A stretch of DNA of 64,000 bases, taken from positions 558,001 through 622,000 of the forward strand of contig CANNAN010000002.1 of assembly GCA_947502635.1 (NCBI GenBank). Reading direction: 5' to 3'. This stretch comes from an uncultured Flavobacteriaceae bacterium. Lineage in GTDB: Bacteria; Bacteroidota; Bacteroidia; Flavobacteriales; Flavobacteriaceae. The position numbers were made by a program, and so were the translations under genes. The first letter of the stretch is position 1; every line of letters starts with the position of its first letter. This document shows, piece after piece, positions 1 to 64,000 of this stretch. A model generated the notes under the pieces. The model worked only from the letters and a program-made list of their open reading frames with translations. It did no database searches and was not told where the DNA came from.

Positions 1-197
1 CTTAATTGCCTCATATCCATAGTCATGTAACGGTACGAAAACATAACTTCTCCTTTGTAATGTACATGGTCTGCCATTACAGATATAGGAGCGTGTCCGT
101 CTGGTCTACCAGATGACCATAAACCTGATGATTCTTTTTCTTGAGCAAAAGTTATTGTTGTTGCAACGCATAGCATTGCAATGAAAAAATTCTTCAT
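1..197 (-). CDS. Secreted protein, N-terminal fragment (cut by window edge)
   Basis: The ATG (reverse of 195-197) opens a frame that stays open to the window edge, giving about 65 residues. It starts with a Sec-type signal peptide (MKNFFIAMLCVATTITFAQ) and continues with a His/Met-rich stretch, DGHAPISVMADHVHYKG followed by EVMFSYRYMTMDM. The pattern GHAPI-x-VM-x-DH-x-H-x-KGE with Met/Tyr alternation resembles a family of secreted or outer-membrane proteins often found near copper and multicopper-oxidase genes in Bacteroidota. That assignment is from memory of the motif. The upstream neighbour is a small Cys-motif membrane protein on the same strand 69 bp away, so the two are probably co-transcribed. 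The rest of the protein lies outside the window. Confidence 0.6.
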   Translation of the reverse strand, partial: MKNFFIAMLCVATTITFAQEKESSGLWSSGRPDGHAPISVMADHVHYKGEVMFSYRYMTMDMRQL

Positions 198-266
198 TAT
201 AAATGATTATTTAAGTTTTATGTGTTAGCGAAAGTATTTCCGAAGAAATAAAAAACGAATGTTAGT

Positions 267-650
267 TCAAGCTATATCGGGCGGTTGATAAGCTCTTTTA
301 AAATAATCGAAGTGATACAATTGTATGTATGAAAATTGAGATTGGGTACTATTTAAAGAAATGAATACTTGAGAGGTGTCTATACCATAAATAGTTACAA
401 AACCAATAGGGTAATTTTCTAATGAAACACTTAATGATGTTAAAGGATCTGTTTTTTGTTGTTTATTAATTTCCTTTACTAAATGACATTTACCATGACA
501 TTCCAGTTCTGGCTTGTCTTTATTAATACATAAAAACTCAGCAATATAATCTTGGTTTAAGATGTATTCAACATAGGGTTGAATAGGTCTTAACATAGCA
601 ACCAAGTATAAGAAAATAAAAAATGTAGCTGTTAGTTTATTTAAATGCAA
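267..650 (-). CDS. Small membrane-anchored protein with Cys/His motif
   Basis: A 127-residue protein with one N-terminal hydrophobic segment (about residues 8-25). It is followed by CINKDKPELECHGKCHL at about 41-57, that is C-x9-C-x3-C with an adjacent His pair. It ends in a short tail with PP. Small proteins with the C-x-NK-x-KPEL-x-C-x-GKC pattern are common in Bacteroidota beside copper or iron genes, and a metal-handling role is plausible. The same-strand downstream gene (1-197) also looks metal-associated, which supports the idea. No enzymatic domain is visible and I do not know a gene name. Confidence 0.55.
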   Translation of the reverse strand: MHLNKLTATFFIFLYLVAMLRPIQPYVEYILNQDYIAEFLCINKDKPELECHGKCHLVKEINKQQKTDPLTSLSVSLENYPIGFVTIYGIDTSQVFISLNSTQSQFSYIQLYHFDYFKRAYQPPDIA

Positions 651-722
651 AAATGAAATTTTTGCAAATATATAATTAGATGTTAGATCGTACTAAAACT
701 TGGGATTATTTATTTGAAAATC

Positions 723-1424
723 TTAATTTTTCAACTTTTCAATAGCAATAGGAAGTATGCGCTCTATGAACTTGGAATATGCATATTCTGAAGGGTGCAA
801 TCCATCTGCAGCAACTAATTTAGGGTCTGTTATTCCATTTCTTGTAATATCGGTAATATTGATGAATGAGATATTATTTGTGTTGCAATAATTTTTTGCA
901 TAATCATTATATTTATCAATTTCAGAACTGACATTGCTAGTGTTTTGTCCAAAAGGAGTAAAAGTATAATCGGGGATAGAAATAACAATGACATTCGATT
1001 TATCTCCTTTTGCATAGCCAATGGCTTTATTTACAAGTTCTGGAAATTCAATTTCATATACTGAAAAGGGGCTATTTTGATACTGGTTGTTTACACCAAT
1101 AAGTAATGTCGTCAGGTCATAATCATTTGATAGGGTTGTCGCATTTAAAGTATTTATCAAATTTGTAGTGGTCCACCCTGTCGTTGCAATTACTTTTAAA
1201 TCAAAAGTTGGATTAGCTTCAAAACTTAATTTTAAACTATTTTTTAGTTGCTCTGGAAATTTACAAATTTCACAAACACTTTCTCCTATTGTGTAGCTAT
1301 CTCCAAGGGATAATAGTTTGAAGTTTTTTTGAGTTGTATCTTCATCTTTAAAAAGAGCATTTTCTTTACTACAGCCAAAGTTTAGTACCATGTAAAATAT
1401 TAGTAAATAAAAGCTTTTTTTCAT
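723..1424 (-). CDS. SGNH/GDSL-family hydrolase lipoprotein
   Basis: The 233-residue protein starts with a lipoprotein signal ending LNFGC, so Cys18 is the probable lipidated residue. SGNH blocks are visible: block I LLSLGDSYT with the nucleophile Ser43, block III GVNNQY (Gly/Asn of the oxyanion hole) near residue 120, and block V DGLHPSEYA (catalytic Asp and His) near residue 207. This fits an esterase or lipase of the single-domain SGNH type, anchored in the outer or inner membrane and facing the periplasm. The substrate cannot be told from sequence; acyl-glycan deacetylation and lysophospholipase activity are both possible. The gene appears monocistronic, with over 180 bp to the next gene upstream. 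Confidence 0.8.
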   Translation of the reverse strand: MKKSFYLLIFYMVLNFGCSKENALFKDEDTTQKNFKLLSLGDSYTIGESVCEICKFPEQLKNSLKLSFEANPTFDLKVIATTGWTTTNLINTLNATTLSNDYDLTTLLIGVNNQYQNSPFSVYEIEFPELVNKAIGYAKGDKSNVIVISIPDYTFTPFGQNTSNVSSEIDKYNDYAKNYCNTNNISFINITDITRNGITDPKLVAADGLHPSEYAYSKFIERILPIAIEKLKN

Positions 1425-1548
1425 GTTTTTAATCTAAAGAATTCCTTGATACTTTGCGTCGGAGTTTCCTATTACATTACTCTTTTGTTATTCAGGTCGG
1501 GGTTACATAAAGATTAAAGATACGAATTTCTCTGTTTTTGGGTTTGAA

Positions 1549-1582
1549 TAAAAAAAAATGCTTCTTGCAAAAGAAGCATTTT
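1549..1582 (-). terminator. Terminator after the PEPCK-like gene
   Basis: A perfect 12-bp stem (AAAATGCTTCTT with AAGAAGCATTTT) closes a GCAA loop. On the minus strand it is followed by a run of nine T. It sits just past the stop of the 1148-residue gene ending at 1609. Confidence 0.85.
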
Positions 1583-1608
1583 AAAAAAGTTGTTTTTAAG
1601 GTAGTCGT

Positions 1609-4600
1609 TTACTTTCTATATAAAGGGTCAGCCCCAATAGTACCAATCAAACTGTTTAAATACGATTCAGACTTAACTTGTTTATACAACTGTTTTACAG
1701 ATTCTAAGCGGTCTTTGATTTTCATTTCAGTAACTAAAAAACGATTGTTCGGATTTGCAATGAAATCTTCTAAATAACTGATTTGGGAATCATAAAAACG
1801 AATGTCTTTTTGCTGTTTTAATACCAATCGTTCTTTATACCAATCACTTTTTAATACATAATCTCTATTAAAGAAGTGTCGTAATTCTGGATCACTTATA
1901 TGTTTACCTTCATAAGTGCCATAAGCCATGATATGTAATAAGATTTTTAGTGGTGGTATAGCAGCTTCGATACTTCCATCTTCAAAATAACTTAGAGCCA
2001 CTTTTTGTTGAGCTTCAACAATATTTTTTATACCATCTACATAATCTTCTAAACCTTGTAGTTCAGGTTTTAGCATCCTTTCATTAAAAACAGCTGTTGG
2101 TTGGTCAAATAAACGGTTTAAACATCTTAGAGAGAATACTTTAGTGATTCTATACCCTAAACGGCTTGCTAAAATGGTTTCACCATTATGGTTAAAATCT
2201 TCAATTTTTTCTAAAGAACCGTTTGCTATTAACTTTTTAGGATCTCTATCTTCTGGCTCCAATCGTGCCCAAATCTCTGGAATTAATAAACTAACATCGT
2301 GGTCTATCTTATTTTCTGCGCCCACATAACCTGCTGCAGTACTAAATCCGTTAGATTCTGTTAAAATATGCGATAATAAAGCATTATTTAAGTCGGTTGT
2401 TGGAGTCAACATATTGAATGGCGCTTTTGTTAAAGCGCCTTCAGACCCTGCCCCTGTTGTTGATGGTGATTTACCTGTTAGGCTACAAATAAAATCCATA
2501 AATAATTCAGGCGTTTCTTGATAGTGAATCGGATTGTACACTGCCAAGGGACGTATGCCTGCCACTTTATCTACGGGATTATTTCTTCTACCAGGCAATA
2601 CAGCATTCACCACATGAATAACGGGTTCTTCTGGTTTTATTTTTCTAAAAAGACGCACGCCTATATCTGCTAAATAAGAAGCTTCAGTTTCATTAACAAA
2701 TCGATTTGGCTCTAAATAACGTGGGTTTTTTGTAGGGCCATCACTTATAATTCTTGTATGAGAAGGCAATACAAACAATGCTTCATTATCAGGACTGTTT
2801 ACAATGTTTATAATAAAATCTTTGACGGGTTGTGTGTATTTATCAAAATTGATGGTGTCTTCATAAATCGCTATAGCATCTTCTTTTTTTAATAATTCGT
2901 AATTGGTTAAAAACCGACCGTTAGAGACAATATCTAATTCGGCATTTTTATCATAACCCCTTACAACTGCTTCATCGGGTCTTTGGAATAAATGTGCTTC
3001 ACAATTAACAAGTACCTTGACACTTTTATTATCAAATTCAGGGTTCAGGTTTTTAAATTGATGCCTCGGCAACGTAATGGATGCTGTGATATCATCTTCG
3101 GTCTGAATTTTTTCACTTGGAGAGAAATCAGACCTTAGTTTGTTTAACATCCAATTGCCTTTTTGATTGAAACCGATGCGTACATAGCTACCTACTACGG
3201 GCATATTATTATGTAGAAGTCCTGTGCCATTTTTGCCATTAATAATTTCTACAGACATATAATCTTTCCAGTTTAAAACACCGTGAGCTTGTCTATATAA
3301 TCGTTTTACAAATAAAACTAAAGAACGAATATGTACGGGGATATTCTCTAAAAACGTATTAAATTCATCTGAGTTTTGTTCAGATGGAATTAGCAATTTC
3401 ACTGCCGAGCTTAGGGTGCGTTCTTCACTTAAAAAAGGTCTCGATTTTGGTCTTTTAGGATCTTTAATTTTCCATCTGGTAGAGTAATCAAATTCTATAA
3501 TTTCATCTGCCTTTTTAAAATCTTCATCTATATTATGAATATTGAATGTGCTATATGTAATCGCATTTTGCATAGATTTTGAAATCTCAGATTTACCTCC
3601 GCCAGATACGGTACAAGGTTTGTGGCAGAAAATGCCTTCAGCAAAAGTATCTACAATACGCCATAAATCGATCGACTTATGTTTTTCTAGTCTAAATTTG
3701 TTTCCAGTAGGGTGTACATAGGTTTTATGAGGAGACAGTGTTAGCTTTTGTTCTTTGTTATTGTGTGTCCATGTAATGCTATTTGTGTTGATATTTACAT
3801 ATGCTAACTCTGGAATGTAAATAATATTAGGGTATTTTTTATCGATTGCGTAATACTCTGGTTGCACGTCAATCCGATCAGTTAATAAGGCTTTGACATC
3901 TTCAAAACTAAATTGATTGTTGTGGAACTCAGAGTAATCTTTTCCATCTAAAGTATCTCCCATAACTCTTCTTGCAAAAGCTATGGCGCCACCTGCATGT
4001 TCCTCTTCTACCAAGCCAAATAAATTTGCAGAGTAGCTTATTTGTGTTTTAATTTCTTTTTTTGAATAGCCATAATAATTATCTGCAATAAGAGTGATCA
4101 CAATACCTCTGTCGTCTCTACAAGTGATTTTAAAAGCGCTTCCGTCGTTATAAAGCTCATTTTCGTCCTTCCAGCACATGCCATCTCTTTTCTGACGGTC
4201 TGTAGCATTATCGAAATGAGGTAATCCGACATCTTTCTTTTTTAAAGTTTTTAATTGTGGTGCTAAAATGATACAACCAGTATGACCTGTCCAGTGTTCA
4301 GTATCTAATGCGGCATCATTTTGTGCTAAATTCGGGTTGCCCGCATTTCCAAAAATAGATTCAACAAAATCTAAATTACTAACAAGGCTCCCAGGTACAA
4401 AAAAACGAACTTCTAAAGACTTTTTAGAAATGATTCCTTTAACTTCAGGGCACACGGTAGGTCTTAATAACATTGAGACCATAGTTTTTGCCTGGTCTTC
4501 TTGATTAGATGTAAAAGGCAATGTTTTTAAATCATCTGAAGGGTTAAAAGCAGCGTTTAAAAAGTGTGCAAAAGTGATCTTTGGAACTTCTTTTTTATCT

Positions 4601-5055
4601 AAAGGGACAGGTAGGGTTCCTTCTACGATATGAAATGTACCTTTAGTGGTTCTTTTATCGTGTAGCGGATTGTTTAAAATGCCTTGCTTTACTCTATTGG
4701 ATGTAACAAGATCACTTTTAAAAGTATTCCCATCTGGAGGTAAACTGATTTCTCTGGCTTGCCCTTTTTTTGATAAAACCAATGTGTTGTTTGGTATTAT
4801 ATAGGGTTTATTTATGGAAACTTCTTTTAAATAGTCGTCTAAAAATTTTTGAATTCTTGAATCTACTGGGGAGTGGTGATTTGCTAAAAGCCTCGATTTT
4901 TCTTGCAAACTTTTTATTAACCCGCTTGTTAGTTCCTCAAATTTTGGGTTACAAAACTTTTCTGTATTATCTTCTTTGTCTTTGTAAGTGGGCTGCCCTA
5001 AAGCTGCTAATTGTAAATTAATAAATTGGATAATGTCTTTTCTTGATTCTTGCAT
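1609..5055 (-). CDS. Probable PPi-type phosphoenolpyruvate carboxykinase
   Basis: A 1148-residue soluble protein, about the size of the pyrophosphate-dependent PEP carboxykinases (about 1100-1150 residues) and about twice the length of the ATP or GTP enzymes. A P-loop-like motif, PCTVSGGGKSEISKS, lies at about residues 480-495, with an acidic DEDF segment soon after. Other conserved-looking blocks are a charged motif near residue 285, ITLIADNYYGYSKKEIKTQ followed by EEEHAGGA near 325-355, and KSPSTTGAGSEGALTKAPFN near 870. The first two recall PPi-PEPCK as I remember it. If right, it interconverts oxaloacetate plus PPi with PEP, CO2 and phosphate. There is no signal peptide or membrane segment. 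It is flanked by strong hairpins on both sides, so it is likely transcribed alone. A different large family of unknown function is the alternative. Confidence 0.62.
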   Translation of the reverse strand: MQESRKDIIQFINLQLAALGQPTYKDKEDNTEKFCNPKFEELTSGLIKSLQEKSRLLANHHSPVDSRIQKFLDDYLKEVSINKPYIIPNNTLVLSKKGQAREISLPPDGNTFKSDLVTSNRVKQGILNNPLHDKRTTKGTFHIVEGTLPVPLDKKEVPKITFAHFLNAAFNPSDDLKTLPFTSNQEDQAKTMVSMLLRPTVCPEVKGIISKKSLEVRFFVPGSLVSNLDFVESIFGNAGNPNLAQNDAALDTEHWTGHTGCIILAPQLKTLKKKDVGLPHFDNATDRQKRDGMCWKDENELYNDGSAFKITCRDDRGIVITLIADNYYGYSKKEIKTQISYSANLFGLVEEEHAGGAIAFARRVMGDTLDGKDYSEFHNNQFSFEDVKALLTDRIDVQPEYYAIDKKYPNIIYIPELAYVNINTNSITWTHNNKEQKLTLSPHKTYVHPTGNKFRLEKHKSIDLWRIVDTFAEGIFCHKPCTVSGGGKSEISKSMQNAITYSTFNIHNIDEDFKKADEIIEFDYSTRWKIKDPKRPKSRPFLSEERTLSSAVKLLIPSEQNSDEFNTFLENIPVHIRSLVLFVKRLYRQAHGVLNWKDYMSVEIINGKNGTGLLHNNMPVVGSYVRIGFNQKGNWMLNKLRSDFSPSEKIQTEDDITASITLPRHQFKNLNPEFDNKSVKVLVNCEAHLFQRPDEAVVRGYDKNAELDIVSNGRFLTNYELLKKEDAIAIYEDTINFDKYTQPVKDFIINIVNSPDNEALFVLPSHTRIISDGPTKNPRYLEPNRFVNETEASYLADIGVRLFRKIKPEEPVIHVVNAVLPGRRNNPVDKVAGIRPLAVYNPIHYQETPELFMDFICSLTGKSPSTTGAGSEGALTKAPFNMLTPTTDLNNALLSHILTESNGFSTAAGYVGAENKIDHDVSLLIPEIWARLEPEDRDPKKLIANGSLEKIEDFNHNGETILASRLGYRITKVFSLRCLNRLFDQPTAVFNERMLKPELQGLEDYVDGIKNIVEAQQKVALSYFEDGSIEAAIPPLKILLHIMAYGTYEGKHISDPELRHFFNRDYVLKSDWYKERLVLKQQKDIRFYDSQISYLEDFIANPNNRFLVTEMKIKDRLESVKQLYKQVKSESYLNSLIGTIGADPLYRK

Positions 5056-5157
5056 GATGTTTTAAACTTTTAATCTATTCTAAAAAGGCTTATTCTTCAA
5101 GGCAAAATTAGTGTGCCAATTATTTATAAAACCTGTCAAATATCAGTAAATGAGAAA

Positions 5158-5213
5158 ATTATTAAAATACAAATCTTTTTAGACTTCTCTAAAAAGATTT
5201 GTATTTTAATAAT
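5158..5213 (-). terminator. Very long perfect hairpin, probable terminator after the acyl-CoA dehydrogenase
   Basis: A 26-bp perfect inverted repeat (5158-5183 with 5188-5213) closes a 4-nt CTTC loop. It lies between the stop of the acyl-CoA dehydrogenase (5287) and the start of the PEPCK-like gene (5055), all on the minus strand. The stem is almost all A/T, and its distal arm supplies the T tract. Confidence 0.65.
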
Positions 5214-5286
5214 GACTTGAATAAATACGAGTTGTTATCAAGATGTGTTACTATCAATTATATGATAGATTTATAAAGGCATAAAT

Positions 5287-6465
5287 TTATTTAAAAGCAT
5301 TTAAACCAGTAATATCTAAACCAGTAATAAGCAAATGTATATCGTGTGTGCCTTCATAAGTAATCACACTTTCCAGATTCATGGAGTGACGCATAATGCT
5401 GTATTCTCCAGTAATTCCCATGCCTCCAAGCATTTGTCTTGCTTCTCGTGCAATATGAATAGCCATATCTACATTGTTGCGTTTTGCCATAGATATTTGT
5501 GCCGATGTTGCTTTGCCATCATTACGTAAAACACCAAGTCTCCAAGTTAGAAGTTGTGCTTTCGTGATTTCGGTAATCATTTCTGCTAATTTTTTTTGCT
5601 GCAATTGAAACTGACCAATCGGTTTTCCAAATTGCTTACGTTCTTTGCTATATCGAAGTGCAGTATCGTAACAATCCATTGCTGCTCCAATGGCTCCCCA
5701 GGCAATCCCATAGCGAGCAGAGTCTAAACATCCAAGAGGCGCTCCTAATCCCGATTTATTAGGTAATAAATTTTCTTTTGGCACTTTTACATTGTCAAAA
5801 ATAAGCTCACCAGTCGCCGAAGCACGTAGTGACCATTTGTTATGAGTCTCTGGGGTTGTAAAACCTTCCATGCCACGTTCAACGATTAGACCGTGAATAC
5901 GCCCAGTTTCATCTTTTGCCCAAACAACTGCCACTTGAGCAAAGGGTGCGTTGCTAATCCACATTTTGGCACCATTTAAAAGATAATGGTCGCCCATGTC
6001 TTTAAAATTTGTAACCATACCAGATGGGTTGCTTCCATGATCTGGTTCTGTTAATCCGAAACAACCGATCCACTCGCCACTTGCCAATTTTGGTAAATAT
6101 TTTTGACGTTGTTCTTCTTTACCATATTTCCAGATAGGATACATAACTAAAGAAGATTGAACGGAAGCTGTACTTCTAACTCCAGAGTCTCCACGTTCTA
6201 TTTCCTGCATGATTAAGCCATAAGAAATTTGATCTAATCCTGCACCTCCATATTCCATAGGGATATAGGGGCCAAATGCACCAATTTCTGCTAATCCATT
6301 AATAATTTGTGTTGGAAATTCTGCTTTCTGAGCATAGTCTTCAATAATTGGTGAGACTTCGCGTTTTACCCATTCACGGGCAGCATTACGTACTAATTTA
6401 TGTTCATCCGTAAGTAACTCATCAAGGTTATAATAATCTGGTGCTTCGAATAGGTCTGGTCGCAT
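5287..6465 (-). CDS. gcdH: Glutaryl-CoA dehydrogenase (acyl-CoA dehydrogenase family)
   Basis: 392 residues, the full length of the family. Acyl-CoA dehydrogenase signatures are present: an N-terminal helical domain, CFGLTEPDHGSNPSGM in the middle domain, and ERKQFGKPIGQFQLQQKKLA and REARQMLGGMGITGEY in the C-terminal domain. The catalytic base is the Glu in TYEGTHDIH (about residue 371), the arrangement seen in glutaryl-CoA dehydrogenases. The reaction is FAD-dependent oxidation and decarboxylation of glutaryl-CoA to crotonyl-CoA in lysine/tryptophan breakdown, passing electrons to ETF. Other acyl-CoA substrates cannot be excluded by eye. It stands alone, with a strong hairpin downstream. 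Confidence 0.85.
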   Translation of the reverse strand: MRPDLFEAPDYYNLDELLTDEHKLVRNAAREWVKREVSPIIEDYAQKAEFPTQIINGLAEIGAFGPYIPMEYGGAGLDQISYGLIMQEIERGDSGVRSTASVQSSLVMYPIWKYGKEEQRQKYLPKLASGEWIGCFGLTEPDHGSNPSGMVTNFKDMGDHYLLNGAKMWISNAPFAQVAVVWAKDETGRIHGLIVERGMEGFTTPETHNKWSLRASATGELIFDNVKVPKENLLPNKSGLGAPLGCLDSARYGIAWGAIGAAMDCYDTALRYSKERKQFGKPIGQFQLQQKKLAEMITEITKAQLLTWRLGVLRNDGKATSAQISMAKRNNVDMAIHIAREARQMLGGMGITGEYSIMRHSMNLESVITYEGTHDIHLLITGLDITGLNAFK

Positions 6466-6574
6466 AAAGACTAAATTTAAGTGTATTTTAAAATCAAATT
6501 GGTAACAAAAGTGCTATTTTTTTATTAATTCAATATTTTAAGCTCTCAAATTTAGTTAATTATTGTCGATTCAA

Positions 6575-7312
6575 TTACATTTTTAAGTAAAAATCTTTAG
6601 TAAGATTTATATAGTCTTCGGTGTATTGATGTCTTGACCTTTCTATAATTAAATGGTCCATTTTTATCTCGCTTTTTTCCTTATCGGCAAGTACAGTGTC
6701 GAAAGAAAATTCAATTAAACTTCGTTTGATTTTAGAAGTTGGTGTTCCTTTTATCTGCAGTATTCTATTAGGAATGAGCTTGAAGTTTGAAGCTAAACGA
6801 ATTAGTTTAGCTTCTTCTTTAAATGGAATAATCACAGAGAATATGCCATCTTCAGATAGTAACTTTGAAACACTTTCAATTAAATGATCAAAAGGCATGG
6901 CATCTTGAAATCGAGCCATATCCCGTTGTGTATTATCAGTTTTATAGTCTTCAGAATAAAAAGGAGGGTTAGAAATGATAAGATCATATTTGTCGTCTAT
7001 CTCATCTGCAAATTCTTCAAGTGAAGCGTGGTAACAAAACAATCGGTCTCCCCAAGGTGATTGTTCAAAATTATCAACACATTGCTCATATGCATGATCA
7101 TCAATTTCTATAGCATCAATAACTTCTGCAGGGCTTCGTTGTGCTAACATTAGTGCTAAAATACCTGTGCCAGCTCCAATGTCTAAAATTGAAAATGGAT
7201 TCTTTTTAATAGACGCCCAAGCACCAAGTAAAACACTGTCTGTGCCAATTTTCATGGCACATTGTTCTTGGTTTATGGAAAATTGTTTAAAAAAAAAGGG
7301 TATTTTAGACAT
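6575..7312 (-). CDS. trmN6: tRNA1(Val) (adenine37-N6)-methyltransferase
   Basis: A Rossmann-type SAM-dependent methyltransferase. Motif I is ILDIGAGTGILALMLAQR. The N6-adenine signature NPPFY is present in IISNPPFYSEDYK. The N-terminal FKQFSINQEQCAMKIGTDSVLLGAWA is characteristic of the YfiC/TrmN6 family. I chose the ATG at 7312 (protein MSKIPFFFKQF, 245 residues). An upstream ATG at 7369 would add a hydrophobic, poorly conserved 19-residue extension. The product methylates A37 next to the anticodon of tRNA-Val. It is divergent from the small helical protein at 7461. Confidence 0.85.
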   Translation of the reverse strand: MSKIPFFFKQFSINQEQCAMKIGTDSVLLGAWASIKKNPFSILDIGAGTGILALMLAQRSPAEVIDAIEIDDHAYEQCVDNFEQSPWGDRLFCYHASLEEFADEIDDKYDLIISNPPFYSEDYKTDNTQRDMARFQDAMPFDHLIESVSKLLSEDGIFSVIIPFKEEAKLIRLASNFKLIPNRILQIKGTPTSKIKRSLIEFSFDTVLADKEKSEIKMDHLIIERSRHQYTEDYINLTKDFYLKM

Positions 7313-7460
7313 GAAATTATATTTGAATTTTAAGACAATAGTATAAAATAAAAAGATGGAATAAAGCAAAAATCATAAAAGTATATTAAAATTAATACTA
7401 AAGATATCCGTTTGCTTTATAGCTTACGTATATAAAATATTAGGGACTTAATTAAAGAAA

Positions 7461-7910
7461 ATGAAAAAAGAAAACAAAATTTTAGTAAAGTTAAACGACG
7501 TCTTTTTAATGAATGAGGTCATCGAAAAAATCTATATAAAAACATGCGAAAAAGTTTCTAATACAAATATAAAAGCCTTTTTAAAAGAAAAAAGTATAGA
7601 AAGATATGACTTTGGTAAAATTTTGCGAAATGAAATTAAAAAGTTCGATATAGATGTTGAAGAGTCAATAATGTCAAGAAGGCGATACCAACTTTATATG
7701 AGAAGTTTTAATAATCTATTAAAATTAGAGGATGATATTGATTTATTAAATGCCATTTCTAAAATTGAACTATTAAGTATAGAAAAATATAATGAATTAC
7801 TTAGGGAAATTAATCTGTCTTTATCACTTTGTAGATTATTGGTAAAACAACAAGATAATATTCAATACGGATTACGTTCAATAAAAAAAGAATTGGTCGT
7901 TGCTGATTAA
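7461..7910 (+). CDS. Helical-bundle protein, DUF2383/PA2169-like
   Basis: 149 residues, Lys/Glu rich and almost wholly alpha-helical by composition, with no signal peptide or membrane segment. The layout (first helix LNDVFLMNEVIEKIYIKTCEKV, then FLKEKSIERYDFGKILRNEIKKF) resembles PA2169-type four-helix-bundle proteins of the ferritin-like DUF2383 family, which are often stress-associated. Typical di-metal Glu/His motifs are not obvious, so a metal role is unproven. It is convergent with rimM, with 18 bp between the two stops. Confidence 0.45.
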   Translation: MKKENKILVKLNDVFLMNEVIEKIYIKTCEKVSNTNIKAFLKEKSIERYDFGKILRNEIKKFDIDVEESIMSRRRYQLYMRSFNNLLKLEDDIDLLNAISKIELLSIEKYNELLREINLSLSLCRLLVKQQDNIQYGLRSIKKELVVAD

Positions 7911-7928
7911 TTTTTAAATATCAAATAT

Positions 7929-8453
7929 TTATAAGTATAAGTCGATTAGCCCTTCTGGAGTTTCAACCAAAATAGTTTTATTTTTTCTATCCACCTTTAC
8001 TATAAATTTGTCATTCATCGGAATTAAAATTTCAATACCATTTCTATCTATTTCAAAAAGAGCCTGTGCAGTCGAATCGTTTATAGCTTTTAGAGTGCCT
8101 ACCTTTCCATAATTTACATCTTCAATAGTAAAGCCAATAACTTCGTGAAAATAGAATTTATTACCTTCAAGTTTAGGGAGCAAATCCAGTGGTAAATACA
8201 ATTCGCTTTTCATGATAGCATCTGCATCTGCCTCTTCATTAACGTCTTCAAATTTAATACGTAATAATTCTGATTTATGTAGTTGTGAGTGTTCTATAAA
8301 AAAAGGAACAAGATTATTTCTTAAGTTTAAAAAAATAGCATCTAAGTTTTCATAAATTTCAGGTTGGTCTGTGTCAAGTTTAACCAAGACTTCTCCTTTA
8401 AAACTGTATTTTTTTACAATCTTTCCTAAGTAAAAACAATCTTTTTTTTGCAT
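7929..8453 (-). CDS. rimM: Ribosome maturation factor RimM
   Basis: 174 residues, the family length. The N-terminal beta-barrel begins CFYLGKIVKKYSFKGEVLVK, matching the RimM start. A PRC-barrel-like C-terminal half contains FYFHEVIGFTIEDVNYGKVG and LIPMNDKFIVKVDRKNKTI. It binds ribosomal protein S19 in the 30S head and helps 16S rRNA maturation. It follows rpsP on the same strand, the usual pairing, but a terminator and a repeat lie between them, so it may have its own promoter. Confidence 0.92.
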   Translation of the reverse strand: MQKKDCFYLGKIVKKYSFKGEVLVKLDTDQPEIYENLDAIFLNLRNNLVPFFIEHSQLHKSELLRIKFEDVNEEADADAIMKSELYLPLDLLPKLEGNKFYFHEVIGFTIEDVNYGKVGTLKAINDSTAQALFEIDRNGIEILIPMNDKFIVKVDRKNKTILVETPEGLIDLYL

Positions 8454-8470
8454 GACAAATGATTTTTTTT

Positions 8471-8544
8471 GTCATTCCCGCAAAGGCAGGAATCTTTTTA
8501 AAGTTTATCTCAAAATTCATGAGATTTCCACTTTCGTGGGAATT
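8471..8544. repeat. Dispersed hairpin repeat, type A, paired form
   Basis: A palindromic unit at 8471-8494 (GTCATTCCCGCAAAGGCAGG followed by AATC) is followed 27 bp later by a second, opposite hairpin (ATTTCCAC TTTC GTGGGAAT) at 8521-8544. Related copies of the first unit occur at about 14873, 35640, 35819 (inverted) and 60377. It lies between rpsP and rimM. Confidence 0.7.
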
Positions 8545-8577
8545 AATTAATCAAATTTTTGCAAGTTTGATTAAATA

Positions 8578-8606
8578 AAAAACTCCGATAAAAAATATCG
8601 GAGTTT
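8578..8606 (-). terminator. Terminator after rpsP
   Basis: An 11-bp perfect stem, AAACTCCGATA and TATCGGAGTTT, with an AAAAA loop. It is followed on the minus strand by TTTTTTA. It sits 22 bp past the rpsP stop. Confidence 0.85.
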
Positions 8607-8628
8607 AAAAGTATAAAAAAATATTTTT

Positions 8629-9147
8629 TTATTCTTCTTCGTTTGAAGCTTCTGTTTCTGCAACAGGAGTTTCATCTTCAGCAACTTCCTCTTCAACAAC
8701 AGGAGCAGCTGCAGCAATACGAGCTTCATTAGCAGCTTTTTCAGCTTCAAAAGCTTTCGCTTTAGCATCTGCTTCAGCTTTAGCTAAATTGTCAACTTTT
8801 GCACCAACCTTGCTTGTTTTTTCTTCTACCCAAGCAGCAAACTTAGCTTCTGCTTGCTCTTCAGTTAAAGCGCCTTTTCTAACACCACCTGCAAGGTGAT
8901 TTTTTAGTAAAGCCCCTTTGTGAGATAAAATAGCTTTGGCTGTATCAGTTGGTTGTGCACCATTCTGTAACCATTGTACCGCACCATCGATATTTAATTC
9001 TATGGTTGCTGGGTTTGTGTTTGGATTGTAAGCACCTAATTTTTCTAGGTATTTACCATCTCTTTTTGAACGTGCATCTGCTGCTACGATCCAGTAGTAA
9101 GGTTTTCCTTTTTTACCGTGTCTTTGTAATCTAATCTTTACTGGCAT
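8629..9147 (-). CDS. rpsP: 30S ribosomal protein S16 with C-terminal extension
   Basis: The first 80-odd residues (MPVKIRLQRHGKKGKPYYWI, then LEKLGAYNP and AQPTDTAKAILSHKG) are a clear bS16 ribosomal protein. The protein continues to 172 residues, about twice the bacterial norm. The extra part is Ala/Glu/Lys rich and probably helical, ending in an acidic EDETPVAETEASNEEE tail. Such extensions are common for Bacteroidota S16 and are probably solvent-exposed. S16 is a 30S assembly protein. The gene has its own terminator, and rimM follows downstream. Confidence 0.95.
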   Translation of the reverse strand: MPVKIRLQRHGKKGKPYYWIVAADARSKRDGKYLEKLGAYNPNTNPATIELNIDGAVQWLQNGAQPTDTAKAILSHKGALLKNHLAGGVRKGALTEEQAEAKFAAWVEEKTSKVGAKVDNLAKAEADAKAKAFEAEKAANEARIAAAAPVVEEEVAEDETPVAETEASNEEE

Positions 9148-9256
9148 AATAATTAATTATTTGAGGTTCTCGACCTCGGTTATTAATGAGGGCGCAAAGA
9201 TACTATATTTTTTTAATTATCAATGCTTTATTTTGTTTAGAAATACCAGAGAGGTA

Positions 9257-10318
9257 TTAGAATAATAGACAAACAGGAGCAGGCGAATCTATAGCATGCA
9301 GAAATGTAAGTTTACCACTTTTTGCATCAATTTTAAAAACCGAAATGTTATTACTTTTTCGGTTTGCTACTAATACGAATTTACCTGTAGGATCTATAGC
9401 GAAGTTTCTAGGCCAATCACCATGAACGCTCACATTTTGTATTTTTTTAATGGTGCCATCTGTTAAGTTTCTTTTAAAAACAGCGATAGAGTTTTCGCCT
9501 CTATTTGATCCGTATAAAAAACGCTCATCTTTAGATAAATGAATATCTGCACAAGAATTTTTGCCTTTATAGTTTTTGTCTAAGGTTGTATCAGAATCAA
9601 TTTCTTCAAAACCATTAGTTGTTTTTTTAACAGATGTAATGGAGCTTCCATATTCATTAATAATATAAATAAATTTCCCGTCATGACTTAACGAAAAATG
9701 TCTTGGTCCAGGATTTCCAGTTGTTTTTACAATAGCATTGGAAACTAAATGATATGATTTGTTTGTTAATTTATATTGGTAAACGGCATTCATACCTAAA
9801 TCTGCAACAAATAAATCATTTTTGTAAAACTGTGCAGAATGGGCTCGTGCAGGTTTGTCTCCAGTGTTATGATTGAAAATTTGAGAAGCTTCGCTTAAAC
9901 TCCCATCATCATTAACAGGATAAATAGATACAGTCCCTCCAGTATAATTTGAAACAACAACGTTGTCGCCATTTTCATTTACCGAAATGTGGCATGGGCC
10001 TTTACCGTTGCTGCTAACTCGTGTTAAAAGCGATAAGGAACCATCGTTATTAATCTTATATGATGAAGTATACCCATTTCCACTTTGATTTACGGAATAT
10101 AGATATTTTTTGTTTGGAGAATACGCTAAAAATGAAGGACTATCTATATTTATAGCAAGTTGGTTGTTGCTTAATTTTCCGTTTTCAGTATTGAATTCTA
10201 ATTGATAAATGCCTTCACTATCGCCTTGAGTATAGGTGCCGACATATAAACGAATGTTTTGAGCTTGAATATTTAAAAGGATAAAACTGAAACCAAGAAA
10301 AAATAATTTAAATTTCAT
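9257..10318 (-). CDS. Exported lactonase-family seven-bladed propeller (6-phosphogluconolactonase-like)
   Basis: I chose the ATG at 10318, giving 353 residues starting MKFKLFFLGFSFILLNIQAQ, a clear Sec signal peptide. A start at 10399 would bury that signal. The mature protein begins NIRLYVGTYTQGDSEGIY, the first blade of the Pgl/muconate-cycloisomerase-like lactonase family. Repeating blades follow: SPSFLAYSPNKKYLYSVN, NGKGPCHISVNENGDNVVVS, DLGMNAVYQYK, GNPGPRHFSLSHDGKFIYI and GDWPRNFAIDPTGKFVLVAN. The PRHFSLSHDGKFIY and WPRNFAIDPTGKFV blocks are typical. The cytosolic members hydrolyse 6-phosphogluconolactone. An exported one may act on other sugar lactones, including lactones made by periplasmic sugar oxidation. 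Confidence 0.8.
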   Translation of the reverse strand: MKFKLFFLGFSFILLNIQAQNIRLYVGTYTQGDSEGIYQLEFNTENGKLSNNQLAINIDSPSFLAYSPNKKYLYSVNQSGNGYTSSYKINNDGSLSLLTRVSSNGKGPCHISVNENGDNVVVSNYTGGTVSIYPVNDDGSLSEASQIFNHNTGDKPARAHSAQFYKNDLFVADLGMNAVYQYKLTNKSYHLVSNAIVKTTGNPGPRHFSLSHDGKFIYIINEYGSSITSVKKTTNGFEEIDSDTTLDKNYKGKNSCADIHLSKDERFLYGSNRGENSIAVFKRNLTDGTIKKIQNVSVHGDWPRNFAIDPTGKFVLVANRKSNNISVFKIDAKSGKLTFLHAIDSPAPVCLLF

Positions 10319-10483
10319 ATAATTATGGATAAAAGGTGCTTTCAAAAATAATACAATTAAAATTAAGATTTTTTGTTTAAAACTGTTCATAACTTTCATT
10401 TCCTTAAGTTATAATATTCTGTATTTTTATAAACTTCGTTTGATAATTCTAAACGACTTAACACCAAACATCTAAATACAAAT

Positions 10484-13400
10484 ATGTACTTAATTTTCGA
10501 TACAGAAACTACTGGATTGCCAAAACGATGGGATGCACCTATTACAGATACTGATAATTGGCCCAGATGTATTCAAATTGCATGGCAATTGCACGATGCT
10601 ATGGGGAACTGTATTGAGCATCAAGATTATTTAGTACAACCAGAAGGTTTTAACATCCCTTATGATGCAGAGAAAATTCATGGTATTTCCACAGAGTTAG
10701 CGCAAGAACAAGGAATTCCATTGGCTGAGGTTTTAGAAAAATTTAATCAAGCTTTAAGTAAAACAAAATTTGTTGTCGGACAAAATGTAAAGTTTGATTT
10801 AAACATTATGGGTGCCGAATTTGTTCGTGGCGATGTTTCAAATCAATTACAGGAATTACCTGTTTTAGATACTTGTACAGAACATACTGCAAGTTTGTGT
10901 CAGATTCCTGGTGGACGTGGTGGTAAATTTAAACTACCAACGCTTACAGAATTGCATGAATTTTTATTTAAAACTCCTTTTGCAGAAGCACATAATGCCA
11001 CAGCCGATGTAGAAGCAACGACACGTTGCTTTTTTGAGTTGGTTCGTTTGGGTGAGTATACTAAAGAACAACTTGATGTAGAACCTGATTATTTTCAGAA
11101 TTTTAATGAAGCCAATCCAAAAGAAATTGAGCTTATAAAATTAAAGCACGTTAATCTTAAAAAAGAAAGTGCTAAAATTAATGAGCGTCTTCAAAGTCTT
11201 AAGCAAGAATCGGTTTCTACTAAAGATATTGAACAAAATATATCCGACTTAGCAGATGCTAGTTTCATTCATCTTCATAATCATTCACAATTTTCTGTGT
11301 TACAATCGACTATGAGTGTTGGAGATATTGTGGCTGCTGCTGCCTCTTATAATATGCCTGCTGTGGCACTTACCGATCATGCTAATATGATGGGGGCATT
11401 TCATTTTATAAATGCCGTTAACAAACAAAATAGTAGTATAAAAGCGAGTATAGAGGACGCTGAGGGAAGCGGTGAAACTTCAGAGAAACAATTAATAAAG
11501 CCAATTGTAGGATGTGAGTTTTTTGTTTGTGAAAATCATCAGGATAAATCGAGAAAGGATAATGGGTATCAAGTTGTATTGATAGCTAAGAACAAAAATG
11601 GTTATCATAATCTGGCAAAACTATCCTCTCATGCTTATGTTAATGGATTTTATTATGTACCTAGAATAGATAAAAAACTGATACAGGAATATAAGGAAGA
11701 TATTATAGTGCTTACTGGGAATTTGTATGGTGAAGTGCCAAGTAAAGTTCTTAATATTGGTGAAAAGCAAGCTGAAGAAGCATTGCTATGGTGGAAAAAC
11801 GAATTTGGAGATGACTTGTATGTAGAGCTTATGCGTCATAATCAGGAAGATGAAAATCGCGTAAACCCAACTCTGATAACATTAGCTAAAAAGCATGATG
11901 TAAAATTAATAGTAACTAATAATACCTATTACAGAAAGAAAGAAGATGCGAATGCACATGATATTTTATTATGTGTGAAGGATGGAGAAAAGCAAGCCAC
12001 TCCCATAGGTAGAGGAAGAGGTTATCGTTATGGATTACCTAACCAAGAGTATTATTTTAAGTCTCCTGAAGAAATGAAACAATTGTTTCATGATGAGCCT
12101 ACTGCTATTTTAAATATTAAAGAGTTAGTTGATAAAATTGAAGGGTTTCAGCTTGCTAGAGATGTTCTTTTGCCTGCTTTTGATATTCCTGATGAATTTA
12201 AGCACGATGAAGATTTAATTGATGGCGGAAAGCGTGGTGAAAATGCTTATTTAAAACATTTAACATTTGAAGGTGCAAAAAAACGTTATGGTGAGCCACT
12301 TACCGAAGAGGTAACCGAGCGTCTTGATTTTGAATTGAGTGTTATTGAAAATACAGGTTACCCAGGGTATTTCTTAATTGTAGAGGATTTTATTCGAGAA
12401 GCCCGAAACATGGATGTATCTGTAGGTCCGGGTCGTGGATCTGCCGCTGGATCTGTAGCAGCATATTGCTTGTGGATTACAAATATAGATCCACTTAAGT
12501 ACGATTTGCTTTTTGAGCGTTTCTTAAATCCAGATCGTATTAGTATGCCCGATATTGATATTGATTTTGATGACGAAGGAAGGAGCCGCGTTATGGATTA
12601 TGTAATCGATAAATATGGGAGTAATCAAGTAGCGCAAATTATCACCTATGGTACGATGGCTGCTAAGTCTTCCATTCGTGATACCGCTCGTGTTTTAGAT
12701 TTACCCCTTTTTGATGCCGATAGGATTGCGAAGCTAATTCCAACCATGTCTAAACTTAATAAGATTTTTGGTTTAGATGAAAAAGAATTAGGCAAAAAAT
12801 TCCGTGCTGAAGATTTAGAAAAAGTGAATCAGCTTATAAATATTTCTGAAGGAAGTGACCTAGAGGCTGAAACTGTAAATCTTGCGAGAACTTTAGAAGG
12901 TTCGGTGAGAAATACAGGTATTCATGCCTGTGGTGTGATTATTACCCCCGATGATATAACCAAGTTTGTACCTGTATCTGTAGCTAAAGATTCCGACTTA
13001 TATGTCACCCAGTTTGATAACTCGGTTGTTGAGGATGCTGGTTTACTAAAAATGGACTTCTTAGGGTTAAAGACCTTAACTTTAATAAAAGATACTGTTA
13101 AAATAGTAAAAGCAAAACACGATATTTTACTGGATCCAGAGACCTTTCCTTTAGATGATGAAGAGACATATGCCTTATTCCAACGTGGCGAAACAGTTGG
13201 TGTATTCCAATATGAATCTCCTGGGATGCAAAAACACCTTAGGGATTTAAAACCGACCGTTTTTGAAGATTTAATTGCCATGAATGCATTGTATCGTCCA
13301 GGACCTATGGAATATATTCCAAGTTTTGTTAGAAGAAAACATGGCGATGAAGATATTGAGTACGATTTACCAGCGATGGAGGAATACTTGAAAGAAACAT

Positions 13401-14869
13401 ATGGAATTACAGTATACCAAGAGCAGGTGATGTTATTGTCCCAAAAATTGGCAGGGTTTACAAAAGGTGAAGCCGATGTTTTGCGTAAGGCCATGGGGAA
13501 AAAGCAAATTGCGGTACTGGATAAAATGAAGCCAAAGTTTGTAGAGCAGGCGAGTGCAAACGGACATGATGCTAAAGTGCTGGAGAAAGTTTGGAAAGAT
13601 TGGGAAGCTTTTGCAAGTTATGCTTTTAATAAATCGCACTCTACATGTTATGCCTGGATTGCCTACCAAACAGCCTATTTAAAAGCACATTATCCAGCAG
13701 AATATATGGCGGCAGTATTATCTAATAACATGAACGATATCAAACAAGTTACTTTCTTTATGGAAGAATGTAAACGTATGAAATTGGATGTTTTGGGGCC
13801 AGATGTTAATGAATCCTATTATAAATTTTCTGTGAATCAAGATTATGCGGTGCGTTTTGGTATGGGAGCGATTAAAGGCGTTGGTCATGGTGCAGTGATG
13901 ACGATTGTTAATAATAGAGAAGAAGGACCGTATAAATCTATTTTCGATTTGGCAAAACGAATTGATTTAAGAGCGGCGAATAAAAAGGCTTTTGAAAATT
14001 TAGCATTAGCAGGTGGGTTTGATTGTTTTGGAGATACACATCGAGCACAGTATTTTCATAAAGAAGGTGACGATATTACCTTTTTAGAAAAAGCAGTGAA
14101 GTACGGAAGTAAGCATCAGGAAAATGAAAACTCATCGCAAGTTAGTTTATTCGGGGCATCGAGCGAAGTGCAAATAGCAGAACCAGAAGTGCCTCCATGC
14201 GAAGAGTGGGGTACTATGGAAAAATTAGCCCAAGAACGTGAAGTTGTAGGTGTTTATATTTCGGGTCATCCATTGGATGATTTTAGAACTGAAATGAAGA
14301 CGTTTTGTAATGGTACCATTGCTATGTTTAATAATTTAGAACCTTATGTAAACAGAGAGATTGTTTTTGGAGGTGTTGTCACCGATGTACAGCACCGAGT
14401 AAGTAAACAAGGAAAAGGTTGGGGAATGTTTACGGTTGAAGATTATACTGATAGTTTTGAATTTAGAATTTTTGGCGAAGAATATTTAAAGTTTAGGCAC
14501 TTTTTAATGAAGAACAATTTTGTATTTGTAAAATCATTTATTCGTGAAGGTTGGGTTAATAAAGATACAGGAAAAAAGAGCGATCCTAGACTGCAGTTTA
14601 ATAGTTTTCAATTACTTCATGATGTCATGGAGAATTATGCTAAGAAGCTATCTATTCAGCTTAATATTAAAGATTTACAAGAAGAAAGTATTTTGCGTTT
14701 AAAGGAGCTGTTACAAATGCACCCAGGCAACCAAATGCTCAATTTTGTAGTATATGATAATAAGGATCAAATAAAATTACAAATGCCAAGCAGGCGACAA
14801 AAAGTTAAAGTATCTCAAGAGTTATTGAGTGAGTTAGAAAGTCAAGATGTGTTGTTTAAATTGAACTGA
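10484..14869 (+). CDS. dnaE: DNA polymerase III alpha subunit with fused 3'-5' exonuclease
   Basis: 1461 residues. Residues 1 to about 190 are a DnaQ-type exonuclease: Exo I FDTETTGLP and Exo III HNATADVEATTRC. A PHP domain follows from about 265 (FIHLHNHSQFSVLQSTM, ALTDHANMMGAFHF). The C-family palm contains GPGRGSAAGS (about 648) and the catalytic PDIDIDFDDEGR (about 689). The tail has a QVSLF clamp-binding motif at 1219-1223 and an OB fold (about 1293, IVFGGVVTDVQHRVSKQGKG). This is the replicative polymerase with proofreading carried on the same chain, rather than only as a separate epsilon subunit. It is a single gene with a type A hairpin repeat right after the stop. Confidence 0.97.
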   Translation: MYLIFDTETTGLPKRWDAPITDTDNWPRCIQIAWQLHDAMGNCIEHQDYLVQPEGFNIPYDAEKIHGISTELAQEQGIPLAEVLEKFNQALSKTKFVVGQNVKFDLNIMGAEFVRGDVSNQLQELPVLDTCTEHTASLCQIPGGRGGKFKLPTLTELHEFLFKTPFAEAHNATADVEATTRCFFELVRLGEYTKEQLDVEPDYFQNFNEANPKEIELIKLKHVNLKKESAKINERLQSLKQESVSTKDIEQNISDLADASFIHLHNHSQFSVLQSTMSVGDIVAAAASYNMPAVALTDHANMMGAFHFINAVNKQNSSIKASIEDAEGSGETSEKQLIKPIVGCEFFVCENHQDKSRKDNGYQVVLIAKNKNGYHNLAKLSSHAYVNGFYYVPRIDKKLIQEYKEDIIVLTGNLYGEVPSKVLNIGEKQAEEALLWWKNEFGDDLYVELMRHNQEDENRVNPTLITLAKKHDVKLIVTNNTYYRKKEDANAHDILLCVKDGEKQATPIGRGRGYRYGLPNQEYYFKSPEEMKQLFHDEPTAILNIKELVDKIEGFQLARDVLLPAFDIPDEFKHDEDLIDGGKRGENAYLKHLTFEGAKKRYGEPLTEEVTERLDFELSVIENTGYPGYFLIVEDFIREARNMDVSVGPGRGSAAGSVAAYCLWITNIDPLKYDLLFERFLNPDRISMPDIDIDFDDEGRSRVMDYVIDKYGSNQVAQIITYGTMAAKSSIRDTARVLDLPLFDADRIAKLIPTMSKLNKIFGLDEKELGKKFRAEDLEKVNQLINISEGSDLEAETVNLARTLEGSVRNTGIHACGVIITPDDITKFVPVSVAKDSDLYVTQFDNSVVEDAGLLKMDFLGLKTLTLIKDTVKIVKAKHDILLDPETFPLDDEETYALFQRGETVGVFQYESPGMQKHLRDLKPTVFEDLIAMNALYRPGPMEYIPSFVRRKHGDEDIEYDLPAMEEYLKETYGITVYQEQVMLLSQKLAGFTKGEADVLRKAMGKKQIAVLDKMKPKFVEQASANGHDAKVLEKVWKDWEAFASYAFNKSHSTCYAWIAYQTAYLKAHYPAEYMAAVLSNNMNDIKQVTFFMEECKRMKLDVLGPDVNESYYKFSVNQDYAVRFGMGAIKGVGHGAVMTIVNNREEGPYKSIFDLAKRIDLRAANKKAFENLALAGGFDCFGDTHRAQYFHKEGDDITFLEKAVKYGSKHQENENSSQVSLFGASSEVQIAEPEVPPCEEWGTMEKLAQEREVVGVYISGHPLDDFRTEMKTFCNGTIAMFNNLEPYVNREIVFGGVVTDVQHRVSKQGKGWGMFTVEDYTDSFEFRIFGEEYLKFRHFLMKNNFVFVKSFIREGWVNKDTGKKSDPRLQFNSFQLLHDVMENYAKKLSIQLNIKDLQEESILRLKELLQMHPGNQMLNFVVYDNKDQIKLQMPSRRQKVKVSQELLSELESQDVLFKLN

Positions 14870-14872
14870 TAC

Positions 14873-14895
14873 ATTCCTGTGAAGGCAGGAGTCTC
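14873..14895. repeat. Dispersed hairpin repeat, type A
   Basis: ATTCCTGTGAAGGCAGGAGT, a diverged copy of the unit at 8471, 35640 and 60377. It lies 3 bp after the dnaE stop and just before the start of the next small gene. Confidence 0.6.
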
Positions 14896-14899
14896 AATT

Positions 14900-15133
14900 A
14901 TGAAAAAAATAATATTATATCATGTCTTAGCTTTTTTAGGTTTAGAGATAATTTTCTTTTTCTCTTCTGGAACGTTATTAAAATTATTAGTACCTGAAAT
15001 TCAAAATGTCATATTGTGGGTTTATTTAAATGTTTTTGGAGTCATTTTTCTTTTTGTATGTGCCTTTATCTTATTTTTAATTAATAGAAGAAAGTATAAA
15101 AAACGACGTACTGAGTCCAGTTTCAGAGCGTGA
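14900..15133 (+). CDS. Small two-helix membrane protein
   Basis: 77 residues from the ATG at 14900. An in-frame ATG at 14879 would put the start inside the hairpin repeat, so I prefer the internal one. Two hydrophobic segments are visible (about residues 4-26 and 35-62), followed by a basic cytoplasmic tail RRKYKKRR. No family recognised. It follows dnaE by 30 bp and may be read through from it. Confidence 0.5.
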   Translation: MKKIILYHVLAFLGLEIIFFFSSGTLLKLLVPEIQNVILWVYLNVFGVIFLFVCAFILFLINRRKYKKRRTESSFRA

Positions 15134-15184
15134 CATAAGAATCCACTTAATATAACTTCTTAAGAAACAAATTATGTTTTTCTA

Positions 15185-15631
15185 TTACCCCCTCTCTAGA
15201 AATTCTTTTAAACTACTGCTAATAAATCGGTCCCAGGTGGTGGAACATATCTCATAACAATCAATATTAGGAGTAAGTCCTATTTGGTGAAAATTAATCA
15301 TGCTTTTCCTATTTTGTTCTTCTATTTGCCAATGTAGTACATGACCGATCCATTCTTTATTAAAATCAGGTTCACCATCAATACATTTCCAAATGAGTTC
15401 TTGATTAGGGGTGTGTTCAATAATTTTAAAAGTCCACCAATAAGTATTTTTAAAATGAATGGTGAATTGGCCTCCAGCTTTAAATTCTGAATTACTTATT
15501 TTTCCCCACCATGAATGAAGCCCTTCGTTTAAAGCAAAAAACACTTCTTTGGCACTTGCATTAACTTCTAATTGCTTTTTATAGTTTGTGTCTTTATCTA
15601 GAACTTTAGTTAGTTTAATGCTGTTATCCAT
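15185..15631 (-). CDS. SRPBCC (AHSA1/START-like) domain protein
   Basis: 148 residues with an AHSA1-type ligand-binding fold pattern: VNASAKEVFFALNEGLHSWWG at the start, GGQFTIHFKNTYWWTFKIIEHTPNQELIWKC in the middle, and a C-terminal helix STTWDRFISSSLKEFLE. It is the last of three overlapping genes; its start overlaps the regulator's stop by 8 bp. Such proteins bind hydrophobic small molecules. Paired with ArsR-type regulators they are common in Bacteroidota, but the ligand is unknown. Confidence 0.75.
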   Translation of the reverse strand: MDNSIKLTKVLDKDTNYKKQLEVNASAKEVFFALNEGLHSWWGKISNSEFKAGGQFTIHFKNTYWWTFKIIEHTPNQELIWKCIDGEPDFNKEWIGHVLHWQIEEQNRKSMINFHQIGLTPNIDCYEICSTTWDRFISSSLKEFLERG

Positions 15632-15953
15632 TTTTTGGTGTATTTAAATAATTTTCTAAATCTTGTAACGAATTATCCCAAAATTGTGAGTAAAATTGAA
15701 CCCATTTGCTAACCTCTTTAAGAGGTTTCGCATTGGCATTACAAAAGCGTTCACGTCCGTTTGCATTGATGTTTACTAAACCAGCTTCTTCTAGTGTTTT
15801 TATATGTTTTGTTACGCCTTGTCTGCTAATATCAAACTGACTCGATATTTGTGTAATGGATAGTGCCGAGGTAGCTATAACTAAGGCGTGAAAAATATCA
15901 CGCCTTGTTGGGTCTGCAATGGCTTTAAATAGTTTGGTTATTTTATCCTGCAT
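15624..15953 (-). CDS. ArsR-family winged-helix regulator
   Basis: 109 residues. The winged helix-turn-helix reads KLFKAIADPTRRDIFHALV, then LSITQISSQFDISRQGVTKH (recognition helix) and LEEAGLVNINANGRERFCNAN (wing). No clustered Cys pair typical of metal-sensing ArsR proteins is visible in the recognition helix, so it is more likely of the non-metal subgroup that accompanies SRPBCC genes. It overlaps both neighbours (8 and 11 bp), showing translational coupling. It probably represses its own operon through the palindromes at 16402-16417 and 16444-16459. Confidence 0.85.
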   Translation of the reverse strand: MQDKITKLFKAIADPTRRDIFHALVIATSALSITQISSQFDISRQGVTKHIKTLEEAGLVNINANGRERFCNANAKPLKEVSKWVQFYSQFWDNSLQDLENYLNTPKNG

Positions 15954-16374
15954 TGATTAATTGTTTTAAGTAATCTGTTAGTCCGCTTATACAGTTGTCC
16001 CAACCGCCATTAAAGCTTTCGAACATCTTTACGGCAGTATCACCTTCATAGTTAGAAATACCAGAGTGTTCCAAGTATAATTTCGTACCGTCATTAGTAG
16101 GTTCTAACTGCCATGTTACTGTGGTTTCAGTTTTCATTTCGGCAACTATCCATGTATAAACCAATTTATACGGATTGGATTCTTTAACCTCGCCACTAAT
16201 AACTGTGCAACCCTTTTCATTAGGTTCTGAAGTAAATGTGTATTTATACCCTTTTTCAGCTTTAAAATCAGCTTGAATAAACCAAGCAGAAATTTCCTCA
16301 GCTTTTGAAATGGCATTCCATACTTTGTCTATAGAATGCTTAAATACCTTTTCTTTCTTAATAACATCATTCAT
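15943..16374 (-). CDS. SRPBCC (AHSA1/START-like) domain protein, first gene of the operon
   Basis: 143 residues. The AHSA1 pattern starts VFKHSIDKVWNAISKAEEISAWF, continues FTSEPNEKGCTVISGEVKESNPYKLVYTW, and ends in a helix MFESFNGGWDNCISGLTDYLK. It is a paralogue in fold, not closely similar in sequence, of the third gene in the operon. It is first in the three-gene set, just downstream of two operator-like palindromes. The ligand is unknown. Confidence 0.78.
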   Translation of the reverse strand: MNDVIKKEKVFKHSIDKVWNAISKAEEISAWFIQADFKAEKGYKYTFTSEPNEKGCTVISGEVKESNPYKLVYTWIVAEMKTETTVTWQLEPTNDGTKLYLEHSGISNYEGDTAVKMFESFNGGWDNCISGLTDYLKQLINAG

Positions 16375-16401
16375 AATAAGTTCGATTTTTTTGATTAATA
16401 T

Positions 16402-16459
16402 GCAACTTTTCGGTTGCTAAACTAAAACAAATATTTTTAATACGCAACTTTTTGGTTGC
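16402..16459 (-). promoter_or_regulatory. Two operator-like palindromes before the ArsR operon
   Basis: GCAACTTTTCGGTTGC (16402-16417) and GCAACTTTTTGGTTGC (16444-16459) are near-identical 16-mers with GCAAC/GTTGC arms, 42 bp apart centre to centre. That is four helical turns, which puts both on the same DNA face. They lie 28-85 bp upstream of the first gene of an operon that encodes an ArsR regulator. Confidence 0.65.
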
Positions 16460-16484
16460 TTAATGTGATTTCAATTCAAGTTAG

Positions 16485-16640
16485 CCTTTGCGCAAAGGAT
16501 AGAAGTGGCATCCTTTTGTGAAGCGTTTAGAATAAGTTATGCTGATTTATTATGGCATAATTTTGATTGGTAAGACCATGAAACAAGTTCGAAACAGCTT
16601 TGCAGAAAGATATAACGGATAGCCTGTTTTATGCGCCCAG
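16485..16640. ncRNA. Dispersed structured element (Flavo-1-like candidate)
   Basis: The block GGATAGAAGTGGCATCC (16497-16513) is followed about 100 bp later by AACGGATAGCCTG (16614-16626). The same two blocks occur in the same order at 60491-60547 with a shorter insert. Paired GGATAG-AGTGG and AACGGATAGCC motifs recall a Bacteroidota structured RNA of the Flavo-1 type; the name is from memory. It fills most of the 390-bp gap before trxA. Confidence 0.4.
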
Positions 16641-16684
16641 AAAGACATAATAGTACGAAACAATATCGATATAAATAAAACAAA

Positions 16685-16726
16685 TTGTTACATTGTAAGC
16701 TTTAGGAAATTTTTTGACTAATTTTG
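16685..16726 (+). promoter_or_regulatory. Probable trxA promoter
   Basis: TAATTTTG at 16719-16726 fits the Bacteroidota -7 element TAnnTTTG. A TTG lies 23 bp upstream (16693-16695). The ATG of trxA is 40 bp downstream. Confidence 0.45.
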
Positions 16727-16765
16727 TGTAAATAAAAATAAAATACGAATTAAAACATAAATATT

Positions 16766-17083
16766 ATGGCATTAGAAATAACAGATGCGACGTTTGAGGA
16801 AACTGTATTAAAAAGTGATAAACCAGTATTGGTTGACTTTTGGGCTGCCTGGTGTGGGCCATGTAGAATGGTTGGACCTATTATTGAAGAGATTAGTGGA
16901 GAGTATGATGGGAAAGCTATTGTTGGTAAGGTTGATGTAGATGCGAATCAAGAGTTTGCTGCAAAATACGGCGTTCGTAACATTCCTACTGTTTTAGTTT
17001 TTCAAAACGGAGAAGTTGTTGGAAGACAAGTTGGAGTAGCACCTAAAAATGCATATACAGAAGCTATCGATTCACTTTTATAG
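16766..17083 (+). CDS. trxA: Thioredoxin
   Basis: 105 residues, the standard single-domain length, no signal peptide. The active site WCGPC (Cys30, Cys33) sits in VDFWAAWCGPCRMVGPI. The cis-Pro region is RNIPTVLVFQNGE (Pro near 74). It is a cytoplasmic dithiol reductant recycled by thioredoxin reductase. It has its own probable promoter and a strong terminator, so it is monocistronic. Confidence 0.97.
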   Translation: MALEITDATFEETVLKSDKPVLVDFWAAWCGPCRMVGPIIEEISGEYDGKAIVGKVDVDANQEFAAKYGVRNIPTVLVFQNGEVVGRQVGVAPKNAYTEAIDSLL

Positions 17084-17105
17084 TCGATACATTAAAAGAA
17101 AATTG

Positions 17106-17137
17106 AAAAGGTTTGTCATTATGGCAAACCTTTTTTT
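17106..17137 (+). terminator. Terminator after trxA
   Basis: A perfect 10-bp stem AAAAGGTTTG / CAAACCTTTT with a 9-nt loop, followed by a run of seven to ten T. It shows that any start of the next gene at 17113 would lie inside this hairpin. Confidence 0.88.
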
Positions 17138-17163
17138 ATTTTAGATGCAAATTAAAAATAAAT

Positions 17164-17706
17164 ATGAGTAAACAAATAAAAGTACAGGATGCTATTGATA
17201 GCAAATTGATAGAAGAACGCAAAGTGTTTTTGTGGGGACAAGTTGATGATGAGTCTGCTAAGCATGTCATAGATCGTCTCATGTATTTAGATGCACTAGA
17301 GACTAAAGATATTCATCTGTATATAAATAGTCCAGGAGGTTACGTAACGTCTGGTTTTGCTATTTACGATTGTATAAAATCTTTAAAAAGTGATGTGTCA
17401 ACAATTTGCACGGGCTTTGCAGCTTCTATGGGGTCTTTAATACTATCTGCTGGTGAAAAAGGTAAGCGTTTTATACAACCGCATGCACGTGTTATGATCC
17501 ACCAACCAAGCGGAGGTGCTCGTGGGCAAGCAAGTGATATAGAAATTACAGCAAAAGAAATTATAATTACTAAAGAATTAAGTGCACAAATTTTAGCTGA
17601 TAATTGTGGACAAACTTTTGATAAAATAATGAAGGATTTTAATCGTGACCATTGGATGGGAGCTGATGAATCTGTTGCTTATGGTATTGTTGATAGTGTT
17701 ATTTAG
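17164..17706 (+). CDS. clpP: ClpP-like serine peptidase subunit
   Basis: 180 residues from the ATG at 17164; an earlier in-frame ATG at 17113 is inside the trxA terminator. ClpP fold signatures are clear: LYINSPGG, the nucleophile in GFAASMGS (Ser88), the His in MIHQPSGG (His113), and NRDHWMGADESVAYGIVD with the usual Asp position and C-terminal helix. ClpP proteins form tetradecameric chambers fed by ClpX/ClpA-type ATPases. It is not beside clpX or tig, as the main clpP usually is, so this may be the second, accessory ClpP of the genome. Confidence 0.88.
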   Translation: MSKQIKVQDAIDSKLIEERKVFLWGQVDDESAKHVIDRLMYLDALETKDIHLYINSPGGYVTSGFAIYDCIKSLKSDVSTICTGFAASMGSLILSAGEKGKRFIQPHARVMIHQPSGGARGQASDIEITAKEIIITKELSAQILADNCGQTFDKIMKDFNRDHWMGADESVAYGIVDSVI

Positions 17707-17794
17707 AGCAATCAAAATAGCAATAACATAGCGTACTTGATGTGAATAATGATACAGCTCATTTTTAGTTGGAATATTGAATTGTAGTATTTTG

Positions 17795-17833
17795 TTATTT
17801 CGACAGAGTGAGGAGCGAGTGACGAGAAATCTC
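17795..17833. repeat. Dispersed repeat, type B
   Basis: TTATTTCGACAGAGTGAGGA followed by a short spacer and GACGAGAAATCTC. This is the flavobacterial intergenic element with CATTTCGAC at one end and GAGAAATCTC at the other. Related copies are at 62569-62603 (reverse) and 62626-62649. Confidence 0.55.
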
Positions 17834-17874
17834 AAACGGGATAAGCTCCTCTTTGTATTTTAAAAAAAATATTT

Positions 17875-18804
17875 ATGAATTTACAGCATGAACTAAATAA
17901 AGCCAGCGGGTTTAAAAACTTAGAGTTACTTGCAAAGCAGGTAGTGGAAGGTTTTATCGCAGGAATGCATAAAAGTCCATTTCATGGGTTTTCTGCTGAG
18001 TTTGCTGAGCATAAAATTTATAATCAAGGAGAGAGCACGCGCCATATAGATTGGAAATTATTTGCTAAAACAGATAAACTGTATACCAAGCGTTATGATG
18101 ATGAAACTAATTTACGTTGCCATATCATTATAGATAATAGTAGTTCGATGCATTACCCAAAAATAGATGCATTTTCTATTAGTAGTTTGAATAAAATAGG
18201 CTTTTCGGCTTTGGCTTCGGCCTCTTTAATGCATATTTTAAAAAAGCAACGTGATGCAGTTGGCTTAAGTATTTATAGTGATCATTACGATTACTATGCA
18301 CCAGAAAAAGGTAGTGAGCGCCACCATCAGATGTTGTTAAATCATTTGAGTGATGCTGTGGTTTCTAAACCTTTAAATAAAGAAACGGAGACCTATAAAT
18401 ATCTACACGAAATAGCAGAAAAAATCCATAGACGTTCTATGATATTTTTGTTTACCGATATGTTTCAAACATCCAAAGATGAGGTAAAACTGTTTGAAGC
18501 ATTACGTCATTTAAAATACAATAAACATGAAGTGGTTTTGTTCCATGTGTTTGATAAAGAGAAAGAATTAACTTTTGATTTTGATAATAAGCCCAAACGT
18601 TTTATTGATGTTGAAACAGGTGAGTATATTAATTTATATGCAGATACTATAAAAGACAATTACAAAAAAGCTGTGAGCGACTATTTTGAGGCCTTACGTT
18701 TAAAATGTGCACAATACAAGATTAAATATGTTGAGGCAGATATAAATAAAGATTTTAATAACATCCTCACAACGTACATGATAGAGCGTCAAAAATTTAT
18801 ATAA
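17875..18804 (+). CDS. DUF58 domain protein (VWA-like)
   Basis: 309 residues. The DUF58 block is HGFSAEFAEHKIYNQGESTRHIDWKLFAKTDKLYTKRYDDETN (about residues 42-84). It is followed by a VWA-type sheet with the MIDAS-like motif DNSSSMHYP near 91. DUF58 proteins usually sit beside a MoxR AAA ATPase in the Bat (aerotolerance) cluster and are thought to help membrane or metalloprotein maturation. Here no moxR or bat gene is adjacent, so this is a detached copy or its partners lie elsewhere. There is no signal peptide or membrane segment. Confidence 0.82.
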   Translation: MNLQHELNKASGFKNLELLAKQVVEGFIAGMHKSPFHGFSAEFAEHKIYNQGESTRHIDWKLFAKTDKLYTKRYDDETNLRCHIIIDNSSSMHYPKIDAFSISSLNKIGFSALASASLMHILKKQRDAVGLSIYSDHYDYYAPEKGSERHHQMLLNHLSDAVVSKPLNKETETYKYLHEIAEKIHRRSMIFLFTDMFQTSKDEVKLFEALRHLKYNKHEVVLFHVFDKEKELTFDFDNKPKRFIDVETGEYINLYADTIKDNYKKAVSDYFEALRLKCAQYKIKYVEADINKDFNNILTTYMIERQKFI

Positions 18805-18885
18805 TAAAAATATTTTTTAAAAAACTTTAAAAAACATTTGAGATATGGAAAAAGGCGTGTATATTTGCAACCGCAATAAAGCAAC

Positions 18886-18959
18886 GGTCTGGTAGTTCAG
18901 TTGGTTAGAATGTCGCCCTGTCACGGCGAAGGTCGCGGGTTCGAGTCCCGTCCAGACCG
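18886..18959 (+). tRNA. tRNA-Asp (anticodon GTC)
   Basis: A 74-nt cloverleaf. The acceptor arms are GGTCTGG (18886-18892) and CCAGACC (18952-18958), with discriminator G. The anticodon stem TCGCC/GGCGA closes loop CTGTCAC with anticodon GTC at 18920-18922. The T arm contains GGTTCGAGTCC. CCA is not encoded. Confidence 0.97.
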
Positions 18960-18975
18960 CGAAAATTGCAAAAAG

Positions 18976-19003
18976 AAAGCTCTGAGAAATTAGGGCTTTT
19001 TTT
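18976..19003 (+). terminator. Terminator after tRNA-Asp
   Basis: AAAGCTCT and AGGGCTTT form a short stem (one G-U pair) over a GAGAAATT loop, running into a T tract. It lies 17 bp past the tRNA. Confidence 0.6.
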
Positions 19004-19220
19004 GGCAATTAATACGACGTTGTGTTGTTCCTGAATTTAATTCGGGATGTAGTAATACCAGAGTAAATTTGGTATTCCAATGAGAAGCTTTCCTTTTTTC
19101 TGTGAAGAAGATTGGGATGCTTTTTTGCTTTAGGACATATTTATTTCTTCTATATCATGTGACTTTTTATTATACCGTGTGTCTTAATGTTATACTTATA
19201 TAATAAAACTCTATTTTAAG

Positions 19221-19550
19221 ATGGCAAAATTTGAAATTTACAAAGACAAAAGAGGAGAATTTAGATTTAGATTAAAAGCTGGTAACGGTCAAACAATACT
19301 TGCTAGCGAAGGTTATGCTGCAAAATCTGGCTGTACCAATGGTATTGAATCTGTAAAGAAAAACTCAACAGATGATGCAAGATATGAACGTTTAGAATCT
19401 AAAGGAGGGAGTCCTTATTTTAACTTAAAAGCAACAAATGGACAAGTGATAGGAACGAGTGAAATGTACTCATCTACAAGCGGTATGGAGAATGGGATTG
19501 CTTCAGTAAAGAAGAACGCATCTGGAGCTAGTATTGACGATTTATCATAG
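19221..19550 (+). CDS. YegP family protein, two DUF1508 repeats
   Basis: 109 residues made of two copies of the DUF1508 unit. Repeat 1 is about residues 1-50 (KFEIYKDKRGEFRFRLKAGN, ILASEGYAAKSGCTNGIESV). Repeat 2 is about 54-101 (YFNLKATNGQVIGTSEMY, SSTSGMENGIASVKKNA). This is the full YegP architecture. It is a small cytoplasmic protein of unknown function, often abundant. It stands alone with a good terminator. Confidence 0.9.
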   Translation: MAKFEIYKDKRGEFRFRLKAGNGQTILASEGYAAKSGCTNGIESVKKNSTDDARYERLESKGGSPYFNLKATNGQVIGTSEMYSSTSGMENGIASVKKNASGASIDDLS

Positions 19551-19587
19551 ATAATAAAATTTTTTATTCATAATTAGATTATTTAGG

Positions 19588-19614
19588 GCTGCAAGAAATT
19601 GCAGCTTTTTTTTT
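19588..19614 (+). terminator. Terminator after the YegP gene
   Basis: GCTGC and GCAGC close an AAGAAATT loop and are followed by nine T. Confidence 0.8.
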
Positions 19615-19857
19615 GCAGTAAAAACTATGTTTTTATCGAAACCCTTTTATAATTAGAATAAATAAATGTGACTTCTAAATAATGCTTGTGTCTAAATTAT
19701 AGCTATTAATCAATAAAAAAGGGTTTACAAGAAATTGTGGCTCTTTTTTGCTTTAAATTGGAAAATTATATTCTAATAAATGTATTAATTTCTATAGAAG
19801 TATAGAATATTGGTATTTAGTCAAAAATCAAGATGAGTATAAAGCTTCAGAGTTTAA
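19615..19857. other. Non-coding gap
   Basis: About 240 bp between the YegP terminator and the stop of the kinase gene. A weak second hairpin-like stretch (near 19720-19752, AAAAAAGGG with CTCTTTTTT) echoes the preceding terminator. I see no gene in it. Confidence 0.5.
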
Positions 19858-20472
19858 TTAAAACAACCCATTTATCTCAGCATCAATAGTATTAATAACA
19901 TTCCCTAAATCTTCTGGGTTATCCACAAAATTTAAATTATCAACGTCTATAATTAATAGTTTACCTTTATTATAGCCATGAATCCAGGCTTCATAACGTT
20001 CATTCAATCGACTTAAATAATCAATACTGATTGAGTTTTCGTAATCACGGCCGCGCTTGTGTATTTGAGATACTAAATTAGGAATAGAGCTACGTAAATA
20101 AATTAACACATCTGGGCCTTTAACTAAGGATTCCATTAAATCGAAAAGAGATCTGTAATTTTCATAATCACGATTTGTCATTAAGCCCATAGCATGCAAG
20201 TTTGGTGCGAAAATATGAGCATCTTCATAAATGGTCCTATCCTGAATGATGTCTTTGCCACTTTGACGAATCTGTAATACTTGACGAAATCTACTGTTTA
20301 AAAAGTACACTTGTAAATTAAAACTCCAACGTTCCATTTGGTTATAAAAATCATCAAGGTATGGGTTGTCTACAACATCTTCTAGTTGCGCTTCCCATTT
20401 ATAGTGTTTTGCTAATAGTTTTGTAAGAGTGGTCTTTCCGGCACCAATATTTCCAGCAATAGCAATATGCAT
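19858..20472 (-). CDS. Deoxynucleoside kinase
   Basis: 204 residues. The P-loop GNIGAGKTT (residues 7-15) starts the protein. NPYLDDFYNQMERWSFNLQV, the signature of the dNK/dGK-dAK family, lies near 37-56, and DRTIYEDAHIF near 82. The lid region is rich in Arg (HKRGRDYE). It phosphorylates deoxynucleosides (purines likely, as in Bacillus and other Bacteroidota homologues) with ATP for salvage. It follows the exported protein at 20478-21260 by 5 bp, so the two form one transcript. Confidence 0.88.
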   Translation of the reverse strand: MHIAIAGNIGAGKTTLTKLLAKHYKWEAQLEDVVDNPYLDDFYNQMERWSFNLQVYFLNSRFRQVLQIRQSGKDIIQDRTIYEDAHIFAPNLHAMGLMTNRDYENYRSLFDLMESLVKGPDVLIYLRSSIPNLVSQIHKRGRDYENSISIDYLSRLNERYEAWIHGYNKGKLLIIDVDNLNFVDNPEDLGNVINTIDAEINGLF

Positions 20473-20477
20473 AGTTT

Positions 20478-21260
20478 TTAGTCGATTTTTATTTTGTACT
20501 CTTTTAGGGTTTCGTTCGCGTAAATATACAAGGTTTCATTGGTTACAAAAAACGCATTTATCAATAAGTTTGGTATTAATATTGGAATGACAGTTTCGCT
20601 GTTTTTTTTCAAATAGACCAACGAATTTTTTGTTTTTAAAATGATATCTCCATTACTTTCAGTTAGTTCTGTACATTCATGGTTTTTTATTTTTTTCACC
20701 AAGCTGCCAAAATAATTGTAAATATATAAGTAGTCTTTAGTAAGTAAATAGCAAAAGTTATAATTGCTTTTTAGATCTAAAATGACACTTTGAATAGGTA
20801 CTGTTTGAGCACGCGTGGTTCGGGTTTTATAATCGAAAAGTTCCAATTTTTGATTGTCTTGGTTAAAAACCCATATAGTATTATCATGCCCAGTAGACAC
20901 ATGTGATATATTTTTATATTCTGGAAGCGCATTAAAATCAATTCTAAATATTTCTGCCAATCGGTTGTCAAGAATTATAACACTATTAAAATCTTTGTAA
21001 AATAGGTTCGTTTTTAAAGGGTTAAAAGCATTGGCAGTTGTTATATTGCCAAGTTGTAAATTATTATACGTAATAACGGTCTGATTAGGATCTTTTTTGT
21101 TAAAAACATTATTGTTTATAAAGTATCTGGTGCCAAAATTATCAATAGCAATCAACCGATCTGTTTTGAAATCTGTTTTCTTTATAAATGAAGTTTCAAT
21201 AACCTTTTGAGCAGATATTGAACATGTTAGAAAAAGAAATAAATAAATGGTATATTTCAT
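20478..21260 (-). CDS. Exported protein of unknown function, propeller-like
   Basis: 260 residues with a Sec signal peptide (MKYTIYLFLFLTCSISAQ). The mature part is a series of short beta-strand units with D/N-rich turns (RLIAIDNFGTRYFINNN, HVSTGHDNTIWVFNQDNQKLELFD, YLYIYNYFGSLVKKI). This suggests a small beta-propeller. I do not recognise a named family. It lies directly upstream of the deoxynucleoside kinase (5 bp) and is probably co-transcribed, though the link looks positional only. Confidence 0.6.
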   Translation of the reverse strand: MKYTIYLFLFLTCSISAQKVIETSFIKKTDFKTDRLIAIDNFGTRYFINNNVFNKKDPNQTVITYNNLQLGNITTANAFNPLKTNLFYKDFNSVIILDNRLAEIFRIDFNALPEYKNISHVSTGHDNTIWVFNQDNQKLELFDYKTRTTRAQTVPIQSVILDLKSNYNFCYLLTKDYLYIYNYFGSLVKKIKNHECTELTESNGDIILKTKNSLVYLKKNSETVIPILIPNLLINAFFVTNETLYIYANETLKEYKIKID

Positions 21261-21294
21261 ACTGACTTGAAAAATACAAAAACCTTACCACTTT

Positions 21295-21372
21295 TTAGTA
21301 AATTAATTTATAACCAAATCCACGGGCATTAATAATTTGTAGTATACCATCTTTAATTTGATCTGAAAATTC
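21295..21372 (-). pseudogene. Possible remnant of a response-regulator C-terminus
   Basis: On the minus strand an open frame ends ...IKDGILQIINARGFGYKLIY-stop (stop at 21295-21297). The RG-x-GYKL ending and the strand just before it match the wing of OmpR-type response regulators. Upstream of about 21372 the frame stays open but no longer looks like a regulator, and there is no start codon. It lies just upstream of the exported protein at 20478-21260, on the same strand. This may be a decayed gene tail; similarity is by eye only. Confidence 0.35.
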
Positions 21373-21649
21373 TCTGCCCCTTGGGTGAGGTTTCCAATGG
21401 CTCCGTTCCTTCGGAAGAATCCAGAGCTGCCTTTTTTTACAGTTCAGAAGGAGGTGACAATACAAAATTTCGATTTCTTTTATTTATAAGTTGAAAAATA
21501 ATGCCAGTATAAGTAATATATCTGTAAGTATCACAGAATATTACATTCAATCATTATTTCTATTGTTTGGGTATGTTACGAGTTGTAAAAAAAATATAGC
21601 ATTTTTATTTGTAGAATTAAAGAACAATAATATATTTGCCATCGGTTTT

Positions 21650-21731
<82 letters not shown>

Positions 21732-21740
21732 CTTTAATTC

Positions 21741-21825
21741 GAAAAGTTTGCATGAAAATGCAAACTTTTCTTGTTTTAAAATATACCAGAAGCTTACTTA
21801 ATGGTATATTTTAAAACAAGAAAAG
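21741..21825 (+). terminator. Two overlapping perfect hairpins after tRNA-Tyr
   Basis: Hairpin 1 has a 13-bp perfect stem (21741-21753 with 21758-21770, loop GAAA) and is a likely tRNA terminator. Hairpin 2 has a 24-bp perfect stem (21765-21788 with 21802-21825, 13-nt loop). They share 21765-21770, so both cannot fully form at once. Confidence 0.7.
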
Positions 21826-22010
21826 GATGTTGAGATAGCAACGTAACTTTTCAATTTCATGAATGGGGACTAGGATATTTAATCCTGTTAAACCCGTATT
21901 ATGCATTGAAACTTCGAAATGAAGATAGGAAATACAATAAAGTGATAGATTTTAATGTATGAGATGGGGTAAATATGATCTCGGAGGAATGTTTAACGAT
22001 TCTGTACATA
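21826..22010. other. Non-coding gap
   Basis: About 185 bp between the hairpins after tRNA-Tyr and the terminator of the secreted propeller gene. I see no gene, tRNA or clear repeat in it. Confidence 0.5.
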
Positions 22011-22011
22011 A

Positions 22012-22058
22012 AAAAACAGCAAAAAATGCTTAACAAAAGTTTAAGCATTTTTTGCTGT
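22012..22058 (-). terminator. Terminator after the T9SS propeller gene
   Basis: An 18-bp perfect stem (22016-22033 with 22041-22058) closing a 7-nt loop. On the minus strand it is followed by a T tract. It lies 37 bp past the gene's stop. Confidence 0.85.
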
Positions 22059-22094
22059 TCTTATTTTATGTGTTGACAAACGTAGTTTTTAAGC

Positions 22095-23183
22095 TTATTC
22101 TTTTATAAACTTTATGGTATGCCTATTTTCAAACTTTAAAAAATAGATCCCATTGGTAAGGTTTCGAATATCAATTTTTTCATCGTTAGAAATAATTCCT
22201 TCGTTTATTTTACTTCCTATAATATTATAAATAGCATAGTTTTCAGTTTTTGAAAGACCAGAAATTTGAATAAGACCAGTTGAAGGGTTTGGAAAACTTT
22301 TAATTGAATTTTTTATAGAGTAGCTGTTTGTGCTAAGAGTAGAAAGATTGAATTTAGCAATTTTGCTAGCAATAGGCTGAGAAATATATAAATCATTTCC
22401 GTTAAGTAGAATTCCATAAGGTTCATTGCTTCCTAATCCAGTATTTACTACAGTTGTTGGTGTTATTGGTAGAGTCTCAGTAATGTCTATTTTAGAGACT
22501 TTTTTTCCAAAATAATCAGCGATATATAAATCATTTCCATTAAGTACTAGTCCATAAGAACTTGTTAGTCCAGACCCATTAGCAGCTACTACAGCTATTG
22601 GTATAGCTGGTAAAGCATCCGTAATATCAATTTTGGAAATTTTGTTAGCTGCAGCAGTATTTTGGGTAAAATACAAGTCATTTCCATTAATAGCCATTCC
22701 AATAGGTAGGAGTAACCTAGTTGCTACTGGTATTGGTGTTATTGGAGGCGCCTCGTTGATATCTATTTTAGAAATTCTGTTTGACTCAGTAATATAAAGC
22801 TCATTCCCATTGAATATTATTCCAGAAGGATTAGCCAATCCAGTTATTACAGGTGTTGGCGCTATTGGTAGCGCTTCGGTAATGTCTATTTTATAGATAG
22901 CACCGTTAGCTTGAGAAATATATAAATCATTTCCATTAAAGGCCAATCCTGTAGGGGAGCTTAAGCCAGATGTTACTACGGGTGTTGGTGTTATTGGTAA
23001 GGTCTCGATAGTAATGTCTATTTTGTAGATTGTGGCATTACTACGTTGAGCAAAATACAAGTCGTTCCCATTAAGGGCTATTCCTTGAGGTAAATTCAGT
23101 CTAATAGCTAGATCGGTAGTTTGTGCTATAAGTTTAGTACAGCTTAGAAATAGAATTGTGGTAAATAAATAAATTTGTTTCAT
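22095..23183 (-). CDS. Secreted beta-propeller protein with T9SS sorting domain
   Basis: 362 residues. It has a Sec signal peptide (MKQIYLFTTILFLSCTKLIAQ). About six near-identical blades of about 45 residues follow, each with LNGNDLYF/YIS, a short turn, then ISKIDITEALPITPTPVV. The C-terminal 75 residues are a type IX secretion sorting tail (FPNPSTGLIQISG, YNIIGSKINEGIISNDEKIDIRNLTNGIYFLKF). The product is therefore expected on or outside the cell surface. Blades look like NHL/SMP-30-type repeats, but the binding partner is unknown. The high similarity among blades suggests recent internal duplication. Confidence 0.85.
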   Translation of the reverse strand: MKQIYLFTTILFLSCTKLIAQTTDLAIRLNLPQGIALNGNDLYFAQRSNATIYKIDITIETLPITPTPVVTSGLSSPTGLAFNGNDLYISQANGAIYKIDITEALPIAPTPVITGLANPSGIIFNGNELYITESNRISKIDINEAPPITPIPVATRLLLPIGMAINGNDLYFTQNTAAANKISKIDITDALPAIPIAVVAANGSGLTSSYGLVLNGNDLYIADYFGKKVSKIDITETLPITPTTVVNTGLGSNEPYGILLNGNDLYISQPIASKIAKFNLSTLSTNSYSIKNSIKSFPNPSTGLIQISGLSKTENYAIYNIIGSKINEGIISNDEKIDIRNLTNGIYFLKFENRHTIKFIKE

Positions 23184-23858
23184 GATTTGATTGTTGAAAT
23201 TTGTTATAATGTTTGCTAACTTTCACAGATACGAAGTAGTTATAATCTGCTTATGTTTAAATTTTTTAAATGATAAATATGGATGAAGTATTTATGCTTG
23301 TAGAACCAGATAATGTTGAGTCAATTCCAGCTATAGCCAAATAATGGATCTTATCAATGATGATTAGTACAAAGAATAAAATAGAAGGAATTCTTTTTAC
23401 ATAGTTGAAATTACTATGATCTCTATAAAATAGTTTCATATAAGTAGGTTTAAATCTGTTTAACACGGGGTGATAAGATTTACTCTACAAAAATAAAAGG
23501 TTTTTCTTATAAAGTGAAATCCTAGGCTTACCAGAGGTCTTTAAAAAATAAAATAAACGAATATTTTTCGTTAAAATGCTTGTTTCTTTTGGTTCTGTAT
23601 GATTTGACTTACTCCAGGCGAGCCAGTATCTAATCATAGTGGTTTTTCTAAGAAGTTGGGTTAGTGTTTGTTTAGTAGATGCTGTTAACAACATTGTTTC
23701 TTATTAATAATTTTGTCTGTTAACTAGGGGAATTCTATTAATAAGCTGAGAAATTTGTATGAGAATACAAGTTTTTTATTTAACAATCTTGGCGATTCAG
23801 ATAAAACTGTTATTTTCACTTTTCATTTAAACACTTAATATATTAAGATCAAATCATT
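23184..23858. other. 675-bp gap without a convincing gene
   Basis: Short open frames on the minus strand (for example 23485-23694, 69 codons) have low-complexity composition and no recognisable motif. A small plus-strand terminator-like hairpin (TTGTAT GAGA ATACAA followed by six T, 23755-23777) lies near the right end. The gap may hold decayed sequence. Confidence 0.4.
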
Positions 23859-26711
23859 ATGCTTTTTAAAACCTACTTAGAATATACAGATGAAAAATCA
23901 TCTAAATTTTGGATGATTGAAGTTGATGGGGATAATTACACGGTTACCTATGGAAAACTAAATACCAAGGGGCAACAAATAACAAAAAGTGCTGATTCAA
24001 ATGAAAAAGCCTTGAAAGATGCCAAGAAGTTAATCGCTTCAAAAGTGAAAAAAGGCTATGTTGTAGTATCTTCAGAAGAACAAGCTGAGGAAGAAAAAGG
24101 GTGGTTTGAAAATTTAGAAGATACGGTTTACAACATTTATAAAAATGAGATTTTACGATATAAACAAAAAGACTATCGCTCGATTCGTCTGACCAGAAGA
24201 GGCCAATATGATCGATACGCTCTGGGATTGGAAACCAAAGAGAATGGTGATTATTGGGAAGGTATAGGTGCAGCTTACGATTACGAATATGAGGTCTTTG
24301 AATCTTTTTGCTGGGAAGCATTCGGAGAAAAAGGCATAAAAAACAATTGGCCTTCAGAAGACCATTATTTTGAATTAGATGCTTTTTTAACCTCGATCAT
24401 ACTAGGAAAGGTGTATTTTAAAATTAAACAAACACCCGAATTAGAAGATTATTTAAAAAATATCAATACGGTTAATATAGACTTTGATGATATGCATAAA
24501 CTACCGTTTTCTGAATATTTTCCTGATGAAACTACGCGTGCTGCCTTTGTTAAAAAAATTGCTGCACAAGAGTCAAACCAACAATTAATCTCCGATTTAT
24601 GGGCAGACAAAGTAGATGGTGTTGGAATCGATTTTTTAACGCAATTACAAATTCCGTTGCCCCAAAAAAAAGCGGACTCAACAATTGAGCAGTTTAAATC
24701 TATTTTAGAGACTTCTAATGATTTATGGGAAGAAGACAAAACTAAAAAGGCGATTAAATTATTAGAACCTGCCCTACACGATTTTGTTGCAAAGAATAAT
24801 ACCAGTCAAAAAAGCTTAATAGATGATGCTAGTGGTTCCCTAGCGAGTTATTTCAAAGAACTTAAACAAATTCCCGAAGCTGTAAAAGCTTATCAAATAG
24901 GAATAGCTCACCTTCCTAATGGTTACACAGCTCTGAATTTATTATCGCTTCTTAAAAAATCTGCTTTTGATAATGAACTGATGTTTTCTACAGCAGAAAC
25001 CTTGGTAAAAAAAGGACAATTCAATGATAAAGAATACAGGTTTTATGCCTATTATTATTTAGGATATGCCTGTGTTGTAACAGAAAGAGAAGAGGAAGCA
25101 AAAAAGACTTTTCAAACGATTAAGGCTTCTATTGATTCGTCAAAAGATTTAAATAAGATAGAAGAAATTATAAAAGATTTATCCGCACTTATTGAATCGA
25201 AAATTCAAGGATTCAAAATAGCAAAGGATATTCTTCCTCTTTTTAAAGGTGAGATACAAGAAACAGACGAAAAACAGGCAGGTAAACTTATAGAATGGTG
25301 GGCTTCTGTGCCTTCTAATGCAAAGCGTACAGCTATGAAATATGCTAAAGTGAAAGGTGATACCGACCAATTAGCACCTTCTGCCTTATTACGGGTTTCA
25401 CGTATGAACTTCCTTCCTTTAATGGAACATGAGCTGGAAGATATCTCTTTTTTGGTAGGCTTTACTCATTTAGAAACGCTTTATATTAATAGGAATCAGA
25501 TAGTCGATATAGGTGTCCTCTCCAAATGTTTTTCTCTTAAAGAATTACACCTTTCTAATAACCCAATTACTTCAATTGCTTCTTTAAAAAACCTTTATAG
25601 GCTTGAAAAATTAGAGGCAGGTAGGTGTGAAATAGACAATATTTCTGTGTTGAGTAATTTGAAACGACTAGAGGTGTTAGAGTTAAATGATAATAAAATT
25701 TCTGATATTGAGTCACTTAATGGCTTACATACACTTAAGGAGTTAAAGCTGTCTGATAATACTATTTCAGATGTTTCTGTAATTGGAACATGTGCAGGCC
25801 TAAGAGAATTAGACTTGGAAGACAACCCGATTGAAAAAGGTATGGAAGATATTATAAAGCTACCTGTTTTACAGGAAATTAAACTGGACTACGACCTAAG
25901 TGAGGCGTACTTATCGGATTTCCCTTATTTGATGAAGGATTGGGGGCATTGGGATGAATATGCTTCAGATGAAGAAAAGAAGGAACTAAAGACTTGGTTA
26001 AAGGATGTTAAAGCACATCCAAAATTCAAGGACATATGGTGGGAAGGAGAAGAACCTGATGTTGAAGAATTGGCTGAGTTCGTTTATACTGAAGATCATA
26101 TTAGTCTTAAAAATAAAAAAATAGACGATTTACCTCTATTACATATCTTTAAAAGGTGTCATTATTTAAATATTGAAAACACTAAAATTTCAAGTTTAGA
26201 AGGCATTGAAAATCTTTCTTTATTGGAGTATCTTATAGTAAGTAATAACGATATTTATAATATTTCTATAGTTGAGAATTTCGAGTATCTTAAAACTTTA
26301 AGAGCTTCGAATTGTGGATTAAGTAATTTGCGTAAATTAGAAAATTGCCTTAATCTAAAAAACTTACATATTAGTGATAATAACTTAAAAGATTTATTTC
26401 CTTTAGGTAAATTAGAAAACCTTGTTAACTTTTGCGCTTCTAAAAATAAATTAAGAGATATCAAGCCTTTAGCGAATCATAAAAAATTGTCGCAAGTAAC
26501 TATTGAAAATAATGAAGAGGCATTAGATCTTTCCCCGCTGGCATCATGTAGAGAACTTAGTATTATTAAATGTTCTAGTCCAAGAGGCGTAACAGGTTTA
26601 GCGGCACTTGCTAAGCTTCCTTTGCTTAGAGAAATAGAAACAAAAGGTACGGCTAGTAAAATTCAAATGGATATGTTAAAAGAAAAGAATCCAAGTTTAT
26701 TAATTAGTTGA
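23859..26711 (+). CDS. WGR domain protein with leucine-rich repeats
   Basis: 950 residues, no signal peptide. Residues 1 to about 72 are a WGR domain (KSSKFWMIEVDGDNYTVTYGK, LNTKGQQITKSADSNEKAL). A long middle part (about 80-520) is helical, with TPR-like stretches around 280-420. Two leucine-rich-repeat blocks follow: about 530-680 (HLETLYINRNQI, LKELHLSNNPI, LEVLELNDNKI) and about 750-940, separated by an acidic Trp-rich linker (YLMKDWGHWDEYASDEEKKEL). WGR domains are known from PARPs and MolR-like proteins and bind nucleic acid or partners; LRRs bind proteins. The function is unknown. It has no close operon partners. Confidence 0.8.
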   Translation: MLFKTYLEYTDEKSSKFWMIEVDGDNYTVTYGKLNTKGQQITKSADSNEKALKDAKKLIASKVKKGYVVVSSEEQAEEEKGWFENLEDTVYNIYKNEILRYKQKDYRSIRLTRRGQYDRYALGLETKENGDYWEGIGAAYDYEYEVFESFCWEAFGEKGIKNNWPSEDHYFELDAFLTSIILGKVYFKIKQTPELEDYLKNINTVNIDFDDMHKLPFSEYFPDETTRAAFVKKIAAQESNQQLISDLWADKVDGVGIDFLTQLQIPLPQKKADSTIEQFKSILETSNDLWEEDKTKKAIKLLEPALHDFVAKNNTSQKSLIDDASGSLASYFKELKQIPEAVKAYQIGIAHLPNGYTALNLLSLLKKSAFDNELMFSTAETLVKKGQFNDKEYRFYAYYYLGYACVVTEREEEAKKTFQTIKASIDSSKDLNKIEEIIKDLSALIESKIQGFKIAKDILPLFKGEIQETDEKQAGKLIEWWASVPSNAKRTAMKYAKVKGDTDQLAPSALLRVSRMNFLPLMEHELEDISFLVGFTHLETLYINRNQIVDIGVLSKCFSLKELHLSNNPITSIASLKNLYRLEKLEAGRCEIDNISVLSNLKRLEVLELNDNKISDIESLNGLHTLKELKLSDNTISDVSVIGTCAGLRELDLEDNPIEKGMEDIIKLPVLQEIKLDYDLSEAYLSDFPYLMKDWGHWDEYASDEEKKELKTWLKDVKAHPKFKDIWWEGEEPDVEELAEFVYTEDHISLKNKKIDDLPLLHIFKRCHYLNIENTKISSLEGIENLSLLEYLIVSNNDIYNISIVENFEYLKTLRASNCGLSNLRKLENCLNLKNLHISDNNLKDLFPLGKLENLVNFCASKNKLRDIKPLANHKKLSQVTIENNEEALDLSPLASCRELSIIKCSSPRGVTGLAALAKLPLLREIETKGTASKIQMDMLKEKNPSLLIS

Positions 26712-26854
26712 GTCGTTTTTTCTAGTGATTAGCAACTTCTTTTGTTTTACATACTTTTGAGTAAGAATAAGTCTTGTGATTGTAATGTTTTAGGTTTAGA
26801 AATATTTATTATTTTTTATAGAAAAGATACTTCATGAGAAAATTAGGTGTAACA

Positions 26855-26889
26855 AAAAAGCCCTGTGATTAAAAATCGCAGGGCTTTCA
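26855..26889 (-). terminator. Terminator after metK
   Basis: AAAGCCCTGTGATT pairs with AATCGCAGGGCTTT (one G-U) over a short A-rich loop. On the minus strand it runs into TTTTTTG. It lies 22 bp past the metK stop. Confidence 0.85.
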
Positions 26890-26910
26890 TTATTATATAA
26901 GAATTCAGGA

Positions 26911-28164
26911 CTATAGTCCAAATACTTCTTTTACTTTGTCAACATAATCTAACTTCTCCCAGGTAAATAATTCTACATCAAGTGTTACAGTTTCTCCATT
27001 AGGCTGTTTGAATGTTTTAGTAACAGTTTCGTTGTTCCGTCCCATATGTCCGTAAGCTGCTGTTTCGCTATACATTGGAGAACGTAATTTTAAGCGTTCT
27101 TCAATAGCAAATGGGCGCATATCAAAAATTTTAGAAACTTTTTCAGCAATTTCGCCATCAGTCATATTAAAAGAACACGTACCATAAGTATCAACAAAAA
27201 TTCCCATAGGTTCTACAACACCAATAGCATAACTTACTTGTACTAAAACCTCATCGGCAACACCTGCAGCAACTAGGTTTTTTGCTATATGACGTGTTGC
27301 ATAAGCAGCACTTCTATCTACTTTACTAGGGTCTTTTCCAGAAAATGCACCACCACCATGAGCACCTTTTCCGCCATAAGTATCAACAATGATTTTTCTT
27401 CCAGTTAATCCAGTGTCTCCATGAGGACCTCCAATAACAAATTTTCCTGTTGGGTTTATGTGGTATTTAATGTCATCATTAAACAAAACCTGAATTTGCT
27501 CAGGTAGTTTGGCAACAACTCGTGGAATTAAAATATCAACAATGTCTTTTCTTATTTTTGCAAGCATAGTGTCATCATCTCCAAAATCGTCATGCTGTGT
27601 AGATACTACAATGGCATCAATGCGTTGCGGGATATTGTCATCACTGTATTCTATAGTCACCTGACTTTTAGAATCAGGGCGTAAATAAGTAATGTCTTTA
27701 AGCTCTCTTCTTAATTCAGCAAGTTCTATTAGAATTCTATGGGACAGATCTAAAGCTAAAGGCATAAAGTTTTCAGTTTCATTAGTGGCATAACCAAACA
27801 TCATCCCTTGGTCGCCTGCACCTTGCTGTTCTTTACTCGCTCTGTCAACACCTCTATTAATATCGTCAGATTGTTCATGAATAGCAGAAAGTACGCCACA
27901 AGAATTGCCATCAAACATGTATTCTCCTTTGGTATACCCAATCTTATTTATAGTATCTCTAGCAATTTTTTGTACATCTAAATAGGTGTTAGATTTTACT
28001 TCGCCAGCAAGTACCACCTGCCCTGTTGTTACCAAAGTTTCACAGGCCACTTTCGAGTCTGCATCAAAAGCTAAAAAGTTATCAATGAGAGCATCACTAA
28101 TTTGGTCTGCTACTTTGTCTGGATGTCCTTCAGAAACACTTTCCGAAGTAAATAAATAAGCCAT
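26911..28164 (-). CDS. metK: S-adenosylmethionine synthetase
   Basis: 417 residues. Canonical motifs: [25 protein letters not shown] at the N-terminus, [12 protein letters not shown], the P-loop-like [21 protein letters not shown], and [20 protein letters not shown]. It makes S-adenosylmethionine from ATP and methionine in the cytosol. It is a single gene with its own terminator. A SAM-II-type riboswitch candidate lies in the leader (28212-28291), so feedback control by its own product is likely. Confidence 0.98.
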
Positions 28165-28211
28165 AAATTGTATTTTATATTTAGGATTTGACGATAGCGT
28201 CGAAGGAAGTT

Positions 28212-28291
28212 TACACTGCCTTTAGCATTTTTATTTATATTGAAACAAGTTCAGTATAAGGAGGTTGCAATCAGTCAAATCTTTCCTCTTG
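28212..28291 (-). promoter_or_regulatory. SAM-II-type riboswitch candidate before metK
   Basis: Read on the minus strand, the leader contains GAGG...GATTTGACTGATTGCAA...CCTC. GAGG and CCTC form stem P1 around a conserved-looking GATTTGA/ATTGCAA core. About 30 nt later it has ATGCTAAAGGCAGTG, where CAGT can pair back to ACTG in the core (pseudoknot). This order matches the SAM-II (metA) riboswitch as I remember it. The 3' end is about 48 nt from the ATG of metK. Confidence 0.72.
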
Positions 28292-28304
28292 TTATTTGTG
28301 TTGG

Positions 28305-28312
28305 CAAAAGTA
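28305..28312 (-). promoter_or_regulatory. Possible metK promoter -7 element
   Basis: TACTTTTG on the minus strand fits TAnnTTTG and lies about 15 bp upstream of the riboswitch candidate. No clear TTG -33 element is visible. Confidence 0.4.
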
Positions 28313-28402
28313 AAAAAATAAAAGGAAATGAGGATTTGTTTTCCTTTTTTTAAAAAATAAATTGGTTATTATGTTTTAATTATAAATATTTGTGATAGTC
28401 AA

Positions 28403-28465
28403 ATGAAAAAACAAATATTAAATATCGTTTCTATCATGGTCATTGTGATTATTTCACAGGGATAG
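28403..28465 (+). CDS. ilv operon leader peptide
   Basis: A 20-codon ORF, MKKQILNIVSIMVIVIISQG, ending in TAG at 28463-28465. Ten of the 20 residues are Ile, Val or Leu (six Ile, three Val, one Leu), the amino acids made by the operon that follows. It is followed by a strong terminator hairpin (28497-28526). The gap from the leader stop to ilvD is about 305 bp. Its composition and position fit a leader peptide for ribosome-mediated attenuation. Nothing else of coding size lies between metK and ilvD. Confidence 0.75.
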   Translation: MKKQILNIVSIMVIVIISQG

Positions 28466-28526
28466 GGAGGGTTATATATAAGTATTATAAATTTTGAAAG
28501 CCTTCCTTAAATCGGAAGGCTTTTTT
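28464..28526 (+). terminator. ilv attenuator: terminator with competing antiterminator arm
   Basis: The terminator stem is AAAGCCTTCC (28497-28506) with GGAAGGCTTT (28514-28523), loop TTAAATC, then a T tract to 28526. AGGGAGG (28464-28470), which begins in the leader stop codon, can pair with CCTTCCT (28501-28507) with one G-U. That pairing would break the terminator stem. Confidence 0.75.
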
Positions 28527-28770
28527 ATTGCATATTTTTTCAATTTTGGACATCATAAAAATAACAGTTTAAATAGTTGTTTTACAGGTGTTTATGTCAT
28601 TTTAAGTGGTTGTGGATTTAACCAGAAAAACTAAAGAATAATATAAATAAAAACCGAATAAATTAATTTCGAACATTATTTAATGCGGTTATAAGATTTT
28701 TAAAAGAATTCTTAAATCGTTAAAGTATTAAATTAAAAAAAGATAAAACGTAAAATTATCTGTAATAAAG

Positions 28771-30450
28771 ATGAAGGAACTTAACAAATACAGTAAAGCA
28801 GTAACTCAAGACTCAACACAACCAGCGGCACAAGCTATGTTATATGCCATTGGTTTCTCTGATGAAGATTTTTTTAAGCCCTTAGTAGGTATTGCTAGTA
28901 CAGGTTACGAAGGTAATCCTTGTAATATGCATTTAAATGATTTAGCAAAACTAGCTAAAGAAGGTACTAAGAATGAAGATCTAATTGGATTGATTTTTAA
29001 TACAATTGGGGTCAGTGATGGCATTTCTATGGGAACTCCTGGAATGCGTTACTCGTTACCTTCAAGAGATATTATTGCAGATTCTATGGAAACTGTGGTA
29101 CAAGGCATGAGCTATGATGGTTTAATTACTGTGGTAGGGTGTGATAAAAATATGCCGGGTGCTTTAATGGCGATGATCCGTTTAAATAGACCTTCAATTT
29201 TGATTTTTGGAGGAACTACAGATTCTGGTTGCCATAACGGTAAGAAATTAGATATTGTATCATCTTTTGAAGCTTGGGGAAGTAAAGTTGCTGGTACCAT
29301 GGGCGAAGAAGAGTATAGGAATGTGATAAAAAAATCAATTCCAGGTCAAGGTGCATGTGGCGGTATGTATACAGCTAATACTATGGCTTCTGCAATAGAA
29401 ACTTTAGGAATGGCATTACCTTATAATTCATCTAATCCTGCCAGCAGTGAGATTAAAAAACAGGAGTCTGTTAGAGCGGGTGAAGCGATGCGTTTATTAT
29501 TAGAAAAAGATATTAAGCCTTCAGATATTATTACAAGAAAATCTTTAGAAAATGCTATTAGAGTAGTTACTATTTTAGGAGGTTCTACAAATGCGGTATT
29601 GCACTTCTTGGCTATAGCCAGAGCTGCTCAAATAGATTTTACACTTAAAGATTTTCAAGCTATTAGTGATAGCACACCATTTATCGCCGATTTAAAGCCG
29701 AGTGGTAAATATTTAATGGAAGATCTTCATGCAGTAGGTGGTGTTCCTGCGGTATTAAAATATTTGTTGAAAAAAGGATTATTACATGGTGATTGTTTAA
29801 CTATAACAGGAAAAACATTAGCCGAAAACTTGTTAGATGTTGAAGATTTGGCAGAAGGACAGGATGTTATAAAACCTTTAGAAAAGCCCATTAAAGCGAC
29901 GGGACATTTACGTATGCTATTTGGAAATTTAGCGCAAGAAGGAAGTGTGGCTAAAATAACAGGAAAAGAGGGCTTGAATTTTGTTGGAAAAGCAAAAGTT
30001 TTTGACAGTGAATATGATGCTAATGATGGCATTCGTGATGGAAAAGTAGAGAAAGGTGATGTGGTCGTCATTCGTTATGAAGGGCCTAAAGGAGGTCCAG
30101 GGATGCCAGAAATGTTAAAGCCTACAGCAGCTATTATGGGTGCTGGATTAGGAAAAGAAGTTGCTTTAATTACAGATGGCCGTTTCTCAGGAGGGACACA
30201 TGGCTTTGTAGTAGGGCACATTACTCCTGAAGCACAAGAAGGTGGTACTATTGCTTTAGTGAAAGATGGTGATATGATTACCATTGACGCCGAAACTAAT
30301 AGTATTTCTTTAGAAGTTTCAGAGGAAGAATTACAACAGAGAAGACAAAATTGGACAGCTCCAAAATTAAAATTTGATAGAGGTGTTCTTTATAAATATG
30401 CAAGATCAGTATCATCTGCATCTAAAGGATGTGTTACTGATGAATTTTAA
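28771..30450 (+). CDS. ilvD: Dihydroxy-acid dehydratase
   Basis: 559 residues. Motifs for the Fe-S dehydratase are clear: [13 protein letters not shown] (cluster Cys), [19 protein letters not shown], and near the end [23 protein letters not shown]-type residues ([18 protein letters not shown]). It dehydrates 2,3-dihydroxy-isovalerate and -methylvalerate to the 2-keto acids of valine and isoleucine. It is first in the ilvD-B-N-C-A operon, with the leader peptide and attenuator upstream and ilvB 11 bp downstream. Confidence 0.97.
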
Positions 30451-30461
30451 TTTTTTTCGAT

Positions 30462-32198
30462 ATGAAAGAAACACAAACAATAGAAACAAGTAAAATTCAC
30501 ACTGCGAAAACAGAGCGCATTTGTGGTAGCGAAGCTATTATAAAATGTTTAATAGCTGAAGGTGTTGACATCCTTTATGGGTATCCTGGAGGGGCTATAA
30601 TGCCCGTTTATGACGAATTATATAAATACAGAGGTGAGATTCATCATGTATTAACACGTCATGAGCAAGGTGCAACTCATGCAGCTCAAGGGTTTGCAAG
30701 AATTTCAGGAAGAGTTGGTGTTGCTATGGCAACTTCAGGCCCTGGAGCCACTAATCTTATTACAGGAATAGCAGATGCTCAGATTGATTCTACACCATTA
30801 GTATGTATTACTGGGCAAGTACCATCTCATTTGTTAGGTACCGATGCTTTTCAAGAAACAGATATTATTGGTATTTCTACACCCGTTACTAAATGGAATC
30901 ATCAAGTAACAAAAGCTTCAGAAATTCCAGAAGTTTTAGCAAAAGCGTTTTATATCGCTAAAAGTGGTCGTCCAGGACCCGTATTAATTGATATTACAAA
31001 AGATGCTCAGTTTGGAGAACTTGATTTTAAATATGAAAAATGTACAGGTGTAAGAAGTTATATTCCAACGCCAACTACTAATTTAGAATCAGTAAAGGCT
31101 GCTGCCGATTTAATTAATGAGGCTAAAAAACCAATGATCGTTTGGGGGCAAGGTGTTATTTTAGGGAAAGCAGAAGAAGAACTAAAAACAGTTATTGAAA
31201 AAGCAGGTATTCCTGCAGCTTGGACTATCATGGGGGCTTCGGCCATACCCACATCACACCCTCTTAATATAGGTATGGTTGGGATGCATGGAAACTATGC
31301 ACCAAATAGATTAACAAACGAATGTGATGTGCTTATCGCAATCGGAATGCGTTTTGATGACCGTGTTACAGGTAGTTTAGATACGTATGCTAAACAAGCC
31401 AAGGTAATTCATTTTGAGATCGACCCATCTGAGGTTAATAAAAATGTACATGCAGATGTCGCGGTATTGGGTAACTCTAAAGATAGTTTAGCAGAGCTGT
31501 TACCATTATTGAAAGAAAATTCTCATAAAGTATGGCTTCAGGAATTTAAAGACCTGTATGCTATCGAATTTGAAAAAGTGATTAAAGATGACCTTCATCC
31601 AACCAAAGAAGGGTTAACCATGGGTGAAGTTTTAAAAGAAATAAATATACAAAGTGAAGGTAACGCTGCAATAGTATCAGATGTTGGTCAACACCAAATG
31701 ATTGCTTGTCGTTATTCAGAATTTAATAAAACAAAAAGTAATATCACTTCGGGTGGTTTAGGAACTATGGGATTTGCATTGCCTGCTGCTATTGGTGCTA
31801 AAATGGCAGAGCCAGGACGTGAAGTCGTAGCCATAATTGGTGATGGAGGTTTCCAAATGAATATTCAGGAATTAGGAACTATATTTCAACAAAAAGTACC
31901 TGTAAAAATTGTGGTACTTAATAATGAGTTTTTAGGAATGGTTCGACAGTGGCAACAATTGTTTTTCGATAAGCGTTATGCATCTACAGAAATGACAAAT
32001 CCTGATTTTGTGACCATTGCTAAAGGGTATCATATAGAAGCAAAACGTGTTACAAAAAGAGAAGAATTGGCAGATGCCATTAAAGAGATGATAGCGTCTA
32101 AAGAGTCTTATTTCTTAGAGGTTTGTGTAGAAAAAGAAGGTAATGTTTTTCCAATGATACCTTCTGGAGCATCCGTTTCAGATATTAGATTAAGTTAG
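30462..32198 (+). CDS. ilvB: Acetolactate synthase, large subunit
   Basis: 578 residues. ThDP-enzyme blocks: an N-terminal domain with GYPGGAIMPVYDEL and TRHEQGATHAAQGFAR (catalytic Glu), a central domain with TGQVPSHLLGTDAFQE, and a C-terminal ThDP-binding GDGGFQMNIQELGTI followed by NNEFLGMVRQWQ. It condenses two pyruvates to acetolactate or pyruvate with 2-ketobutyrate. It follows ilvD by 11 bp; the small subunit ilvN follows after a 130-bp spacer. Confidence 0.97.
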   Translation: MKETQTIETSKIHTAKTERICGSEAIIKCLIAEGVDILYGYPGGAIMPVYDELYKYRGEIHHVLTRHEQGATHAAQGFARISGRVGVAMATSGPGATNLITGIADAQIDSTPLVCITGQVPSHLLGTDAFQETDIIGISTPVTKWNHQVTKASEIPEVLAKAFYIAKSGRPGPVLIDITKDAQFGELDFKYEKCTGVRSYIPTPTTNLESVKAAADLINEAKKPMIVWGQGVILGKAEEELKTVIEKAGIPAAWTIMGASAIPTSHPLNIGMVGMHGNYAPNRLTNECDVLIAIGMRFDDRVTGSLDTYAKQAKVIHFEIDPSEVNKNVHADVAVLGNSKDSLAELLPLLKENSHKVWLQEFKDLYAIEFEKVIKDDLHPTKEGLTMGEVLKEINIQSEGNAAIVSDVGQHQMIACRYSEFNKTKSNITSGGLGTMGFALPAAIGAKMAEPGREVVAIIGDGGFQMNIQELGTIFQQKVPVKIVVLNNEFLGMVRQWQQLFFDKRYASTEMTNPDFVTIAKGYHIEAKRVTKREELADAIKEMIASKESYFLEVCVEKEGNVFPMIPSGASVSDIRLS

Positions 32199-32327
32199 TT
32201 GATTAAATAAGAACAAAGAATTATAGAACAAAGAATGAAGATGGATCTGAAGAGATCTGGTTATATTTTAACAGAAGCAGTTTAGCTATCTTTTCTCTTG
32301 CATCTTTTTTCTATTATCTTTTATAAA

Positions 32328-32861
32328 ATGAACGAAGAAATAAAAACATTAACGATCTCAATTTATACCGAGAATAATATCGGTTTGCTGAATCGTATCT
32401 CAGCAATTTTTCAGAGAAGACATATCAATATTGAAAGTTTAACAACCTCTCAATCGGAAATTGAAGGCGTAAATAGATTTGTGGTCGTTGTAAATATCAC
32501 AGAAACTCAAGCTAAAAAGATTGTAGGACAATTTCAAAAACAAATTGAGGTGATTCGTGTCTATTATCATACCGATGAAGAAACTATTTATCAAGAATCT
32601 GGTATGTTTAAAATAAAATCTGATCTATTATTTAATGAGCCTCAAATTCAGAATATAATTAAAGAAAGCAATGCTAGAATAGTCACAGTAAATAAAGAAT
32701 TCTTTGTTTTAGAAAAATCTGGTAGAAGAAATGAAATAGAATCACTTCGCAGAGATTTAAACACTTACGGGATCATGCAATTTGTGAGATCTGGTCGTAT
32801 TGCAGTCACTAAAGAAGAAATGAAAATAACAGAAATGCTTTTAGCATTCAATAATCAATAA
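32328..32861 (+). CDS. ilvN: Acetolactate synthase, small (regulatory) subunit
   Basis: 177 residues from the ATG at 32328 ([20 protein letters not shown]). An in-frame upstream ATG at 32298 would add MHLFSIIFYK, which is not part of the ACT family start. The N-terminal ACT domain has [21 protein letters not shown], as in IlvN/IlvH. It mediates valine feedback on the large subunit. The C-terminal half is the usual second ACT-like domain. It lies between ilvB and ilvC, 16 bp before the latter. Confidence 0.93.
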
Positions 32862-32877
32862 CAACAATAAAATTAAA

Positions 32878-34353
32878 ATGGGAAATTATTTTAACACACT
32901 TTCATTAAGAGATAAATTAGATCAATTGTCAAAGTGTAGATTTATGGATGCTTCAGAGTTTTCAGATGGAGTAAACGCTTTAAAAGGTAAAAAAATAGTC
33001 ATTGTAGGATGTGGGGCTCAAGGTCTTAATCAAGGTTTGAATATGAGAGATTCTGGATTGGATATTTCTTATACTTTACGTGATGCTGCTATCTCTGAAA
33101 AACGTGCCTCTTTTGTTAATGCAACAGACAATGGATTTACAGTTGGTACTTATCAGGAATTAATTCCAACAGCAGATTTAGTGTTAAACTTAACTCCAGA
33201 TAAACAACACACAAGTGTTGTAAAAGCAGTAATGCCTTTAATGAAACAAGGAGCTACATTATCTTATTCTCACGGTTTTAATATTGTTGAAGAAGGGATG
33301 CAAATCCGTAAAGACCTTACAGTTATTATGGTTGCTCCAAAATGTCCTGGATCTGAAGTAAGAGAGGAGTATAAACGTGGTTTTGGTGTGCCAACACTTA
33401 TTGCTGTGCATCCAGAAAATGATCCAGAAGGAAAAGGTTGGGCACAAGCAAAAGCATATGCAGCAGGAACCGGAGGAGATAGAGCAGGTGTTTTAGCTTC
33501 ATCTTTTGTTGCTGAAGTAAAAAGTGATTTAATGGGAGAGCAAACCATTCTTTGTGGATTGTTACAAACTGGTTCTATCCTTTGTTTTGATAAAATGATT
33601 GAAAAAGGTATCGATGCAGGTTATGCTTCTAAACTTATTCAATACGGTTGGGAAACTATTACAGAAGGGCTTAAATATGGTGGTATCACCAATATGATGG
33701 ATCGTTTGTCAAACCCAGCAAAAATTAAAGCTTTTGAATTATCAGAAGAATTAAAAGATATCATGCGTCCATTATTTCAAAAACATATGGATGATATTAT
33801 GCTTGGAAACTTTTCTAAAGGTATGATGGAAGATTGGGCTAATGATGATAAAAATTTATTAGGTTGGAGAGCTGCTACTGGAGAAACAGCTTTTGAAAAA
33901 ACACCAGCAGGTGATGTTGAAATTTCTGAACAGGAATTTTATGATAATGGTGTATTAATGGTTGCTATGGTAAGAGCTGGCGTAGAATTAGCATTTGAAG
34001 CTATGACAGATTCAGGAATTATAGATGCTTCTGCTTATTATGAGTCTTTACACGAGACACCGCTAATTGCAAACACGATTGCAAGAAGAAAATTATATGA
34101 AATGAATAGCGTGATATCTGATACTGCTGAGTACGGATGTTATTTATTCGATCATGCTTGTAAACCTTTATTAGCAGATTTCATGAAAACTATCGATACT
34201 GATGTTATAGGAAAAGCTTATGCTAAAGATAATGGAGCAGGAGTTGATAACGCTAAGTTAATTGAAGTAAATAAAGCTTTAAGGGCGCATCCGGTTGAAA
34301 AAGTTGGTGAGTTTTTAAGAGCATCTATGACGGCTATGAAGCCTATAGTTTAA
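32878..34353 (+). CDS. ilvC: Ketol-acid reductoisomerase (class II, long form)
   Basis: 491 residues, the long E. coli-type form with a duplicated C-terminal domain. The Rossmann motif [20 protein letters not shown] is followed by TLR. The KARI domain contains [19 protein letters not shown] and [24 protein letters not shown] (metal-binding Asp and Glu). It converts acetolactate and acetohydroxybutyrate with NADPH and Mg. It follows ilvN by 16 bp and precedes ilvA by 12 bp. Confidence 0.97.
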
Positions 34354-34365
34354 AACAAGATTAAT

Positions 34366-35631
34366 ATGAATCAGGAAAACGTCACATATTTTCCTAGTAT
34401 TAATAATATTAAAGTAGCTGCCGATACTATTAAAAAAGTATCGGCAGTTACGCCTTTAGGCCCTAACTTAAGGTACTCAAAGCAATTTGATGCTAATATT
34501 TTATTTAAACGTGAAGACTTACAGCAAGTGCGTTCATATAAAATTAGAGGCGCCTATAATAAAATAAGTTCATTAACTTCTAAGGAGTCTAAAAAAGGCG
34601 TGGTTTGTGCCAGTGCAGGAAACCATGCGCAAGGTGTCGCTTTATCTTGTAAATTATTAGAAATTGAGGGTGTTATCTATATGCCAGCCCCAACACCAAA
34701 CCAAAAGATAGAACAGGTTAAAATGTTTGGTGGTGATTTTATAGATATTAAACTTATTGGTGATACGTTTGATGATGCTTACCATGCAGCCACATTAGAA
34801 TGTGAGCAGTTACATAAAACATTTATTCATCCTTTTAATGATAAAAAAGTTATTGAAGGACAGGCTACTGTTGGCTTAGAAATTCTGGAACAATCTACAG
34901 AGCCCATCGATTATGTTTTTATTCCCGTAGGAGGAGGAGGATTGGCAGCAGGTTTGTCTACTGTTTTTAAACAATTATCACCTCATACAAAGATTATTGG
35001 GGTAGAGCCAGAAGGAGCGCCTTCTATGTCTGTTTCTATCAAAAATAATAGAAATACAACCTTAGATCAAATTGAAAAGTTTATTGATGGAGCTGCAGTG
35101 AAACGCGTGGGAGATTTTACATTTTCTATTTGTAAGGAGAACTTGCATGATATGATAACGGTACCAGAAGGGAAGGTATGCGAGACTATTTTAGAACTTT
35201 ATAATAGGGATGCTATAGTTGTAGAACCAGCTGGAGCTCTGAGTATTTCTGCTTTAGATTTTTATGCAGAAGAGGTAAAAGGAAAAAATGTAGTATGTGT
35301 TGTTAGCGGGAGCAACAATGATATTACCAGAACGTCTGAAATTAAAGAACGTGCCTTGTTATTTGCTCAATTAAAACATTATTTTATTGTGAAATTTCCA
35401 CAACGTGCAGGGGCTTTAAAAGAGTTTGTGGTAGATATTTTAGGAGAGAATGATGATATCACCTATTTTCAATATGCGAAAAAAACAAATCGCGAAAATG
35501 GGTCTGCTGTGGTTGGTATTCAATTAAAATCTGTTAACGATTTAGAACCTCTTATAACTAAAATGAAGCTTCGTAATTTTTATGGTGATTATCTAAATGA
35601 TAAACCCGATTTGTTTCAGTTTTTGGTGTAA
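34366..35631 (+). CDS. ilvA: Threonine ammonia-lyase (threonine dehydratase)
   Basis: 421 residues. The PLP-binding lysine is in the SYKIRGAYNK motif. The phosphate-binding loop is VGGGGLAAGLS, and CASAGNHAQGVALSC is the substrate loop. A C-terminal ACT-like regulatory tail (about 330-421: YFIVKFPQRAGALKEFVVDIL) suggests isoleucine feedback. It makes 2-ketobutyrate for isoleucine. It is last in the ilv operon. Confidence 0.95.
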   Translation: MNQENVTYFPSINNIKVAADTIKKVSAVTPLGPNLRYSKQFDANILFKREDLQQVRSYKIRGAYNKISSLTSKESKKGVVCASAGNHAQGVALSCKLLEIEGVIYMPAPTPNQKIEQVKMFGGDFIDIKLIGDTFDDAYHAATLECEQLHKTFIHPFNDKKVIEGQATVGLEILEQSTEPIDYVFIPVGGGGLAAGLSTVFKQLSPHTKIIGVEPEGAPSMSVSIKNNRNTTLDQIEKFIDGAAVKRVGDFTFSICKENLHDMITVPEGKVCETILELYNRDAIVVEPAGALSISALDFYAEEVKGKNVVCVVSGSNNDITRTSEIKERALLFAQLKHYFIVKFPQRAGALKEFVVDILGENDDITYFQYAKKTNRENGSAVVGIQLKSVNDLEPLITKMKLRNFYGDYLNDKPDLFQFLV

Positions 35632-35639
35632 TTCATCTT

Positions 35640-35663
35640 GTCATTTCTGCGAAGGCAGGAATC
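35640..35663 (+). repeat. Dispersed hairpin repeat, type A, left of an inverted pair
   Basis: GTCATTTCTGCGAAGGCAGG followed by AATC. The copy at 35819-35842 is its reverse complement with three changes. They could pair to fold the 155 bp between them. It lies 8 bp after the ilvA stop. Confidence 0.7.
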
Positions 35664-35818
35664 CATTTGAATGTTAGAAGTATTAAATTTACTCTTATTT
35701 TTTCTATACGTAATTCAAAATCGGTTACTACTTTAATGTAGAATATTCCACAGGTTTTATTGGTTAAAATGTTACGGAAACGGTAATTTCAATGAATTGT
35801 TTATATTATAAATTAGTA

Positions 35819-35842
35819 GATTCCTGCCTTTGTAGAAATGGC
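35819..35842 (-). repeat. Dispersed hairpin repeat, type A, right of an inverted pair
   Basis: GATTCCTGCCTTTGTAGAAA followed by TGGC; three changes from the reverse of 35640-35663. It lies between ilvA and the convergent oxidoreductase gene. Confidence 0.65.
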
Positions 35843-35885
35843 AAAAGTTAATAGTTGAAAATTTAGGTTAATTAGTATAAACAAT

Positions 35886-37067
35886 TTATCCTTTCCAGTA
35901 TTGAATATCTTCATTATACATAGCATCTAACGATAGTTGAACAGCTCTGGCAGTATCGGCACCAGTAAAAACATTTGAAATAGGTTGTTTGTTTTCTAAA
36001 ATAGAATCTCTAAAGTCTATCAAAGCTTGTTTGCTAGGGTCTATATGAGATACTTTAATAGGATACCCTTTGCCTTGCAAGTGACTATTTATAGTAGCCC
36101 CCGAAACACCATCAACATCTGCTATTTCTTTTTTGAATCCTTTTTCATAATATATCCAAGCCTTGGTATAATCTAATAAAATGGTGCCTTTACTTCCATG
36201 TATTTTTATTTGATAATTGCCTAAGGCATTACTGGTTAAACAGGTGAATTTTGCTTTTACACCACTAGGGTATTCGTATAATAAATGAATATTATCAAAG
36301 GTTTCCCTGCCGTCTTTCCAGTAATCAACACCACCAGTTCCCATTATTTTTTTAGGGTTCTCACCTAAAACCCAGTGTACAAAATCAATTTGATGCGAGC
36401 AAAGTTCTGCAACCAGTCCCCCAGAATATTCTCTATACATACGCCAGTTTATGGCCCGTTCCAAAGAGATATCAGGAACAGGTCTTCTCCAGTTTCCATT
36501 TCTGTTCCATTGACATTCAAAAGAAGTAATTTGTCCAATCTCGCCATTTTTCAACATATCTACTACATGTTTGTAAAGCCTGGAACTATGATATTGATGA
36601 CCCGTTTGAAAAATTGTTTTCGAGTTTGAAACTTTTTCGACAAGATTGTTAATACTAGTAAGTCCTTTAGCCATCGTTTTTTCGCAATAGATATGCTTGC
36701 CAGCATCTAAAGCATCAAGGGCTATAGCTGAATGCGTACTAAACGGTGTCGCTATTAATACAGCATCAATATCTTTATTGTCTAATAGCTTTTTATAATT
36801 TTTATAAGCTTCAACTTTATTTGAAACTTTAGAAATCCCTTGTTCTAATCGAAAGGGCAAAATATCACAGGCAGCAGACACATGTATCCCTTCAATTTTG
36901 TTTAGTACAGGAATGAGTCCCCTGCCTCTATCTCCAGTGCCTATAACTCCAATATTAATAGTATTATTATAATTGATTTTGTTTGTAATAGCTCCCAAAG
37001 TAGCAGTACCTGCAATAATTCCCGCAGATGCCATGCTGCTTTTTGTAATAAATTCTCTTCTTTTCAT
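35886..37067 (-). CDS. Exported Gfo/Idh/MocA family oxidoreductase
   Basis: 393 residues. The N-terminus MKRREFITKSSMASAGIIAGTATL is a twin-arginine-type signal. The Rossmann motif NIGVIGTGDRGRG is followed by ATPFSTHSAIALDAL and IYCEKTMAKG (GxHxYxEKxMA form of the EKP motif). The C-terminal Gfo/Idh domain contains SGGLVAELCSHQIDFVHWVLGENP with a conserved acid/His. It is predicted to be NAD(P)-dependent, but exported members of this group often carry a tightly bound cofactor. It is probably a sugar dehydrogenase or ketosugar reductase in the glycoside pathway. It is last in the operon running from 39869. Confidence 0.82.
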   Translation of the reverse strand: MKRREFITKSSMASAGIIAGTATLGAITNKINYNNTINIGVIGTGDRGRGLIPVLNKIEGIHVSAACDILPFRLEQGISKVSNKVEAYKNYKKLLDNKDIDAVLIATPFSTHSAIALDALDAGKHIYCEKTMAKGLTSINNLVEKVSNSKTIFQTGHQYHSSRLYKHVVDMLKNGEIGQITSFECQWNRNGNWRRPVPDISLERAINWRMYREYSGGLVAELCSHQIDFVHWVLGENPKKIMGTGGVDYWKDGRETFDNIHLLYEYPSGVKAKFTCLTSNALGNYQIKIHGSKGTILLDYTKAWIYYEKGFKKEIADVDGVSGATINSHLQGKGYPIKVSHIDPSKQALIDFRDSILENKQPISNVFTGADTARAVQLSLDAMYNEDIQYWKG

Positions 37068-37106
37068 TGGTTGTAATTTCGAATAACTACTATTTTTTGA
37101 GTTATT

Positions 37107-38453
37107 TTATACGGGTTTTATTTCCCAACCTGGCTCATATTCTCTAGACCATAACTTCATGGCATCACGATCATAAATTCTTCCAGTTATTTCATCTACT
37201 TCAAAAGATTTATTAATTCTTGAACTAATATTGGCATAATGTGTTAGCATTTGACTAACAACTCCTTGCTCTATTGGCGAAGTTAACGATTCTTTTTCCC
37301 TTATAGCTTGGAAAAAGTTTACAGCGTGTCTTGTAGAAAGACTTCCACCACCGCCAAGTGCTAAGCCATCTTCCTTTCCTTTCAAGGTACTGTTTCTAAT
37401 AACTTTACCTTTCAGGTCATATAATTTATAACCTGTTCGATTTATAAATACCATACCTTTAGAACCATAGATTAAGGTGCCTCTTCCAGCACCATATTTA
37501 TTATAGCCATTTCTACTTTGTCCATCCCATTGAATGGTTGTGTTATTGGAAAACCTGAACGTAGCTAGCATAGTATCATACATCTCCCATCCATCATTTT
37601 TATGTTGAAATTTTCCTGAATATACATCGACATGTTCAGGATATTCAACGTCTAAAGCCCAACGGGCAATATCTAATTCGTGTGTGGCATTATTACCCAT
37701 TTCTGCTGTTCCATAATCCCATCCGTACCAATGCCAGTTATAATTCCAGGTATCATGCATATAGGCTTTTCTTGGAGCTGGTCCCTGAAAAAGTTCCCAA
37801 TCTAATCCTTCTGGAGGGGCGGCTTTTACAGGAACAGGAACTTTGCCTCTGGAATTAGTATAAAATGCAATGGCTTTATAAGCATCTCCAATAATACCGT
37901 TATGGATGTCTTTAATAATTTCGGTAGATTCTAATGAGGATCGTTGTTGGTTCCCCATTTGTATTAATTTATTATATTTTTTTTGATATGCAACAAGTAA
38001 TTCGCCTTCTCTAGGGTTATGACTACATGGCTTTTCTAGATATACATGTTTGTTAGCTTGTACGGCCATACAAGCACCTGGCGCATGCCAGTGGTCTGGT
38101 GTTGCCATAAAAACAGCATCTACTTTTTTATCATCTAAAATAACTCTAATGTCATTTTCTAACTTTGGAGTATGGTCAATCAATTTTGAAAAAGAGTTGG
38201 CTGCTTTTTCGCGCTGACTTTTCATCACATCACATAAGTACATGAGTTCAATATTATTTGCTTTATCAGAAATGGCTTCTTTAAACCCTCCCAAGCGTCT
38301 TCCTAGTCCTTGAACGGCAACATGAATTCTATCATTAGATCCTATGATTCGTGAATAACTTTTTGCTGAAACACTTGTAATATTCCCTGTGAGTGTAACT
38401 CCAAGAGCTCCTGCTGATGCTTTTTTTATAAAATCTCTTCTATTCGAACCCAT
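37107..38453 (-). CDS. Exported Gfo/Idh/MocA family oxidoreductase
   Basis: 448 residues with a twin-arginine-type start (MGSNRRDFIKKASAGALGVT). The cofactor motif is VAVQGLGRRLGG; it also has ATPDHWHAPGACMAVQANKHVYLEKPCSHN and the C-terminal-domain NWHWYGWDYGTAEMGNNATHELDIARWAL. It belongs to the long, Trp-rich Gfo/Idh subgroup found in Bacteroidota and Planctomycetota polysaccharide loci. It is 12 bp from the DUF1080 gene upstream and 39 bp from the oxidoreductase downstream, so it is in one operon. The likely role is oxidation or reduction of a sugar at C3. Confidence 0.82.
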   Translation of the reverse strand: MGSNRRDFIKKASAGALGVTLTGNITSVSAKSYSRIIGSNDRIHVAVQGLGRRLGGFKEAISDKANNIELMYLCDVMKSQREKAANSFSKLIDHTPKLENDIRVILDDKKVDAVFMATPDHWHAPGACMAVQANKHVYLEKPCSHNPREGELLVAYQKKYNKLIQMGNQQRSSLESTEIIKDIHNGIIGDAYKAIAFYTNSRGKVPVPVKAAPPEGLDWELFQGPAPRKAYMHDTWNYNWHWYGWDYGTAEMGNNATHELDIARWALDVEYPEHVDVYSGKFQHKNDGWEMYDTMLATFRFSNNTTIQWDGQSRNGYNKYGAGRGTLIYGSKGMVFINRTGYKLYDLKGKVIRNSTLKGKEDGLALGGGGSLSTRHAVNFFQAIREKESLTSPIEQGVVSQMLTHYANISSRINKSFEVDEITGRIYDRDAMKLWSREYEPGWEIKPV

Positions 38454-38465
38454 TATTTTATTTTT

Positions 38466-39869
38466 TTAATTAAACTCTCTAACTTTTATGCTTCTGTAAT
38501 GTACGGTGTCTCCATGATCTTGAAGTAAGATGTGCCCACTAGGCCACTGTCCAAATTTTGGCCATTTTTTATATTTGCTGTATGCTACAAGTGCTCTAAA
38601 CATTTGAGAAGACCTATCATATTCTATTACTTTTTCATTGTTTAACCAGTGCTCAACATGTGCTCCTCTAACAACAATTCTTGCTTTGTTCCAAGCTCCT
38701 ATACCTTTAAATTGTTTACTTCTTCCTTTTATAGAAAGGTTTTCGGCTGTAATTAAATCATAAAGAGAACCTACTGTTCTATTACCATTAACACCAGCTT
38801 TTGCATCAGGGTGATTTTTATCATCTAAAATTTGAAATTCGCATCCTATGGCAGATCCAGACCCTTTATTAAGTTCGGCATCTACAAAATATTTAATACC
38901 ACTATTGGCTCCTTTTGTAATTTTGAAATCTAGTTCTAATTCGAAACTACTAAAAACTTTTTCTGTAACAATGTCTCCAGGGCCAGTTGATTCGGCACCA
39001 TCAGTGGCTAAAATAGTTAATTCACCATTTTCAATGTCCCAACCAGATTGTGGGAAATGATCCAGTTTGACACCTCGCCATCCTTTAGATGTTTTGCCAT
39101 CCCAAAGCAAACGCCATCCATTATTTACTTCATTTTCTGTAAGCGTATTAATTAAATAACTCATTTCTTTTGCATCAGGGTCTGAAACCCAACGTTCTTT
39201 TTCTAAGTTATTTGTTTTGATTCTAATATTTTTCCATTTAATATGTTTCCCAGCGTCTTTGTCTTTATAAATACTGTGGACTTGTAATGCTATGAAACCT
39301 GATGATGTTAAATCATCAACTAAATTTGAGCATTGTATGCCATTTATCCATGTTCGAATGGTAGAACCAATAGCTTCGACCCTGCACGTATTCCATACAC
39401 CATTTTTAAAAGCTTTACTACCTTTTGGATTTAAAGATAAAGGGTATATCCAGCCTCTTCTCCCTTCATCGTATATGCCACCACTAAAAGCGCGAGCTGA
39501 TGGATCTAGTTCAAATTGATAACCATGAACCTTGCCTTTTTTATGTGACTTAAAACTATTAGATCTAAATTGAACACCCGAATTAGTTGTGGGATCTAAA
39601 AGAACCTCAAATTCTAGAATAAAATCACTATATTTCTTTTCAGTACACAGAAAACTATTTGGTGTTTTAGATTTTGTAGTGCCAATAATTTCATTATTAA
39701 CTACTTTATAGGAAGCAGTTCCATTTAATTGTTTCCAACCAGTTAAGTCCTTTCCGTTAAAAAGAGATATCCATCCGTCTTGAGATGTTTGAGAATTGGC
39801 ACTAATGCCTACAAGACTCATTAAAAGAAAACTAGAAAAAAAAAGTAGTTTCGATTGTATTGGTTTCAT
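38466..39869 (-). CDS. Double DUF1080 (3-keto-disaccharide hydrolase) protein
   Basis: I chose the ATG at 39869 (467 residues, MKPIQSKLLFFSSFLLMSLVG, a Sec signal). A start at 39959 would put the promoter at 39898-39930 inside the gene. Two DUF1080 concanavalin-like domains follow: the first begins DGWISLFNGKDLTGWKQLNG (about 30-220), the second NGWRLLWDGKTSKGWRGVKL (about 245-465). Both have the NSGVQFR/NSGIKYF and GHI-x-LQDHG-type motifs. DUF1080 proteins cleave 3-keto-glycosides by elimination rather than classic hydrolysis. It is first in an operon with two Gfo/Idh proteins. Confidence 0.82.
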   Translation of the reverse strand: MKPIQSKLLFFSSFLLMSLVGISANSQTSQDGWISLFNGKDLTGWKQLNGTASYKVVNNEIIGTTKSKTPNSFLCTEKKYSDFILEFEVLLDPTTNSGVQFRSNSFKSHKKGKVHGYQFELDPSARAFSGGIYDEGRRGWIYPLSLNPKGSKAFKNGVWNTCRVEAIGSTIRTWINGIQCSNLVDDLTSSGFIALQVHSIYKDKDAGKHIKWKNIRIKTNNLEKERWVSDPDAKEMSYLINTLTENEVNNGWRLLWDGKTSKGWRGVKLDHFPQSGWDIENGELTILATDGAESTGPGDIVTEKVFSSFELELDFKITKGANSGIKYFVDAELNKGSGSAIGCEFQILDDKNHPDAKAGVNGNRTVGSLYDLITAENLSIKGRSKQFKGIGAWNKARIVVRGAHVEHWLNNEKVIEYDRSSQMFRALVAYSKYKKWPKFGQWPSGHILLQDHGDTVHYRSIKVREFN

Positions 39870-39886
39870 GTTTTTTTTATTTTTTC

Positions 39887-39930
39887 GTGTACGTACACAA
39901 AAATACAAATATTTATAACGAAAATCCAAA
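39887..39930 (-). promoter_or_regulatory. Promoter with overlapping 12-bp palindromic operator
   Basis: On the minus strand, TTTG (39927-39930), 21 bp, and TATTTTTG (39898-39905) fit the Bacteroidota promoter. The perfect palindrome GTGTACGTACAC (39887-39898) starts at the last base of the -7 element, where a repressor would block initiation. The ATG is 17 bp further. Confidence 0.65.
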
Positions 39931-40127
39931 TATTGAACTATTTTAGAGTTGTTAATCAATAATTAAAATAATTACTAGCCGAAAACGATTTCTCCATAGT
40001 TATTTTTTTCTCATGTTATTATTTTGCTAAGAATATCATATTTATTCTAATAAACCTCTTTGGTTTAAAAGTTTTTATTGATATTAAGAATATATTAGCT
40101 ATAGTCATAATTAATAAATCCAAGCAA

Positions 40128-41720
40128 ATGAGTACTACTTTTTTAGAAATTCCAGAGGCTTACAAAATACAATCGTTATTACATCAAAAAACCTATTTAG
40201 TTTCAGGAGAACTAAAACAATGGGAAGGTGATATAGCAGAAGTATATTCAACTATTTCTTCAACCGAAGATTATAAACCGACTTTATTAGGAACCATTCC
40301 TCAACTTACAGAAAAGGAAGCTTTAGAGGCGTTAAATTCAGCATCAGCGGCTTATGATAAAGGGCAGGGTTTGTGGCCAACCATGAAGGTTGTAGATAGG
40401 ATTGCTTGCATGGAAAAGTTTGTAGAACAAATGAAAACCAAGCGAGAAGTCATTGTAAAACTTTTAATGTGGGAAATAGGCAAAAACCTTCCAGATTCAG
40501 AAAAAGAATTCGATAGAACCATCGATTATATATATGATACTATTGAAGCTTATAAACAAATAGATAGAGACTCTGCTAAATTTGAAAAAAATGAAGGAGT
40601 GTATGCGCACATACGTAGAGGACCACTAGGTGTTGTTTTGTGTTTAGGCCCATATAATTATCCGTTAAATGAAACATTTACATTACTTATTCCTGCGTTA
40701 ATTATGGGTAACCCTGTAATTTTTAAACCAGCTAAACTAGGGGTATTATTAATTTCACCATTATTAGAGGCCTTTCAAAATAGTTTTCCAAAAGGTGTCG
40801 TAAATGTTATTTATGGTCGTGGTCGGGTATTAGCAACACCTATTATGCAATCGGGTAAAATTGATGTATTAGCATTAATTGGTAATAGTAAATCTGCAAA
40901 CGCTATTCAAAATAATCATCCAAAAAAGAATAGATTACGTTTGGTACTAGGCTTAGAGGCTAAAAACCCCGCAATTGTTTTGCCAGATGCGGACTTAGAT
41001 TTAGCAGTGAATGAATGTATTGCAGGCACATTGTCTTTTAATGGGCAACGTTGTACAGCTTTAAAAGTATTATATGTACATGAATCTGTTGTAGAGGATT
41101 TTAATAAGCGATATGCGGCTAAAGTAGACGCTCTTAAGTTTGGGAATCCATGGGATTCTGGTACTAAGTTAACACCGCTTCCCGAAGTGAATAAACCCCC
41201 ATATATTAAAGAGTTAATAGATGATGCTCTTGAAAAAGGAGCAAAAATACTAAATGATAAAGGAGGGGAAATTAGTGAGAATTTTATATTTCCAGCAGTT
41301 TTATATCCTGTAGATAAAAGTATGCGAATATTTAACGAGGAGCAGTTTGGACCATTAGTACCTATTGTTCCATTTGCAGATATTGAAGAACCATTAGATG
41401 ATATGGCGGCCTCTAATTATGGGCAACAGGTAAGTTTGTTTGGTAAAGATATCAATACATTATCACCATTAATTGATACTTTAGTAAATTTAGTGTGTCG
41501 GGTAAATTTAAATAGCTCTTGTCAAAGAGGACCAGATGTTTATCCTTTTACAGGAAGAAAAGATTCTGCATTTAGTACTTTAAGTGTGCATGACGCATTA
41601 CGCTCTTTCTCTATAAGAACTTTTGTAGCATCGAAGGATAACGATTATAATAATGCTATTTTAAAAGAGTTATTAGAGAAAAAAACATCTAACTTTATAA
41701 GTACAGATTATATTTTATAA
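40128..41720 (+). CDS. gapN: NADP-dependent non-phosphorylating glyceraldehyde-3-phosphate dehydrogenase
   Basis: 530 residues, aldehyde dehydrogenase superfamily. The catalytic residues are Glu277 in [12 protein letters not shown] and Cys309 in [30 protein letters not shown] and FKPAK bind the cofactor, as in GapN-type enzymes. The N-terminus has an acid-rich stretch common in this group. It oxidises glyceraldehyde-3-phosphate directly to 3-phosphoglycerate, making NADPH instead of ATP. It stands alone on the plus strand between two minus-strand carbohydrate operons. Other ALDH substrates are possible. Confidence 0.8.
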
Positions 41721-41770
41721 GCTGCTTTTTTATTATTTTTATAGCTAATAAAACAACATTTTTTTTATAT

Positions 41771-42283
41771 ATGAAGACATTTAAGTATTTGGTATTATCT
41801 TTTTTTTCAGTTTTAGTTATGGTTGCCTGTGGAGGTAAGGAGGAAAAAAAGAAGGAAGGTTTTAGTTACGAAAATAAGAAAGAGACTTCTAAAAGCACAG
41901 AAACAAAAAACTCTAATGATATTGTTATTTCTGGTGATGACTTAATGAAGTTTGATAAGACTGAAATTAAAGTAAAAGCAGGACAAAAAGTAAAAGTTAC
42001 TTTAAGGCATAAAGGGAAATTGGATATTAATGTGATGGGACATAATTTTGTGCTTCTTAAACAAGGAGTGGATTTAGCTGGGTTTGCTGCTAAAGCAGCT
42101 GTAGCTAAAGATAACGAATACATACCAAAAGGAACAGAAGATGTTATAGCCTATACCTCTTTAATTGGAGGAGGACAGACGACTTCTGTAGAGTTTGTAG
42201 CACCAGAAGTTGGAACGTATGATTTTTTATGTAGTTTTCCTGGGCATTATGGTATGATGAAAGGTAAAGTTATTGTAGAATAG
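41771..42283 (+). CDS. Azurin, lipoprotein form
   Basis: 170 residues. The lipoprotein signal ends MVACGG (Cys20), then a charged linker of about 30 residues leads to a cupredoxin domain. Type 1 copper ligands are visible: His in MGHNFVLL, and Cys, His and Met in FLCSFPGHYGMMKG. The azurin-specific helical insertion GFAAKAAVAKDNEYIPKG is present. It shuttles single electrons in the periplasm. It is 50 bp after gapN and followed by a strong terminator. Its nearest oxidase-type neighbours are the GMC enzymes at 44.8-48.8 kb. Confidence 0.93.
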   Translation: MKTFKYLVLSFFSVLVMVACGGKEEKKKEGFSYENKKETSKSTETKNSNDIVISGDDLMKFDKTEIKVKAGQKVKVTLRHKGKLDINVMGHNFVLLKQGVDLAGFAAKAAVAKDNEYIPKGTEDVIAYTSLIGGGQTTSVEFVAPEVGTYDFLCSFPGHYGMMKGKVIVE

Positions 42284-42297
42284 ATATTTTACAATAT

Positions 42298-42342
42298 AAA
42301 AACAAAAAGCGATGCTGTTTTCTAGTGTCGCTTTTTGTTTTT
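42298..42342. terminator. Strong bidirectional terminator
   Basis: A 15-bp perfect stem (42298-42312 with 42328-42342) with a 15-nt loop, A-rich on the left and T-rich on the right. It separates the azurin gene from the convergent minus-strand operon. Confidence 0.88.
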
Positions 42343-42411
42343 ATGTTTTTTTCATAAATTAATTAGCTTCTTTTAATGCAATCTTGATATGTATGCTAAA
42401 AATATCTTTAA

Positions 42412-43332
42412 TTAGAAATTAGAGCTTTCTAAATAAGCATTTATAACCTTTTTTTCACCTTCTTTTCCATCTACAGAGTTTCCGTGCTCCATACCTAAAA
42501 TACCATTAAATCCTTTGGAGTGAATATGCTTGAATATGTTTTTATAATTTATTTCTCCTGTTGTTGGTTCTTTACGTCCTGGATTATCACCAATTTGGAA
42601 ATAAGCAATTTCATCCCAACAAGTATCAATATTGGGGATTAAGTTTCCCTCTTGTATCTGCTGATGATAAATGTCGAATAATATTTTACAGGATGGCGAG
42701 TTTACCGCTTTACAAATTTTAAAAGCCTGAGGTGATTCTGTTAAAAACAACCCTGGGTGGTCTCGAAAGTTTAAAGGCTCTAATACCATGGTTATTTGAT
42801 GAGGTTCTAAAATAGCCGATGCTTGTTTTAGAGTTTCAATAACATGCTCCGTTTGGTAATCCATATGTTGCTTTAAGTCTAGATAACCAGGTACCACAGT
42901 TATCCATTTGGCATTCACACGTTTTGCAACTTCAACAGATTGTTTTATATCATTTAAGAATTCATGTCGTTTGTCAATATTTCCACTAGCTAAATTAGGT
43001 GCTTTCCAATAAATTTTATGAGCAACAAATACCCCCATGGTTATATTTCTATCAACCATGGTTTTAGCCATTTTTTTTTGAATTTCAACAGGACGACTTT
43101 TCATGTTGTTGTCCTCAAAAGCAGTAAAACCTTGATCTGCTATAAAGTTTAATTGATCAATAGGGCTATTGCCTGCATGATGTTTAAACATGCCTATATG
43201 TGGTGCAAAATTTAATTTAAAAGTATTATTTATATTCGAATGTGTTCTATTTAAGGCAGACACACCTGAAAGTCCCATACCTATTAAAGAAGCAGTAGCC
43301 GCACTTTTTTTTATAAATAATCTTCTTTTCAT
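42412..43332 (-). CDS. Exported TIM-barrel sugar isomerase/epimerase-like protein
   Basis: 306 residues from the ATG at 43332, where MKRRLFIKKSAATASLIGMG gives a twin-arginine-type signal; an ATG 21 bp upstream adds only MLEQSTK. The barrel is the xylose-isomerase-like (AP endonuclease 2) family: GFTAFEDNNM, VAHKIYW, WITVVPGYLD, VLEPLNFRDHPG (metal Glu), FDIYHQQIQEG (Asp/His) and GILGMEHGNS (Glu). It resembles hydroxypyruvate isomerase and ketose epimerases. In this region it probably interconverts keto sugars. Confidence 0.8.
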   Translation of the reverse strand: MKRRLFIKKSAATASLIGMGLSGVSALNRTHSNINNTFKLNFAPHIGMFKHHAGNSPIDQLNFIADQGFTAFEDNNMKSRPVEIQKKMAKTMVDRNITMGVFVAHKIYWKAPNLASGNIDKRHEFLNDIKQSVEVAKRVNAKWITVVPGYLDLKQHMDYQTEHVIETLKQASAILEPHQITMVLEPLNFRDHPGLFLTESPQAFKICKAVNSPSCKILFDIYHQQIQEGNLIPNIDTCWDEIAYFQIGDNPGRKEPTTGEINYKNIFKHIHSKGFNGILGMEHGNSVDGKEGEKKVINAYLESSNF

Positions 43333-43369
43333 TTTAGTAGACTGCTCAAGCATTGAGTTAACATAATTG

Positions 43370-44176
43370 TTATAACTCTAATATTTCAATATTTTTAAAT
43401 TCTACAGGATGACTTTCACTTTGTAAAGAAATATATCCTTTTTTTAAAGGTGTCCCTTCTTTACTTTTCCATAATTCTTCATTAAAATCAACCGTTCCAC
43501 CTATCTGCGGTTTTGTACAAGTGAATACAATGTTGTCATTGATTATATGTTTAATAATGGAGTCGTTTCTAACTTCAATTTCAAGTTTAACCCATTGATC
43601 ACCATGATAGGTTTTGGAAGATGATTTAAAACAATGTTCTGTTGCAATTTGATTATCTATAACGACGTGCGTACCTGGAGTACATAAATTACCAGTAGAC
43701 CGTTCTTCAGTACCTAAGCCTCCTAAAAGTTGTACTTCAATAGATACAGGGAAATTTTGGTCTAACCCTATGTTTTTAGGATCTTCGCAATGTATCATGA
43801 CACCACTGTTTGCGGCTGCCCACGATTCACCATCACTTAATTGTTTCCCTGTAAAACGATATTGCAATCGTAATTTATAATTAGAAAATACTTTGTTATA
43901 ATAAATATGACCAAATTTAGAATTAAATGTATCGTCATACGCATCATAATTAACTTTAAGACAGCCATCCTTAGCAATAAAGGTGTTTTTGTAATTGTCG
44001 CCAACAGGATGTCCTTTAATTTTAACAGTCCAATCATTTAAATCTTTACCATTAAATAAAGAAACCCATTTTTCTATTACTTCGGGAGTTTCAATCTTTT
44101 TTTGATTCGGTTTTTCTTTGCAGCTCATTATAAGTATAACAAGCATACTAAAAAGTATGTGCGAATAATTCTTCAT
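43370..44176 (-). CDS. DUF1080 lipoprotein (3-keto-glycoside cleaving family)
   Basis: 268 residues from the ATG at 44176, giving MKNYSHILFSMLVILIMSCK, a lipoprotein signal with Cys19; a start at 44224 would extend into the upstream gene. A single DUF1080 domain follows: EKWVSLFNGKDLNDWTVKIK, ANSGVMIHCEDPKNI, WVKLEIEVRNDSIIKH and SLQSESHPVEFKNI. It is likely to split 3-keto-glycosides in the periplasm. It is downstream of the GMC/subunit-3 genes and 37 bp from the epimerase gene. Confidence 0.8.
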   Translation of the reverse strand: MKNYSHILFSMLVILIMSCKEKPNQKKIETPEVIEKWVSLFNGKDLNDWTVKIKGHPVGDNYKNTFIAKDGCLKVNYDAYDDTFNSKFGHIYYNKVFSNYKLRLQYRFTGKQLSDGESWAAANSGVMIHCEDPKNIGLDQNFPVSIEVQLLGGLGTEERSTGNLCTPGTHVVIDNQIATEHCFKSSSKTYHGDQWVKLEIEVRNDSIIKHIINDNIVFTCTKPQIGGTVDFNEELWKSKEGTPLKKGYISLQSESHPVEFKNIEILEL

Positions 44177-44189
44177 ATTTTTATAAGTT

Positions 44190-44795
44190 TTATAAAGACC
44201 ATGCTTTACCTTTAGTTGAGTCATTAATTGGAATACACCCTATTTGAGCTCCTGGAATGGGATCGTATGCTAAAACATTTTCTCCAATTTGTTCACTGGT
44301 TTTATATGTCCAAACAGCGGTGTTTCTTAAGCCAGAAAGAGCATTGAAAATAATAGCATCTTGATTATTTTTGTCGGTTTCGTTTTTATAAATAATTCTT
44401 TGTTCTTTCGGAGCTTTTAAATATTTGGCTAACAAAGCATCATAATCTTTATGTTCTAATTTGGAAACTCCTTCTTCAGGAACATTGAGGGCTTCTATAA
44501 TAGCGCCAATCCCTTTTTTGAATTTATGTTGTTGCTTTTCTTTGTAAACTTTATAAACATATAGGTCTATAAATTCAGGAACGTTGACGTCTAAGGCTCC
44601 AGGGGTTGCTTTTGTTTTAGGGAGTATAATATCTATTAAGTTTTTTACAATAATACCTTCATCTATGGATAAGAATTTAGGGGTCCATAATTTTACTTCT
44701 GTCTTGCAACTTTGAAGCAAACTCATAATACCTGGAGTAGCCATAGTGTAACCTATAGTAAGTCCTAGCCCCTTTAATACATCTCTTCTGTTCAT
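44190..44795 (-). CDS. Gluconate 2-dehydrogenase subunit 3-type protein (copy 1)
   Basis: 201 residues. The N-terminus MNRRDVLKGLGLTIGYTMAT is a twin-arginine-type signal; a Cys in LLQSCKTE just after it may be a lipidation site. FLSIDEGIIVKNLIDIILPKTKATPGALDVNVPEFID is the subunit-3 signature. VLAYDPIPGAQIGCIPINDSTKGKAWSL closes the protein. Such small subunits carry their folded GMC partner across the membrane by the Tat route. It is 3 bp from the GMC gene upstream. Confidence 0.88.
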   Translation of the reverse strand: MNRRDVLKGLGLTIGYTMATPGIMSLLQSCKTEVKLWTPKFLSIDEGIIVKNLIDIILPKTKATPGALDVNVPEFIDLYVYKVYKEKQQHKFKKGIGAIIEALNVPEEGVSKLEHKDYDALLAKYLKAPKEQRIIYKNETDKNNQDAIIFNALSGLRNTAVWTYKTSEQIGENVLAYDPIPGAQIGCIPINDSTKGKAWSL

Positions 44796-44798
44796 CTC

Positions 44799-46484
44799 TT
44801 ACAAGTTTTTAAATTGTTTGGCTGCATAATTGGCTGCTCTGGCTGTTAAGGCCATGTAGGTAAGTGATGGGTTTTGACATCCAGAAGAGGTCATACATGC
44901 TCCATCTGTTACATACACATTAGGTACAGTGTGTATTTGATTATGCTTATTTAAGATAGACGTTTTTGGATCTCTACCCATTCGAGCGGTTCCCATTTCA
45001 TGAATTCCAATACCAGGTGCATGCACTTCGTCACGAGTTTTGATATCTGTAAATCCTGCTTTTTCTAGCATGACTGCAGCTTGAAGAATCATGTCTTCCC
45101 GCATTTTAAATTCGTTTTCTTTCCATTCAGCATCAAAAGTAATAGTAGGTAATCCCCACTCGTCTAGTTTTTCATAATCAAGTGTCATTTTATTATCATG
45201 ATATGGCAAGCACTCACCAAAACCACCTAGTCTCATACGCCATTCGCCAGGCTCAAGAATTTTTTCTTTAAATTCTGCGCCATATGCTAATTCAGCAATA
45301 TGCTCAGAAAAACCATTTCTACCGCCGCCCCCTTGATAACCATAACCTCTTAAGAATTCTTTTTTATGAGTTTTAGTATCACCTAAATTCCTAAATCTTG
45401 GAACATAAATGCCATTAGGACGTCTCCCTTTATAATATTTGTCGTGAAACCCATCAAATTTTCCTGAAGCACCTGCTCCTAAATGATGGTCCATAATATT
45501 ATGACCTAATTCTCCTGAATCATTCCCTAATCCGTTTGGAAATCTATCAGATTTAGATTGTAGTAATATCGATGTTGATGCCATAGAGGATGCACAACAA
45601 AAAATAATACTAGCATTAAAAACAAGGGTTTCTTTGGTTTCGGTATCAATAACTTTGACACCAGTAGCTTTTTTTAATGAATCGTCATATATAATTTCAT
45701 GTGCAATAGAGTTGGGTCTAAGCGTCATGTTTCCAGTAAGTTCCGCTGCTGGTAATGTGGAGGAGTTACTACTGAAATAAGCACCAAAAGGACAGCCCCT
45801 CATGCATCTGCTTCTAAATTGACACTTGCTTCTGCCATCATAATTTTTAGTCCCAGTAATATTCGCAGATCTTCCAATGGTAAGTAGCCGATCATCAAAA
45901 TTTTCCGAAAGGCTGTTTTTTAAATGTTCTTCGATACAATTAAGTTCCATTGGAGGTGTGAAAATACCATCTGGTAATTGTGGAAGTCCTAATTTTTCTC
46001 CACTTACACCAATATAAGATTCCACATAATCATACCAAGGCGAAATATCTTTATAACGAATAGGCCAATCGACACCGTGCCCATCTTTTTTATTAGCTTC
46101 AAAATCTAAATCGCTTAACCTGTAGCTCTGTCTGCCCCAAGTAATAGAGCGACCTCCTACATGGTAGCCACGCATCCAATCGAAGCGTTTTGTTTCATTA
46201 TAAGGATGTTTTAAGTCGTTAACAAACCAATGTTTGGTTACTGCTTTTGTTGTATAGCCTGTTCTGCTTTGTTTTAGTTGTTGGGCTTTGTCTTTAATAG
46301 ATGTACTGCCTCTTAATTCCAAATCCCATGGATCCATATGCATGGTAGGGTAGTCTTCAATATGCTTAACCATAGGACCTCGTTCTAAAACCAATGTTTT
46401 TAACCCGTTTTCGCAAAGTTCTTTGGCAGCCCATCCACCCGAAATGCCAGTGCCTATTACTATGGCATCATATGAATCTGTCAT
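44799..46484 (-). CDS. GMC oxidoreductase, probable glycoside 3-dehydrogenase large subunit (copy 1)
   Basis: 561 residues, no signal of its own. The FAD Rossmann motif is AIVIGTGISGGWAAKELCENG. A Cys trio, CQFRSRCMRGCPFG at about 219-231, may bind an Fe-S cluster as in some FAD sugar dehydrogenases. The catalytic pair is His in HEMGTARMG (about 494) and Asn in QNPSLT (about 537). The protein is expected to be exported with its subunit-3 partner. It oxidises a sugar hydroxyl, most likely C3 of a glycoside, given the neighbouring DUF1080 genes. It pairs with the subunit-3 gene at 44190 and is a paralogue of 47125-48849. Confidence 0.85.
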   Translation of the reverse strand: MTDSYDAIVIGTGISGGWAAKELCENGLKTLVLERGPMVKHIEDYPTMHMDPWDLELRGSTSIKDKAQQLKQSRTGYTTKAVTKHWFVNDLKHPYNETKRFDWMRGYHVGGRSITWGRQSYRLSDLDFEANKKDGHGVDWPIRYKDISPWYDYVESYIGVSGEKLGLPQLPDGIFTPPMELNCIEEHLKNSLSENFDDRLLTIGRSANITGTKNYDGRSKCQFRSRCMRGCPFGAYFSSNSSTLPAAELTGNMTLRPNSIAHEIIYDDSLKKATGVKVIDTETKETLVFNASIIFCCASSMASTSILLQSKSDRFPNGLGNDSGELGHNIMDHHLGAGASGKFDGFHDKYYKGRRPNGIYVPRFRNLGDTKTHKKEFLRGYGYQGGGGRNGFSEHIAELAYGAEFKEKILEPGEWRMRLGGFGECLPYHDNKMTLDYEKLDEWGLPTITFDAEWKENEFKMREDMILQAAVMLEKAGFTDIKTRDEVHAPGIGIHEMGTARMGRDPKTSILNKHNQIHTVPNVYVTDGACMTSSGCQNPSLTYMALTARAANYAAKQFKNL

Positions 46485-46502
46485 TATATTATATTTTTAA
46501 AT

Positions 46503-47120
46503 TTATAAAGACCAAGCACGACCTCCTGTTGCTTCATTAACCGATATGCATGCCTGATAATTACCAGGAATAGGGTCGTAAGCTAAAACATTTTCACCTA
46601 CTTCTTCAGAAGTGAAATAACCAAATAGTGTATAGTATTTTACGGATAACAAGAACTTATATAAAGTGTAGTTTTCTATTTTATTGTCGTTAACTTTTTC
46701 TAAAGACAGCTTCTGGTCTTTCAATATGCTTTTAGAATCTTCTTCTGAGATATTAAAATAAGACGATAACGATTTTTCAAAATCTTCTTTTTTACCTTCT
46801 AAAATAGGCATGTTAAATTTTTTAGCAAAAATAGCGGCACCCTTTCTAAAGAGTTCCTGTTTTTCTTTTTTCTCTATATCGTAATACATCAAATCCAAAA
46901 ACTGAGGAATATTAACATCCAATGCTCCAGGAGTGTCTGAGGTTGGTAAAATAATATCCATTAAATGTGTAACCATGTGTTTTTCCTCAGGAGATAAAAA
47001 TAAAGGCTTCCAGGTTTCTGCTTCAGCAGTACAGGAAGCAAACATATTAAATATCGTTGGAGCAGCTACTGTGTAGCCTAAACTCATGGTTAAGTTTTTT
47101 AAAGCGGATCTTCTATTCAT
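46503..47120 (-). CDS. Gluconate 2-dehydrogenase subunit 3-type protein (copy 2)
   Basis: 205 residues from the ATG at 47120 (MNRRSALKNLTMSLGYTVAA, twin-arginine-type). An ATG at 47162 would overlap the upstream GMC gene and bury the signal. FLSPEEKHMVTHLMDIILPTSDTPGALDVNIPQFLD matches copy 1, and the C-terminus YDPIPGNYQACISVNEATGG then RAWSL is also shared. It begins 4 bp after the GMC stop, so the two are coupled. Its role is chaperone and Tat carrier for that GMC enzyme. Confidence 0.88.
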   Translation of the reverse strand: MNRRSALKNLTMSLGYTVAAPTIFNMFASCTAEAETWKPLFLSPEEKHMVTHLMDIILPTSDTPGALDVNIPQFLDLMYYDIEKKEKQELFRKGAAIFAKKFNMPILEGKKEDFEKSLSSYFNISEEDSKSILKDQKLSLEKVNDNKIENYTLYKFLLSVKYYTLFGYFTSEEVGENVLAYDPIPGNYQACISVNEATGGRAWSL

Positions 47121-47124
47121 AACC

Positions 47125-48849
47125 TTAGCTTGTTTTATTTTTTTTGAATTCGGCTGCTGCATGGTTGGCTGCTCTAGCCGTTAATGCCATATAGGTTAAC
47201 GATGGGTTTTGGCAAGCAGAAGATGTCATACAAGCCCCATCTGTAACATAAACATTTGGTACAGAGTGAATTTGATTGTGCTTGTTTAAAACGGATGTTT
47301 TAGGATCGTGGCCCATCCTTGCTGTACCCATTTCGTGGATACAGGCTCCTGGAATGGCTTTTCCTAAGTATCCTCGTACGTTTTTATAACCAGCCGCTTT
47401 TAGCATAGCTACAGCTTGGTCTCTCATATCTTCTCGCATTTTGATTTCATTTTCTTTAATTTCGGCATCCATGTCTAAGGTTGGTAACCCCCATTCATCT
47501 AAGATATCATAATTTAAAGATACTTTATTTTCATGATAAGGCAAGCATTCACCAAAACCAGACATTCCAATGCGCCACGGACCTGGTTTTAAAAGTTCGT
47601 CTTTTAGTTCTTTTCCGAAGCTTAACTCTGAGACTGCACGTTGCCAACCTGTTCTGCTAGCTCCACCTTGATAACCATAACCTCGAATAAATTCTTTTTG
47701 TGTGGTTTTGTCATCAATATTCCTAAACCTTGGAATGTAAAAGCCATTAGGTTTTCTGCCTTTGTAGTACTGGTCATCAAATCCTTCAATTTCAGCTGAT
47801 GCTCCTACCGCATAATGATGATCCATGAGGTTGTGTCCAAGTTCTCCACTATCATTACCCAATCCGTTAGGAAATCTTTTAGATTTTGACTGTAATAAAA
47901 TAGATGTGGATCCTAAGGCTGATGCACAATTAAATATAATAGATGCTCTAAAAAATAGTTTTTCTTTAGTTTCAGCATCAATAACTTTTACTCCAGAGGC
48001 TAAGCCAGAAGCTTCATCATAAACAATTTCATAAGCAATAGAGTTGGGACGTAAATGCATGTTCCCAGTTCGTTCTGCAGCTGGTAAGGTTGACGAATTA
48101 CTACTAAAGTAACCACCAAAAGGACAGCCTCGAATGCATCTATTTCTATATTGACAATTAGATCTGCCTTCATGGGTTGCATTTCCTGTTAAATGTGCTA
48201 CTCTGCCAGGCGTTAATACGCGACCATCATCAAATTTGTTGTCTATAGTTTTTTGCAAATCTTTTTCGGCACAATTTAATTCCATAGGGTCGGAAAGTTT
48301 CCCGTCTGGTAACTGAGGGAGTCCTAGATTTTGACCAGAAACTCCAATGAACTTTTCTACTTTATCGTACCAGGGTGCTATGTCTTTATAGCGAATAGGC
48401 CAATCGACACCATGACCATCTTTTTTATTGGCTTCAAAATCCATGTTACTCCATCTGTAACTATGTTTTCCCCACATAATAGAACGACCTCCAACATGAT
48501 AACCACGTATCCATAGGTATTCTTTTACTTCGTTATATGGATGTTTTGTGTCGTCTACAAACCAATGCTTAGTTGATGGTCTTGTAAGCGAACCTCCCCA
48601 TAGTCTACTTTGGACTTTTTGATTTTCTCGTTCTTTTTCGGCTTCTTTACCCCGATGTTTAAAATCCCAAGGATCCTTATGCATTGTAGGATAATCTTCA
48701 ATATGTTTTACCAAACGACCTCTGTCAAGAACCAATGTTTTTAGTCCATTTTCACAAAGTTCTTTAGTTGCCCAGCCTCCACTGATTCCTGTACCTATAA
48801 CTATAGCATCATAGGTAGTAGGGTGTTCTTTTATGGTGTCTTCAATCAT
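47125..48849 (-). CDS. GMC oxidoreductase, probable glycoside 3-dehydrogenase large subunit (copy 2)
   Basis: 574 residues. It is closely similar along its length to the enzyme at 44799-46484: FAD motif AIVIGTGISGGWATKELCENG, Cys trio CQYRNRCIRGCPFGGYFSSN at about 230-240, catalytic His in HEMGTARMG (about 503) and Asn in QNPSLT (about 546). The N-terminus has no signal. It is first in the minus-strand operon and lies 144 bp from the divergent AraC gene. The two GMC copies probably arose by duplication of the whole GMC/subunit-3 pair. Confidence 0.85.
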   Translation of the reverse strand: MIEDTIKEHPTTYDAIVIGTGISGGWATKELCENGLKTLVLDRGRLVKHIEDYPTMHKDPWDFKHRGKEAEKERENQKVQSRLWGGSLTRPSTKHWFVDDTKHPYNEVKEYLWIRGYHVGGRSIMWGKHSYRWSNMDFEANKKDGHGVDWPIRYKDIAPWYDKVEKFIGVSGQNLGLPQLPDGKLSDPMELNCAEKDLQKTIDNKFDDGRVLTPGRVAHLTGNATHEGRSNCQYRNRCIRGCPFGGYFSSNSSTLPAAERTGNMHLRPNSIAYEIVYDEASGLASGVKVIDAETKEKLFFRASIIFNCASALGSTSILLQSKSKRFPNGLGNDSGELGHNLMDHHYAVGASAEIEGFDDQYYKGRKPNGFYIPRFRNIDDKTTQKEFIRGYGYQGGASRTGWQRAVSELSFGKELKDELLKPGPWRIGMSGFGECLPYHENKVSLNYDILDEWGLPTLDMDAEIKENEIKMREDMRDQAVAMLKAAGYKNVRGYLGKAIPGACIHEMGTARMGHDPKTSVLNKHNQIHSVPNVYVTDGACMTSSACQNPSLTYMALTARAANHAAAEFKKNKTS

Positions 48850-48993
48850 TATTATATGTGAATGTTTTTTGCTGAATCATTATAATTCATAATCTGATAA
48901 TTTTTCCTGTTAAAAACAGAGAAAAACGCTATTAAATTTCAAATAATTGGAAAATTAGTTAATTTGCACGATAATAGTGTTTAAATTATTTCA

Positions 48994-50031
48994 ATGAAAG
49001 CAAACATACAAGAAATCGAACCTTATGAATATGAAGCAGATGGTGTTGTTTATCATGCGGACACTTGTTTGCCATTAATTGATGCTTATAAGCGTAATAA
49101 ATTAAAATTTAAAGCGCTTGCAAGGCATACTTATCCAGGAGATAGGTTGGATGATAATACACTTGGACTTAATAGTATAGGGTATTGGGATGCTAACGAG
49201 CCACAAGATTGGGGTTTGGATTGGCACCGAAACGAGGGGATAGAGTTTCATTTTTTAGAATCTGGATCTATGCCTTATGCTCAAGAAGATAAAGAGGTTT
49301 TATTAACTCCAAATCATTTGACAATTACGCGTCCTTGGGAAGCTCATAAAGTAGGGAACCCGTACATTGGTATGGGGAAATTTTATTGGGTGATTATAGA
49401 TTTAGGTGTTCGTAGGCCGCATCAAGATTGGGTTTGGCCAGATTGGATTACTTTAACGCCTACAGATTTAGCAAGGCTTACTACTATTTTAAGGCAAAAT
49501 GAAAAGTCTATTTGGAAAACAGATCAGCGTATTCGAGATTGTTTTATGCGAATCAATAAAGCAATAAATACGGATGTAAAAGGGAATAATGCTTCTAGGA
49601 TAAGATTACTTGTAAACTATTTATTGATTTTATTGCTGGATTTATTAAATACAGATGATATTATTTTAAATGAGTCACTTACAGATAGTTCCAGGAGTGT
49701 GAAATTCTTTTTAAAAGAACTTGAAAAGAACCTTTCAGAGAATTGGACTATCGAGTTAATGGCGCAGTCTGCTGGAGTAGGATTAACACGATTTACGCAT
49801 CACTGCAAGCGATTAACAAATTTGACTCCTATGCGTTATTTGACTATGAAGCGTTTGGAAATGTCTAAAGAAATACTTCAAAAAGATCAGAGTTTAACAA
49901 TTGCAGAAGTTGCTTATATGTGTGGGTTTACTACAGGGCAATATTTTGCTACTGTTTTTAAAAAACATGAAAAATGTTCACCTAATGAATATCGGTTAAA
50001 ATGGTTGGATAGAGGTTTGCAATTGGCTTAA
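48994..50031 (+). CDS. AraC-family transcriptional regulator
   Basis: 345 residues. The N-terminal cupin-like sensor (about 20-160: DWHRNEGIEFHFLESGSMPY, LTITRPWEAHKVGNP) would bind a sugar-like effector. The C-terminal two helix-turn-helix units lie at about 250-340 (IELMAQSAGVGLTRFTHHCK and IAEVAYMCGFTTGQYFATVF). It lies between the two divergent arms of the carbohydrate region, 144 bp from the GMC operon, and is the best candidate local regulator. The last base-pairs overlap a short open frame on the minus strand (see 50028-50228). Confidence 0.9.
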   Translation: MKANIQEIEPYEYEADGVVYHADTCLPLIDAYKRNKLKFKALARHTYPGDRLDDNTLGLNSIGYWDANEPQDWGLDWHRNEGIEFHFLESGSMPYAQEDKEVLLTPNHLTITRPWEAHKVGNPYIGMGKFYWVIIDLGVRRPHQDWVWPDWITLTPTDLARLTTILRQNEKSIWKTDQRIRDCFMRINKAINTDVKGNNASRIRLLVNYLLILLLDLLNTDDIILNESLTDSSRSVKFFLKELEKNLSENWTIELMAQSAGVGLTRFTHHCKRLTNLTPMRYLTMKRLEMSKEILQKDQSLTIAEVAYMCGFTTGQYFATVFKKHEKCSPNEYRLKWLDRGLQLA

Positions 50032-50228
50032 TTTTGAGTGATTGAAAAGATGAAGTCTTCTTTAAAGACTGGTAGTGGGTGTTTTGCTTTTGAGAGCGAT
50101 TGAGTTTGTTTGAATGGCTCCCATTTGTAGGGTTTAATATTTGTTAAATCTTCGGTCTTAGTTTTAGTAATAGGTGAGGATTTGTCTTTGGTATGAGTCA
50201 GAAAATATTCAAGAGTGTTTGAATTCTT
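50028..50228 (-). pseudogene. Possible gene remnant, convergent with the AraC gene
   Basis: A 66-codon stop-free minus-strand frame runs from an upstream TGA (50229-50231) to a TAA at 50028-50030 that overlaps the AraC stop. It reads KNSNTLEYFLTHTKDKSSPI, later KPYKWEPFKQTQSLSKAKH and ends FKEDFIFSITQN. It has no ATG, so it is either a decayed gene end or chance. A run of 66 codons without a stop is unusual at this base composition. No family recognised. Confidence 0.3.
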
Positions 50229-50321
50229 TCACTGAATAAAAATACACAGTATTTTAAATACAAATATTTATTTTCACGTATTCATCTTATTGGTAAGGTG
50301 TGTTAATTAAAAAACGTTTTT

Positions 50322-51275
50322 ATGAAACGAAGAGATTTTGTTGCAAAAACAGCCTCTGCTGGTGTTGCGTTGTCGTTATTAGGTTTGTATGGATGTAAAG
50401 ATTCCGAAAAAAAAGCAAAACAGGCTAATCAAGTTGAAAATGAAGATGCCTTGTTTTTTAAAATGTCTTTAGCACAGTGGTCATTGCATCGCACTTTGTT
50501 TGGAAATAAAATGGATAATTTGGATTTTGCTGCAAAATCCAGAAGCTTTGGTTTGGAAGGTTTAGAATATGTGAATGGATTTTTTAAAGATAAAGCTAAA
50601 GAGGTGTCTTATTTGAAAGAGATGAATCTACGAGCCAATTCTGAAGGGCAGGAAAATGTATTAATTATGATTGATGGTGAAGGGATGCTTGCCAATGCTG
50701 ATGATAAAGAAAGATTTAAGGCTATTGAAAATCATTACAAATGGATTGAAGCAGCTAATTTTTTAGGTTGCCATGCCATTCGGGTTAATTTAGCAGGAGG
50801 TGTCGATAAAAGTGAAGCGGTAAAAGCTAGTATTGATTCTTTAAATAAACTTTCTGAATTTGCAAAAGGATCTAATGTTAATGTGTTAGTTGAGAATCAT
50901 GGTGGTTTTTCATCAAATGGAAAGTGGATGACGGATGTGTTTTCTCAAATAGAAAATAAAAATTGTGGAACTTTACCAGATTTTGGGAATTTCTGCATAG
51001 AAAAAAACAAGGAAGGTCTGTGTATTGAAGCATATGACAAATACCAAGGGGTGAAAGAATTATTGCCTTATGCTAAGGCGGTAAGTGCAAAATCTTATAA
51101 TTTTAATGAAAAGGGAGATACTACTATAGATTATCTTAAAATGATGGGAATGGTTAAAGAATCAGGTTACACTGGATTTGTTGGTATTGAATATGAAGGC
51201 GAGATGCAACCTGAAGAAAAAGGTATTGAATTAACCAGAGATTTATTGGTACGTGTTGGTAAACAACTAGTCTAA
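50322..51275 (+). CDS. Exported TIM-barrel sugar isomerase/epimerase-like protein
   Basis: 317 residues. The start MKRRDFVAKTASAGVALSLLGLYGC combines a twin-arginine motif with a lipobox-like Cys25. The xylose-isomerase-like barrel has SLAQWSLHRTLFG, GLEGLEYVNGFF, HAIRVNLAGG, VLVENHGGFSSNG (metal Glu), GTLPDFGNFCIEKN (Asp) and GFVGIEYEGE (Glu). It is the first gene of the plus-strand arm, followed by the MFS gene 26 bp later. It probably epimerises or isomerises a keto sugar. Confidence 0.8.
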   Translation: MKRRDFVAKTASAGVALSLLGLYGCKDSEKKAKQANQVENEDALFFKMSLAQWSLHRTLFGNKMDNLDFAAKSRSFGLEGLEYVNGFFKDKAKEVSYLKEMNLRANSEGQENVLIMIDGEGMLANADDKERFKAIENHYKWIEAANFLGCHAIRVNLAGGVDKSEAVKASIDSLNKLSEFAKGSNVNVLVENHGGFSSNGKWMTDVFSQIENKNCGTLPDFGNFCIEKNKEGLCIEAYDKYQGVKELLPYAKAVSAKSYNFNEKGDTTIDYLKMMGMVKESGYTGFVGIEYEGEMQPEEKGIELTRDLLVRVGKQLV

Positions 51276-51301
51276 AAAAAACTAACTAAACTAAATATAT
51301 A

Positions 51302-52480
51302 ATGGAGAATATTGTTAATAAAAACAGACTGTTTCTGGCAAGTTGCCTTGCTTTAATTACCACAGCAATGACTTTTGCTATTCGTGCAAAATTAGAAACG
51401 GTTTTTGGACCAGAAGGTGTTGGTTTAACTTTAGAGCAATTAGGTTATGCATTTGCTCCAGCCTTTTTCGGATTTACTATTGCTATGATTGTTGGTGGAC
51501 CTTTGGTGGATTTACTCGGTATTAAAAAGATTGTATGGATTGCCTTTATTACTCATGCAATAGGAATTGTATTGACACTTACGGCAGATTCTATGACGTC
51601 TTTGTTTATAGCCACCTTGTTCGTTGGAATTGGTAATGGTATGGTTGAGGCGGCATTAAATCCTTTAGTTGCTTCTATGTTTCCCGATAGTAAAACCAAA
51701 ATGCTTAATAGGTTCCATGTGTGGTTTCCTGGAGGTATAGTAATTGGATCGCTTTTAGGGTGGTTAATTATGGATGTTCTCGGATTGCCTTGGCATTATA
51801 TGGTGGGAACTTTATTTATTCCGTTAATTATCTATGGTTTACTATTTATAGGTCAAAAAATTCCTGTTACAGAGCGTGTTCAATTGGGGGTTAGTAATAA
51901 AAAAATGTTTGCCAGTGTCTTAAATCCTTTGTTTCTTTTTATGGTAGCTTGTATGTTTCTTACAGCAGCTTCAGAGTTAGGAACTACGCAGCGTATTGAA
52001 TCATTATTAAAAGAATCAGTAGCACAGCCATTGTTAGTATTAGCTTTTATAAATGGTATTATGGCTTTAGGGCGATTATTTGCTGGTAAGGTAGTTCATA
52101 AATTAAAACCTTCTGGAATGCTGTTGTACTCTGCGATATTTACCTTTATAGGTTTATGGCTGCTTACAATAACAAGTGGTGGGATGATTTTTGTAGCAGC
52201 TGCTATTTTTGCTATAGGAGTTACTTTTTTCTGGCCTACCATGCTTGGTTTTGTAGCAGAATATTTACCACAAACAGGTGCTTTAGGGCTTTCTATTATG
52301 GGAGGAGCTGGGATGTTCTCTGTATCAATAGTATTACCAATTATGGGAAGGCTTATGGATGGTGAAGGTGGTATTAATGAGGCTTTAAGAACAATGTCTA
52401 TTCTGCCTGCAATTCTAATAGTGGCATTTTTAGGCTTAAGTATTTATATGAAAAAAAGAAATCAAACTGCAGAAGTATAA
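51302..52480 (+). CDS. MFS sugar transporter
   Basis: 392 residues with about 12 hydrophobic helices and no signal peptide. It begins NRLFLASCLALITTAMTFAIRAKLETVFG. A motif-A-like loop is GGPLVDLLGIKKIVWI, and GNGMVEAALNPLVASMFPDSKT and HVWFPGGIVIGSLLGW resemble the FHS (fucose/hexose:H+ symporter) group. It probably takes up the mono- or keto-sugar released outside. It is the only transporter in the region. Confidence 0.85.
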   Translation: MENIVNKNRLFLASCLALITTAMTFAIRAKLETVFGPEGVGLTLEQLGYAFAPAFFGFTIAMIVGGPLVDLLGIKKIVWIAFITHAIGIVLTLTADSMTSLFIATLFVGIGNGMVEAALNPLVASMFPDSKTKMLNRFHVWFPGGIVIGSLLGWLIMDVLGLPWHYMVGTLFIPLIIYGLLFIGQKIPVTERVQLGVSNKKMFASVLNPLFLFMVACMFLTAASELGTTQRIESLLKESVAQPLLVLAFINGIMALGRLFAGKVVHKLKPSGMLLYSAIFTFIGLWLLTITSGGMIFVAAAIFAIGVTFFWPTMLGFVAEYLPQTGALGLSIMGGAGMFSVSIVLPIMGRLMDGEGGINEALRTMSILPAILIVAFLGLSIYMKKRNQTAEV

Positions 52481-52487
52481 TTAAAAT

Positions 52488-53636
52488 ATGGCAAGAAAAT
52501 TAAGAATGGGAATGATCGGTGGAGGTACTGGATCATTCATTGGAGATGTGCATAGAAGAGCAGCCTCAATTGATGGGATGATAGATTTAGTATGTGGTGC
52601 TTTTAGTAGTAGTGCAGAAAAATCGATAGCATCAGGGAAAGCTTTGTTTCTATCTGAAGATAGGTGTTATGGAAGTTATGAAGAAATGATCATAAAAGAA
52701 AAAGAACTTCCTGAAGATGTACGAATGGATTTTGTAGCCATTGTAACGCCAAACTATATGCATTTTCCACCAGCAAAACTAGCTTTAGAAAATGGGTTTC
52801 ATGTGGTTTGCGATAAGCCAATGACTCTGACGTTAGAAGAGGCTGTTGCCTTAGAAAAAATAGTTAACGAAAGCGGAAAATTATTTGCGCTTACACATAA
52901 TTATACTGGACACCCATTAGTAAAGCAAGCCAGAGCGATGGTTGCTCATGGTGATTTAGGAAATATTAGAAAAATACAAGTCCAATACCTACAAGGTTGG
53001 TTGTCTACAGCAGTTGAAAAAACAGGACAAAAACAAGCCTCCTGGCGCGTAGATCCAAAACGTTCTGGAATTGGAGGAGCTTTAGGTGATATTGGTACCC
53101 ATGCTGAAAATCTGGTAGAATATATTACAGGCTTAAAAATTGATGAATTAGCTGCAGATTTAGGCAGATTTGGAGAAGGTAGAATTTTAGATGATGATGG
53201 TAATTTATTACTTCGTATGGAAAATGGTGCTAAAGGAACCATGTCTATTTCTCAAATTGCTTTAGGAGAAGAAAATAATTTAGCAATTAAAGTATATGGT
53301 GAAAAAGGGAGTTTAGAATGGCATCAGGAAAACCCAAATCAATTAATGACACGTTGGCTTGAAGATCCTGTTACGGTTTTTACGCCAAACGGAAACAATT
53401 TATATCCAGAAGCCTTAAATGTATCCAGAATTCCTGCAGGTCACCCAGAAGGTTATTTGGAAGCTTTTGCTACGATATATAAAAATTTTGCAACTCATTT
53501 AATGGCAGTTTTAAATGGAGAAACTATTGAAAATCCAGATTATCCAACGGCTAAAGATGGTATTCGAGGCATGAAATTTATTTATACCGCAGTAGAAAGT
53601 GATGCTAACAATGCGGCGTGGACAAAATTAAAATAG
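52488..53636 (+). CDS. Cytoplasmic Gfo/Idh/MocA family oxidoreductase
   Basis: 382 residues, no signal. NAD(P) motif MGMIGGGTGSFIGDVHRRAA; ATVTPNYMHFPPAKLAL-type loop (IVTPNYMHFPPAKLALENG); CDKPMTLTLEEAV (the EKP motif as CDKP); catalytic-type IGTHAENLVEYITG with His. It reduces or oxidises a ketosugar inside the cell, for example 3-keto-glucose to glucose with NAD(P)H. It is 8 bp after the MFS gene, in the plus-strand operon. Confidence 0.85.
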   Translation: MARKLRMGMIGGGTGSFIGDVHRRAASIDGMIDLVCGAFSSSAEKSIASGKALFLSEDRCYGSYEEMIIKEKELPEDVRMDFVAIVTPNYMHFPPAKLALENGFHVVCDKPMTLTLEEAVALEKIVNESGKLFALTHNYTGHPLVKQARAMVAHGDLGNIRKIQVQYLQGWLSTAVEKTGQKQASWRVDPKRSGIGGALGDIGTHAENLVEYITGLKIDELAADLGRFGEGRILDDDGNLLLRMENGAKGTMSISQIALGEENNLAIKVYGEKGSLEWHQENPNQLMTRWLEDPVTVFTPNGNNLYPEALNVSRIPAGHPEGYLEAFATIYKNFATHLMAVLNGETIENPDYPTAKDGIRGMKFIYTAVESDANNAAWTKLK

Positions 53637-53726
53637 ATTAAAACAATCTTAATGAAGCTTTTTTGAGAGCTAATAGAAAAAATATAACAAATAAAACCCG
53701 CCCTTTTGGGAGGGTAGAGTGAGAAT

Positions 53727-54779
53727 ATGAAAACAATAAAAGGACCTGCTGTTTTTTTGGCACAATTTGCAGGAGATAATGCGCCATTCAATAGTTTAGA
53801 TGGAATGTGTAAATGGGCGGCAGATTTAGGATATAAAGGCATTCAAATTCCAACATGGGAATCTAGTTTAATAGATGTGGAAAAAGCAGCTGAAAGTCAA
53901 ACCTATTGCGATGAATTGAAAGGAAAAGTGGCATCATATGGGTTGGAAATTACAGAACTGTCTACACACTTACAAGGTCAATTGGTAGCAGTAAATCCCG
54001 CTTATGATACAATGTTTGATGGCTTTGCTCCAGAACAGGTTAGAAATAATCCAAAAGCGAGAACAGAATGGGCGATAGATTTTGTGAAAAAATCTGGAAC
54101 TGCCAGTGGAAGGTTAGGTTTAAAGGCTCACGCTACTTTTTCTGGAGCTTTAATGTGGCATACGATGTATCCATGGCCGCAACGACCTAAAGGATTAGTA
54201 GAAATGGGTTTTAAAGAATTAGCAAACCGTTGGGTGCCTATATTGAATCATTTTGACGAACATGGTGTCGATGTATGTTATGAAATTCATCCAGGAGAAG
54301 ATCTTCATGACGGAATTACATTTGAACGTTTTTTGGAAGCAACAAATAATCACAAGCGAGTTAATATACTTTATGACCCGAGCCATTATGTGCTTCAGCA
54401 GTTAGATTATTTAACTTTTATAGATCATTATCATGAGCGTATTAAAGCTTTTCATGTTAAAGATGCAGAATTTAATCCAACAGGAAAACAAGGTGTTTAT
54501 GGTGGATATGCGGATTGGAAAGATAGGGCTGGGCGTTTTAGATCATTAGGGGATGGTCAGGTAGATTTTAAAGCGATTTTTTCAAAATTAACGAAGTATG
54601 AATGCGATTTTTGGGCTGTTATGGAATGGGAATGTTGTATAAAATCTTCTGAACAAGGAGCGAGAGAAGGCGCGCCTTTTATTCAAAAACATATTATTGA
54701 AGCTGCTGAAAAAGGATTTGATGATTTTGCAGGCGGAGATACAGATGAAGTACAATTAAAGAAAATACTTGGCTTGTAA
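53727..54779 (+). CDS. Cytoplasmic TIM-barrel sugar isomerase/epimerase-like protein
   Basis: 350 residues, no signal. The barrel shows FAGDNAPFNSLDGMCKWAADLGYKGIQIPTW, TELSTHLQGQLVAVNP, VCYEIHPGEDLHDG (Glu/His), NILYDPSHYVLQQLDYL (Asp/His), FHVKDAEF and AVMEWECC (Glu). It belongs to a subgroup that goes with Gfo/Idh genes. It probably isomerises the imported keto sugar. It lies 90 bp after the Gfo/Idh gene. Confidence 0.82.
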   Translation: MKTIKGPAVFLAQFAGDNAPFNSLDGMCKWAADLGYKGIQIPTWESSLIDVEKAAESQTYCDELKGKVASYGLEITELSTHLQGQLVAVNPAYDTMFDGFAPEQVRNNPKARTEWAIDFVKKSGTASGRLGLKAHATFSGALMWHTMYPWPQRPKGLVEMGFKELANRWVPILNHFDEHGVDVCYEIHPGEDLHDGITFERFLEATNNHKRVNILYDPSHYVLQQLDYLTFIDHYHERIKAFHVKDAEFNPTGKQGVYGGYADWKDRAGRFRSLGDGQVDFKAIFSKLTKYECDFWAVMEWECCIKSSEQGAREGAPFIQKHIIEAAEKGFDDFAGGDTDEVQLKKILGL

Positions 54780-54789
54780 TTAAATAATT

Positions 54790-55599
54790 ATGAATAGAAT
54801 CATCTTTTTATTAATTGGCTTGTTGTTTTTTTCTTCCTGTAATTTTCTGCTAGAAGATAGGAGTCAGAAAATGGCAAAAGAGCAGGTTCTTAATGAAGCA
54901 AAAGAAGAAAAAGAGCCTACTAAGCCAGAAGAAACCGAATTTTATGAACCTGTGCCACCTACGGTTAATCCAACTGGACAAAACGGGGTACCAAGTGACG
55001 CTATTGTTTTATTTGATGGTAGTAATTTAGACAGTTGGGTGCATGCAAAAGATAGTAGCCCAGTACAATGGGTTTTAAATGATGATGGATCTATGACGGT
55101 CAAAGATAAATCTGGAGATATTCAAACAAAGCAAGAATTTGGTTGTATACAGTTACATATAGAATGGCAATCTTCACCAGAAAAAAGAGCAAGTGGTCAG
55201 AATAGAAGTAATAGCGGTGTTTTTCTTCAAGAGCGCTATGAAGTGCAAGTTTTAGATAATAATGATAATGACACTTATGTTAACGGTCAGGTAGGGTCTA
55301 TTTATAAACAGTCAATTCCTTTAGCAAAAGCATCGGTGCCGACTGGAGAATGGAATACCTATGATATTATTTATCATGCTCCAGAATTCAATTCTAAAGG
55401 AGATAAAACAAAATCAGCAACTATTACAGTACTACATAATGGCATTTTAATTCAAGACCATTATGAAATAAAAGGGACCACTCCATATATTGGCTGGCCT
55501 AAAAACAATCCACATGGAAAAGGTGCATTAAGACTTCAAGATCATGGTGATAACAGTGGTGTGAGTTACAGGAATATTTGGGTAAGAACATTGGATTAA
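54790..55599 (+). CDS. DUF1080 lipoprotein (3-keto-glycoside cleaving family)
   Basis: 269 residues. The lipoprotein signal is MNRIIFLLIGLLFFSSC (Cys17). A Glu/Lys/Pro-rich linker (about 25-65) leads to a DUF1080 domain: AIVLFDGSNLDSWVHAKDS, CIQLHIEWQSSPEKRASGQNR, NSGVFLQERYEVQVLDNND and GALRLQDHGDNSGVSYRNIW. All the usual domain blocks are present. It is likely a periplasmic, membrane-anchored 3-keto-glycoside lyase. It is 10 bp after the epimerase gene and 38 bp before the next Gfo/Idh start. Confidence 0.82.
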   Translation: MNRIIFLLIGLLFFSSCNFLLEDRSQKMAKEQVLNEAKEEKEPTKPEETEFYEPVPPTVNPTGQNGVPSDAIVLFDGSNLDSWVHAKDSSPVQWVLNDDGSMTVKDKSGDIQTKQEFGCIQLHIEWQSSPEKRASGQNRSNSGVFLQERYEVQVLDNNDNDTYVNGQVGSIYKQSIPLAKASVPTGEWNTYDIIYHAPEFNSKGDKTKSATITVLHNGILIQDHYEIKGTTPYIGWPKNNPHGKGALRLQDHGDNSGVSYRNIWVRTLD

Positions 55600-55637
55600 T
55601 AAGTGGACAAATTACTTATAATTTAAATAGCAATATC

Positions 55638-57005
55638 ATGAAAAACACAATTTCAAGAAGATCATTTATTACAGTAACAGCTTCAGCTACAGCTGGGATA
55701 CTGGTGATACCAAGTTTAATGAGTTTTTCACCAAATAATAAAATAAATATAGCTGTTATAGGGGTTGGTCATAGAGCGGGTACAAATATGAGAATTGCAG
55801 CAAAGGGAAATAATATTGTTGCTATATGTGATGTTGATGACTGGTTTATGCAAAAAGCTGGAGAAGCATTTCCTAAAGCCAAAAAATTTAAAGATTTCAG
55901 AGTCATGTTTGATAAAATGGCCAATGAAATAGATGCGGTAGTTATTTCAACTCCAGATCACACGCATTTTCCTGCTACAATGGCTGCAATGGAATTGGGA
56001 AAGCATGTATTTGTAGAAAAACCATTAGCGCATAATGTTTGGCAAGTAAGAACCATGAAAAAAGCAGCTAAGTATTATAAGGTTATTTCTCAAATGGGTA
56101 ACCAAGGGCATACTACTCATGGAATAAGATTAGTAAAAGAATGGTATGAAGCAGGCGTTTTAGGAGATGTTAAAGAAGTACATGCTTGGCGTGGTGTAAA
56201 TAAATTTGCACCAGGATATTACTTTACAAAACCTGAGAGTTTTCCGCCACCAAAGCATGAAGTTCCTGCTAATTTTGATTGGGACTTATGGTTGGGGCCT
56301 GCAGCTGAAAGACCTTTTAATAATACGTATGCACCAAAATCATGGCGAGGTCATTATGATTTCGGAAATGGACAATTAGGCGATTGGGCTTGTCATACTT
56401 TAGATGCTCCTTTTTGGGCTTTAGATCTTGGGGCGCCAAAAAAAGTAATTGGAGAAACTCCTTTGGGAAGTTTTAATGATAGCAGTTTTATGCCAAATAG
56501 CTCTGTGGTTACTTTTGAATTTCCAAAACGTGGAAATAAAAAACCAGTCACCTTAAAATGGCACGAGGGATTTGCAACTCCGAATATTGATATTAATCCA
56601 GAATGGGGAATTGACAAGTTGCCTAGTAATGGAGGAATGCTTATGGTTGGTAGTAAAAATACGCTAATGACGGGTGCAAGACCAGAGAAACCAAAAATTC
56701 TTTTACCGCAAGCACAACAAGAAGAATTCTTAAAAAATCTGCCAGCTCAAACCATTCCTAGAATTCAAGAAAATGCACCTCATAAAGAATGGATAGACGC
56801 TATTAGAAATAATACACTTCCAGGTTCTAACTTTGATTATGCATCAGATTTAACCGAAATGGCCTTAATAGGAGTCATGGCACAAAGGTTTGGGGGTAAA
56901 ATTAAATACGATGCAAAGAAAATGAAGATTACTAATCGCAAAGAATTAAATACTTACATAAAAGAGCCTGTGCGACAAGGATGGTCTTACGGCGAAAATC
57001 TTTAA
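55638..57005 (+). CDS. Exported Gfo/Idh/MocA family oxidoreductase
   Basis: 455 residues from the ATG at 55638 (MKNTISRRSFITVTASATAG, a twin-arginine-type signal); the ATG at 55578 would start inside the DUF1080 gene. NAD motif NIAVIGVGHRAGTNMRIAA; STPDHTHFPATMAAMELGKHVFVEKPLAHN (full EKP); HYDFGNGQLGDWACHTLDAPFWAL in the C-terminal domain. It belongs to the long Trp-rich group and is a paralogue of the protein at 37107-38453. It is the last gene of the plus-strand arm. The likely job is periplasmic sugar oxidation/reduction. Confidence 0.82.
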   Translation: MKNTISRRSFITVTASATAGILVIPSLMSFSPNNKINIAVIGVGHRAGTNMRIAAKGNNIVAICDVDDWFMQKAGEAFPKAKKFKDFRVMFDKMANEIDAVVISTPDHTHFPATMAAMELGKHVFVEKPLAHNVWQVRTMKKAAKYYKVISQMGNQGHTTHGIRLVKEWYEAGVLGDVKEVHAWRGVNKFAPGYYFTKPESFPPPKHEVPANFDWDLWLGPAAERPFNNTYAPKSWRGHYDFGNGQLGDWACHTLDAPFWALDLGAPKKVIGETPLGSFNDSSFMPNSSVVTFEFPKRGNKKPVTLKWHEGFATPNIDINPEWGIDKLPSNGGMLMVGSKNTLMTGARPEKPKILLPQAQQEEFLKNLPAQTIPRIQENAPHKEWIDAIRNNTLPGSNFDYASDLTEMALIGVMAQRFGGKIKYDAKKMKITNRKELNTYIKEPVRQGWSYGENL

Positions 57006-57293
57006 AAATAAAAACCAATACTTTAAAATAATTCGCCAAGAAATTAAGGTCGTTAGCGAATGATTATTTAAATGACTTGCTATATAGCTGAATAGGTTTC
57101 AAATAGAAAATAATCAATAAGAATATTTTTCCTATTTGAGTTTCAGTATTCAAGGGATGATAAAGGTGGAAATAATTCTAAATTCTTTGAATTATTTAAA
57201 ATAAAAGTATCAAATAAAAGAGATATTAATAATTTTTATAAAAAAGTGAATTGTTTTTCTAGGTAGTATTAAATAAAATTATAGTTTTACCGT

Positions 57294-57368
57294 ATGAAAA
57301 ATTTAAAAAATAAAATACGTTGCTCTGTTCCCGGTTTGCCCGCGCGCAATTATCGCCGCTGCTTCTAG
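57294..57368 (+). CDS. Arg-containing short ORF, candidate leader peptide
   Basis: 24 codons starting MKNLKNKIRCSV and ending PARNYRRCF before TAG at 57366-57368. Four of the 24 are Arg (one CGT and three CGC), with CGC-CGC near the end. CGC is an unusual codon in this AT-rich sequence. Flanking segments can pair: TAAAATACGTT (57311-57321) with AACGTAATTTTA (57391-57402), and GGTTTGC (57333-57339) with GCAAAACC (57381-57388), each with one bulge. Seven T follow. It may be an attenuator leader or part of a structured RNA. Confidence 0.4.
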   Translation: MKNLKNKIRCSVPGLPARNYRRCF

Positions 57369-57477
57369 TCTTTCTTGATAGCAAAACCAAAACGTAATTT
57401 TAATTTTTTTCATAGTGTCCAAAATATATTTCATAGCATTTAAAAATTCAGTTAATTTCTTAGTTAACAAAGGTCAT

Positions 57478-57507
57478 ATGCGTCGTATTTTTCCACGTCG
57501 CCCGTAA
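57478..57507 (+). CDS. Arg-rich short ORF, candidate arg leader peptide
   Basis: A nine-codon ORF, MRRIFPRRP, ends in TAA at 57505-57507. Four of nine codons are Arg (CGT CGT ... CGT CGC) in two tandem pairs. A small hairpin (CGCCC GTAA GGGTG) covers its last codons and stop. It lies 84 bp before the first gene of the arginine operon. It looks like a leader peptide, but I see no T-tract terminator after it, so control may be translational. Confidence 0.5.
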   Translation: MRRIFPRRP

Positions 57508-57591
57508 GGGTGTGCTTCTATTTTTGAGCTAGGTGAGTCCAGTTCAGTAATCAAAAAAGGTTAAAATTCAAATTCAAATAGATCCAAATAA

Positions 57592-58209
57592 ATGGAGATT
57601 GTAATCGCTAATAAATCACATACTAAATACGCAGAAATTATTTGCCAAACTATTGCAGAATCAGCAAAAGTTAGAGGTACAGGTATTGCCAAACGTACGC
57701 CTGAATATATTTCGACAAAAATGGAAAATGGTAATGCCGTTATTGCTATAGATGGGGACGTATTTGCTGGGTTTTGTTACATAGAACTTTGGGGGCATGG
57801 AAAGTTTGTAGCTAATTCGGGTTTAATTGTACATCCTAATTATAGAGGCAAAGGACTTGCAAAAAAAATAAAGCATAAAGTTTTTGAACATTCAAGAACA
57901 AAATTCCCAAATGCTAAAGTGTTTAGTATTACAACTGGTTTAGCTGTTATGAAGTTGAACAGCGATTTAGGATATAAGCCAGTTACATTTTCTGAGTTAA
58001 CAGACGATCAAACATTTTGGGACGGTTGTCAAACCTGTCAGAATTATGATGTTTTAACACGCACTAACCGTAAAATGTGTTTGTGTACAGGGATGTTATA
58101 CGATGGAAAAACAAAAGAAAAAAAGGAATCAAAAAAAATAAAAGAAAAGGTTTTTAAAAGATTAAAACATATTAAAGAAACCATGTTTTTAAAAAAAGAT
58201 AAAAGATGA
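57592..58209 (+). CDS. GNAT family N-acyltransferase in the arginine operon
   Basis: 205 residues. The GNAT fold is clear: ARKSHTKYAEIICQTIA-like start (VIANKSHTKYAEIICQTIA), then the acyl-CoA loop VHPNYRGKGLAKKIKHKVF near 82-100 (Q/R-x-x-G-x-G/A form RGKGLA). A Cys-rich C-terminal segment (CQTCQNYDV ... MCLCTGMLY, about 145-170) could bind a metal, and a Lys-rich tail follows. Its last codons overlap the argG start by 4 bp (ATGA), so they are coupled. Being first in the arg operon, it may acylate glutamate as the first step (acetyl or succinyl); this is inferred from position. Confidence 0.75.
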   Translation: MEIVIANKSHTKYAEIICQTIAESAKVRGTGIAKRTPEYISTKMENGNAVIAIDGDVFAGFCYIELWGHGKFVANSGLIVHPNYRGKGLAKKIKHKVFEHSRTKFPNAKVFSITTGLAVMKLNSDLGYKPVTFSELTDDQTFWDGCQTCQNYDVLTRTNRKMCLCTGMLYDGKTKEKKESKKIKEKVFKRLKHIKETMFLKKDKR

Positions 58210-59381
58210 AAAAATTAGTAATAGCGTATAGTGGCGGATTAGATACATCGTATTGTGCGGTTAGTTTATCTAAAGAATATGATGTTCATGCTGTAAGCGT
58301 AAACACAGGTGGGTTTACAGAAGAGGAAATAGGATATATTGAAAGCAATGCTTATAAAATGGGCGTTTCTACTTATAAAAATATTGATGCCGTTGCTACA
58401 TTTTATCAGAAAGTAGTAAAGTATTTAATTTTTGGTAATGTTTTAAAAAATAATTCCTATCCACTATCTGTAAGTGCAGAACGAATTATTCAGGCTATCG
58501 AGATTGTAGAATACGCAAAGAGTATAGGTGCAGGATATATTGCGCATGGTAGTACAGGAGCAGGAAATGATCAGGTGAGATTCGATATGATTTTTCAAAC
58601 TCTAGCTCCGGAAATTGAAATTATTACCCCTATTAGAGATGAAAAATTAACGAGACAAGAAGAAATAGATTATTTAAAATCTAATGGCATTGATATGTCT
58701 TGGGAAAAAGCGCAATATTCAATAAACAAAGGACTTTGGGGAACAAGTGTTGGAGGTTCTGAAACCTTAACATCTGAAAAACCGTTGCCAAGTGAAGCTT
58801 ATCCGTCACAATTAGAAAAAGAAGGCGAAGAAAAAGTGACCCTTACATTTAAAAATGGTGAATTTGTAGCTTTTAATGGCAAAGAAAATGCACCAGAAGT
58901 TAATATTGAATTACTAAATAATATCGCTTCGGAGTATGCTATTGGTAGAGATATTCATGTTGGAGATACTATTGTTGGTATAAAAGGACGTGTAGGTTTT
59001 GAAGCAGCAGCAGCTTTAATTACTGTAAAGGCGCATCACTTGTTAGAAAAGCATACCCTTACCAAATGGCAATTGCAACATAAAGAATACTTATCAAGTT
59101 TTTATGGCATGCATTTGCACGAAGGCCAGTATTTAGATCCAGTAATGAGAAATATCGAAGCCTTTTTACAAAGTAGCCAAGAGCAAGTAAGCGGTGATGT
59201 CACTGTTACATTAAAACCATATCATTTTTCATTAGATGGTATTGTGTCTGAACATGATTTAATGAATGCCAAATTTGGAAGCTACGGTGAAATTAATAAA
59301 GGGTGGACAGCAGATGAAGCCAAAGGATTTATTAAAATTATAGGAAATCAAAATAAAATATATCAACAAGTAAACTCTTAG
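58206..59381 (+). CDS. argG: Argininosuccinate synthase
   Basis: 391 residues. The ATP-pyrophosphatase motif YSGGLDTSY (Ser9-Ser15) starts the protein. GYIAHGSTGAGNDQVRFDMIF is the citrulline/aspartate-binding block. The end has VSEHDLMNAKFGSYGE. It joins citrulline and aspartate with ATP. Start overlaps the GNAT stop (ATGA); argC follows 3 bp later. Confidence 0.95.
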   Translation: MKKLVIAYSGGLDTSYCAVSLSKEYDVHAVSVNTGGFTEEEIGYIESNAYKMGVSTYKNIDAVATFYQKVVKYLIFGNVLKNNSYPLSVSAERIIQAIEIVEYAKSIGAGYIAHGSTGAGNDQVRFDMIFQTLAPEIEIITPIRDEKLTRQEEIDYLKSNGIDMSWEKAQYSINKGLWGTSVGGSETLTSEKPLPSEAYPSQLEKEGEEKVTLTFKNGEFVAFNGKENAPEVNIELLNNIASEYAIGRDIHVGDTIVGIKGRVGFEAAAALITVKAHHLLEKHTLTKWQLQHKEYLSSFYGMHLHEGQYLDPVMRNIEAFLQSSQEQVSGDVTVTLKPYHFSLDGIVSEHDLMNAKFGSYGEINKGWTADEAKGFIKIIGNQNKIYQQVNS

Positions 59382-59384
59382 GTT

Positions 59385-60362
59385 ATGATTGAAGTTGGCA
59401 TTATAGGAGGCGCTGGTTATACAGCAGGTGAGTTAGTGAGGTTATTAATATCGCATCCAGAAACAAATATTAATTTTGTTTTCAGTACCTCTAACGCGGG
59501 TAATAAAATTAGTCATATTCATCAAGATTTAGTAGGGTCTTTAGATTTAAAATTTACAGATACTATTAATCCAGATGTAGATGTGTTGTTTCTGTGTTTA
59601 GGTCATGGTAATTCGGTAAAGTTTTTAGAGAATAATACATTTTCAGATAAAACTAAAATTATCGATTTAGGAAATGATTTCAGATTGGAAAACGATAAGA
59701 TTTTTGATGGCAAAAACTTTGTGTATGGCTTACCAGAATTACAAAGAGAAGCTGTGAAATCGGCTGATTATATTGCCAACCCAGGCTGTTTTGCAACAGC
59801 CATTCAATTAGCATTATTGCCATTAGCCGAAAAGAATTTAATAAATAATGATGTGCATATTAATGCCGTTACAGGCGCTACAGGTGCTGGAACATCGTTA
59901 TCAGCAACGACACATTATACATGGAGAGATAATAACTTTTCGTATTACAAGCCATTTACGCATCAACATTTAGGAGAAATTAATCAGTCTGTAAAGCAAT
60001 TACAAAATGATTTTTCTTCAGAGATTTTGTTTATGCCGAATAGGGGTAATTTTTCAAGAGGAATTTTTGCAACTCTTTATACAGATTTTGAAGGTACGGT
60101 TGAAGAAGCGATCACTATGTATAAAGATTTTTATAAAGCGGCTAAGTTTACTTTTGTTTCAGATGCCCCAATACATTTAAAGCAAGTAGTAAATACTAAT
60201 AAATGTATCATACATTTGCATAAACATAATAATAAATTATTAGTTACGAGTGTGATTGATAATTTGTTAAAAGGGGCTTCGGGTCAAGCCATTCAAAACA
60301 TGAATTTAATGTTTGGATTGGAAGAAACAACAGGGTTACAATTAAAAGCTACCTACTTTTAA
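59385..60362 (+). CDS. argC: N-acetyl(or succinyl)-glutamyl-phosphate reductase
   Basis: 325 residues. NAD(P)-binding GIIGGAGYTAGELVRLLISHP; catalytic Cys135 in NPGCFATAIQLALLPL; FSYYKPFTHQHLGEINQSV and NRGNFSRGIFATLY with the active-site His. It reduces the acylated glutamyl phosphate to the semialdehyde. It follows argG by 3 bp. A repeat-rich gap of 250 bp separates it from proC. Confidence 0.95.
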   Translation: MIEVGIIGGAGYTAGELVRLLISHPETNINFVFSTSNAGNKISHIHQDLVGSLDLKFTDTINPDVDVLFLCLGHGNSVKFLENNTFSDKTKIIDLGNDFRLENDKIFDGKNFVYGLPELQREAVKSADYIANPGCFATAIQLALLPLAEKNLINNDVHINAVTGATGAGTSLSATTHYTWRDNNFSYYKPFTHQHLGEINQSVKQLQNDFSSEILFMPNRGNFSRGIFATLYTDFEGTVEEAITMYKDFYKAAKFTFVSDAPIHLKQVVNTNKCIIHLHKHNNKLLVTSVIDNLLKGASGQAIQNMNLMFGLEETTGLQLKATYF

Positions 60363-60376
60363 AAAGTATTTTAATT

Positions 60377-60401
60377 GTCATTCCTGCGCAGGCAGGAATC
60401 C
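60377..60401. repeat. Dispersed hairpin repeat, type A
   Basis: GTCATTCCTGCGCAGGCAGG followed by AATCC: the most symmetric copy in the window. It lies 15 bp after the argC stop. Confidence 0.7.
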
Positions 60402-60425
60402 ACTTGAAGGCGACGTATTTTTAAT

Positions 60426-60560
60426 CCCCACCTAAGCTCCCCAAATAAAGGAGGGTTAGGGGAAGATATAGAGCAAGAGTGGTGCGTTAGGGATAGTAGT
60501 GGAAAGCCCACAGCGATAGCGAGGACTTGCAACGGATAGCCCGACCCTTGTGGTAACGCC
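60426..60560. ncRNA. Dispersed structured element (Flavo-1-like candidate) with a long hairpin
   Basis: A long imperfect hairpin (TCCCCACCTAAGCTCCC ... GGAGGGTTAGGGGA, 60426-60463) precedes GGATAGTAGTGGAAAGCCC (60491-60509) and AACGGATAGCCCGACCC (60531-60547). The last two blocks match 16497-16513 and 16614-16626. They are GC-richer than the surrounding sequence. Confidence 0.45.
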
Positions 60561-60611
60561 AAGAAAATAATAACCCCTCCCAGGAGGGAATGATGAAAAA
60601 AAGTATAAATT

Positions 60612-61406
60612 ATGAAAATAGCTATCATAGGAACAGGGAATTTAGGAAGTTCAATCGCTAAAGGGCTTATAAAAAATAAGTCATTTACCTCGTTGTATCT
60701 AAGCGATAAAAACACATCGGCTGTAGAATCTTTTGAAGACGAAGCTTATGTTACCATTACAAGTAACAATGCGCAAGCAGTTGAAGCATCAGATATTATC
60801 CTTTTTGCATTGCAACCCAGACACATTGAAAAAGTATTGGAAGATGTCTCCCCATTTATAAAAGCTGATCATGTTGTACTTTCGGTAGCAGCTGGTTTTG
60901 AGATTTCCAGAATAGAAAGTATTATAGGGAGTGATAAAAATATTATTCGCGTGATGCCGAATACAGCTATATCTATAGGGAAATCTATGACATGTCTTTC
61001 AGGGAATGATAAAGGTCAGAGGAAAATTGAATTGGCAAAAGAGATATTTAATCAGTTAGGGACTACCATGGTCATTCCAGAAGAACAATTACAAGCAGCA
61101 ACAGTTATTTGTGCTAGTGGTATAGCATTTTGGATGCGTTTGGTACGTGCGACCACTCAAGGTGCCATTCAATTAGGTTTTGAAGCGCATGAAGCACACG
61201 ATTTGGCAGTTCAAACTTGTTTTGGTTCTGCTAGTTTGTTAATTGAATCGGGGAGACATCCAGAGCAGGAAATTGATCGCGTAACAACGCCTAGCGGATG
61301 TACTATTGAAGGATTGAATGCTATGGAACACCAAGGTTTAAGCTCTGCCTTAATACAGGGTATTGTATCATCATTTGAAAAAATTAACCAAATTAAAAAG
61401 AATTAA
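60612..61406 (+). CDS. proC: Pyrroline-5-carboxylate reductase
   Basis: 264 residues. Rossmann motif IAIIGTGNLGSSIAKGLI; NAQAVEASDIILFALQP; VMPNTAISIGKSMTCLS; C-terminal TTPSGCTIEGLNAMEHQGL, the P5C-reductase signature (TTPGGxTxxGL form). It reduces pyrroline-5-carboxylate to proline with NAD(P)H. It is 1 bp upstream of argD and lies inside the joint Arg/Pro cluster. Confidence 0.95.
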   Translation: MKIAIIGTGNLGSSIAKGLIKNKSFTSLYLSDKNTSAVESFEDEAYVTITSNNAQAVEASDIILFALQPRHIEKVLEDVSPFIKADHVVLSVAAGFEISRIESIIGSDKNIIRVMPNTAISIGKSMTCLSGNDKGQRKIELAKEIFNQLGTTMVIPEEQLQAATVICASGIAFWMRLVRATTQGAIQLGFEAHEAHDLAVQTCFGSASLLIESGRHPEQEIDRVTTPSGCTIEGLNAMEHQGLSSALIQGIVSSFEKINQIKKN

Positions 61407-61407
61407 A

Positions 61408-62553
61408 ATGCCATTATTTGACGTTTACCCATTATATAATGTGACTCCAGTTTCAGGGAAAGACATCCTTGTTTACGATAACGAAGGAACCGAATATTTA
61501 GATCTTTACGGAGGTCATGCTGTGATTTCTATAGGGCATGCGCATCCAAATTATGTTCAGGCAATTACCAATCAAGTTAATGCATTAGGGTTTTATTCTA
61601 ATGCGATTCAAAACCCATTGCAAAAACAACTGGCAGATAAAATTGAAGCACTATCTGGATGTAAAGATTATGAGTTATTTTTATGTAACTCGGGGGCAGA
61701 AGCGAACGAAAATGCTTTAAAACTAGCTTCTTTTAAAACAGGAAAAAAACGTGTTGTTGCCTTTAGTAATGGATTTCATGGAAGAACATCTGCAGCTGTA
61801 GCGGCAACCGATAACCCAAATATTATCGCACCAATAAATGCTCAGCAAGCTGTAACAATTTTATCTTTAAATGATGTTGAAGGGGTTAAAAGAGAATTAG
61901 AAAAAGGGGATGTTTGTGCTGTTATTGTAGAATTTATTCAAGGTGTTGGTGGTTTAGATCAAGGAACTACAGCGTTTTTCGAACAAGTAGATGCCCTTTG
62001 TAAAGCTAATAACACGATGTTTATAGCTGATGAAATTCAATGTGGCTATGGTCGATCGGGTAAGTTCTTTGCTTTTCAACATTATAAAGTGACCCCAGAT
62101 ATTATATCTCTAGCAAAAGGTATGGGAAATGGTTTCCCAATAGGCGGGATATTAATTCATCCAGATATAGAATCTAAATATGGGATGTTAGGAACAACCT
62201 TTGGAGGTAATCATTTAGCATGTGTAGCAGGTTTAGCCGTTTTAAATACGATTGAAGAAGAAAAGCTCATTGAAAATACAAATGATATTTCGGAGTATTT
62301 TATTGGAATAGCGAAAACAATTCCGCAAATAAAGAATATAAAAGGAAGAGGATTGATGTTAGGTTTAGAATTCGATTTTGAAGTTGGAGACTTACGCAAA
62401 GAATTAATTTATAACTATAAAATATTTACGGGTGGCGCATCCAACAAGAAATTGTTAAGAATATTACCGCCATTAACCATAAAGAAAGAACACGTAGATC
62501 AATTTTTTGAAGCGCTTAAAAAGGTTTTAACAGAAATACAAGAAACAGTTTAA
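61408..62553 (+). CDS. argD: Acetyl(or succinyl)ornithine aminotransferase
   Basis: 381 residues from the ATG at 61408, one base after the proC stop; an earlier ATG at 61363 lies inside proC. PLP fold type I: NSGAEANENALKLASFKTGKKRVVAF, FIADEIQCGYGRSGKFFAFQHY, the Schiff-base Lys237 in ISLAKGMGNGFPIGG, then GTTFGGNHLACVAG. It converts N-acyl-ornithine and 2-oxoglutarate to the semialdehyde and glutamate (biosynthesis runs the other way). Confidence 0.92.
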   Translation: MPLFDVYPLYNVTPVSGKDILVYDNEGTEYLDLYGGHAVISIGHAHPNYVQAITNQVNALGFYSNAIQNPLQKQLADKIEALSGCKDYELFLCNSGAEANENALKLASFKTGKKRVVAFSNGFHGRTSAAVAATDNPNIIAPINAQQAVTILSLNDVEGVKRELEKGDVCAVIVEFIQGVGGLDQGTTAFFEQVDALCKANNTMFIADEIQCGYGRSGKFFAFQHYKVTPDIISLAKGMGNGFPIGGILIHPDIESKYGMLGTTFGGNHLACVAGLAVLNTIEEEKLIENTNDISEYFIGIAKTIPQIKNIKGRGLMLGLEFDFEVGDLRKELIYNYKIFTGGASNKKLLRILPPLTIKKEHVDQFFEALKKVLTEIQETV

Positions 62554-62568
62554 AAGACTATGTATTAT

Positions 62569-62649
62569 GAGATGTCTCAATCGTGCCACATATCGACATG
62601 ACAAGGCAATATTAATTGTAGTATATCATTTCGACAAAAGGGGAAATCA
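62569..62649. repeat. Dispersed repeat type B, inverted pair
   Basis: A reverse copy (GAGATGTCTCAATCGTGCC...ATCGACATGACA, 62569-62603) is followed 22 bp later by a short forward copy (CATTTCGACAAAAG...GAAATCAC, 62626-62649). Both resemble the element at 17795-17833. They lie between argD and proA. Confidence 0.5.
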
Positions 62650-62720
62650 CAGAAGAAGCTAACGGATATAGCGAGACTAATCACTGAAACTGAATACTGG
62701 AACAACTGAACACTAAAAAA

Positions 62721-63914
62721 ATGAACACATTATTATCTATAGAAAAAAGAAATGCCGTATTGCTTAAAATGGCGGTGCTTCTGGAACAAGAAAGAAATGC
62801 CATTATTGCTATTAATAAAACCGATTTAGAAGCATATAATGGGGATGATATTTCTATGTACGACAGACTAAAAGTGGATGATGCTAAGGTAGATGAAATG
62901 ATTACATCGGTTACACATTTAGCATCTCAAGAAGATCCTGTTGGTGTAGAACGTTTTAGTTTTAAGCATGATAATGGGATGCAAGTTTATAATAAAACAG
63001 CATCATTTGGAACGGTATTAATTATTTACGAATCTAGACCAGATGTCACGGTAGAGGCAGCAGGCATCGCTTTTAAATCTGGGAATAAAATATTACTAAA
63101 AGGTGGTAAAGAGTCACTAAAATCAAATTTAAAAATTGTTGAGTTGTGGCACCAAGCTTTAAAAGAAAATGAAGCTTCGATAGATTGGGTGGAATATTTA
63201 CAATTTAACAGAGCAGAAACACAAGCTTTTTTAGAAAAACCAACACAGAAAGTCGATTTAATTGTGCCACGTGGTGGTGAACGTTTAATAGCGTTTGTAA
63301 AACAACATGCTACTTGCCCGGTAATTATTAGTGGTCGTGGTAATAACTTTGTATATGTGCACAAAGAAGCCAATTTAGATATAGCCATGGATGTGATTCT
63401 CAATGGTAAATCAAAAATATCGGCCTGTAATGCGATTGATAAAGTTTTAATTGATAAAGATCTTCCTAATAAAGAAGCATTCATTAAAAACTTAATTTCT
63501 AAATTAAAAGCGTCTAATATCCAAATATTAGGAGATGAGGCAACATGTCAATTTGATGAAATTGAAGCGTTTGAATCTGATGATATTTGGTATGAAGAAT
63601 TTTTAGACTATAAGATTGTTGTTGGAGAAATAACATCGAATGCCGACACTATTGCCAAAATAAATAAATATTCAGGAGGACATTCATCAGTTATTGTCAC
63701 AACTAATGAAGCAGAAGCGAAGTTGTTTATGGAGAATGTAGATACTGCAGCTGTATATCATAATGCATCTTCACGTTTCACAGATGGCGGACAACTAGGT
63801 TTAGGTGGTGAATTAGCCATTAGTACAGATAAATTACACCAAAGAGGACCGATAGGCTTACAGCATTTGGTGACTAATAAATGGTACGTTCATGGAAATG
63901 GGCAAATAAGATAA
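62721..63914 (+). CDS. proA: Gamma-glutamyl phosphate reductase
   Basis: 397 residues, aldehyde-dehydrogenase-like. The catalytic Cys236 is in KISACNAIDKVLI. Other family blocks are IIYESRPDVTVEAAGIAFKSGNKILLKGGKE, LIVPRGGERLIAFVKQHATCPVI, and FTDGGQLGLGGELAISTDKLHQRGP(I)GL near the C-terminus. It reduces glutamyl-5-phosphate to glutamate semialdehyde with NADPH. It follows argD after a 167-bp repeat-containing gap and is 2 bp from proB. Confidence 0.95.
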   Translation: MNTLLSIEKRNAVLLKMAVLLEQERNAIIAINKTDLEAYNGDDISMYDRLKVDDAKVDEMITSVTHLASQEDPVGVERFSFKHDNGMQVYNKTASFGTVLIIYESRPDVTVEAAGIAFKSGNKILLKGGKESLKSNLKIVELWHQALKENEASIDWVEYLQFNRAETQAFLEKPTQKVDLIVPRGGERLIAFVKQHATCPVIISGRGNNFVYVHKEANLDIAMDVILNGKSKISACNAIDKVLIDKDLPNKEAFIKNLISKLKASNIQILGDEATCQFDEIEAFESDDIWYEEFLDYKIVVGEITSNADTIAKINKYSGGHSSVIVTTNEAEAKLFMENVDTAAVYHNASSRFTDGGQLGLGGELAISTDKLHQRGPIGLQHLVTNKWYVHGNGQIR

Positions 63915-63916
63915 CC

Positions 63917-64000
63917 ATGAAAAAGAAAAGAATATTACTTAAAGTAGGTTCTAATACACTTACTAAGGAAACTAATAATATTTCCAGAGGTAAGATCGAA
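63917..64000 (+). CDS. proB: Glutamate 5-kinase, N-terminal fragment (cut by window edge)
   Basis: The ATG at 63917 opens a frame of 28 residues that runs off the window: KRILLKVGSNTLTKETN matches the glutamate 5-kinase start (ivvKvGSntLt). It phosphorylates glutamate for proline. It starts 2 bp after the proA stop, so the pair is coupled. Confidence 0.88.
   Translation, partial: MKKKRILLKVGSNTLTKETNNISRGKIE

Follow-up and report, generated by a model that had tools for sequence, protein, structure and literature searches.

The region upstream of ilvD in the window, the 64,000-nucleotide stretch of Flavobacteriaceae DNA that we analysed, very probably carries a classical four-segment, ribosome-mediated transcription attenuator of the ilvDBNCA operon. 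The ilv operons of enteric bacteria are controlled by a ribosome-stalling leader switch, and the window element shows the features of such an attenuator: an amino-acid-rich leader ORF, an intrinsic terminator, a mutually exclusive antiterminator, a protector pairing (1:2) and, in a model, the corresponding spacing of stop codon and control codons.

The leader is flanked by metK, on the minus strand with its start codon at 28164, and by ilvD. Read directly from the sequence, an ATG at 28403 opens 20 codons that end in TAG at 28463-28465, and ten of them, at positions 5, 6, 8, 9, 11 and 13-17, encode Ile, Val or Leu (6 + 3 + 1). GGGAGG (28465-28470) begins with the final G of this TAG. Downstream, AAAGCCTTCC (28497-28506) pairs with GGAAGGCTTT (28514-28523) in a 10-bp terminator stem closed by a 7-base loop, ttaaatc, with six T at 28521-28526. 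The fold of 28398-28530 reached -30.2 kcal/mol (z = -3.51), and none of 200 shuffles was equally stable. A sequence-only reading had described the 20-codon ORF with its ten Ile/Val/Leu codons, GGGAGG and the 10-bp stem with its T tract exactly to the base. It had also proposed an antiterminator between GGGAGG and CCTTCC of the terminator; the exclusive pairing held, but the predicted helix is shifted by one base and contains 10 bp, including 3 G-U pairs. The elements of the leader are as follows.

28403 to 28465, plus strand: leader peptide ORF MKKQILNIVSIMVIVIISQG, half of its codons Ile/Val/Leu; from the sequence, kept in relatives.
28424 to 28435, plus strand: segment 1 (leader codons 8-11), predicted protector partner of 28461-28472; from folding and a comparative pairing test.
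28461 to 28473, plus strand: segment 2, around the stop codon and holding GGGAGG, of which 28464-28473 forms the predicted antiterminator with 28499-28508; from pairing, folding and a footprint model.
28497 to 28508, plus strand: segment 3, the terminator's 5' arm, which can instead pair with segment 2; from sequence and folding.
28514 to 28526, plus strand: segment 4, the 3' arm of the terminator with the T tract; from sequence and folding.

A simple consensus terminator scan of 27800-28800 listed no terminator, probably because the scan extended the leader stem into the T tract. We considered whether the terminator could end an upstream gene and rejected this, since no plus-strand ORF of at least 100 aa lies in 26711-28771 and metK is divergent, so the terminator ends no such gene. 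The genes that follow the leader were assigned by matches over the cut-off of the model named.

28771 to 30450, plus strand: ilvD, dihydroxy-acid dehydratase (TIGR00110).
30462 to 32198, plus strand: ilvB, acetolactate synthase large subunit (TIGR00118).
32298 to 32861, plus strand: ilvN/ilvH, acetolactate synthase small subunit (TIGR00119); the ATG at 32328 is a likelier start than the TTG at 32298.
32878 to 34353, plus strand: ilvC, ketol-acid reductoisomerase (NF003557).
34366 to 35631, plus strand: ilvA, threonine ammonia-lyase (NF006390).

On the other side, a SAM-II riboswitch match (28212-28294, minus strand; 52.1 bits, gathering score 44) lies ahead of metK, its end about 47 nt short of the start codon; ilv and metK thus appear as divergent genes with two different RNA leaders.

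We then assessed conservation at ilvD loci from 80 named contigs and from 90 of 110 same-family genomes with a match (149 genomes searched). After L108, whose contig ends in the gene, and two near-duplicates were dropped, 167 loci were kept, among them the window itself (L081). To count as a leader, an ORF had to be 10-36 codons long, contain six or more Ile/Val/Leu codons that made up no less than one third of the total, lie within 450 nt of ilvD and have a hairpin with a T tract no more than 60 nt downstream; a match in L065, more than 700 nt upstream, was excluded. Three thresholds were applied. With the middle one, an Ile/Val/Leu-rich ORF with a terminator preceded ilvD in 77 of the 167 loci, and with the strictest in 73; the loci are related to one another, so these counts are not independent events and the permutation counts below are not probabilities. 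No locus scored in any of five dinucleotide-shuffled sets (0 of 167 each). On the reverse complement 6 of 167 did; four of these, under stricter settings, were palindromic terminators of leader-bearing loci read backwards.

By these criteria, no leader was found directly upstream of ilvD in 90 of the 167 loci. Leaders occurred in 48 of 89 family-drawn loci and 29 of 78 named loci. Leader-bearing named contigs included Winogradskyella, Gaetbulibacter, Dokdonia, Lutibacter, Maribacter, Zobellia and Algibacter, as well as five Saprospiraceae contigs and one Ignavibacteriae bin, and the named loci of Flavobacterium and Aquimarina carried leaders in 7 of 8 and 2 of 4 cases, respectively. Named contigs of Chryseobacterium, Myroides, Tenacibaculum and Chitinophaga had no leader directly upstream of ilvD by the same criteria.

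The 77 loci hold 90 leaders, which were divided by terminator arm into class A (41; CTTCC or CTTTCC), class B (28; TGTATC) and class C (21; others). L023, a probable false match that pairs poorly (+1.0 kcal/mol), was kept in these totals and excluded from the 1:2 test. For the 2:3 pairing, RNAduplex was run on the segment around each stop codon with each terminator arm, with 20,000 permutations. The native mean over the 90 leaders was -10.47 kcal/mol compared with -7.49 for permuted pairs (sd 0.25), and none of the 20,000 permutations was as low; within classes, 0 (A), 12 (B) and 0 (C) of 20,000 were as good. Control segments tested against the same arms gave -2.15 for codons 2-13 (90 leaders) and -0.60 for the spacer (69 of the 90). 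Differing stems (CCTTCC, CTGTATC, CCATTC, CCTCCC, TCCCTTT and others) each have a fitting segment 2 of their own. In class B, GATACAG matches CTGTATC; in L028, L039 and L050, GAATGG matches CCATTC; in L013, AAGGGAT matches ATCCCTT; and in Flavobacterium, GGGA..GG matches CCTCCC.

Base-pair changes were counted in class B; the class A alignment misaligned segment 2, and hence no class A pair count is given. In the class B terminator, 99.4% of cells were paired, with two-sided changes at 4 of 11 pairs, a level reached by 3 of 500 shuffles. The class B 2:3 helix was paired in 98.5% of cells and its changes were one-sided G-U only; there was no two-sided covariation in it, and pairing was no better than in shuffles. 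Such one-sided changes are not covariation; they would be expected if segment 3 serves two partners.

The first part of the ORF also pairs with the stop-codon region (1:2). In 89 leaders, the native mean was -11.43 kcal/mol compared with -9.34 for permuted pairs, and 0 of 20,000 permutations were as good. Random synonymous recoding of the same peptides gave a mean of -8.96 (sd 0.25), the lowest of 200 being -9.52, indicating that the synonymous codons of the leaders lean towards 1:2 pairing. Within classes, 0 (A) and 4 (C) of 20,000 permutations were as good, and class B was not better than permuted (4169 of 20,000). In the ribosome-free minimum-energy fold, 82 of the 89 leaders had the terminator formed and segment 2 paired upstream.

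We modelled the ribosome footprint for the window, with the leading edge assumed to lie 12 nt beyond the first nucleotide of the codon in the A site. With segment 3 just made, stalls at codons 9-17 left 9-10 antiterminator pairs, a stall at codon 18 left 7, one at codon 19 left 4, and a ribosome at codon 20 or at the stop codon left none. With segment 3 complete, 2:3 was also predicted for a ribosome-free leader and for a ribosome stalled anywhere in codons 1-8. The model thus separates a stalled ribosome from one at the stop codon, not a stalled leader from an untranslated one, and the effect of the protector is uncertain. Once segment 4 was present, the terminator was the minimum-energy fold at every ribosome position, indicating that antitermination must be kinetic, set by the order of folding.

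From the ORF, the stems and their exclusivity, the conservation and this geometry, we infer a course of events in which promoter use, leader translation, transcription-translation coupling, termination and a response to Ile and Val would all take part. RNA polymerase would start just upstream of the leader ATG, with a ribosome translating the Ile/Val codons behind it. An ample supply of charged Ile- and Val-tRNA would let the ribosome reach the stop codon and cover segment 2; the 3:4 terminator would form, and transcription would end before ilvD. Under a shortage of Ile or Val, the ribosome would stall at codons 9-17, covering segment 1 and leaving segment 2 free to pair with segment 3, and polymerase would read through into ilvDBNCA. 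In untranslated RNA, the protector 1:2 probably biases the outcome to termination. The sequence-only reading had already suggested ribosome stalling of this kind, and geometry and conservation speak for it; on the other side, the model yields the antiterminator without a ribosome too, and that reading had missed the protector. Its expectation of conserved Ile/Val-rich ORFs and co-changing stems in relatives was largely borne out by the 77 loci and their matched pairings, with the loci that lack a leader standing against it.

The -7 element of Flavobacterium johnsoniae is TAHHTTTG, with 4-5 nt to the start, in the account of PMC6847099, which also reports this species to be without Shine-Dalgarno elements. 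A putative promoter of this type, P1, precedes the leader.

28362 to 28392, plus strand: putative leader promoter P1, with TTGG at 28362-28365 and the -7-like box AATATTTG at 28385-28392 (5 of 6 near-invariant TAHHTTTG bases).

The predicted start at P1 is 28397-28398, 5-6 nt before the leader ATG. A -7 match with at least 5 of 6 fixed bases lay no more than 42 nt upstream in 67 of 77 first or sole leaders (100 shuffles: mean 44.0, maximum 53), and all six fixed bases were matched in 15 of 77 (shuffles: mean 4.4, maximum 10). The commonest distance from box to ATG was 8-10 nt (26 of the 67), which implies a 5' UTR of a few bases.

The most serious alternative is that the attenuator is real but minor: most ilv transcripts would come from a second promoter, P2, under a DNA-binding regulator seated on a dyad, and the leader would tune a minor upstream promoter. 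We consider this unlikely, though it deserves real weight. The alignment outlines the following module between the leader and ilvD.

28546 to 28671, plus strand: promoter-like module P2, with TTGGACATCATAA at 28546-28558, the dyad TTTAAA..TTTA at 28568-28594, GTGGATTTAACC at 28612-28623 and the -7-like box TAATTTCG at 28664-28671.

The module was aligned in 25 of 30 loci with the CATCATA motif, and across these loci, which were chosen for that motif, its near-fixed spacing over about 110 nt showed only single-base gaps. Its order is TTGaACATCATAa, a TTTAAA..TGAT..TCAG..TTTAA dyad, TGaaTTTAac and TTAATTTcGaa, the -7-like box. Of the 89 family-drawn loci, 24 have the first motif, TTGRRCATCAT: 17 of the 48 that bear a leader and 7 of the 41 in which no leader was detected. 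On the reverse strand it occurs in none of the 89. In 20 of the 24 a TTAHTTT -7-like box lay 95-125 nt beyond the motif. These observations favour P2. Against its being the main promoter, the motif is absent from 31 of the 48 leader-bearing family-drawn loci, and the seven named Flavobacterium loci with a leader have only 38-44 nt between the end of the terminator stem and ilvD, too little for P2. The -7 box in the window is one base off TAHHTTTG, and no TTTG was seen at -33.

Judged from its sequence, P2 is possibly a second promoter upstream of ilvD with a site for a regulator, and it may let some transcripts bypass the attenuator terminator. The sequence-only reading had named a transcription start downstream of 28526 as decisive against the attenuator. 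The conserved module suggests that such a start may exist in part of the loci; it would not refute the attenuator but restrict its reach to RNA begun at the upstream promoter, and P2 is the strongest limit on what that reading claimed. We also tried and rejected a regulon sharing TTGRACATCATA: 58 sites were found in 21 genomes, compared with 34 for the reversed-pattern control, and among ten sites read the whole module was present at L231, L232 and L234 and not at the other seven.

It is highly improbable that the ORF is a small independent gene whose peptide acts elsewhere, next to an ordinary terminator with an incidental competing pairing. The peptide is kept in close relatives, and third codon positions vary most, with 508 differences at position 1, 259 at position 2 and 658 at position 3 when 14 sequences, one of which is a second, non-homologous leader, were compared in pairs. 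However, Ile and Val are exchanged at several positions and the peptides diverge widely outside the close group, segment 2 fits its own terminator arm, synonymous codons are biased towards 1:2, and leaders at other operons carry those operons' own amino acids. Direct sensing of a metabolite or tRNA by a riboswitch or T-box, for which only the leader terminator speaks, is scarcely credible: an Ile/Val/Leu-rich ORF precedes the terminator in 77 of the 167 loci, and no Rfam riboswitch or T-box at gathering score was found on the leader strand, the sole nearby match being the SAM-II element of metK, which is on the other strand.

In the genome of the window and its relatives, His-, Trp- and Phe/Tyr-rich leaders with a terminator preceded hisG in 12 of 12, trpE in 11 of 12 and pheA in 11 of 12 loci, counts made with no shuffle control; the trpE count excludes two weaker trpE-family loci (L195, L196). 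In the window's own genome, the leaders are as follows.

L178, from 1188: leader ORF and terminator before hisG, His-rich, MNFIQLHHHFHICSQAN.
L185, from 1299 (numbered on the reverse complement): leader ORF and terminator before trpE, Trp-rich, MNTILNNTWWWSFRNLHS.
L220, from 1289 (numbered on the reverse complement): leader ORF and terminator before pheA, Phe/Tyr-rich, MTTTVYYTYFNNWFYFFFSKRNETLYV.

No Thr leader was found upstream of thrA in four stretches examined, and no leader was found in the leu region of the one stretch holding leu genes (L255); leuA and homoserine dehydrogenase loci that may stop short of the gene starts were left out of account.

Two ilv leaders in series were present in 13 of the 77 leader-bearing loci, the second ATG lying 5-47 nt past the first terminator stem, so that read-through of the first would meet the second. 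The order was A then B in nine loci, C then B in L106 and L112, C twice in L013, and C then A in L028, and both members of each pair were Ile/Val-rich. The serial leaders of L028 (1214-1471) lie on a contig titled Ignavibacteriae, outside Flavobacteriaceae, which is possibly a misassigned bin. Taking all operons together, we tentatively propose a wider picture, plausible rather than probable, in which ribosome-stalling attenuators control ilv, his, trp and phe in Flavobacteriaceae, two serial Ile/Val checkpoints with different stems give some relatives a steeper response, and, in part of the family, the downstream promoter sustains basal expression.

The enteric ilvGMEDA and ilvBN systems likewise have an Ile/Val/Leu-rich leader ORF, a protector, an antiterminator and a terminator, and regulate the same pathway. 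The system described here differs from them in its operon, ilvDBNCA, in a leader predicted to have a very short 5' UTR, in its Bacteroidota -7 promoter type, in the serial leaders of 13 of the 77 leader-bearing loci, and in being described here from sequence. Leader-peptide attenuation needs a ribosome close behind RNA polymerase. Ribosome-stalling control of ilv, his, trp and phe, if true, therefore requires close transcription-translation coupling in Bacteroidota, and the attenuation signature at four amino-acid operons in the window's genome and its relatives makes that coupling directly testable. The ilv leader lends itself to sensing Ile/Val supply, and the loci with serial leaders are a natural test case for whether a second checkpoint makes the response sharper.

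The mechanism is already known, and we found little published for this group; the protector, the serial copies and the possible bypass promoter are new details. Among the open-access matches listed, no title or abstract opening concerned a flavobacterial ilvD leader or serial ilv attenuators. The comparative attenuation studies of Vitreschak (2004) and Lopatovskaya (2010) may cover some Bacteroidetes. As of 2010, PMC2965389 stated that, apart from an atypical ermC leader, leader peptide systems were known only in Proteobacteria and Actinobacteria before its own Firmicutes case. A close account is a transcriptome of F. psychrophilum, from the same bacterial family (PMC9723704, 2021), which gives clues to leader-peptide attenuation: it describes leader peptides before amino-acid operons and reports that the structured 5' elements of pheA and hisG are present in other genera; ilvD is absent from its main text, and its section 19 contains no pairings, stem classes or serial leaders. 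Short ORFs resembling leader peptides have been described in Bacteroides thetaiotaomicron (PMC7366714). The ilvBNC attenuators of Corynebacterium, likened here by description, belong to another phylum, Actinobacteria; there, alternative hairpins and either a leader ORF or a conserved uORF are described ahead of an ilv operon (PMC11857589, PMC10272879). In the tandem attenuators of Salmonella mgtCBR, another operon, two short ORFs in one leader region are described as affecting stem-loops (PMC3641672), whereas in our serial loci both leaders are rich in Ile/Val and each has a predicted intrinsic terminator behind it.

Elsewhere in the window, an S16-Flavobacteria ribosomal protein leader was matched at 9152-9187 on the minus strand, with 59.2 bits.
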